From contig JADFZM010000001.1 in the NCBI GenBank assembly GCA_015232535.1, positions 1-35,262 on the forward strand: a DNA stretch of 35,262 bases. The letters are read 5' to 3'. The notes beneath the pieces were generated by a model. The model was not told the DNA's origin. It saw nothing but the letters and a program-made list of their open reading frames with translations, and made no database searches. The DNA comes from Candidatus Omnitrophota bacterium. GTDB taxonomy: Bacteria > Omnitrophota > Gorgyraeia > Zapsychrales > Zapsychraceae. The translations under genes and the position numbers were made by a program. Shown piece after piece: positions 1 to 35,262 of the stretch; within the stretch, counting starts at the first letter, position 1, and the number at the start of each line of letters is the position of its first letter.

Positions 1-861
1 TAAAAGGTTTATTTCAAGCTCTCTGATCTGCTCTTCGCTCATGCCAAGCAGTTTTAATTTTTGGCGGGAAGCATTGGTTAAAGCCTTAGCTCTTTCAATC
101 ACATCGCTTAAGGGAGAATCTTTAACGTTATCAAGGGTTTTTACCGCCTGAATAAACTCTTCTTGGGCGATAACCAAATTGGGGTCATAAGCTATCTTGC
201 CTGAGGCCAGAATGCTTTTAGTCAATATTTTCTTCACTACGGCGGCCGTTGTTACACCTATCAATTGCTGCTTCTCTTGGCTGATTTGAACCGATACTCC
301 CGTGCTTTTTGCCTCTTCATCGTAAACCGGGATATAGTCCATACCCATGGGATCTTTTATCGCTACGGGCGAAGTTACTGTCGGGTCCATCGGGTTTCGG
401 TAAAATAAAAGTTTTCTTTCTTTTTTCGTTGAGGGAGTTTTCTCCTCGGAAGAATCAATTCTGACCAGGGTTCCGCTTTCGGTTGTAATATATTCCCCGC
501 AAATAGGGCAGGACACTCTCTCTCCCGGCTTGAGCCTTACTTTAACATTCATACCGCAATTTTTCATATTGCATTTATGCAAAAGACAGATCTCTTCGGG
601 CTGTCTTTCCGTCACGGCATTGCTTGTTTTAATTGCGGGTTCTTCCTTCTTTGCAGGCTCTGCCTTGTCAATTTTAACCAGGCGCATATTGCATATCGGG
701 CAATCGCCGGCTTTATCCGATATAAAGTCGGGATGCATGGGGCAATTGTATTCCACCTTCGATGATTGCCCGGAGGAGCCTGCATTCCCGCAGCTGATAA
801 AATAAAAAGAAGCGACGGCTAAAAGAAAGACGATTGAAAAAAGAATAAATTTGTTTCGCAT
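1..861 (-). CDS. RND efflux periplasmic adaptor (CusB/HlyD type), C-terminus truncated at window start
   Basis: Read by hand on the minus strand from ATG at 859-861 (MRNKFILFSIVFLLAVASFYFISCGN...); open to base 1 (287 codons). Contains heavy-metal-binding motifs YNCPMHPDF...GDCPICNMRLV and YRNPMDPTVTSPVAIKDPMGMDYIPVY, typical of CusB. Absent from ORF track, probably because it runs off the edge. Confidence 0.85.
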   Translation of the reverse strand, partial: MRNKFILFSIVFLLAVASFYFISCGNAGSSGQSSKVEYNCPMHPDFISDKAGDCPICNMRLVKIDKAEPAKKEEPAIKTSNAVTERQPEEICLLHKCNMKNCGMNVKVRLKPGERVSCPICGEYITTESGTLVRIDSSEEKTPSTKKERKLLFYRNPMDPTVTSPVAIKDPMGMDYIPVYDEEAKSTGVSVQISQEKQQLIGVTTAAVVKKILTKSILASGKIAYDPNLVIAQEEFIQAVKTLDNVKDSPLSDVIERAKALTNASRQKLKLLGMSEEQIRELEINLL

Positions 862-909
862 TGTATCTCCGATTTGCTTTATTGGATTGTTTTAAAATGC
901 CTTATTTCG

Positions 910-974
910 TCATCCTGAGCGAAGCGAAGGATATCTTTCTCGATGAGATTATTCGTCCTTCGGACTCAGAATGA
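910..974. repeat. REP-like imperfect palindrome TCATCCTGAGCGAAGCGAAGGAT...CCTTCGGACTCAGAATGA (copy 1)
   Basis: Same 65-bp layout and nearly the same sequence as 33350-33414; ends are imperfect inverted repeats. Confidence 0.85.
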
Positions 975-1004
975 GGAAAAATAGCGCATTTCGAAAGAAC
1001 CTTT

Positions 1005-2273
1005 TTATTTAAGCTTTATGCCGGTTATTTTCTCCAAATCGGCATAGGCGATTCGCAATTCCAAAATGGCTTTGTAACGCTCGAGCTTAAAATCTAAAAA
1101 CATTTTCTGGATTTCGATAACCGATGAAAGGCCTGTTTTATCCGACTCATAAGACTTAAGAGCAGTTTCCGATATCTGCCTGGCCTGGGGTATTAAAGAA
1201 GTATCATAAAGCTCAATTAATTTTTTGCTGGACTCGAAAAGGGAAAAAGCGTTCCTCAATTCAAAAAGGACTTCATTTTCCTTTTCTTTATAGTCGGATT
1301 TGAGCATACTCAGCTCGGATTTCATTTCTTTAACCCCGAAAACCTGTTTTGTCGCGAACCAAAGGGGTATTGTCACCCCTACCATTCCCGCCCAGGAATT
1401 ATCGACAAAATCATTTTTGGAAAAACTTTGTTTATATTTTAAAGAGAAATCAGGTAAAAACTCGTGTAAGGAAAGGTTGTATGCGGCCTTCCCCTTTTCT
1501 AGCGCGTAATTATATGCTTTTAGCTCTGTATTGTTCTTTTTAGCCTCTTCAAACAATTCGTCGATTGTTTTATCTAAACTTATCGGGTTTTCGGCTTTCA
1601 GATTAGAAATTGTTATATCCGGGCCGCGGTTAATAAGGGTATTAAGCTTGGCTTGGGCAGCTGATTTCTTTTGTTCCAGCATAATAATCTCAACATCGGA
1701 TTTGGTTGTTTCGGCCTGAGCCCTTAATACGTCGGTGTTTTGAGCCAGATCGTTCCCGTATCTGGAGATTAGGGTACTTGCTATTTGCTTTAGAAGGGCT
1801 TTATTTTCTTCATTGATTTCGATTGAGCGCTCTAGGAAGAAAAGCTCAAAGTAAGCTTTTTTCACCTCCGAGAGAACCTCCTGTTCGGTATTTTTGTAAA
1901 TTTGGTACTGCATCCTTGCTATCTTTGATGCGATTTTGGCTTTAAGGTAAATCTTCGTCGGGAAAGAGATTTCCTGGGATACGCTTAAAGTCTTCATCGG
2001 ATTGCCGCTGAGCATCCTATCGGCGAAGATTTTATCATATTCGACTTCTATAATCGGATCGGTAAGGCTCGCGGCCTGAGGGATACGGGCAGTAGCGGAT
2101 TCATAGCTGAATTTGGCGGATATTATTCGCGGGTTATTGCTCAAGGCTTCTTTTAGGAAATATTCTAAAGATGTATTATCATCGGCGAAAGAACACGCAA
2201 TCGAAAGAAAGAATACGGATGAGAATAGACACAATACCTTAAGGTTGTAGGGGTTATGCTTCATGACAATCAA
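1005..2273 (-). CDS. TolC-family outer membrane efflux protein
   Basis: Signal peptide plus long helical repeats (LEYFLKEALSNNPRIISAKFSYESATARIPQAASLTDP..., LRNAFSLFESSKKLIELYDTSLIPQARQISETALKSY); directly upstream of CusB-like gene. Confidence 0.88.
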   Translation of the reverse strand: MIVMKHNPYNLKVLCLFSSVFFLSIACSFADDNTSLEYFLKEALSNNPRIISAKFSYESATARIPQAASLTDPIIEVEYDKIFADRMLSGNPMKTLSVSQEISFPTKIYLKAKIASKIARMQYQIYKNTEQEVLSEVKKAYFELFFLERSIEINEENKALLKQIASTLISRYGNDLAQNTDVLRAQAETTKSDVEIIMLEQKKSAAQAKLNTLINRGPDITISNLKAENPISLDKTIDELFEEAKKNNTELKAYNYALEKGKAAYNLSLHEFLPDFSLKYKQSFSKNDFVDNSWAGMVGVTIPLWFATKQVFGVKEMKSELSMLKSDYKEKENEVLFELRNAFSLFESSKKLIELYDTSLIPQARQISETALKSYESDKTGLSSVIEIQKMFLDFKLERYKAILELRIAYADLEKITGIKLK

Positions 2274-2360
2274 TATACCATAATTGCGGGAAATATCGAT
2301 ATAAAATGGGTGTTTGTATGTGAGATTCTTAGAATAACGGAATAAGCGATCCGGTAAATA

Positions 2361-2681
2361 TTATTTTCTTATCAAGATCAAAAGCATCTTGAATTTCTTA
2401 ACTGCTTTAAGGGAATGCGGGATGCCGGCGGGCATTATTATGAATTCGTTCTTCTTAAGAGAATGGGGCTTTTTATCGATAAATACGGTTGCTTGTCCGT
2501 CGAGGATATAAACAAGCGCGTCGAAGGGCGCGGTATGCTCGCTTAGGCCCTCTCCTTTATCAAAGGCAAATACCGACACTGTTCCCGAGTCCTTCTTGAT
2601 TACTTCTTGGCTGACGATCGAGCCTTTTTGATAAGCGGCCAGATTAGAAAGGTTTAGGGCTTTTCCTTTAAGGTCTTTCAT
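2361..2681 (-). CDS. Cupin-domain protein
   Basis: LSEHTAPFDALVYILDGQATVFIDKKPHSLKKNEFIIMPAGIPHSLKAVKKFKMLLILIRK matches the conserved cupin motifs. Confidence 0.85.
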   Translation of the reverse strand: MKDLKGKALNLSNLAAYQKGSIVSQEVIKKDSGTVSVFAFDKGEGLSEHTAPFDALVYILDGQATVFIDKKPHSLKKNEFIIMPAGIPHSLKAVKKFKMLLILIRK

Positions 2682-2686
2682 AACGG

Positions 2687-3232
2687 TTACTTTCTTTTAG
2701 TATCCCATTTATCCAATACTTTTGATATTTTTGCCTGGACTTTGTCTTTCATCTCGGCATCGACCAAGAGTTCATCGAGAATAGCCTGATGCTCCTCGGC
2801 CATAGATATTATTTCCCTTTGAAGTTCAGCGGTCTTGGCCTCCAGGCGTTTTTTCTCTATAGCGTGGTTAAGCGGATATATGATGCGGTCTTTGTTATCT
2901 ATGGGCTTAAGGATGTAATCAAAGGCCCCTTCTTTTACCGCTTCCTGGCAGGATTCAAGGGTCCCGAAACCGGTAAGGAATATTAGCGGGATATTATACC
3001 CTTTTTCGTTTATGTGCTTCAGTACTTCCAGCCCTGATTCACCGGGCATTTTAAGGTCGCAGATGACGGTTTCTATGTCGGGATGCGCGGATAATTCCTT
3101 TACGGCGCTTTTATAACAATCCGCTTTGTAAGTCGTATAGCCGCAAGCTTCTAAAAGGTCTCCCAAAGCCTCGCGGATGGATTCCTCATCGTCAACTAAA
3201 AGCACGATTCCGTCTGTATTTACCTTTGCCAT
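2687..3232 (-). CDS. Response regulator receiver protein with C-terminal helical extension
   Basis: REC motifs LLVDDEESIRE, VICDLKMPGESG, IFLTGFG, YILKPID. Confidence 0.9.
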   Translation of the reverse strand: MAKVNTDGIVLLVDDEESIREALGDLLEACGYTTYKADCYKSAVKELSAHPDIETVICDLKMPGESGLEVLKHINEKGYNIPLIFLTGFGTLESCQEAVKEGAFDYILKPIDNKDRIIYPLNHAIEKKRLEAKTAELQREIISMAEEHQAILDELLVDAEMKDKVQAKISKVLDKWDTKRK

Positions 3233-3279
3233 AATAATCCTCCGTTAGTTCTTTCTTTTGAAATAATCCAAAGCGATTG

Positions 3280-4491
3280 CTAAGCCAGCAACTGTTGGCT
3301 TAAATCTTTTAGTTTTAGCTCTATTCTGCTTCTTCGGTCATCGTCTCCTGATAAATTATCATCCTGGTTTACCGGCAGTATAAAATAGAACATTTTTCTT
3401 TTATCATCAAGTTTAATAAAATTAATTATTCCCTTGTGGTCTTTGATGATATTACAGCATACGGCTAAGCCTAAGCCGGTGCCTTTTTCCGGGCCTTTTG
3501 TCGTGAAAAATATATCGAAGATCTTTTTCTCCGTTCCGTCTTGCACAGGTTTTCCGTTATCGATGATTCCGGCGGCTAGGCAGTTCTCTTGCGGGACAGC
3601 CAAAGAGAAAACGGTCATCTCACCCCCGACGGCTTGTTTGAAAACATCGTCGATGGCGTCTTTGGCATTGCACAGGAAGTTGATTACAACATCCTGTATC
3701 TCGTAACGGTCAAGCGCTACTTTCGGCAACTCCTCAACAAGCTTCATTTTCAATTGAATATTATGGTCCTTAAGCTGCTGCTCGAAAAGAAAGAGTGAAT
3801 CGGTTATCGGAGTATTAATATTTTCTTCCGCTTTTGAGGCTATTCTTGATTTAGAAAATGTGTTCAGGCGGCGAACTATTGTATTCAATCGGGTGAACTG
3901 AGTTTTCATTTTCTGCATCCGCTCTTTGAGCTTATCGTCAGAATTAATGATCGGATTGGAAAAGAAAGTCTCGATCTGAACAGACAAGGCCATTAAAGGC
4001 TGATTTAACTCATGCGCAACGCCGGCCGACATCTCCCCCATCGCCGACATGCGCGCCGTATGAATAAGCTGCATCTGCAACTTTTTTAATTCATCGTTTA
4101 ATTTTTCCAATTCTTCCTGATGGTGCCACATCAGTATCCTTTGTGACAATATTCCGATTACCTCCCCTTTTTCTTCTACCGGAATATGGCGGAAATGGCT
4201 TGTTTTCATTAAGGATGCAACATCGCTAGGAGAAAGGGTTGATGAGGCCATTACGGGATTTTTGGTCATGAACTCCTTTACGCATTTTTTCTCAAGGCCT
4301 GATTCGCCTAATCGAGGAAGGACTTTTTTAAGTATGTCACGCTCGGTAAATATCCCCTCTACTTTATTGTTATTGATAACCAGGGCCGCTCCGACATTCT
4401 TTTCGTTCATCAATTTAACCGCATTTATGATGTCCTCGTCCTGAGAGATCTTTAATACGTCTTTACGCATCAACTCTTTTAGTTTGTTCAT
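3280..4491 (-). CDS. CBS-pair sensor histidine kinase
   Basis: N-terminal CBS pair (VGAALVINNNKVEGIFTERDIL; HIPVEEKGEVIGILS), H-box AGVAHELNQPLMAL, N-box NFLCNAKDAID, G-box GTGLGLAVC. Confidence 0.92.
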   Translation of the reverse strand: MNKLKELMRKDVLKISQDEDIINAVKLMNEKNVGAALVINNNKVEGIFTERDILKKVLPRLGESGLEKKCVKEFMTKNPVMASSTLSPSDVASLMKTSHFRHIPVEEKGEVIGILSQRILMWHHQEELEKLNDELKKLQMQLIHTARMSAMGEMSAGVAHELNQPLMALSVQIETFFSNPIINSDDKLKERMQKMKTQFTRLNTIVRRLNTFSKSRIASKAEENINTPITDSLFLFEQQLKDHNIQLKMKLVEELPKVALDRYEIQDVVINFLCNAKDAIDDVFKQAVGGEMTVFSLAVPQENCLAAGIIDNGKPVQDGTEKKIFDIFFTTKGPEKGTGLGLAVCCNIIKDHKGIINFIKLDDKRKMFYFILPVNQDDNLSGDDDRRSRIELKLKDLSQQLLA

Positions 4492-4500
4492 GTTTTCCTT

Positions 4501-5571
4501 TTATCCTAGGTCTATCATATTAGCGTTACCGACATAATCGGTAGTCTTTAAATTACCGACAGTGTCTCCTAATGCCAGGATCTTTTTTAAGGTTTCGTTG
4601 ACGCGATCAATCTCTTGTTTTATTTTAAGTATTCTTGGGTAGTTCTGGTCAGTCTCGGGAATCTTCATCAAAAGGATGTGAATATATGAATACGAAGCCA
4701 TCAAAGGCTGGTTCATGTAATGATGGAAAGTATTGATCATTTCCTTAACTGTCTTAATCTCCAAAACCTGATGGTAATGATCCAGCATATTAGTCAAAGA
4801 AAGTATCCCCACTACTTTGCCTTTATCGGTAACAGGTACGTGCCTTATTTTCTTTTCCTTCATCATGGTAACCAATTCCGGCCAGGGTTGGGACACATCC
4901 GCAAAAACAAGAGTTTTCGTCATTACATCCTTGATCGGGATTTCATGAAGGTTAAGCGAACTCCCCTTTGATAAAACCCTGTTCATGGCGTCTCGCTCGG
5001 TAAATATTCCAACCGCATTTTCGCCTTCCATAATTAGGATAGAGCTTATTTTTCGTTCGCTCATCTTCGCGACCGCATCGGCAGCGGTAGCGTCTATATT
5101 TACCGAGATCAAATCTTTCGACATAAAATCTTTGGCTAAAGACATACCCTGCTTGTAATATTCAAGTTCTATGTTTTTCTTTTTTAATCGGAATTTTTCA
5201 ATCGACTGCGAGATAAGGCGAATAAGTTCTTTGGAGTCGTCGATCGGCTTCATTATATAATCATAGGCGCCGCTTTTTAAAGCGTCGCGGCATGTTTCAA
5301 CCGTTCCTTGGCCGGTTAAGATTATAAAAGGGATTACGCTTCCTTTTTCTTTAAGGTAATCTAAAAGCTCCAGGCCGTTTTCATTCGGAAGAGACAGATC
5401 GCAGATAATTGTCTCTATGGCTTTGCTTTGCTCGATGACGGATTTTGCGGCAGATAAATTATTTGCAATATGTACGCAAAACCCTTCAATCTCAAGGGCT
5501 TCCTTTAGGGCATCTAAAAGAGCGGGCTCATCATCCACCATTAAAACGGTTCCTCTTAAATCATTCGGCAT
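4501..5571 (-). CDS. Receiver + CBS pair + DHp-like helix protein without HATPase domain
   Basis: REC (MVDDEPALLDALKEAL, CDLSLPNENG, LTGQGT, YIMKPID), CBS pair (SSILIMEGENAVGIFTERDAM; HVPVTDKGKVVGILS), C-terminal FHHYMNQPLMASYSYIHILL; ends without N/G boxes. Confidence 0.88.
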   Translation of the reverse strand: MPNDLRGTVLMVDDEPALLDALKEALEIEGFCVHIANNLSAAKSVIEQSKAIETIICDLSLPNENGLELLDYLKEKGSVIPFIILTGQGTVETCRDALKSGAYDYIMKPIDDSKELIRLISQSIEKFRLKKKNIELEYYKQGMSLAKDFMSKDLISVNIDATAADAVAKMSERKISSILIMEGENAVGIFTERDAMNRVLSKGSSLNLHEIPIKDVMTKTLVFADVSQPWPELVTMMKEKKIRHVPVTDKGKVVGILSLTNMLDHYHQVLEIKTVKEMINTFHHYMNQPLMASYSYIHILLMKIPETDQNYPRILKIKQEIDRVNETLKKILALGDTVGNLKTTDYVGNANMIDLG

Positions 5572-5584
5572 TGGAAAGCCCTTT

Positions 5585-6232
5585 TTATTTTGTATCTAAG
5601 TCTATCATACCCGCGCCGCCTACATAATTGACTGTCTTTACTTTTTCTAAAGTTTGGATCTTTTTAAGGATATCGTTTATTTTATCGAGCTCTTTTTTTA
5701 TCTTTGCCAGTTCTTTATATCCGATGTCTTGGTCGCTTAGTTTTGAATGCAGTATATCCAAATAGGTATAAATTACCATTAGCGGCTGGTTCATGTTGTG
5801 ATTATAGGTGGTAATCATATCCTGCAAAGTTTTAAGGCGCTCGGTTTCTCTGACGTTAAGATGCGCTTTAATTCTGGCTTTGACCTCGGCCGGATTTATG
5901 GGTTTGGTAATATAATCTTCCGCGCCGCATTCAAAACCTTTTACTTTTTCGTCGGTCGCCGTAAGCGCTGTTATGAATAGAACAGGGATATGCCGGTATT
6001 TTTTATCTGCCTTTAACCTGCGGCAAACCTCGTACCCGTCTATATCCGGCATTTGAATGTCTAAGAGTATGATGTCGGGCATTTCCTTGCCGACAGTTTC
6101 TATGGCAGCACCTCCGCAGTCTGCCTCAAGCAAAGAATAGTCCGAATTGGTGTCTCCTAAGACAGCTTTTAACAATTCGCGGTTAGGCATTGTATCATCA
6201 ACTATCAGAACTTTTTTTGGCGGTTCGCTCAT
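5585..6232 (-). CDS. Receiver + DHp-like helix protein without HATPase domain
   Basis: REC (LIVDDTMPNRELLKAVL, ILLDIQMPDIDGYEV, FITALT, YITKPI) followed by YNHNMNQPLMVIYTYLDIL and tail YVGGAGMIDLDTK. Confidence 0.9.
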   Translation of the reverse strand: MSEPPKKVLIVDDTMPNRELLKAVLGDTNSDYSLLEADCGGAAIETVGKEMPDIILLDIQMPDIDGYEVCRRLKADKKYRHIPVLFITALTATDEKVKGFECGAEDYITKPINPAEVKARIKAHLNVRETERLKTLQDMITTYNHNMNQPLMVIYTYLDILHSKLSDQDIGYKELAKIKKELDKINDILKKIQTLEKVKTVNYVGGAGMIDLDTK

Positions 6233-6248
6233 CTTTTCCTCTTACTCT

Positions 6249-6671
6249 TTATTCAAACAATATTTTAGATAAACTATTATAGATGGCTTTATTGATGTCT
6301 TTTATAGAAATTATGCCGATTAAGGCCTTGTTCTCAACAACAGGAGCGTGGCGGAAATTCATTTCGTGCATTATCCTGAGGGCTTCGAAAACTGTCGCAT
6401 CCGACTTAAAGGTGACTATCTTCGGAGTTAAGACCTCGGTTATTTTAGTTTCCGAGGGGTTTTTGCCGCAGGAAGTGACCTTATTTAAATTATCCCTCTC
6501 GGAAAAAATACCGACCACCTGCTTATCTTTATTAACTATTACAATCGCCCCGACGTTTAAGGCCGCCATTTTCTTGGCCGCGTCCATGACGGTCTCATTA
6601 TCGGTTACTGTCAGGACTTTTCTTATCAGGATATCGCCTACGGTCAATTTTGAGAGGTTTTCTAAGGACAT
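6249..6671 (-). CDS. Stand-alone CBS-domain pair protein
   Basis: Two CBS repeats: NVGAIVIVNKDKQVVGIFSERDNLNKV and FRHAPVVENKALIGIISIKDINKAI. Confidence 0.92.
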   Translation of the reverse strand: MSLENLSKLTVGDILIRKVLTVTDNETVMDAAKKMAALNVGAIVIVNKDKQVVGIFSERDNLNKVTSCGKNPSETKITEVLTPKIVTFKSDATVFEALRIMHEMNFRHAPVVENKALIGIISIKDINKAIYNSLSKILFE

Positions 6672-6697
6672 ATTATGATCCTCCTATTAGATAAAGC

Positions 6698-7669
6698 TTA
6701 ATTGTTTTCAAGCTGGGAGATAAGCTCTATATTTTCTTTGGATTTTTCTTCAAGCATTTTCATTTTGTTACGGTAATCATCGAGCCTTCGGATGACCTCC
6801 TTTGAAGCGTTGGCATGATTGCTCAATGCCGATTCCATAAGGGAGACCTTTGATTTTATTTCTTCGGTATTGATAGCAGTTGCCTGGCTAAGTGCCGCTT
6901 GCCTCAATTTTTCCTCTAAAGAGGTTATTTCGGAGTTACTTTTGTTCAGCTTCTCCAAAAGTTCGGTCTGTGAGTCTTTTAGCTGTTTTATGTTTGTTTG
7001 CAGGGATTCAATCTCCGCGGTTTTAGCTTTTAAATCGTCTTCTTTAATTTTTTTATTTGATTTCTCCAAGATATCGGCTTGCGAATCCTTAAGCTGTTGT
7101 ATTTTTGATTGAAGGTTTTCTATTTCGACAGTTTTTGCCTTCAATTCATCTTCCCTCGCGGTTGCTTTGGCGGACAAATCGAGAAGGTTCATCTTAATTT
7201 CTTTTATTTCCTGATCCCGCTGTTTGATAATATCTTCCCTGGCGGTAAGCTTGTTTGCCAGTTCGGTTTCTTTCGGCGAATGGGCTTGATTTACCGCTAA
7301 TTTCTCGGCAAAGTTTGTTTTTTCCTTTTGCAATAGTTGGACCTGGTCTTTAAGGCCTTTTACCTGATCGGATGCCTCTTTGGATTTAATGGCATGTTCA
7401 TTTGTCTCGTTTCTTAAGCGGATTACCTCATCTTGAGTCTTTTGCAGTTCGTTCTTAATATTTACAAGAAGCATTTCTTTTTCACGAAGGAGGTTTTCCT
7501 GTTCGCGGCTTCCTCCCCGTGTAGGAGCCTGTTGGGCCTTAGATTCTTCTTTTAATTTCTCTAATTCTTTTGAAAGCCTGTCTATTTCCTTATCCTGATG
7601 CTGTATTATCAGATAAAGAACCACCCCCAAAGCGACCAGAACAACAATATATGCAATTAAGATAAGCAT
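6698..7669 (-). CDS. N-terminally membrane-anchored coiled-coil protein
   Basis: One N-terminal TM helix (MLILIAYIVVLVALGVVLYLII) then about 290 aa of heptad-like sequence; near-duplicate 37-aa block near the middle. Confidence 0.8.
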   Translation of the reverse strand: MLILIAYIVVLVALGVVLYLIIQHQDKEIDRLSKELEKLKEESKAQQAPTRGGSREQENLLREKEMLLVNIKNELQKTQDEVIRLRNETNEHAIKSKEASDQVKGLKDQVQLLQKEKTNFAEKLAVNQAHSPKETELANKLTAREDIIKQRDQEIKEIKMNLLDLSAKATAREDELKAKTVEIENLQSKIQQLKDSQADILEKSNKKIKEDDLKAKTAEIESLQTNIKQLKDSQTELLEKLNKSNSEITSLEEKLRQAALSQATAINTEEIKSKVSLMESALSNHANASKEVIRRLDDYRNKMKMLEEKSKENIELISQLENN

Positions 7670-7672
7670 AAT

Positions 7673-8218
7673 TTATTTCCCTTTTCCCTGGCGGAGTTTA
7701 CGCAGGCGCTCCAAGTTTTTGTCGATGCCTTTGGTCTCTTTCTCCTCAACCCCAACCTCTTCTATATTGCTTTGTACTTCGTTATACTTATAAAGGGCTG
7801 ATAAATCGACCAATTCGGCATCCGCGGCTTGTTTTATTTCCTGCATGCGAGAGTAACGCACGTCGGCCGGCAAAGATTTAAGTTCTCGCAGCATTCCCAT
7901 TAATTTATCGGATATTTTGTTTCCAAGGGCGTCAAGAGAGCCCTGCAAAAGCTTCTCCAGGCTTGATGTGTCGAGCGTATGGCTTTCGGTTTTCTGAATT
8001 GCTATTTCAGGAGCGGTTGTTGTACCCTGGGGGTAGGCCCTTTCCAGCCGTCTTCTGTCAATATAAGTTTTAATTTTTGAATTAACCGCGAACTGGTTTT
8101 CAAGAGATTTGTTCAATAAGGGCTCGAGGGAACTTAACTGGCCGGCCAATTCTTTTTGTGATTCCTGCAAATCGCTAATTTTTTGCGATATGCTTTTTAT
8201 GGCGGTATTTAAATCCAT
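7673..8218 (-). CDS. Helical/coiled-coil protein of unknown function
   Basis: Charged helical ORF (LNTAIKSISQKISDLQESQKELAGQLSSLEPLLNKSLENQ), packed between neighbouring minus-strand genes. Confidence 0.75.
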   Translation of the reverse strand: MDLNTAIKSISQKISDLQESQKELAGQLSSLEPLLNKSLENQFAVNSKIKTYIDRRRLERAYPQGTTTAPEIAIQKTESHTLDTSSLEKLLQGSLDALGNKISDKLMGMLRELKSLPADVRYSRMQEIKQAADAELVDLSALYKYNEVQSNIEEVGVEEKETKGIDKNLERLRKLRQGKGK

Positions 8219-8235
8219 AGCACATCCTTATTTGT

Positions 8236-9633
8236 TTAACTGCTCTCTTGCTGCGTATTAATTGCGTGAAATAGGCAGCCTCGAGTCACGCTGGTAAAAG
8301 GCTCGTCGGATTTCTTGATTTCTCCGACAGTAATTCCCAGGCGGACGTTTTTAATTTCTTCTTTAACAACCTCCAAGAAACCTCCGACCAAAGACGAGCC
8401 TCCGGCGAAAACTATATCAACCGGGTCTCTGAATTGGGGAGTTTCTTTGGCGTTCCCGAATACTTTAGCCATGCTTTCGAGGAAATACCTTATATAATTG
8501 CGATAATAAATGGTCAGGGCTTCTTCTTCTCTGGTTTTAGGGCCCAATAAATTCATGCCCTGCTCTTTTATTGTAGTTACCTGGCTTACGGGAATGTTAA
8601 GAACGGTTGCCGCGCTTTTGTCTATCCAATCCCCGCCTCTGGTGATGGAAAAGGACAAAGCCGGCACCGAGCGGAAAGACGCGCAGACGTTCACCATACC
8701 GCCTCCGCAGGAAACTCCTATTCCCGTAAAATCCTTGTATTCAAGTTCCGAGAGCACAACAGCGTAGCCTTCATCGATAACAACCGGGTTAAAGCCCAGA
8801 GCTCGAAGAATGCCTTCAAATACCCCCCGGTGATAAATAGTATCCTGGTCGCGGTCAATGGGTGAGGCCGGAACGGAAAAACAACAAATCTCATTCTCGT
8901 TCCTGGGAGACCAGAGGATATTCTGGACGATAAGCTTGATCATCGGGATTGATTCAGCCTCCGACGGGTTCAATATCCCCATGCTCATCGAGCGCTGTAC
9001 CTCGCGGTTGAATATATTAGCCAAACTAAGCGCCAGATTGCCCAGGACATAAAGATTACTGCCCAAAGAACCGTATTTAATCCTTAGTTTTTCAAGGAGT
9101 TCTTTTGTAGCCTGATCGGCCCGCACCGAAAGAAAAGCATTGCGCTCAGTTTTTACAAATACACGTGACCCGTCTACTTCACGCGAGGCAACCAAATAAG
9201 CAGTTCCCAGGTCAAGGCCAACTCCGAGCCTTTCCGGGGCTTTCTTTTCCTGTTGTTCTCCTGATGAAGGAAGGTTAACAGAGGTTGTTTTCTCCTCCGA
9301 CTGCACTTCGGCGATTTCTTTAGAATCGGGTATGATCTGATCCTCAACTGCCTCAGATTCAGTTTCCTTCGAAACCGCTATTGTTTCAGGCGCGAGCTTT
9401 TTGCGCAGGTATTGATTGATTACTTTAAGCTTATCGCGCATTTCCTCGAGCGAAATGTTCTTTACTTCTTCGATAACGGCTGGTTCAGGTTTCCCGTGTT
9501 TATCGCGGTGAAGCCGGGCGCGGGGTGAAGATAGGCTTTTTACTCTTGTGTTTAGGTTCCTTAGCTTGGAACGTACATCTTCAAGTTCTTGATTTAGCGC
9601 CGGATCTATTGGCTTAGGCATAAGAATTAACAA
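8236..9633 (-). CDS. Actin-like ATPase (MamK/Mad28-like) with about 135-aa N-terminal helical/acidic extension
   Basis: GVGLDLGTAYL (phosphate-1), IGVSCGGGMVNVCASF, VFAGGSSLVGGF (adenosine motif); clear paralogue of the 9732-10781 product. Confidence 0.82.
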   Translation of the reverse strand: MLILMPKPIDPALNQELEDVRSKLRNLNTRVKSLSSPRARLHRDKHGKPEPAVIEEVKNISLEEMRDKLKVINQYLRKKLAPETIAVSKETESEAVEDQIIPDSKEIAEVQSEEKTTSVNLPSSGEQQEKKAPERLGVGLDLGTAYLVASREVDGSRVFVKTERNAFLSVRADQATKELLEKLRIKYGSLGSNLYVLGNLALSLANIFNREVQRSMSMGILNPSEAESIPMIKLIVQNILWSPRNENEICCFSVPASPIDRDQDTIYHRGVFEGILRALGFNPVVIDEGYAVVLSELEYKDFTGIGVSCGGGMVNVCASFRSVPALSFSITRGGDWIDKSAATVLNIPVSQVTTIKEQGMNLLGPKTREEEALTIYYRNYIRYFLESMAKVFGNAKETPQFRDPVDIVFAGGSSLVGGFLEVVKEEIKNVRLGITVGEIKKSDEPFTSVTRGCLFHAINTQQESS

Positions 9634-9667
9634 TTCTGGGTTTTGAGGATTTTGGCTAGCCTTAAAA

Positions 9668-9727
9668 AATTACCCCGCCATAAGATTTGAGCTCGAATCA
9701 CTCTTTCATTAATATGGCGGGGTAATT
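9668..9727 (-). terminator. Hairpin plus U-tract between the two actin-like genes
   Basis: Perfect 15-bp inverted repeat aattaccccgccata (9668-9682)/tatggcggggtaatt (9713-9727), 30-nt loop; on the minus strand the stem is followed by TTTTTT, right after the stop at 9732. Confidence 0.65.
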
Positions 9728-9731
9728 AAAT

Positions 9732-10781
9732 TTACTTTGAGCTCTTTTTGCTTTGACCTTTTGTGTCTTCTTTAACTTCTTCCGCGACAATTTCCTCGTC
9801 GTTCAAAGCCGCTAAGAGGCATCCTTTTGCCGTCGCGTTTAAAGGCTCTTCCGCCAGCCTTACTTTACTTACCGGTATCGGGAATTCAATTTTCTTTAAT
9901 TCATCCTCTACTACTTCAACGAATCCGCCGATTAAGGCTGTGCCACCGGAGCAAACAATTTCAACAGGGTCGGGGAAATGAGGGATATTCTCCGCTGATT
10001 CAAACTTGGCTTTAATATTCGCTAACGTATAGCTTATCAGGTTGCGGTAATAGATAACTATCGCCTCATGTTCGCGGTTTTTTGGGTTTTTAATATTTAC
10101 CCCTTTTTCTTTGATGGCCGCCGCCCTTGTTTGGTTTATGCCAAGGACGTGGGCAACGTTTTTGTCAATCCAGTCACCGGAACGGCTGGTGGAAAAAGCT
10201 ACTGCCGGAATCGTTTTGTAAGAAACGCAGACATTGACCATTCCTCCGCCGAAAGAAATGCCGATGCCGGTAAAGTCCTGTTCGGCGAGTTCGCTGAAAA
10301 CTACCGCATGGCCTTCGTTCATTTCTTTTCCTACATAACCGAGATTTTTAAGAGCTCCGAGTATGATCCCGGAGTGGTAAACAATGTTGAAGTCGGCGTC
10401 AACGGGATTAGCCGGTACAGAATAATAACAAGGTATGCCGGGTTCTTCCGCCTTACCTATAACCGCTTCTACTAAAAGCCCGAAAATCGGAGCGGCATCA
10501 GCCTCATCGGGGCTCATAACGCCGGCTTTCATCGGGCGGCGGATTACTTTATTCATGATATTAGCCAATTCAAAAGCCGATTCGCCCAAAACATATACTT
10601 TCTTGCCGAATTCGACATATTGGACTTTTTGTTGCAGTAACATTTTCTTAGTGAAAGGGTTTACGTCGACATCGAGAAAACAATGGCGCATGAGCTTAAT
10701 TTTAATATTGCCCTTGTCGTCCTGAACGGCTCCCGCCAAATTCATTGTCCCGACGTCCAATCCTCTTACTTTTCTAGCCAT
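9732..10781 (-). CDS. Actin-like ATPase (MamK/Mad28-like)
   Basis: RGLDVGTMNLAG, GISFGGGMVNVCVSY, VCSGGTALIGGFVEV; compact 349 aa actin fold next to ParA and coiled-coil genes. Confidence 0.82.
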   Translation of the reverse strand: MARKVRGLDVGTMNLAGAVQDDKGNIKIKLMRHCFLDVDVNPFTKKMLLQQKVQYVEFGKKVYVLGESAFELANIMNKVIRRPMKAGVMSPDEADAAPIFGLLVEAVIGKAEEPGIPCYYSVPANPVDADFNIVYHSGIILGALKNLGYVGKEMNEGHAVVFSELAEQDFTGIGISFGGGMVNVCVSYKTIPAVAFSTSRSGDWIDKNVAHVLGINQTRAAAIKEKGVNIKNPKNREHEAIVIYYRNLISYTLANIKAKFESAENIPHFPDPVEIVCSGGTALIGGFVEVVEDELKKIEFPIPVSKVRLAEEPLNATAKGCLLAALNDEEIVAEEVKEDTKGQSKKSSK

Positions 10782-10813
10782 TAAAGCACTCCTTCATTTT
10801 ATTGCTGCTAAAG

Positions 10814-11605
10814 TTATTTACCCGCAGCGACTGTCTGTTTTTTATAGTAATGGCCGCGAGCTTTAGCTCTTGTATCGGCCAACATCAAGCGGATCTCATC
10901 CAGGCTTTCTTTAGCCTGCTGTAATTCGCGCTTATAGCCTTCTTTTTCCTCCATATTAATCCTGATCTCATGGGCGGAATCTTCCACCTTTTTCTGCAGT
11001 TCTTCTTTTTCTTCTTCAAGCATATAAATCTGGTTCTGGAAATTTTGAATGGTAGAGTTGGCGCTGTTGAGCTCAAGCTCGATTTGTTCTATCCTTGTAT
11101 CGCGCCCTTTTACGTCTTTTGTAAGTTGTTCCATCCTTTTACCTAAGGCATCTTTTTCCTTGTTGTTTTCATCCAGCTCATCTTCCATATTACGGAGTTT
11201 TTCGACCGATTCGAGTCGCTCATTCTCGAGGAATTCCAAATCGGAATTCAATTCTTCCTGGGAAACAAGGACTTCCTGGAGCTCTTTTACCTTAGCTTCT
11301 AGAGAGGCGGTTTTCTGCTCGGATTTTTCCAGCTCGTTCTCGAGTTTAGCGATCTCCCTTTCCTGGGTATCTTTGATGCTGAAAGCGGCTTCGAGTTGTT
11401 TCTCCAAGTCGGTTATGATCTCAAAAACGCTGGCCTTCTCCTCATCCGGCGACATGAAATATTTTTGACGGGAGACTTCTTTTTTGACGGCGGCCAACTG
11501 TTTTTTTATCGGCTCTTTTTCTACTGTTTCATGAGCGCTGGCGGTTGCCTTCTTTAAGGTAGATTGAAGCAACGGATTATCAATTCTTCTCATTGTTTTT
11601 GACAT
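10814..11605 (-). CDS. Coiled-coil protein (SMC-like heptads)
   Basis: Long Glu/Lys/Leu heptad region (ITDLEKQLEAAFSIKDTQEREIAKLENELEKSEQKTASLEAKVKELQE...). Confidence 0.78.
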   Translation of the reverse strand: MSKTMRRIDNPLLQSTLKKATASAHETVEKEPIKKQLAAVKKEVSRQKYFMSPDEEKASVFEIITDLEKQLEAAFSIKDTQEREIAKLENELEKSEQKTASLEAKVKELQEVLVSQEELNSDLEFLENERLESVEKLRNMEDELDENNKEKDALGKRMEQLTKDVKGRDTRIEQIELELNSANSTIQNFQNQIYMLEEEKEELQKKVEDSAHEIRINMEEKEGYKRELQQAKESLDEIRLMLADTRAKARGHYYKKQTVAAGK

Positions 11606-11639
11606 CCTTTTTATCCTTTCCCCGGTTTAGTTAGAAAAA

Positions 11640-12443
11640 TTAGGATTTCTTTTTATTCTTTTTTAATGCCGTGCGCTTCAATACTTCTTTGGCTAAAGAA
11701 GCATATGTGGTAGCGCCTTTTGAAACCTTGTCGTATTTATAAACCGGAAGATGGGCGTTGTGAGCTTCCTCCAGCTTGATATTTTCGGGGATTATGGTAT
11801 TAAAAACTTTTTCGCCAAAATAATTTTTTATTGCGTTTTTTGCCTCATTGGTAACTACTCTGTCGCGAAAACGGGTGATAAGCACTCCTAGCAGGTTTAT
11901 TTCGGATTCCAGGCCTTGCCTAACCTTGATGACTATTTCTTCAAGCAGTTTTATCCCCTTTAACGAGAAAAAGTCAGGGCAGATCGGTACTAAAAGTTCG
12001 TTGCAGGCTGTAAGCGCGTTAACGGTCAAAAGGCCTAAAGAGGGCGGAGCGTCAACGATCATAAAATCATATTTTAGCTGGCGGACGTAATGGAAAAGGA
12101 TTTTTTCCCGGCCGATCTGCTCGGATATCCTCATCGAAACTCCGGATAAGCCGATATCACTCGGGACTACATCTATCCCGAAGGCGGTTGAATGCTGAAT
12201 AACCTCTTGAACTTTCATTCCTCCGACCATAACGTCATAAATGGTCCTTTCGAAATTCGATTGGCCAAAAATAGATGATGTAGATGAATTCTGCGGGTCC
12301 ATGTCTATCAAAAGGACTTTTTGTTTCAGGCGGGCAAGTTCCGCTGCCAAATTAACAGAGGTGGTTGTTTTAGCAACTCCGCCTTTTTGATTGGCGACAA
12401 CTATTCTTCTCATAAGGGCATCTTTCTTGCTTATACTCGGCAA
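11640..12443 (-). CDS. ParA/Soj-type ATPase
   Basis: Deviant Walker A KGGVAKTT, LLIDMDPQNSST, MIVDAPPSLGLLTVNAL. Confidence 0.93.
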   Translation of the reverse strand: MPSISKKDALMRRIVVANQKGGVAKTTTSVNLAAELARLKQKVLLIDMDPQNSSTSSIFGQSNFERTIYDVMVGGMKVQEVIQHSTAFGIDVVPSDIGLSGVSMRISEQIGREKILFHYVRQLKYDFMIVDAPPSLGLLTVNALTACNELLVPICPDFFSLKGIKLLEEIVIKVRQGLESEINLLGVLITRFRDRVVTNEAKNAIKNYFGEKVFNTIIPENIKLEEAHNAHLPVYKYDKVSKGATTYASLAKEVLKRTALKKNKKKS

Positions 12444-12516
12444 TCTTACAGTTTATGCTTCCCTAATATGGACGGATCTTTAAACATCAATATTTGCCGA
12501 GATAAGCTGTTAAAAT

Positions 12517-12711
12517 TTACGAAGCGCTGGCGTAACCTTCTTTGAACGATTCTGCCGCACCTTCGAACAATTTTACAGTGTTTTGCTTAATATTGGAAAC
12601 AGAATTCTTAATATCTTTAAGCACCTTCGGATTCTTCTTTTTGAGGATTTTGTAGCCTACGACCCCGATAACCGCGATTCCAGCTATAGTTAATAAAGAC
12701 TTTTCAAACAT
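12517..12711 (-). CDS. Small YtxH-like protein with N-terminal TM helix
   Basis: MFEKSLLTIAGIAVIGVVGYKILKKKNPKVLKDIKNSVSNIKQNTVKLFEGAAESFKEGY; TM helix plus amphipathic Lys-rich helix. Confidence 0.72.
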   Translation of the reverse strand: MFEKSLLTIAGIAVIGVVGYKILKKKNPKVLKDIKNSVSNIKQNTVKLFEGAAESFKEGYASAS

Positions 12712-13793
12712 AATCCCCCTCCTTGTTCTTCTTCAGTGTTTTCTTCGATTTTTATAGATTGATTCTTTTTCTGCATTCCAAAGGTGGCTTGATTGTTTAT
12801 CCACCAGAACCTCCAGGCTTCGATGGCTTCTTCTTTATTCTTTTGGGAGCCTTTGGCATGGAATTCAAAGTTATGTTTTGTTATTTTTCTAAGGGCGGCA
12901 TCCGCCTCTTTTTGTATTGTTTGTTCAGCGTCGGTCAATAGAGAGATCAGCGCGGAAACTGCCTGATGCGCGCGGAAAGCCCCGCACATCTGGATTGCGG
13001 ATTTGCGGATATTGTCGTCAACATCATGCAGAAGTTTCATAATAAAAGGAATGCCGCGGTCGCCGTAATTCCAACAGATCAGGTTTAAGGCCTGTTTTCT
13101 TACCTCGGGTGATGGGTCCTTGATAGCCGAGGATAATATCTCAAAGGCCTCCTCATCCTTGTATTTGGAAATAGCCCTGAGGGCCGCCAGGCGCATATGC
13201 GGGTTATCGTCTTTTAGATAGACTATGAAAAAGTCTTTGTTTAAATCAGCTTTCTCATTAAGAGTAGATAGGGCGTTAAGGATCTCGATTAGCTTCAGCT
13301 GATCGTTTTCAGTCGCCAATAATTTCTTAAGGATAGCAATGGCGACGGGTTTTGATAATTTCTTTATCTGGTCTAAGGCTTCGGAGCGCAATTTGGCTAA
13401 TTTTGAGTCAAAATCCCGGACATAAATATCGGCGCGGTGAGCTTCGTCGGCATCCTGAAAAGGTATGTTTTTTAATTCTGTTGATTTACTTGCCACAGCG
13501 CTGCTTGCCGGTTTATCTATTTGGGCTTGGAATGATAAGAGGATAGGATTGGCCTCTTCTTTCTTCTCCGTGGCGAATGAGGTTGTTACTATCTTATCCG
13601 ATCTCAAAAATGAACTGGGCGATTTTTCCGGTTCAGGAGACTTGTAGGACACTTTTGGTTTTTCTGTTATCCGGGGTTTTAGAAAAGGGGCGATAGTAAA
13701 GAAAGTCTTTTCAACAACTCCGGTGCATTCACCCAAAAAACGTATCGTATCATAGGTTATGGCGACGATAGGACCGCGATTTTCCACTGTCAT
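12690..13793 (-). CDS. HEAT-repeat protein
   Basis: Tandem HEAT-like repeats (NPHMRLAALRAISKYKDEEAFEILSSAIKDPSPEVRKQALNLICWNYGD...DDNIRKSAIQMCGAF); C-terminal EEAIEAWRFWWINNQ. Confidence 0.88.
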   Translation of the reverse strand: MTVENRGPIVAITYDTIRFLGECTGVVEKTFFTIAPFLKPRITEKPKVSYKSPEPEKSPSSFLRSDKIVTTSFATEKKEEANPILLSFQAQIDKPASSAVASKSTELKNIPFQDADEAHRADIYVRDFDSKLAKLRSEALDQIKKLSKPVAIAILKKLLATENDQLKLIEILNALSTLNEKADLNKDFFIVYLKDDNPHMRLAALRAISKYKDEEAFEILSSAIKDPSPEVRKQALNLICWNYGDRGIPFIMKLLHDVDDNIRKSAIQMCGAFRAHQAVSALISLLTDAEQTIQKEADAALRKITKHNFEFHAKGSQKNKEEAIEAWRFWWINNQATFGMQKKNQSIKIEENTEEEQGGGLCLKSLY

Positions 13794-13820
13794 AAGTCTC
13801 CTTTTTTAAAATTCAAAATT

Positions 13821-13848
13821 ATTATTACATGTATAACCTTTTAGTCAA
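13821..13848 (-). promoter_or_regulatory. Sigma70-like promoter upstream of the 367-aa HEAT gene
   Basis: Minus strand: TTGACT (13848-13843), 16-nt spacer, extended -10 TGt-AATAAT (13826-13821), about 30 nt before ATG at 13793. Confidence 0.5.
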
Positions 13849-13903
13849 GAAAAATAAAGGGAATATTTAAATATTCTGATTTTTTAACTATTTTTTCTAA
13901 AAG

Positions 13904-14074
13904 TTATTTGGCTAATTTCTCTTTTTTTGATTTTACGTATTCAATAAGTTCTGAGATCCTATCGACTTCGGCGGATAAGTTTTTGCTTTCCTCTTGATAT
14001 AAGAATTTCAACTTACCATCTTTATGCCATTCGTAAAATGTTTTTCCTAAGCTCAAATATTCTCTGTTTTCCAT
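13904..14074 (-). CDS. 56-aa stand-alone copy of the short helical domain shared across the HEAT-gene array
   Basis: Start reassigned from 14161 to 14074 (AAAGGATAAAAATG); MENREYLSLGKTFYEWHKDGKLKFLYQEESKNLSAEVDRISELIEYVKSKKEKLAK. Confidence 0.7.
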   Translation of the reverse strand: MENREYLSLGKTFYEWHKDGKLKFLYQEESKNLSAEVDRISELIEYVKSKKEKLAK

Positions 14075-14076
14075 TT

Positions 14077-14421
14077 TTATCCTTTGAACTGGCTGATCAA
14101 GCCTTGGCCTGCGTTTAAAGTTTTTCTGGAAAGTCTTCCGATTTCGTAGGATACATCGCAAAGCACTGTTGTAATCGTTATCCCTTCAAAGTATTTTTTT
14201 GTGTCGTTGGCGATGCTTTTAACCATTAAAACGGTTTCCTCTTTAAGTTTTTTCGGCCGATCTTTTTTCGCTTCACTGCTTTCTATCCAGGCGTCTGCTA
14301 ATCGGTCAGTGCCTTGCGAAAAATTGTTTTTCAAAGAAGAGCAGGTTTTTTTTAAAGCCCCGATAGTGCGAGTCTTTTTCTTTTTAGCAACCGCGCCGGG
14401 GTCAATTTGAAGTTTTTCCAT
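14077..14421 (-). CDS. Basic helical protein of unknown function (114 aa)
   Basis: Lys-rich ORF packed between HEAT gene and 56-aa gene; in the same relative position as the other basic genes of the array. Confidence 0.7.
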   Translation of the reverse strand: MEKLQIDPGAVAKKKKTRTIGALKKTCSSLKNNFSQGTDRLADAWIESSEAKKDRPKKLKEETVLMVKSIANDTKKYFEGITITTVLCDVSYEIGRLSRKTLNAGQGLISQFKG

Positions 14422-14437
14422 TTAATTTCCCTGTTTT

Positions 14438-16444
14438 TTATTTCGCTCTATTTGCTATCTTTGCGGAAACATTGCTTTTTCCCAAAGGCTTAGGTATTGG
14501 TTTTTTTTGTCCTGAGACAGGTTTTAGGTATTTATCTTTTACCGATTTCTCGGTTTCTTTGGCATTCCTTAAAAAATGCGGATTAGTTTGATTGTCTTTC
14601 CACATTTGTTTCCAGCGCTTAATAGCTTCGTTTCTGTCTTCTATCGGGCCCATATATTTATACCCTAAATTAGTTCCGATTATCGAGGTCAAGGCTTCTA
14701 TAGCTTCTTTCCTTATTTTCATGTCATCGCTTTCCAACTTCGGAATAAGATGGATAAAGGCAAAGCGGGTGCGGCTTTTCCCTAGTTTACGGATAGCGAT
14801 GCGCGAGACAGCCTCGTCGGAATCATTTATCAGCTTTACGATAGCCGATATCTCGGATGTATTGCCGGCGTGATTAAGGCAATTGGCGACCAGGCGGCGG
14901 ATGGAGCTGTCGGGGTCGTTTACCGCCACAAGCATGGCTTCTTTAGCGTCAGGATGTTCGATTTTCCTTAAGCCCATTATGCCGTTAAGTCGTAACATCG
15001 AATCCGGGTCGTCAAGGAAGTTGCGGTAAACATCGATAAGTATCGGGTCATCGATTCTTCCTAATATATCAATAAATGATTTCTTCGCTTCAAAAGGTAT
15101 TGTTTGGAAGTAATTGCTGATAAAATCGGATAACACCTCCGGGGAAGTGTTTATCAGGGTATTTAATACCTCCATTTTATCTTCCTTGGATGTCTTTTCG
15201 CTGCTTAACAAGCGGGCGGCGGATTCCAGAAGCGCGTAATCTACGTTGTCTTCGCTTACTTCTTTTTCTTCCATCTCTTTGGACGGTTCTGCTTCGTGCC
15301 CGGGAGCGATGGTTAACTGCTCGACATCCTCTTCCTCCTTCTTAAAAAGCTGGGTACCTAAAGAAGGCGTTTCAGCTACGGCAACGGATGTTTTTTCCAA
15401 AGATTCGCGGACGATAATTTTTTCGGCTATTGCGGTATTTCTTTCTAAAAGGTCATTTTGCCGACGGATATCTTTTTCGTAGGCATACTTAACCTCTTCA
15501 AAAAGGCCTTTGGCGTGGCCGATTAATGTGTCGATATTGGAAGCAATAGCCTTTATCTTGTTTTGTGATTCCTCGAGGAATTCTTTTTCTATCGGTAAAA
15601 GACGCAGGTCTGCTTCGGTTTTTATTTTATCCAGAGCGGTTTTCTTTTTATCCATGGTTTTAGTGATTACCTCCATTAATTGGTCGAGCGACAGTCCGAT
15701 AGTTTCTTTTAACTCTTTAAATTTCGCCAGCTTTTCGTCGGATTGGGGTTTATCGATAAAATTTAAAGAAGATTTGACTAAGGCCGCGAGCCAGTCCATA
15801 TCGTTATAAAGAAGCCCGAGGTCCTGTTTCATAGCGTATACGGCGACGTTTAGCTTTGTGTAAGGCTCTATCAGGCCTCTTTTGTTCAGAGGCTGCGTGT
15901 TTTCTTCAAAGACGGTGATTTTTGCTTCGGGTTTTGGCAAATTTTCTTCAGCTGGCTTTGCTTTGAGTTTCGCGGGTTTTATTATCGGCTTAGTCCCGTC
16001 TTTGAATAAATTTGTCGGTATAACTGATTTTTCTTCTTTAGGTGCCGCTTCCTGTTCAACAACCGGCTTTTTGGATATTTTCTGGGATAGGAGCTTTGCA
16101 ATGTCCAAAAGAGATTTGTTTTCTTTCAAAACAGGATTAGTATCCTCGGCCTTGGGCATCGGCTTGTTTTCTTTAGTTTCTTTCGGTTCTTTTTTTATAT
16201 CTTTTTTTGGAGTCTTATCTTTTTCGGTAAGTTTATCCGCGGAAGGTTCCGAGCTTTTTTCCGGCCCGGTCCCGGCGAATAAATCCTGCGCTTTTTTTTC
16301 CAAATCGTCAAATTCGGGATTAAACAAATAATGGATGTTTTCTTTTGTTACATTATCATGGACAAATTTGCCGAAATAGGCATAGAGATTTTCCAGTTGT
16401 TCGTCGCATTTCTTTAGCTCTAACTCGTTTTTATTTTGCGCCAT
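14438..16444 (-). CDS. Large HEAT-repeat protein with N-terminal short helical domain and charged linker
   Basis: N-terminus LENLYAYFGKFVHDNVTKENIHYLFNPEFDDLEKKAQDL; Lys/Glu/Pro-rich linker; C-terminal HEAT repeats (DPDSMLRLNGIMGLRKIEHPDAKEAMLVAVNDPDSSIRRLVANCLNHAGN...), then NEAIKRWKQMWKDNQ. Confidence 0.88.
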   Translation of the reverse strand: MAQNKNELELKKCDEQLENLYAYFGKFVHDNVTKENIHYLFNPEFDDLEKKAQDLFAGTGPEKSSEPSADKLTEKDKTPKKDIKKEPKETKENKPMPKAEDTNPVLKENKSLLDIAKLLSQKISKKPVVEQEAAPKEEKSVIPTNLFKDGTKPIIKPAKLKAKPAEENLPKPEAKITVFEENTQPLNKRGLIEPYTKLNVAVYAMKQDLGLLYNDMDWLAALVKSSLNFIDKPQSDEKLAKFKELKETIGLSLDQLMEVITKTMDKKKTALDKIKTEADLRLLPIEKEFLEESQNKIKAIASNIDTLIGHAKGLFEEVKYAYEKDIRRQNDLLERNTAIAEKIIVRESLEKTSVAVAETPSLGTQLFKKEEEDVEQLTIAPGHEAEPSKEMEEKEVSEDNVDYALLESAARLLSSEKTSKEDKMEVLNTLINTSPEVLSDFISNYFQTIPFEAKKSFIDILGRIDDPILIDVYRNFLDDPDSMLRLNGIMGLRKIEHPDAKEAMLVAVNDPDSSIRRLVANCLNHAGNTSEISAIVKLINDSDEAVSRIAIRKLGKSRTRFAFIHLIPKLESDDMKIRKEAIEALTSIIGTNLGYKYMGPIEDRNEAIKRWKQMWKDNQTNPHFLRNAKETEKSVKDKYLKPVSGQKKPIPKPLGKSNVSAKIANRAK

Positions 16445-16493
16445 TTAATCTCCTTAAGGAATCAACTGCGGCTTCGATTGGAACATTAGGCTT

Positions 16494-16973
16494 TTACGAA
16501 TCCTTTGATTCTGTTTGATTAGCCTCCGAAGCCTTCTCTATCTCGCTAATCTCCTGGCCTATTTTTTCAATCTCTTTGTCAATATCTTTCCCCTCCATCT
16601 CGGAGAAAGTGTTGCCGGATTCCAATTCGAGGTCCTTTATGGATGTTTCGTTCTTTTCGGGTTGTTTTGTTTCGCCGTCAAGTATGTTCTCTACTCTTTT
16701 TGCGGTAGGCACATGGTCTTTCTTAAGGGATTGGAATCCGTTTTGGAATGATCTGGTAATATCGGAAACGCCGGTTTTGATCCCGCCGGTCAGTTTTGAA
16801 GAGGATGATTTTGTTTTATGCCAGGCTTTTTTTGATAAGTCTGTCACTTTATCCAGCTTAACTCTTTTTGAGATTTTCCCTGCCCGCGCCACTGCTTGTC
16901 CTGCGGAAAAAAGGGCTTTTTGCACTAGAGTTTTCTTTTTAGGAGTGTTTTTTAAGTTCTTATTTTGAATCAT
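16494..16973 (-). CDS. Basic amphipathic-helix protein
   Basis: Likely start MIQNKNLKN (ORF open to 17042); Lys-rich, LVQKALFSAGQAVARAGKISKRVKL...GIKTGVSDITRSFQNGFQSLKKD, acidic C-terminus. Confidence 0.7.
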   Translation of the reverse strand: MIQNKNLKNTPKKKTLVQKALFSAGQAVARAGKISKRVKLDKVTDLSKKAWHKTKSSSSKLTGGIKTGVSDITRSFQNGFQSLKKDHVPTAKRVENILDGETKQPEKNETSIKDLELESGNTFSEMEGKDIDKEIEKIGQEISEIEKASEANQTESKDS

Positions 16974-17790
16974 TATTTTTGCTCCTGTTTGATTTGATTT
17001 GCTTTTTATTTGCCGGAGGGTTGCTTGTTTTTTTCTCTTCATCCCTTGAATCGCTTTTTATATTTTCTTCTGTGCTTGAGCCTTGGGGGATAAGCGTGAA
17101 CAGTTCTTCCAGGCATTTTTGCACGTGGCTATCAGTGTCATTTTTCAGGCGGGAAACCGCTTTGACGCCTTCTTCTGCGCAATGTATCCCTAGGCATGTT
17201 GCCGCCATGCCTCTTACATATGGGTCGGGGTCATCTAGGAGCGGGGCAACATGGTCAAAGCATTTTTCCTTTAAAAGATTGCTTAACCCTTTGATTGAAG
17301 CTGTTCTGACGGTGCTGGCAATGTCTTTAAGCCCCTCAATGAATTTTTCTTCATCGGCAACCGGGCGGTTATCATCTTCTTTTGCTTCTGAATCGCTTAA
17401 CAGCTCCGCTATCTCGGATATCTGTTTTTGCTCCAAAGAGTCAACTTGAGCCAAGGCGTTCTTATCCGAAGGTGATTTTGCTTCTTTGGACTTTACGTCG
17501 GATTTCTTCGCAATCTCGGGATGTTTCTCTCCTATCAGCTCTTTAGGGACATCAAGTTTTTTCGGGGAAAATGGAACAATGGCTTCTTTGTTCTTTTTAA
17601 GGTTAACATAACTGGCTTCGAGGCCGTTGAGCAGGGAAAAAATTTTTTTGATCGTATTTTGCTCGCCTACAGTGTCCGGTGAATAAAAAAACCTGACCTG
17701 TTCGGCTTTATTGAGGTTGTATATAAGTTTACCTAAAAGGAATTTCGATTTATTGCTTTGTGCTTTTAGGTCTGATAATTTAACTTCCAT
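16960..17790 (-). CDS. HEAT-repeat protein with N-terminal short helical domain
   Basis: N-terminus SKFLLGKLIYNLNKAEQVRFFYSPDTVGEQNTIKKIFSLLNGLEASYVNLKK; C-terminal HEAT repeats (VRTASIKGLSNLLKEKCFDHVAPLLDDPDPYVRGMAATCLGIH). Confidence 0.85.
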   Translation of the reverse strand: MEVKLSDLKAQSNKSKFLLGKLIYNLNKAEQVRFFYSPDTVGEQNTIKKIFSLLNGLEASYVNLKKNKEAIVPFSPKKLDVPKELIGEKHPEIAKKSDVKSKEAKSPSDKNALAQVDSLEQKQISEIAELLSDSEAKEDDNRPVADEEKFIEGLKDIASTVRTASIKGLSNLLKEKCFDHVAPLLDDPDPYVRGMAATCLGIHCAEEGVKAVSRLKNDTDSHVQKCLEELFTLIPQGSSTEENIKSDSRDEEKKTSNPPANKKQIKSNRSKNNDSK

Positions 17791-17815
17791 GGAATCTTTC
17801 GGTTTATGAGTAGTT

Positions 17816-18316
17816 TTATAGGCCGCCTAAGACCAGCTCTTCTTTGTTTTCGGTTTTATCCGGCTCTTTAACGGCTGTTTTTTTTGTTTTGGCTTTCGAT
17901 TTCTTCGGTGACGCAGCCGGTTTCTCTTCTTTGAATGCTGTCTTAACTGTTTTATCAGCTGTTAGGTGCTGTATTTTCTTTTTTCTGTTTGCATTGGGCT
18001 TTTTGGGAGATTTTACGGGTGTCTCTTTCTTTTCTTCTTTGATTGATTCTGCCTTATGGGCAATCGGGGGGATTTCTTCCGATATTGACTTGACACCTTC
18101 ATCAAACGACTCTTTCATCTCCTTGAAGCTGTGCTTTACCGATTCTTCGGCTTTATGCACTACGCTTTGAGTTTTGGAAACAGCCTTTTTCCAGCTTTTT
18201 GATTGGGTAAAACTGCCTAGGCCGGCTATTTTACCGCAAACAATGCCGGTTCCGTAAAATATATTTTGCCATATTTGCGTCGGTATGTCTTTTTTTTGCT
18301 TTGTCTCGTTTACCAT
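17816..18316 (-). CDS. Lys-rich amphipathic-helix protein
   Basis: WQNIFYGTGIVCGKIAGLGSFTQSKSWKKAVSKTQSVVHKAEESVKHSFKEMKESFDEG then a very Lys/Pro-rich tail. Confidence 0.72.
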   Translation of the reverse strand: MVNETKQKKDIPTQIWQNIFYGTGIVCGKIAGLGSFTQSKSWKKAVSKTQSVVHKAEESVKHSFKEMKESFDEGVKSISEEIPPIAHKAESIKEEKKETPVKSPKKPNANRKKKIQHLTADKTVKTAFKEEKPAASPKKSKAKTKKTAVKEPDKTENKEELVLGGL

Positions 18317-18363
18317 GTTTTTCTCCCTTGTTATCTATGCAAAAGCGGATTTGTTATTATAGC

Positions 18364-18576
18364 TTAATCTTTGTAAAGTTCTTCAACTTTCTTAACGCGA
18401 TTTTGTAAATGATTTATCAATCGGCATAACTTTGCTACCTCTTTCTCTTTATCAACCGATTCCGAGGTATACAAAACACGTATAGCCTGAGAATTTATCA
18501 GGCGGTACATTGTCTCGCCTAATAGAAACAATAATTTTTTCTTTGATTCTTCAAGCCCCTCTAATGTTTGCGGCAT
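18364..18576 (-). CDS. 70-aa stand-alone copy of the short helical domain
   Basis: KKKLLFLLGETMYRLINSQAIRVLYTSESVDKEKEVAKLCRLINHLQNRVKKVEELYKD. Confidence 0.72.
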   Translation of the reverse strand: MPQTLEGLEESKKKLLFLLGETMYRLINSQAIRVLYTSESVDKEKEVAKLCRLINHLQNRVKKVEELYKD

Positions 18577-18599
18577 AATGTCGCTCTCTGTTGTTTGTG

Positions 18600-19346
18600 T
18601 TAATCTTTGAATCTTTTAAAGAATTTTTTTAATCCGCCGGATTCTTTCTTGATTCCGGGTGAACTGTTTTGAATCTCGTTTTTTTTGTCTTCGGTCTGCT
18701 GGTCTCTCCATACGGAGATGTTGTCAGCGACATTGTTATCCAAAGCTATGTGAGCCCCTTCGCATTCGATGACGAAGGTGGGGTAGTTCTGGTGTAGTTT
18801 AATATTGACCCCGGGGCGGACGCAAAGCCCTTCCAGGCGGTGGATCTGCTGGTCATTCTGGCATTTTACGTAAGCGATGCGGGCTGATGTCCCGAGCTTC
18901 AGTTGAGTCAAGGGTATTATGCAGCTTAGCGCTGTTTTATCGGATCGCTTACAGCATTCCCCCTCGGGAATAACAAGGCCGTGCGGGCATTCTTTTGGGT
19001 GGCCGAGTACGGTGCAAATGCTGTTTACCAGCTCCGGAGAAACAATATGTTCGAATTCGCAAGCACCTTTTTCAAAATCCCCTCCCAGGACATCATGAAG
19101 CAGCCTCTCCGCCAGGCGGTGGGACCGCACAAGCTGACGGGCTTGCGACTCGCCGTTTTCGGTTAAGTTTATTTTTTTGTTATCAGGGCTAATCTTAGCC
19201 AGGCCCTTAACGTTGAGATCGGATAAAACTTTCAGGTCGAATTTATCCGCCAAGTTAAGCTTTAGGACATCGACCGAGGTTTGTTTTTCCTCTTTCATGT
19301 ACCATAACTGCTCTAGGTATTCGTCAATGAAATGGGATTGGCTCAT
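18600..19346 (-). CDS. DtxR/MntR-family metal-dependent regulator with C-terminal FeoA/SH3-like domain
   Basis: SHRLAERLLHDVLG...CEFEHIVSPELVNSICTVLGHPKECPHG plus FeoA-like C-terminus (LTQLKLGTSARIAYV...RLEGLCVRPGVNIKLHQ). Confidence 0.9.
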   Translation of the reverse strand: MSQSHFIDEYLEQLWYMKEEKQTSVDVLKLNLADKFDLKVLSDLNVKGLAKISPDNKKINLTENGESQARQLVRSHRLAERLLHDVLGGDFEKGACEFEHIVSPELVNSICTVLGHPKECPHGLVIPEGECCKRSDKTALSCIIPLTQLKLGTSARIAYVKCQNDQQIHRLEGLCVRPGVNIKLHQNYPTFVIECEGAHIALDNNVADNISVWRDQQTEDKKNEIQNSSPGIKKESGGLKKFFKRFKD

Positions 19347-20239
19347 GTCAGTATCCTAGCGATGTTAATAGATAAAGCGACAAAAAGCACGAACGCCAAA
19401 AAGGAAATGGAAGAAACCATGTGCTTCAAAACTGAGGAGAAGGCCGATTCCGGGACAGAGACAGTATATTTCCCGAATACCGGAACGGATATGATCGGCT
19501 TAAAAGTAATGAATTTTGAGCTTTTAGGCAGATTAGGAGTTATGGCGGCGATATCCGTTACCCAGTTCATCCATTCGGTTCGCTCGCTTTCGGATATTCT
19601 ATAGACGCGGGAAGGTTTCTCGAACTGCGTCAGCCTTACCTTCCAGCCTTCGTTTAGAAGCAGCTCTTCCTGGTTTTCGAGGAAATCCTGGTTAAGGCCT
19701 TTCACAAATATGCGGCTGTCATAATCGAGAATTTCAGCCTCTTTTCCTATTAGCCGGACTCCGAAACTTGTTCCACGGACACCGGCGACGGCGGTAGGTG
19801 TCCTTACCTTGAAAGACGAACCTTTTTCCAGCTTCTCCAACTTCAATATAACATCTCCGCGGTCGAGATAAATGTTTGTTTGTTTTTCGATAATAGCGTT
19901 TTCCAGCATTACATTTGAATCAGAGCCAATGCGGATTATATTTTTAAGGCCGTCATCGTACGTAACTTCAAGCGAGGAATCTGCTTCTGTGGATAAACGG
20001 TCGCGGTCGTTTAATACCATTCCGGCGGCCGGTGCGATTTTCTCTCCGGCACGTTCCAAGGAAACTGATCCGGTAACCCTTAATACCCTTGCCCTGTCTT
20101 GAGACGAGAAAGAAATGAAATTGGCGGATAATAAAACCGCGATAAGAGCTACCCCTATCGCCAAGGCAAGGAAATGTTTATCAAAAAGCCAGTTATTCCG
20201 GCTTTGTGGCAATATTCTCTTTTGTTTTTTTCGATGCAT
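19343..20239 (-). CDS. FecR-domain protein with N- and C-terminal TM helices
   Basis: RVLRVTGSVSLERAGEKIAPAAGMVLNDRDRLSTEADSSLEVTYDDG...VRTPTAVAGVRGTSFGVR; hydrophobic segments at both ends. Confidence 0.9.
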   Translation of the reverse strand: MHRKKQKRILPQSRNNWLFDKHFLALAIGVALIAVLLSANFISFSSQDRARVLRVTGSVSLERAGEKIAPAAGMVLNDRDRLSTEADSSLEVTYDDGLKNIIRIGSDSNVMLENAIIEKQTNIYLDRGDVILKLEKLEKGSSFKVRTPTAVAGVRGTSFGVRLIGKEAEILDYDSRIFVKGLNQDFLENQEELLLNEGWKVRLTQFEKPSRVYRISESERTEWMNWVTDIAAITPNLPKSSKFITFKPIISVPVFGKYTVSVPESAFSSVLKHMVSSISFLAFVLFVALSINIARILT

Positions 20240-20327
20240 TAAATGTACTTAGATTAACGATTAAGCAGTTTTAGTTTTACTATTTAACAATAACAAGCAA
20301 TATTTGGCAACAAATATTTATATTTAC

Positions 20328-22439
20328 TCAAATTTGCTTCAAGGCAAAAATCAAAAGCCAGTTTAAAACGCCTCCCAGGAAAAAAGATACTATGACAATT
20401 GCCCCGGAGATTGTTATCGCCGCCTTTATGCCCATTTCTTTTCCTATGGCGATGATATTGGAAAAACACGGCAAAAAGGTGGTGGTTACGACTACCGCGA
20501 CTATTGACTGGGTGAAATTCAATGCTCCGGAATCGACCATATTGAATATTAGCCCTGCGGCAGCCGAGCGGGTCGCGAGAGAAAGCATGAAAACATCAAG
20601 TATATCCGAAGGCAGTCCCATCCAGGATACTATTAACGGATTCATCCCTTTTTTAATCATGGGCAAAATACCGAGTTTGTCTACGGCAAAAAGCACAATA
20701 GCCGATAAAACGAATATCGGCATCGATTCTTTCAAGAATGATATCATTCGGTGGTATGTTTTTAAGGCGATCCCTTTTATGCTAGGTAGATGCATCGGCG
20801 GGATTACCTCGATAAAACAATTAGATAAGTCATCTTTTAGCACTTTGTTTAGGATGACACCGGCTAAAACAGCGTAGAAAGTCAAAGTACCGAAGGCGAT
20901 TAAAAATGCCGTTATCCCGACTTTGCTCAATATCGCTAAATCAAGCCCTAATTGTGAAGAGCAAGGTATAGCAAATGATATCAAAAAAACGGTTATTAAC
21001 TTCTCTTTCCGGTTTGGCAAACATTTTGTATTAAGAGTGGCCATTGTTTTGCAGGCGAATCCCAGGACAAAGGAGGTGATTGCTTTCCCGGTAACGCCTA
21101 TTTTTTCAAAAAGCCTTTTGGTGAGTACGCAGAAATTAGAGATGTAACCCGAGTCTTCAAAAAATCCGAAAACAAAAAAGAACACGGATATTATCGGAAG
21201 AACAGTGCATAAGGCGTTAAATACGCCGAGCGTAATAATCCCGTGTTGGCCAATAAGTAAATCGTTCCAAAAAAGCGGTAATGATAACGATTGGATGAAA
21301 TCAACGGTGGGCGTAACAATGTAAACTTCCAGGAATTTAGTAAGTGCCGTTGATATATAAACAACGGACAAATAAACGAAGCTAAGGAATAATAAAAGTA
21401 TCGGTATGCCTAATACGGGGTGACGGCAGGCGCGGGCAAAATCCTGCGAGAATTCTTTATCCGGTGTATCTTTTTTAACTGTAACATTGCTTATATTGCT
21501 GACCCATTGATGGCGTTTACTGTTTATATCGCGATGTATTTTATCTTGTGATTGGCGGCGGATACGGCTAATTTCCAGCCGAGTCCTCTCTATCATTTCC
21601 CTGCCGTGCTTTTTTTCCAATGACTTTTCAAGGAAAGGGTCCATTAAAAGCAGCAATACGGAGGCCTTGAACTTAAAAGGCATTTCAAAAGGCAAGGCGG
21701 ACATAACATCAATTATAGCGCTTTCGATTTTAAATCCGTATTTTATAGAGGATTTGCTTTTTCTCGCTTTTGTTATAGCATCCTGTATTTCGGCTTTTCC
21801 GATAGAACGGGTGGCAATTGATTCAACAACCGGTATTTCCAAGATTCTTTCCAGCTCTTTGGAATCGATCCTTATGCCCTTTCTCTGTGTTTTGTCAATA
21901 GCGTTTAGGACAATAACCATCGGGGTTTCTAACTCGAGCAAGTCCGCGGTCAATAAAAGGGACTGTTTGTACTGGCTGGCATCAATGCATTGGACGATTA
22001 TATCCGGATTTTCGTCAAGGATCATGTTCCTTACCAGCATCTCTTCTTCGGAATGTATATATAGGCAATGCAGGCTCGGGGTATCGATTATTTCATAAAG
22101 CTGTTCTTTGATCTTGGCCAGCGACCTTTTTACTTCTATTGTAGTGCGAGGGTAATTGGCAACAATATTGTATTCGCCGGTTAAGTTATTGAATATCTGG
22201 CTTTTACCGGTATTCGGAAGGCCGATTATGGCGACTTTTTTTACTAATGTTTTTGTGTTGTTTTTTGATACTGATTGGGGTCGCGGTTTTGGCTTATTAG
22301 CCGGTTCAGGAGTTTCATTCGTATTTGATTCAATAACAGTGAACTGGCTATGGAAACCGTCGAGTTTCACTATCATTTCTTCGACCGGTTTTTCCTCGGG
22401 ATTCTTTTTTACTTCCAGTTTTGTTTTGTCTGAGGCCAT
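20328..22439 (-). CDS. feoB: FeoB-family ferrous iron transporter
   Basis: G1 GLPNTGKS, G4 NAID, gate region GFACKTMATLNTKCLPNRKEKLITVFLISFAIPCSSQLG, about ten TM helices. Confidence 0.92.
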   Translation of the reverse strand: MASDKTKLEVKKNPEEKPVEEMIVKLDGFHSQFTVIESNTNETPEPANKPKPRPQSVSKNNTKTLVKKVAIIGLPNTGKSQIFNNLTGEYNIVANYPRTTIEVKRSLAKIKEQLYEIIDTPSLHCLYIHSEEEMLVRNMILDENPDIIVQCIDASQYKQSLLLTADLLELETPMVIVLNAIDKTQRKGIRIDSKELERILEIPVVESIATRSIGKAEIQDAITKARKSKSSIKYGFKIESAIIDVMSALPFEMPFKFKASVLLLLMDPFLEKSLEKKHGREMIERTRLEISRIRRQSQDKIHRDINSKRHQWVSNISNVTVKKDTPDKEFSQDFARACRHPVLGIPILLLFLSFVYLSVVYISTALTKFLEVYIVTPTVDFIQSLSLPLFWNDLLIGQHGIITLGVFNALCTVLPIISVFFFVFGFFEDSGYISNFCVLTKRLFEKIGVTGKAITSFVLGFACKTMATLNTKCLPNRKEKLITVFLISFAIPCSSQLGLDLAILSKVGITAFLIAFGTLTFYAVLAGVILNKVLKDDLSNCFIEVIPPMHLPSIKGIALKTYHRMISFLKESMPIFVLSAIVLFAVDKLGILPMIKKGMNPLIVSWMGLPSDILDVFMLSLATRSAAAGLIFNMVDSGALNFTQSIVAVVVTTTFLPCFSNIIAIGKEMGIKAAITISGAIVIVSFFLGGVLNWLLIFALKQI

Positions 22440-22447
22440 AAGGCTGC

Positions 22448-23329
22448 TTATTTACCCCAAAGGATCTTTGAGATTATCGATTTCTTTTCTTTATTTTTTT
22501 TGTTTTTTGTGCCTTTTGCGTCGAAAAGCTGTTCTTCTTCATCCTCAGATGTAACTTCCTTAAAATCATCTTCAGGAAGGTCTTCATCGATGAACTTAGC
22601 GGTTAGATCAAGCTTCCTCTTCGGCTCAATTTCCGCCTCATCCTTTATTTCGGTTGTTTCTTCCTTTTCCGAAACAAGAGGTTTTGCCGAAACCTTGGCC
22701 GATTTTTCAACAGGGGCTTTGTCTTTTACTTCGGAGATATCTTCTTCCAAAGCCCCTTTTTTAGCCACTTTGGCATTATTGAAATAACGTTTATTAGGGC
22801 TTACGCTCACGCCCTGCACCGAGAAATCGAATTTAAAATCGGTCCAGCCGAAAACATTTCCCAGCTCGTATCTTAAAGTGTCTTCGATTAAAGTTAGCTC
22901 TCTTTGAACCGACGGCACTCCGCTTAAGTCAATCGCGATCGCCACGACCATCCCTTCTTTGGGGCGGTCTTCGAAATCGACCTCAAAATAAGAAACATAA
23001 GGATTCTGGTCGCCGATCTCCTTGATAAAACCTTTGACTGTGCGCTGAGGGACGCTGAGTATTTTACCTTCTTGGGTGACAGTTATCATCTTTGGAACCG
23101 GCTTAGTGCGCGAGGCGAAGAAAAGCAGCAAAAATCCCAGTATCACGAAAAACGAACCGACGCCCTGGAGAGTCTTAAGGGCCCAGGGCATAAAAAGCAG
23201 TTGATTGTAAAAATTAACCAGCCTCTCCGGCGAAAGTCGGCCGAGGCCCACCGCTAAAATGATAAGCCCTTCAAACATGCAAAGCCCCGCGGAAATGACC
23301 AGGAATATTTTAAGGAAAAAAGTTTTCAC
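22448..23329 (-). CDS. AmaP-like (alkaline shock membrane anchor) protein with acidic C-terminal tail
   Basis: Two N-terminal TM helices, Asp23/AmaP-like core (TVKGFIKEIGDQNPYVSYFEVDFEDRPKEGMVVAIAIDLSGVPSVQRELTLIEDTLRYEL), Glu/Asp/Lys-rich tail. Confidence 0.72.
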   Translation of the reverse strand: MKTFFLKIFLVISAGLCMFEGLIILAVGLGRLSPERLVNFYNQLLFMPWALKTLQGVGSFFVILGFLLLFFASRTKPVPKMITVTQEGKILSVPQRTVKGFIKEIGDQNPYVSYFEVDFEDRPKEGMVVAIAIDLSGVPSVQRELTLIEDTLRYELGNVFGWTDFKFDFSVQGVSVSPNKRYFNNAKVAKKGALEEDISEVKDKAPVEKSAKVSAKPLVSEKEETTEIKDEAEIEPKRKLDLTAKFIDEDLPEDDFKEVTSEDEEEQLFDAKGTKNKKNKEKKSIISKILWGK

Positions 23330-23343
23330 AATGTTCTCCTTGG

Positions 23344-23688
23344 TTATAGATCGTAAAGCATTTCACGGCAATCAGGGGGAAGTTTGAGCATACCCGAGTC
23401 GCGCTCAACCCGGGCAATCATCTCTTTGATCATCCCTTTAAAATCCTCTTTTAGCTCGTGTTTATCCGGGCCGGGCAGTTTGTATTTAACGGCCATACCC
23501 ATTATCTTGGTTGTCTCGGAAAAAGAAGCTTTATCGCAGATTTTACGGATATCTTCCTTAAGGATCGTTTCTATATCCAGCTTCTTTAACTCTTTCATTA
23601 AGGGCGAGGTTTTATCCAAATAACGCATGCTCTTTTTCGCTTCTTCAGTGAGGACTTCGGCCATTTTATTGCGCAATGTTTGGATCAT
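23344..23688 (-). CDS. Uncharacterised small helical protein
   Basis: 114-aa ORF overlapping the upstream EcsC stop by a few bases. Confidence 0.7.
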   Translation of the reverse strand: MIQTLRNKMAEVLTEEAKKSMRYLDKTSPLMKELKKLDIETILKEDIRKICDKASFSETTKIMGMAVKYKLPGPDKHELKEDFKGMIKEMIARVERDSGMLKLPPDCREMLYDL

Positions 23689-24560
23689 TTCTTGGAGCCT
23701 TCTTTTTTTTCGATCAAAAAGCGTTTTCTGTAAAACATGTAGGAATAAATTGATGTTTCTTTCACGAAATAATAGTTGAGTACCGTACCGACCGCTATCC
23801 CTAGAAATAAAGCTTCGCGGAATATATGTTTCTTAAACAGCCCTCTGACAATGCTATGGGCAAAAGATAAGGTGTTTTTCTTGCTCGCTAAAACTCCCGA
23901 CGCCCGTTTAAATTTTTGCTTCGCTAAATCCCGTATTAAGCAATCAATTTTCTTTATTTGTTTTTCCTGCTCATGTCCGGAGGCAATTGTTATGCTAAAA
24001 ACCCTTAAGGCAAACTCTTTATTCTCGTCAGTGTCAGGGCTGTATCCGTATGCCGCGCCGGTCTGGAAGATCAATTTTAAGCTCTGCGTTATTATAAGCG
24101 GCAGGTCAACAAGAATCGAAGCTATCCCTGCAGTGCTTAATCCGAGCGATTGTACTGTTGTGTAAAGAACGTTCTTCCCGAAGAAACTTTTCGCGAGCAC
24201 ATCTTTGTACTCCAAAGGGACTTCTTTGAGATCGGCAAGTTTATTTAGCGGAATCCCGCCTTTTTTGGCTATTGCCAATACCGATTTCTCAAGGGCAAAT
24301 TTGCGCGAGATCTTCTGCAGGTCGAAAATTACTTTAGCGACAGGCAAAGTTGCTTTATCGATCCACTTCTTAGGGATTACAATATCTGTCAGCTCATCAA
24401 GAGGAGAAAATGCCAAATTTATTGCTGCCGGAGCAATTCCCGTTCGCAGTATTCTTGATTGCCAGCGATTGATTTCCCTTAAGGAATTTTCCTCGGTATT
24501 TAGAAGCAATTTATTAAATATATATGTATATATTCCTTTTATTTTGACCCATTCTAACAC
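23685..24560 (-). CDS. EcsC-family protein
   Basis: EcsC-like sequence (SLREINRWQSRILRTGIAPAAINLAFSPLDELTDIVIPKKWIDKAT..., VQSLGLSTAGIASILVDLPLIITQSLKLIFQTGAAYGYSPDTDENKEFALRVFSI). Confidence 0.8.
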   Translation of the reverse strand: MLEWVKIKGIYTYIFNKLLLNTEENSLREINRWQSRILRTGIAPAAINLAFSPLDELTDIVIPKKWIDKATLPVAKVIFDLQKISRKFALEKSVLAIAKKGGIPLNKLADLKEVPLEYKDVLAKSFFGKNVLYTTVQSLGLSTAGIASILVDLPLIITQSLKLIFQTGAAYGYSPDTDENKEFALRVFSITIASGHEQEKQIKKIDCLIRDLAKQKFKRASGVLASKKNTLSFAHSIVRGLFKKHIFREALFLGIAVGTVLNYYFVKETSIYSYMFYRKRFLIEKKEGSKK

Positions 24561-24650
24561 TAATAAAAAATGTTGTAAATAATAAATTCGGTCTTGAAAA
24601 AGAAAATTTTCTAATTATATTTTAGGCTAACTTAATGAAAGTCCTTGATT

Positions 24651-25574
24651 CTAGCTGAAGTGCCGGTCTCTTATACGAACGATGCATTTATTGCATTTGT
24701 GCCTTTTCTCGTTTGCTTTGCCCTGCATTTGTCCGTCGCACCATGTATAATCGATCTCCCAGCAGTTTACCCCGTTATTAGGGAAGGCCGGGCATTGAAC
24801 TTGGCGTTCGGGCGGGCAATTGACTATATCCCAGCAAGATGACTTTAACAAGCTCCGGGAATAATGCAATAAATTATCGGTATTGTTAATCATTTCTCCG
24901 ATATATTCTTTCCATTCCTCCTGATTTCGGACTTCTTTTTCTATGCCTTTATCCATAAGTTTTACCAGGAAAGCGTCCATTTCCCGGCAATAGCTTCTAA
25001 TAGTTTCTAAAAGGCGAGAAACTCGCTTATTAACTTCCTCGTCGGGCATGGCGTCTCGCCAGACCTCAAAACCGCCTAAGACACGCCCTTTACTATCAAG
25101 CAAAGGCCCGGCCGAAACAATTATTGAATGTTCTTTGCCGAATTTGTCAGTTACTTTTACTCTTTTGCCGATTACCGGCTTTCGGGTCTGTATGGCCTGC
25201 TTTATGGCGCAGCTTTTCCCGCATAAGTTGCTGTTAAACACGTTCATGCAATCGACTTTTCCTATCGTGTCGTCCAGCTTAATGCCCGTAAAATCCAGGC
25301 AGGCCGGGTTCATATATTGTATGCGCATTGATTTATCAACAACAAAAAAAGGATAACCGGATGCCCGTAAAATGCTAGCAACAAAAGAAGACATATCGCC
25401 GAATTCGTCGAAAGCTTGCGCTTTTGTTGATAAGAATTCCAAGAAATCATTTTTTGTTTCATCCGCAGGGCGAGGAGGTTTCTTCGCGAAACTGCTGGTT
25501 AACTTCTCTTCCTTCGGTTCTTCCTGAATGCCTTTTACTTCACGTAACATTTTAGCAATGCTATAGGGTTTCAC
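24651..25574 (-). CDS. PAS-domain protein with C-terminal Cys-rich (two-CW-like) domain
   Basis: PAS (PFFVVDKSMRIQYMNPACLDFTGI...GFEVWRD); C-terminus CWDIVNCPPERQVQCPAF...NCWEIDYTWCDGQ...KCNKC. Confidence 0.85.
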   Translation of the reverse strand: MKPYSIAKMLREVKGIQEEPKEEKLTSSFAKKPPRPADETKNDFLEFLSTKAQAFDEFGDMSSFVASILRASGYPFFVVDKSMRIQYMNPACLDFTGIKLDDTIGKVDCMNVFNSNLCGKSCAIKQAIQTRKPVIGKRVKVTDKFGKEHSIIVSAGPLLDSKGRVLGGFEVWRDAMPDEEVNKRVSRLLETIRSYCREMDAFLVKLMDKGIEKEVRNQEEWKEYIGEMINNTDNLLHYSRSLLKSSCWDIVNCPPERQVQCPAFPNNGVNCWEIDYTWCDGQMQGKANEKRHKCNKCIVRIRDRHFS

Positions 25575-25588
25575 TTTTGCGCCTTTCG

Positions 25589-26476
25589 TTATTTATTGTT
25601 TAATATGGAAATAAAGCATTCAATTTCACTGATACCGGGGATTTCCTTTTTGATAAGGCTTTTTGCCTTAGAGACTGTTAATTCATATTCGCTGACCTTT
25701 GTTTCTTGCGGCGCAAATAACCCTGCTTTAACCCACACTCTATTACCGGTTCTTTTGAATTTCAACTCGGATAATCTATACCCCGGGTTGACTCGGCGCA
25801 CTATATCCGACAATTTCCTGGTTATTTTATCCTCGGGAATGAAATCGAGCAGTATTTTTAAGTTGTCGCTCCAATGCCCAAGAGAGTCTCTTATGATTAT
25901 TGCGCCTACGATGAAAGCGGCGAGTTTATCGCAAAAAATAAATTGGGGGCCTGTTTGAGAAAGGATAATTCCAATAATTACTGCTGATGACGAAAATAGG
26001 TCGGCTCCGGCATGAGAGCCGTTTGCTATCATCCCGGGGCTGTTCAGTTTAACGCCGGCACAAAAGTTATAGCGGGACATCATATATGCTAAGAATGCGG
26101 AGGCGACGGCAATCGGCAGGATCATTATATCCGGACGGGTAAAATCGCGCTTGAATATCCCGAGCAGGCTTGAGAGTGCAATAAATGCGCCGATTCCTAT
26201 CAGTATGCTGAAAGCCGAAAAAGAAACAATGAATTCGACTTTCTCATAGCCGTAAGGGAAGTTATTATCGCTTCGGCGTTTAGAAAACCATATGCCGATA
26301 GCGATGAATATGCTGGTCAAGACACAGGAAAGGGATTGAAATCCGTCGGCTACAAGGCCCGAGCTGTTAGCTATGGTGCCGGAGGTTATTTTTAATCCGG
26401 CTAGAAACGCGTTCCCGATAATAGTCCAGCCCAGTATTTTTCTCTGGCATTTTAAGCAAGTTTCCGGGTTTATCAT
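25589..26476 (-). CDS. mamB: MamB-like CDF transporter
   Basis: MamB-like CxxC N-terminus (CLKCQRKILGW), PYGYEKVEFI, RYNFCAGVKLNSPGMIANGSHAGAD, typical CDF C-terminal domain. Confidence 0.78.
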   Translation of the reverse strand: MINPETCLKCQRKILGWTIIGNAFLAGLKITSGTIANSSGLVADGFQSLSCVLTSIFIAIGIWFSKRRSDNNFPYGYEKVEFIVSFSAFSILIGIGAFIALSSLLGIFKRDFTRPDIMILPIAVASAFLAYMMSRYNFCAGVKLNSPGMIANGSHAGADLFSSSAVIIGIILSQTGPQFIFCDKLAAFIVGAIIIRDSLGHWSDNLKILLDFIPEDKITRKLSDIVRRVNPGYRLSELKFKRTGNRVWVKAGLFAPQETKVSEYELTVSKAKSLIKKEIPGISEIECFISILNNK

Positions 26477-27378
26477 ACTTCCTCTATATTTTGGGCTTGT
26501 TCCTGCAAAGCTTGCAAGCCGATATACAATGTGTGATTGCTTGAGAAATTCTTATTTAAAGCGTCCCTTATTGATGCGATCAAATCTTTGCATTCTAAGA
26601 TCGTATGCTCTTTGGGAACATTTAATACAGCGCTGATTTCGTGCGATTCCCCCGATTTGCATATTTTTAAATCTGATATTTGGCCGCCTTTAACAGTTTC
26701 GGTCATGATCTTATTGATCGAAGCGAAGATTTTAGTGTCACATGAAGCATCGAGTAATGTTTTTAGTGATCGGAATAGATAAGAGATAGTAATTGCAATA
26801 ATGCATACCCCGATCAAAAAAGATAAAATATAGTCGATAATATAAGCTCCGGAGCGGGATAAAACAACGGAAATGCTCGTTAAAACAGCCAGCAATAAAT
26901 CAGCTTCAAGGATTGAAATCAATTCCACGCAATCGTTGAGCCCAATATCGCCTATTTTCTTCTTTATAAAAGTTGCCAAGATAAAGTTCAAAGCCGCGCA
27001 GAAAAGGGCTGCCCAAGCGGCATTCATCTGCGGAGGGTATAGAGAATGATAGAAAAGCATATGGCCTACCGAAAAAAGCAAAAAAAAGGTAGTAGCGGCG
27101 ATTATAACTGAAGCCCAGAAAATTATTGATTTCTCTATCTTTTCCGGAGATGCTTTTCCCGGAAAACGGCTGCGTTTCGGGCGTATAATCCTGATGATTA
27201 CAGTAGCGGAAATTAATACTCCGAGCAAAGAAAAGATGCCGGACAGCAATAATGCCTTAGATGAAGTTATTATCCCCAGGATTGTTTTTATTATGAATAC
27301 CGCAAGAAAGAAATAAAAAAGGCTATAAGCGACCCTCTCTTTTCTTTCCTGAAACATGTCTTTTGGTTTCTTAGCCAT
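26473..27378 (-). CDS. Divergent CDF transporter (MamM/MamB-like) lacking canonical metal ligands
   Basis: CDF topology with C-terminal CDF cytoplasmic domain (TVKGGQISDLKICKSGESHEISAVLNVPKEHTILECKDLIASIRDAL); 4-bp overlap with mamB-like gene. Confidence 0.75.
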   Translation of the reverse strand: MAKKPKDMFQERKERVAYSLFYFFLAVFIIKTILGIITSSKALLLSGIFSLLGVLISATVIIRIIRPKRSRFPGKASPEKIEKSIIFWASVIIAATTFFLLFSVGHMLFYHSLYPPQMNAAWAALFCAALNFILATFIKKKIGDIGLNDCVELISILEADLLLAVLTSISVVLSRSGAYIIDYILSFLIGVCIIAITISYLFRSLKTLLDASCDTKIFASINKIMTETVKGGQISDLKICKSGESHEISAVLNVPKEHTILECKDLIASIRDALNKNFSSNHTLYIGLQALQEQAQNIEEV

Positions 27379-27386
27379 TTTTATTT

Positions 27387-28205
27387 TTATTGAGCCCCGG
27401 CTTTTGTGCCTAATATTTTATGGCAATTGGAGCATACTCCCCTGTATTCATGCGGCATCTGAGCGGTTGCGGGTATAGCGATATCCGGCTTAACTATGTG
27501 GCAGTTTTCGCATACTCCTCGGAATTTATGAGGCATTAACGCGTCGCGGAAAATTGGCGGCGCACTGTTAACAGTATTTGTCAAAGCAACATTTGTGAAG
27601 TTGCCGTTTGATCTAAAAGGAATTGAAGCTTTGCAGCGCGGGCACCAAGCAAAGCCTCTGTTTGCTGAAAGAGGGTCGTTGAATGAAAACTTGCAAATGG
27701 GGCAATTTGTCATGTTGGGGCCTTGAAAAAATGGGCCTTGTTGTCCCATTCCTGGCCCTTGAGGAAATTGTTGATTGAAATTAGGATAATTAAAAGAATT
27801 AGGATTTGAGAATGCCGCCTGTTGGGCTGGTTGGGTGCCTGTCCCCTGCGGAAAACACTGATTGAAGCTTGGGCAAGTGAAACAATTCGCGCCCGGCAAA
27901 GCGGCTAATTGACCGCCTTGGGAGGTACCTTGGGGAAAACATTGGTTAAAGCTCGGGCAGGTGAAGCAATTCGGATTGGCAAGGGCGGCTTGCTGGCCGG
28001 CAGGAAAAGCCATAACGCTTTGCGCGGTATCAGCGGCCGGCATAGTGTAATTATTATTTGTCCGGAAAATGGCAAAGCAAAAAAGTGTTGTTAAGGCAAT
28101 GGCCGCAATGCCGATTATCCATAAATTTTTGGCGTTAGTGTTTACGCAGGAAGTTGCTTCATTGTTGGCTTCTTTGCCGATATGCTGTTTTTTACTTTTA
28201 ATCAT
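27387..28205 (-). CDS. Membrane-anchored magnetochrome protein with N-terminal Cys-rich repeats and zinc-ribbon-like motif
   Basis: MPHKFRGVCENCH and MPHEYRGVCSNCH; CPICKFSF...CPRCKASIPF; repeats NPNCFTCPSFNQCFPQG. Confidence 0.88.
   Translation of the reverse strand: MIKSKKQHIGKEANNEATSCVNTNAKNLWIIGIAAIALTTLFCFAIFRTNNNYTMPAADTAQSVMAFPAGQQAALANPNCFTCPSFNQCFPQGTSQGGQLAALPGANCFTCPSFNQCFPQGTGTQPAQQAAFSNPNSFNYPNFNQQFPQGPGMGQQGPFFQGPNMTNCPICKFSFNDPLSANRGFAWCPRCKASIPFRSNGNFTNVALTNTVNSAPPIFRDALMPHKFRGVCENCHIVKPDIAIPATAQMPHEYRGVCSNCHKILGTKAGAQ
27747..27980 (-). repeat. Coding tandem repeat NPNCFTCPSFNQCFPQGT (about 3 copies, last one without Cys)
   Basis: NPNCFTCPSFNQCFPQGT / GANCFTCPSFNQCFPQGT / NPNSFNYPNFNQQFPQGP. 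Confidence 0.85.
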
Positions 28206-28232
28206 GGTTAGATCCTTTCGTTACTTTTCTTT

Positions 28233-28670
28233 CTAAATTCCGCCGGGGCGGATGCCCACTTTCCCGTAAACTAGGATTTGAGACCCCTGACGTTCTACGG
28301 AGAAAGTTATTTTTTCATTAATTCCCGATGTTTGTATCAGGTTCTGGAATTGATCCTGATTGGTTATGCTGACGCCGTTCCAGCGTTTGATTATGTCCCC
28401 CTCTTTTAACCCCGCGGCCTGAGCAGGCGAACTCAAGAAAATCCTAGAGATTAGGATTCCGCTGGGCGATTGAATGTCGTATTGTTTGCTTAATTCCGGA
28501 GTCAATTGTATTGTTTCTATGCCTAGCCATAATCTGGGATCTGTGGATCTGGCTCCAAAGCTTAGCCTGTCGATAAAGAAGATCAGCAAGATTGCTATTG
28601 AAACAATAATAAAAAGCAAGCTTTCATTGATAACTTTTTGCCTGTTGATTTTTTTATATTTTTTTGCCAT
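28233..28670 (-). CDS. TM-anchored single PDZ-domain protein
   Basis: WLGIETIQLTPELSKQYDIQSPSGILISRIFLSSPAQAAGLKEGDIIKRWNGVSI; one N-terminal TM helix. Confidence 0.88.
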   Translation of the reverse strand: MAKKYKKINRQKVINESLLFIIVSIAILLIFFIDRLSFGARSTDPRLWLGIETIQLTPELSKQYDIQSPSGILISRIFLSSPAQAAGLKEGDIIKRWNGVSITNQDQFQNLIQTSGINEKITFSVERQGSQILVYGKVGIRPGGI

Positions 28671-28680
28671 GGTAATTTGA

Positions 28681-29553
28681 TTATTTTACTCTTGATAGTT
28701 CTTCCGCTTCTGTAGCTATTTCTTCTTTTTTGCTTCTTTTCCCCAGGCTGATCTTTACATTTTCGCAATGCAGGCATTTAAAACATCGAACGCAAGTAGA
28801 AGCCTGTGGATCGTCGCTAATATTAATATCGACAGGGCATATGTCGCGGCATTTCTGGCAATCTTTGCAGTCTTTAGTATTAACGCCGAGGCGCAATAAG
28901 CTAACTCTGTTGAACAGCCCTAAAATTGCTCCCAAAGGGCAGATCAGTCGGCAGAAAGGCCGTTTAGAAATGATGAAAAGCCCGATAAAGGAAAAAGCGA
29001 TTAAAATTTTTGCAATAAATAAAAACCCCAGGGTTTTAAGCGATACTGCCGGTTCTCCGTATACAGGGATGACCGGATTCCATACGACCCAGGGAATTGC
29101 CGCTTGAATAGTCCCCATCGGGCAGATCTTGGAAAACCATGTTTCCTGGGTCATAAGTGGGAAAAATATTACAAGGAATATTAAAGAGTAATACCTTAAT
29201 ACGGTAAGCTTTTCGTGTATCTTTATCTTAACCGAATTTATTTTATACAAAAGGTCCTGGATGAGCCCGAATGGGCAAAGCCATCCGCAGGGTAATGCCC
29301 CGACGCTTATCCCCACGGCCGCCAGGTATCCCGAGACTAAATAAGGGAATTTATGTATTGTCATAAAATGTTGAATGGTCCCGATCGGGCAGGAAAATAA
29401 TGCCGAAGGGCAGCTGTGGCAGTTTAAAAAAGGGACGCAGGAGCTTTTAAGCGCGCCCTGATAAACTTGTTTGGTCTTTAAAAACCCCAAGTAACTGTTC
29501 GAGCCTATAAGCGATATCCACTGGATAAATGCCCGGATGTTTTGCAGGTCCAT
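28681..29553 (-). CDS. NapH/NosR-like membrane polyferredoxin (4Fe-4S)
   Basis: TM-rich with CPFGLIQ, CPMGTIQ, CPLGAIL and CKDCQKCRDICPVDI...CVRCFKCLHC; start placed at MDLQNIRAF after GGAGTAGAGAAG (ORF open to 29586). Confidence 0.85.
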   Translation of the reverse strand: MDLQNIRAFIQWISLIGSNSYLGFLKTKQVYQGALKSSCVPFLNCHSCPSALFSCPIGTIQHFMTIHKFPYLVSGYLAAVGISVGALPCGWLCPFGLIQDLLYKINSVKIKIHEKLTVLRYYSLIFLVIFFPLMTQETWFSKICPMGTIQAAIPWVVWNPVIPVYGEPAVSLKTLGFLFIAKILIAFSFIGLFIISKRPFCRLICPLGAILGLFNRVSLLRLGVNTKDCKDCQKCRDICPVDINISDDPQASTCVRCFKCLHCENVKISLGKRSKKEEIATEAEELSRVK

Positions 29554-29558
29554 CTTCT

Positions 29559-29690
29559 CTACTCCAATCCTATACAGGCCATACACATTGTAGCGCCGTT
29601 ATTCTGTATTTCTAAGGCGTCGTTATTCATATCCCCTAAAATGAACAGGATAAAAACAACAATTGCTAAAAATACTATTTTTATTCTCAT
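29559..29690 (-). CDS. 43-aa predicted membrane microprotein ending CMACIGLE
   Basis: Hand translation MRIKIVFLAIVVFILFILGDMNNDALEIQNNGATMCMACIGLE*; fits the gap between neighbours; not in the ORF track. Confidence 0.5.
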   Translation of the reverse strand: MRIKIVFLAIVVFILFILGDMNNDALEIQNNGATMCMACIGLE

Positions 29691-29719
29691 TTAAACCTTC
29701 TCCGAATAGTTTTCACCAT

Positions 29720-30070
29720 TTATCTTGACTCTATCCATGTCATAAATTCATTGCAGCGGGGGCATGACGGGAACCCGCCCTGCCCGCAAGCCGTACAGAC
29801 AAAAGTTCCGCTATAGCCGTTCCAATACATCTGGACTTTGCATGTAGGGCAAAGCGGCAAGCCTTTTGTCCCGCAGCGCGGGCATACGCTGTTGACGTTA
29901 TGCTGTATTACTTTCATGACCACATTGTTTTTTACTAATGAGCGTTCTTTCAGCGACTTGAATTTTGTTATCGAATAGCCGAAATAAAAGGCTAAGAATA
30001 AAGTAAAAATAGATCCGGTAATTATCAGCTTATAGTAATCATTTTCTTTGATCGAAATTAATCCTGTCAT
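29720..30070 (-). CDS. TM-anchored protein with four CxxC motifs
   Basis: CPRCGTKGLPLCPTCKVQMYWNGYSGTFVCTACGQGGFPSCPRCNEFM after an N-terminal TM helix. Confidence 0.78.
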   Translation of the reverse strand: MTGLISIKENDYYKLIITGSIFTLFLAFYFGYSITKFKSLKERSLVKNNVVMKVIQHNVNSVCPRCGTKGLPLCPTCKVQMYWNGYSGTFVCTACGQGGFPSCPRCNEFMTWIESR

Positions 30071-30780
30071 TACATTACCTTTATTGTCGGTTTCAGCCCT
30101 GTTGATGCCCCCGGAGAGGTTACTGCGATTATTTCATGCATTTGCCCCTGACATTTCGGGCATGTTTTGGGAATAGCTGTGCCGGCATTGATTTCCGAGA
30201 TGCGGTAATTACAGCCGAAGCAAAGGTAATATTTACCCTGTACTATCCTTGATATATTGGCCGAGGCATCGAACGAACTGCAGGCTATAGGCGTTTTACT
30301 TCCGGTTATGCCAAAATGCGATGGAACGTTCTCTGCCGTAAGCTTAGTTAACCCGTCCGGAAAAGCTAAAAGCGCGTCCCAAGCGCTTCCTTTTATATCG
30401 GTATAAACTTCGATACGGGCTTGGTTGAATACCCGAAAAGGCTCAAACCCGACATTGTTCCCTAAAACCGCGTCAACTTTAAGTTTAACCAGGCTTTGAG
30501 CAGAGCGTAAGCCGGCGGCATGCTGGCTATCCATGTATTTATTGGGTACTGCCTTATAAGTCTTTTTTGAGCGGTCGCAGATGATATAAAACGGCGCTCG
30601 TCCGAATAGATAGGAAACCGGGCTGTTTATATCCCTGCCGGTTGAAGCGATAGCCACGATCACTGCTTTTTTACCGGATAGTATAAGCGGATTATCTTTT
30701 TCATAAATGCCGCGGCCTATCACGATCCCGCAGGCAATGACTAGTACTATTGTATAAATAATATTTTTATTCAATTTCAT
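30070..30780 (-). CDS. TM-anchored NifX/NifB-like (dinitrogenase Fe-Mo cofactor) domain plus CxxC ribbon
   Basis: VIVAIASTGRDINSPVSYLFGRAPFYIICD...LKVDAVLGNNVGFEPFRVFNQARIEVYTDIKGSAWDAL; C-terminal YLCFGCNYRI...CPKCQGQM. Confidence 0.82.
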   Translation of the reverse strand: MKLNKNIIYTIVLVIACGIVIGRGIYEKDNPLILSGKKAVIVAIASTGRDINSPVSYLFGRAPFYIICDRSKKTYKAVPNKYMDSQHAAGLRSAQSLVKLKVDAVLGNNVGFEPFRVFNQARIEVYTDIKGSAWDALLAFPDGLTKLTAENVPSHFGITGSKTPIACSSFDASANISRIVQGKYYLCFGCNYRISEINAGTAIPKTCPKCQGQMHEIIAVTSPGASTGLKPTIKVM

Positions 30781-30786
30781 GTTGGG

Positions 30787-31188
30787 CTATTCAAAATGAA
30801 TTTTTTTATAATATTCACATTCCACACAGGAAGTCTTGCAGAATATCTTTTGATGGCTGACATGCTCTCTAAGCGCGTAGCATTTCTTTGTGTCTGAAAG
30901 AAAAACAACGCAGAGCTTGCAATCATGCGTTGAGTTTCTTTTTTCGGGCTGATGGAATTCAAAGCATCTTAAAAAATCAGCTTGTGAGATCAGTTTTTCC
31001 GATTTTATCGCGTCAATGCCGATCTTATATGTCTTAATAAAAGAGATCAAATCTGCCCGGTGGATACGTCGGTGGCCGCCGGGTGTTCTGGTTGTTTTAA
31101 GTATCCCCTTTTTTGTCCAGTTAATAATGGAAAAACGGGTAACACTGCAAAGTTTGGCGGCGTCCACTGTTGAGTAATATTCTTTCAT
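30787..31188 (-). CDS. MerR-like helix-turn-helix regulator with Cys-rich C-terminus
   Basis: YYSTVDAAKLCSVTRFSIINWTKKGILKTTRTPGGHRRIHRADLISFI; GGAGGAGAAG before ATG at 31188. Confidence 0.85.
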   Translation of the reverse strand: MKEYYSTVDAAKLCSVTRFSIINWTKKGILKTTRTPGGHRRIHRADLISFIKTYKIGIDAIKSEKLISQADFLRCFEFHQPEKRNSTHDCKLCVVFLSDTKKCYALREHVSHQKIFCKTSCVECEYYKKIHFE

Positions 31189-31330
31189 CTTCTCCTCCAA
31201 GTCAACAAATTTCACGTATTATACATATTCTACATATGAGGTTAAAAAAATTTTGACTATTAATGATAAATAATCAATATTACCGATTTTCAACCTTCAA
31301 AGATCAGTTCACAATGAATAAGATTTTCTC

Positions 31331-31963
31331 TTATTTAGGTGCCGGAATCGGGGTAAAACCTTCCATCTCCCCTTCCCCTATAGTGAGCATTCCCTGTTTT
31401 TTGCGGCCGTTACGCAAATAGCTTATTTTGTAATCTTTTTCCGGCGGCGCTTTGGAAACAATATCTTTAAAATGCGCTAAGCTGGTTATTTTCTTGGAAT
31501 CGAAAGATAACAAAATGTCTCCGGCAACTAATCCTGCCTTCTGAGCCCAAGAACCACCCATCACTCCGGTAACTTTGACCTTTCCTCCTCCTATAGCGAT
31601 AACTTCCGCGCCCATTTCCTTAATAAGCGCCGGCTTCTCTTGCCCTGCGTATATCGGTGGAGCGGTTGTTACCGCTGCCGGCTGAAATCCCTGCTGAATG
31701 ATTTCCGGATTAACAATCTCTAGCGGAGGCTGAATTTCTCCCAGCAGATTTGGGTATTGAGAAAAGGCTGCTTGTTGATTACCGCCGATCGGGCAAGGAT
31801 ATGCCGCCTGTGCGAATTGTGTTTGTTGCCATATTTCCGAAGTAGTAATTTCATGGAATGCTTCTTCGGCGGCGGTTTGCACGTCTTGATGATTGCAAAT
31901 CGCCAGGATAAGCAAAGTTATAAAAAGCAATCCAAATATGGCGATCGTAGTTTCTCTTTTCAT
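31331..31963 (-). CDS. TM-anchored PDZ protein (MamP/MamE-like PDZ without magnetochrome motif)
   Basis: One TM helix, disordered Gln/Pro/Ala region, C-terminal PDZ (VIAIGGGKVKVTGVMGGSWAQKAGLVAGDILLSFDSKKI). Confidence 0.85.
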   Translation of the reverse strand: MKRETTIAIFGLLFITLLILAICNHQDVQTAAEEAFHEITTSEIWQQTQFAQAAYPCPIGGNQQAAFSQYPNLLGEIQPPLEIVNPEIIQQGFQPAAVTTAPPIYAGQEKPALIKEMGAEVIAIGGGKVKVTGVMGGSWAQKAGLVAGDILLSFDSKKITSLAHFKDIVSKAPPEKDYKISYLRNGRKKQGMLTIGEGEMEGFTPIPAPK

Positions 31964-32015
31964 TAGAGCCCTCTCATAAATAATAATTTACTTTTAAATC
32001 TTAGCCCGTTTGTAT

Positions 32016-32195
32016 TTATGCAGTTTGCGTTTCCGGGCGGCCTAACAAGAAATAAAGCATCACGCCGATAATAGGAACAAAAATGATTAAGGCGATCCAA
32101 AGGAGTTTCTTTTCGATAGATAGCCTGGTTCTAATCGCATCTACAATAGCTACAACGTTGAAGATTACGATAAAAGCCGTGATTAAGAATTCCAT
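32016..32195 (-). CDS. Small two-TM PLDc_N-like membrane protein
   Basis: MEFLITAFIVIFNVVAIVDAIRTRLSIEKKLLWIALIIFVPIIGVMLYFLLGRPETQTA; start at 32195 follows the GGAGG repeats (ORF opens to 32255). Confidence 0.65.
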   Translation of the reverse strand: MEFLITAFIVIFNVVAIVDAIRTRLSIEKKLLWIALIIFVPIIGVMLYFLLGRPETQTA

Positions 32196-32294
32196 TCTCC
32201 TCCTCCTCCTCCTCCGAATTATTTCGGAGGGTTTACGGTTTGTCATTATTCCCATGAATAATGATTGATTATGATTTCTTACAAATCTTAAATT

Positions 32295-33272
32295 TTATAC
32301 AAAGAACAATTTTATCGCGAAAACAATTAAAACAACAACAAAAAGATATAATGTGATTTTTGTGTTTAATCTTGGCGCGATACGCGCCCCGACCTGAGCC
32401 CCCACAAGAACGCCTACTCCCATCCACATGGCCTCCGCGAACATGACATTACCGAAATAAACATGCGGGATAAGGGCGATAGCGCAAGTCAAAAGCGTTA
32501 CAAAGTGGCTGGTCGCGGTAGCAACATGCATCGGGTAAAACAAAAGAAAGATTAAGATAGGCACTTGGAAAACGCCTCCGCCTATGCCAAGAAAACCGCA
32601 AAAGAACCCTAAAAGCAGGTTCATCGCGATTCCTAGTTTGTCATTGGCGTAAAAGTCATAGGAAATATTAAAGCGGTCGATGAACCTTACCCGGCGGTAG
32701 CCTTCTCTTTTAGCTTCTCTTAGGAATGTTTGTTTTTGCTGCGCGGTTTTTTCTATCTTGCCTACGCTGTAAATCGTGTAAGCCGCCAGCAATATCAAGA
32801 AAATTCCGAATATTATATTGAAGAAAATTAAATTGAACCAGTGATGTATATAGCTGGATATAAAAGCTCCCGGCATTGCCGCCAGGGTAAATTTAATCCC
32901 TCCTCTGTAATCTATCCTTTTTTGAAGAGCGTATCCCGAACATCCTGAGGCGGCATTTAAAAACACGATAAAAAGCGATGTGGCTACTAGAAACTCATTA
33001 TCCCAGCCGAAAAAGAAAACAAGTATGGGTAAAATAAGCGGGCCGCCGCCGATGCCGACGATAGTCCCGTAACAGCCGATAGCGAAACCGATTATAATCA
33101 AAAGCCATACCGGCTGCTCGATAGCGATTGCGCTGGGTATTGCAAACGGCAGATGCACCCGAGAAGTTGGGGAGCTGAACATCGCCGTTAAGGCCAACAT
33201 TGATATTGCAATGCCTATAGCGATATTCAGATATCCGACTACATCGTAACTGGTTGTCCTTGTCCTGCTCAA
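32295..33272 (-). CDS. TauE/SafE-family permease (related to MamO C-terminal domain)
   Basis: GTIVGIGGGPLILPILVFFFGW and CGFLGIGGGVFQVPILIFLL signatures. Confidence 0.88.
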   Translation of the reverse strand: MSRTRTTSYDVVGYLNIAIGIAISMLALTAMFSSPTSRVHLPFAIPSAIAIEQPVWLLIIIGFAIGCYGTIVGIGGGPLILPILVFFFGWDNEFLVATSLFIVFLNAASGCSGYALQKRIDYRGGIKFTLAAMPGAFISSYIHHWFNLIFFNIIFGIFLILLAAYTIYSVGKIEKTAQQKQTFLREAKREGYRRVRFIDRFNISYDFYANDKLGIAMNLLLGFFCGFLGIGGGVFQVPILIFLLFYPMHVATATSHFVTLLTCAIALIPHVYFGNVMFAEAMWMGVGVLVGAQVGARIAPRLNTKITLYLFVVVLIVFAIKLFFV

Positions 33273-33320
33273 GAATGATTCCTTATTTTGTTCTTTAAAA
33301 TTTCAATGGGTAAAAGCATT

Positions 33321-33445
33321 ATGGGTCTGTTGCAAAACAACATATTGCGTCATCCTGAGCGAAGCGAAGGATCACATTGTCAACGAGATTCTTCGCCCTT
33401 CGGACTCAGAATGACGGAAAGCACTGAATCTCGCAACAGTCCCAT
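33321..33445. repeat. MITE-like element: 13-bp terminal inverted repeats around a REP-like palindrome (copy 2 at 33350-33414)
   Basis: ATGGGTCTGTTGC (33321-33333) and GCAACAGTCCCAT (33433-33445) are inverted repeats with 1 mismatch; no ORF inside. Confidence 0.65.
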
Positions 33446-33463
33446 TATTTAAATGATTGGGTC

Positions 33464-33489
33464 CCCTCCCCACGCTTTGCGGGGGAGGG
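33464..33489. repeat. GC-rich hairpin CCCTCCCCaCGC-TTT-GCGGGGGAGGG
   Basis: 11 paired bases with a 1-nt bulge; intergenic. Confidence 0.7.
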
Positions 33490-33534
33490 AATATTGCACC
33501 TACCCATTCAAATTTACAAAGAGTCCCTTATTAA

Positions 33535-35262
33535 CTACGGCAACATGCTTAAAATTACTATATATATCGAAGCTATAACTAAAAACATTAAAGCCGCAGG
33601 TATGCCGCGGCGCGAATAATTAGCGAAGCTCAATCCTTCCCGTGATTTACCGTCTACCCTGTTCGGATAAAGATCCTCGACCAGAGTTTGAGATATTATC
33701 CCTGCGCTGGCTCCCGTTATGCAGGCGCATGACCCGGCAATGGAGCCTAAATTAAGAGCCCACCAAATAACGTCGGTAAAATCAGCGTAACCCGAGCTCA
33801 TTATTATCGGTATAAAAAACGCGGTAGCCGGCCCGGCGTTCATGAAAGAAGTGAAAACAGCCATAAACCACATTAAAAGCAGTATGAATGCGACTTGATT
33901 TCCCATCGAAAGGCCGCTTAAAATATTTGAAATTATTTCTAAAAGGCCGGAATAAAGCGCTCCGCCTACTATAAGGAAAAGGGCAATAAAGAAAAGTATA
34001 TCCATTAAACTTATTTTTCGGATAACGTCTTTGGCTTTATGGTTTTCTATAGCTAAAAGGATAAACCCTCCTCCTAAGGCTATCGGGGCAAGGTGTACTT
34101 TGAATATAGGAAGTATAAAGAAGGCTACGATCACCGATCCCAAGACAAAAAGTACTCTTTTAATCGCCGGCCAATCCATAGGCATTTCTTCAAGCTCAAT
34201 TTCAACTTTTTTCAAAAAGGCTTTCTCTAACCCGGATAATTTGCTCTTTTTGATGTAACGGAATTCAAAAAACCACATATAGCCCAGAAAGACTACCATA
34301 AAAATAGCTCCGATAGGGAGCATGTACATAATGAAATCCAGGAAAGTCAAACCCGCGGTTGTGGCGATAAGCATATTGGAGAAGTCTCCGACCGGGGTCA
34401 TATTGCCGCCGATTGCCGATGATATTATTTCTGAGATAACTACCGGTATCGGGTCAAAGCCGAGCCCGCGGGCGACATAAATAGTGATCGGGACAATAAT
34501 CAGCATTATCGAGATATTGTTCATAAATGCCGAGGCGACGGCGGTCAGGATGCAGAGGGTCATTATTATCTTAAGTTTTTCCCCTCTCATAACGAGCAAA
34601 AGGCGTTTGGCGATATATTCGAAGAATTTCAAGTCTTCCAGGAATATCGAGAAAATGCTCATACCGACCAAAACGAAAATCGGGCTCATGCGGATTGAAT
34701 CGAAAGCCTCGCTTTGCCGGTAAAATCCGAGCGCCGATCCGGCGACAAGCATTAATACGGCTCCGAGCGTGACGCAAACCGTGCGGTTAAAAAGGTTCAT
34801 GAAAAGCATGGTGAAGGTGATGATGATAATCACGAGCGCGGTAAAAACCCCGATGCCGGTTGTGCCGAATATATCAATCCCTGTTTCGGCCGGTATCTTG
34901 CCGGTTACGGTCAGGTTACGGCTGTTTCGGGAAATCACAAAAGTAACATTGTCCCCGGGCTTGGTGTTTGACATAAGAAAAGCGAAATGATTGGCTGATT
35001 CGATGTTAACATTGTTGAACTGCATTATAACATCGCCTCTTCTTAAATCGATCAGCCTCCTGGCCGCTCCCGTCGGAGCACTGTTAATAAGCACCCCGGC
35101 GGCGTAAGGCAGGTTAAAATCTTTGGCGATAATAGGATTGACGGTTAAAACATCAAACTCCAGAGCGCTGCTTCCGCCTATTTGCGCGACACGGGAAGAG
35201 CCTTGTTGAGGCATGTTCTTTCGGTCGAAGAAAAGAGCCATCAATACGACTATTACAACTAG
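33535..35262 (-). CDS. PDZ domain fused to MamN-like (ArsB/NhaD) permease; N-terminus probably truncated at window end
   Basis: PDZ (VLINSAPTGAARRLIDLRRGDVIMQFNNVNI) then multi-TM permease (FLEDLKFFEYIAKRLL, AFMNNISIMLIIVP, GGNMTPVGDFSNMLIA). The frame stays open to 35262 (LVVIVVLMALFF). Confidence 0.88.
   Translation of the reverse strand, partial: LVVIVVLMALFFDRKNMPQQGSSRVAQIGGSSALEFDVLTVNPIIAKDFNLPYAAGVLINSAPTGAARRLIDLRRGDVIMQFNNVNIESANHFAFLMSNTKPGDNVTFVISRNSRNLTVTGKIPAETGIDIFGTTGIGVFTALVIIIITFTMLFMNLFNRTVCVTLGAVLMLVAGSALGFYRQSEAFDSIRMSPIFVLVGMSIFSIFLEDLKFFEYIAKRLLLVMRGEKLKIIMTLCILTAVASAFMNNISIMLIIVPITIYVARGLGFDPIPVVISEIISSAIGGNMTPVGDFSNMLIATTAGLTFLDFIMYMLPIGAIFMVVFLGYMWFFEFRYIKKSKLSGLEKAFLKKVEIELEEMPMDWPAIKRVLFVLGSVIVAFFILPIFKVHLAPIALGGGFILLAIENHKAKDVIRKISLMDILFFIALFLIVGGALYSGLLEIISNILSGLSMGNQVAFILLLMWFMAVFTSFMNAGPATAFFIPIIMSSGYADFTDVIWWALNLGSIAGSCACITGASAGIISQTLVEDLYPNRVDGKSREGLSFANYSRRGIPAALMFLVIASIYIVILSMLP

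Follow-up and report, generated by a model that had tools for sequence, protein, structure and literature searches.

What does a repeated set of short-domain, HEAT-repeat and basic proteins do next to ParA and actin-like genes in a member of the Omnitrophota, and does it serve the magnetosome? The genetics of magnetosome chain assembly has been worked out for Magnetospirillum and, from 2025 on, for RS-1; for magnetotactic Omnitrophota, no genetics was found in the literature searched. The window analyzed here is a stretch of 35,262 nucleotides from a Candidatus Omnitrophota bacterium (contig JADFZM010000001.1), in which an array of nine genes sits between FeoB/DtxR genes and the genes for a ParA ATPase, a coiled-coil protein, and two actins. 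Our analysis favors, with a probability of about 60%, the reading that the array encodes the adaptor or scaffold layer of a magnetosome-organizing machinery in magnetotactic Omnitrophota.

Composition of the nine-gene array

An ORF check recovered all nine genes between positions 12517 and 18576, on the minus strand, where a sequence-only reading of this DNA had placed them, although two gene starts and the makeup of one protein needed revision. The first module pairs A70 (18364-18576), a short helical-hairpin domain alone, with bas1 (17816-18316), a basic protein (pI 9.7) whose alignment with relatives shows an SFxxGxxS motif and a lysine-rich tail. In the second, B276 (16960-17790) joins the short domain to HEAT repeats and is followed by the basic protein bas2 (16494-16973). 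The start of bas2 is likelier to lie at 16973 (159 aa), where GGAG stands upstream of the ATG, than at the start of the longer ORF that reaches 17042 and gave the earlier 182 aa. The third module consists of C668 (14438-16444) and bas3 (14077-14421), a basic protein that is kept in 11 loci and has an SYxxG segment. C668 is fuller than first described: its short domain is followed by a long stretch of disordered linker and then by a distinct central helical region (residues 188-351), ahead of a HEAT part with a W-rich cap. The fourth module contains D56 (13904-14074), the short domain alone as found by profile searches, whose start was refined to an ATG at 14074 nested in a longer TTG ORF; D367 (12690-13793), a HEAT protein whose alignment shows a W-rich cap; and bas4 (12517-12711), a small basic protein with a hydrophobic N-terminal segment and an SFxEGY motif. 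Most starts are preceded by a purine-rich, ribosome-binding-like sequence, distances between genes lie between -22 and +110 nt, and the minus strand showed no terminator-like site within the array.

The short domain is common to all four modules, as the sequence-only reading had proposed. Hmmsearch and hhalign connected A70 to the other copies, with profile-profile probabilities of 82-97% (A-B 97%, AB-D 95%, AB-C 82%, D-C 86%). Rather than unrelated folds, the two proteins modeled gave similar structures, each predicted to be a two-helix hairpin (AF2 pLDDT 90 for A70). The domain has no Pfam match above cut-off and no significant Foldseek match in the PDB; its PDB sequence matches are weak (∼1e-3) and fall on GCN4 coiled-coil fusions. 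Kinship of the short domain with the basic proteins or with the C668 central region was considered and discarded (hhalign probability <2% in both cases).

The HEAT parts of B276, C668, and D367 are homologous (hhalign 97-99.6%; B276 also by class models), with Pfam HEAT_2 E values of 2e-21, 7e-15, and 4e-7 across the three proteins (2.2e-21 in D367 and 3.5e-7 in B276), and C668 matches alphaRep/HEAT proteins by Foldseek. A resemblance of the D367 N terminus to the basic proteins was rejected (hhalign probability <2%). It should be noted that interaction modules of the HEAT and coiled-coil types are generic, which counts against a specific magnetosome-scaffold reading.

The basic proteins had been taken as one repeated part of the module, which holds for just two of the four. 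Bas1 and bas2 are paralogues (E ∼1e-31 for bas2 against the bas1 model), bas4 has only the short SFxxGxxS motif in common with them, and bas3 has no firm link to the others by hhalign, sharing short motifs at most. A single family was thus not supported, with hhalign probabilities of 10% for bas12-bas3, 45% over 28 columns for bas12-bas4, and 22% for bas3-bas4. No phasin or histone H1-like Pfam domain was matched in the basic proteins of the window or in the ten examined from relatives. A natural fusion in nDJH6bin18 (L152:347-1390) joins both basic-protein motifs to a C-type HEAT domain, which lends indirect support to a putative single complex of the array products. The short domain seems to be dispensable in nDJH6bin18, since no recognizable intact copy accompanies the retained HEAT and basic parts.

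The suggestion that the repeated layout arose by duplication of a two-part module was borne out for one step. Most relatives have three modules, and the first (domain-HEAT plus basic) is doubled in the clade of the window, giving A70 with bas1 and B276 with bas2; HEAT was then lost from one copy (A70). In the tree, the unduplicated copies of relatives fall with copy A/bas1, and copy B/bas2 sits on a long branch. This pattern fits either history: the duplication may be recent and followed by fast divergence, or older and followed by losses.

ParA, Volactin-type actins, and iron genes beside the array

Downstream of the array, the minus strand encodes a ParA/Soj-type ATPase (11640-12443; AAA_31 7.9e-50), a coiled-coil protein, CC1 (10814-11605), that is conserved after ParA, and two actin-like proteins of the Volactin family, A (9732-10781; PF25216 1.3e-77) and B (8236-9633; PF25216 3e-76), the latter with an N-terminal extension. 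The ATPase carries the deviant Walker A motif KGGVAKTT with the signature lysine of the ParA/MinD family, and the nearest solved structures are ParA (1e-51) and Soj (1e-46). This proximity to partition ATPases, together with basic proteins that could bind DNA, would suit a plasmid or DNA-partition system linked by chance to unrelated HEAT proteins. We find this very improbable, as no ParB-like gene adjoins ParA, the basic genes alternate with the HEAT and short-domain genes in a conserved order, and the nDJH6bin18 fusion unites basic and HEAT parts in one protein.

The actins of the window reached MamK (NCBIfam) with a best E value of 1.7e-4 and 20.7 bits against a cut-off of 400. A second actin pair, located elsewhere in the same genome without an array, gave no MamK match at 1e-6, which brings the actins checked to four. 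Among 65 archaeal Volactin loci (L046-L110), the array models matched only two ParA-like ORFs. On the other flank, FeoB, FecR, and DtxR/FeoA genes directly precede the array, and the contig also carries MamA, MamB, MamE, MamM, MamN, MamP, MamQ, and magnetochrome relatives, which places the array in a magnetosome gene cluster.

Distribution across Omnitrophota

More than ten Omnitrophota genomes, from several families, share the gene order completely or partially, a recurrence beyond chance: domain-HEAT and basic; domain-central-HEAT and basic; domain, HEAT, and basic; then ParA, coiled coil, actin, and actin. In one genome (G015), the AB and C modules had seemed to be missing, but they are present on the contig of the array at a distance of ∼40 kb. 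Across 384 Omnitrophota genomes, bas4, our marker for the array, is present in 11, the magnetochrome domain in 12, and both in 9 (Fisher p = 2.6e-14, uncorrected for phylogeny). One of the genomes with magnetochrome alone (G351) does contain the array by short-domain search, and in the other two (G021 and G397) the contigs stop at the array region. The link to magnetosomes, which had been drawn from the gene neighborhood, is therefore supported by magnetochrome co-occurrence in 9 of 11 array carriers and by conserved synteny. Instead of many array genomes without magnetosome genes, just two carriers, G343 and G141, had none detected; in G141, the iron genes are also not 5′ of the array.

These two genomes bear on whether the array is a signaling or general cytoskeletal assembly that merely resides in the magnetosome cluster, perhaps coupling actin/ParA positioning to the downstream two-component genes. 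Past the actin and coiled-coil genes, the window and several relatives have CBS, response-regulator, and kinase-like genes, and the actin pair without an array would be in keeping with such a role. However, the array tracks the magnetochrome domain phylum-wide, and both exceptions come from incomplete bins in which the array contigs are short; we regard this explanation as improbable.

A candidate magnetosome scaffold compared with known systems

Taken together, the array is probably part of a machinery that links and positions magnetosomes. The HEAT proteins B, C, and D and the short hairpin domains would form a linking scaffold, which the basic proteins would tether to the membrane of the magnetosome, to a polyanionic surface (the nucleoid or an acidic cytoskeletal surface), or to both. 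Bas4 could anchor the scaffold through its likely membrane segment, bas1 and bas2 could contact membrane or polyanion through amphipathic helices and lysine-rich tails, and the conserved SYxTG-like and SFxxGxxS motifs may be used in this tethering. The coiled-coil and two actin-like proteins would provide a filament track, and ParA a nucleotide-driven spacing. That these proteins form a complex, bind membrane or polyanions, and position magnetosomes is inferred from their analogy to Mad23/25/26/28 of Desulfovibrio magneticus RS-1. In this bacterium, Mad23, a HEAT protein, has been proposed to join magnetosomes into subchains and interacts strongly with the coiled-coil protein Mad25 in two-hybrid assays, and the actin Mad28 sets chain location (PMC12748827).

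The HEAT and basic proteins could instead recruit magnetosome proteins to the membrane as a protein-sorting or biomineralization scaffold. On account of its HEAT domain, Mad23 has been suggested to act in sorting (PMC9840458), and the iron genes immediately preceding the array would fit. Yet the RS-1 mad23 mutant disperses magnetosomes with crystal number unchanged (PMC12748827), and the linkage kept on the other flank, with ParA, coiled-coil, and two actin genes, points to a cytoskeletal task, making the sorting role unlikely.

The preferred scaffold reading provides a named, conserved candidate gene set for magnetosome organization in a deep-branching magnetotactic phylum, including a short hairpin domain without a Pfam match and a motif that recurs among the basic partners. 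ParA adjoining actins also raises the question of whether bacteria spread membrane-bounded magnetic organelles by ParA.

Among known systems, the granule-distribution proteins PhaF/AlgP resemble bas1 and bas2 in composition only (an amphipathic stretch and lysine-rich basic makeup), and domain homology was not detected in the basic proteins. As in the McdAB system of carboxysomes, a ParA-family ATPase is encoded beside candidate organelle adaptors, and the basic proteins would be the candidates for a cargo-bound partner stimulating the ATPase; however, the array has no recognizable McdB, its ParA is nearest to ParA/Soj structures, and actin genes are also present. The MamK/MamJ/MamY magnetoskeleton of Magnetospirillum likewise combines actin-like filament proteins and adaptors in a magnetosome gene cluster, whereas the actins here, of Volactin type, have only a distant relationship to MamK, and HEAT, hairpin-domain, and basic proteins make up the adaptors.

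The Mad23/Mad25/Mad26/Mad28 module of RS-1 and other deep-branching magnetotactic bacteria is similar in bringing HEAT, coiled-coil, and actin-like genes together in a magnetosome cluster near FeoB-type genes, a likeness in HEAT repeats and gene neighborhood. Strain FSS-1 lists mad17, mad30, mad23, mad25, mad26, and mad28 in an order comparable to the array locus (PMC7951924), where mad17 and mad30 are homologues of feoB and feoA, respectively (PMC9376291). Where the Mad23 module has a single HEAT protein, the array has three, along with four short-domain genes. It further includes the short hairpin as a separate domain, four small basic proteins as partners, a Soj-type ParA, and two Volactin-type actins, and none of the four actins examined scored above the MamK cut-off. 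The best reading is that this lineage has its own, enlarged counterpart of the Mad23/25/26/28 chain machinery, to which a ParA has been added. More tentatively, a magnetic organelle might be positioned here by ParA combined with an archaeal-type (Volactin) actin, with paired HEAT/hairpin and basic adaptors as a new kind of linker, in a manner distinct from the MamK and McdAB systems.

Gene layout and magnetosome context

The window makes up 35 kb of a contig 113 kb long, from an Omnitrophota genome of 2.2 Mb that is 83% complete, and comparison of the actin genes places its closest named relatives among Omnitrophota metagenome-assembled genomes. Many relatives bear nDJH, nHGR, nXX, or nW3 bin names, in the style of the magnetically enriched genomes in PMC7602337. 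Nearly all window genes are encoded on the minus strand, and all nine genes that the sequence-only reading had assigned to the array (12517-18576) were found. In transcription order, with A to D marking the four modules and bas their basic proteins, these are A70 (18364..18576), bas1 (17816..18316), B276 (16960..17790), bas2 (16494..16973), C668 (14438..16444), bas3 (14077..14421), D56 (13904..14074), D367 (12690..13793), and bas4 (12517..12711), followed by ParA (11640..12443), a coiled-coil protein, two actins, and more coiled-coil proteins. Neighbouring genes overlap or are separated by short gaps, a ribosome-binding-like sequence precedes most starts, and no terminator-like sequence was found on the minus strand within the array. 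The single promoter-like match, a consensus match only, falls in the 110-nt gap before D367.

The array is located in a magnetosome gene cluster. Pfam matches in the window include a magnetochrome protein, cation diffusion facilitators, a PDZ-CitMHS transporter, TauE, FeoB, and a DtxR/FeoA protein. NCBIfam scores identified relatives of MamB, MamM, and MamN in the window and, over the 27 kb that follow, of MamE, MamP, MamQ, MamA, MamB, and MamM; these scores all fall under the curated equivalog cut-offs, which we take to reflect a deep lineage. None of the four actins tested matched MamK above cut-off, and the window actins are Volactin-type. The two actin-like proteins (8236-10781) match Pfam Volactin (PF25216) at about 1e-77, and their nearest matches outside Omnitrophota are archaeal (haloarchaea, Methanosarcinaceae, Archaeoglobaceae, and one Thermoplasmata; about 36-44% identity). 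A second, divergent actin pair without an array is present on the same contig (about C111:64.3-66.4 kb). The cluster also contains an EcsC-family protein (23685-24560, Pfam 2e-31). Past the actin and coiled-coil genes, a group of genes for CBS-domain, response-regulator, and histidine-kinase-like proteins (2687-6671), with relatives similarly placed in other Omnitrophota loci, could tie the chain machinery to signalling.

Shared domains and mixed basic partners

Iterated hmmsearch with profiles from relatives joined the A, B, and D copies of the short domain at E below about 1e-15, and short-domain profiles picked up the N-termini of C-type proteins in relatives (E = 8e-11 to 1e-4). Together with hhalign values of 82 to 97% among the copies, this bears out the proposal that all four modules share the domain. 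AlphaFold2 modeled A70 as a two-helix hairpin (pLDDT 90) and the C668 N-terminus, at lower confidence, with the same helix-loop-helix order. No Pfam family scored above cut-off for the domain, and PDB comparisons returned coiled-coil fusions or nothing significant. The D56 gene of nDJH15bin13 (L033:896-1003) is interrupted by an in-frame TAG and may be broken.

The three HEAT domains are mutually homologous (hhalign 97 to 99.6%), and in C and D the domain terminates in a conserved W-rich cap. The four basic proteins are heterogeneous. bas1 is paralogous to bas2; bas4, whose N-terminal segment is hydrophobic, has an SFxxGxxS-type motif in common with both; and the SYxxG segment of bas3 resembles that of bas1, with a weak profile link (10%). 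The suggested repeated two-part module holds for the short domain, shared by all copies, but is not supported for the basic parts as one family, only bas1 and bas2 being demonstrably related. Between bas4 and ParA, most relatives have an additional basic gene (about 110 aa) that is absent from the window (e.g., L038:8030-8404, L131:10229-10582, and equivalents); it has a CFxxG-like segment at its end and, in some, a C/C/C/H motif. At another locus (L035:2730-3656), a bas1/bas2 relative is enlarged by internal ~30-aa repeats of the amphipathic segment.

Duplication, fusion, and distribution among relatives

Most relatives have three modules: domain-HEAT with a bas1/bas2-class protein, domain-central-HEAT with bas3, and domain, HEAT, and bas4. 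The first module, single in most relatives, is doubled in the window, nDJH15bin6 (L031), and genome G006, in agreement with the duplication proposed earlier. Copy A lacks HEAT, and in G006 copy B has lost it as well. In the tree, copy A/bas1 clusters with the unduplicated copies of relatives, and a long branch leads to copy B/bas2; this topology fits duplication followed by unequal divergence and gives the duplication no date. Locus L034 has an additional bas4 copy (L034:1868-2071) directly after D56 and before D367. Genome G010 has two array loci on separate contigs, C11 and C16 (L016 and L136); MamB/MamM-like and magnetochrome genes lie upstream of the second, and G010 possibly has two magnetosome clusters.

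A natural fusion in nDJH6bin18 (L152:347-1390) joins the two conserved bas2-type motifs, part of the C domain, and C-type HEAT, in a genome where no short domain was detected at E <= 0.01. The fusion lends indirect support to joint action of the basic and HEAT parts. Simple deletion between adjacent genes would yield it too, and the weight for joint action therefore lies on the fused frame having stayed open.

The survey for co-occurrence with magnetosome genes covered 384 Omnitrophota genomes spread over the phylum. bas4, called at E below 1e-20, was found in 11 genomes, magnetochrome in 12, and both in 9 (Fisher p = 2.6e-14, kinship ignored); two more bas4 matches (4e-4 and 8e-4) were counted as noise. 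Carriers belong to at least four families (f1, f7, f17, and f54); within the family of the window itself, most of the members listed have neither gene. Three genomes had magnetochrome only: the array of G351 was found by short-domain search, and the contigs of G021 and G397 stop at the array region. In G051, magnetochrome reaches only cut-off level and a solitary bas4-like gene stands without an array. Two genomes have the array alone, G343 (86% complete) and G141 (84%); their array-bearing contigs measure 11 and 17 kb, and neither genome has a close MamN or MamB. G141, whose array has no iron genes upstream, may be a real exception to the association.

Relation to known magnetosome-chain systems

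In Desulfovibrio magneticus RS-1, the HEAT protein Mad23 is proposed to join crystals into subchains and interacts strongly with the coiled-coil protein Mad25 in two-hybrid assays, and the actin Mad28 sets chain location (PMC12748827). The window encodes these same types of component in comparable order, and on this likeness we read the array as a putative adaptor/scaffold layer of magnetosome-organising machinery, which would form a physical complex, bind membrane or polyanions, and take part in positioning. By analogy with McdA, which distributes carboxysomes along the nucleoid (PMC13052382), ParA may distribute magnetosomes in the same fashion through a hypothetical cargo partner. A HEAT/coiled-coil/actin magnetosome module is already known. 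As far as the open-licence papers searched show, the window array is an undescribed, enlarged form of it; to the components of the RS-1 Mad module it adds copies of the hairpin domain, the basic partners, and a ParA.
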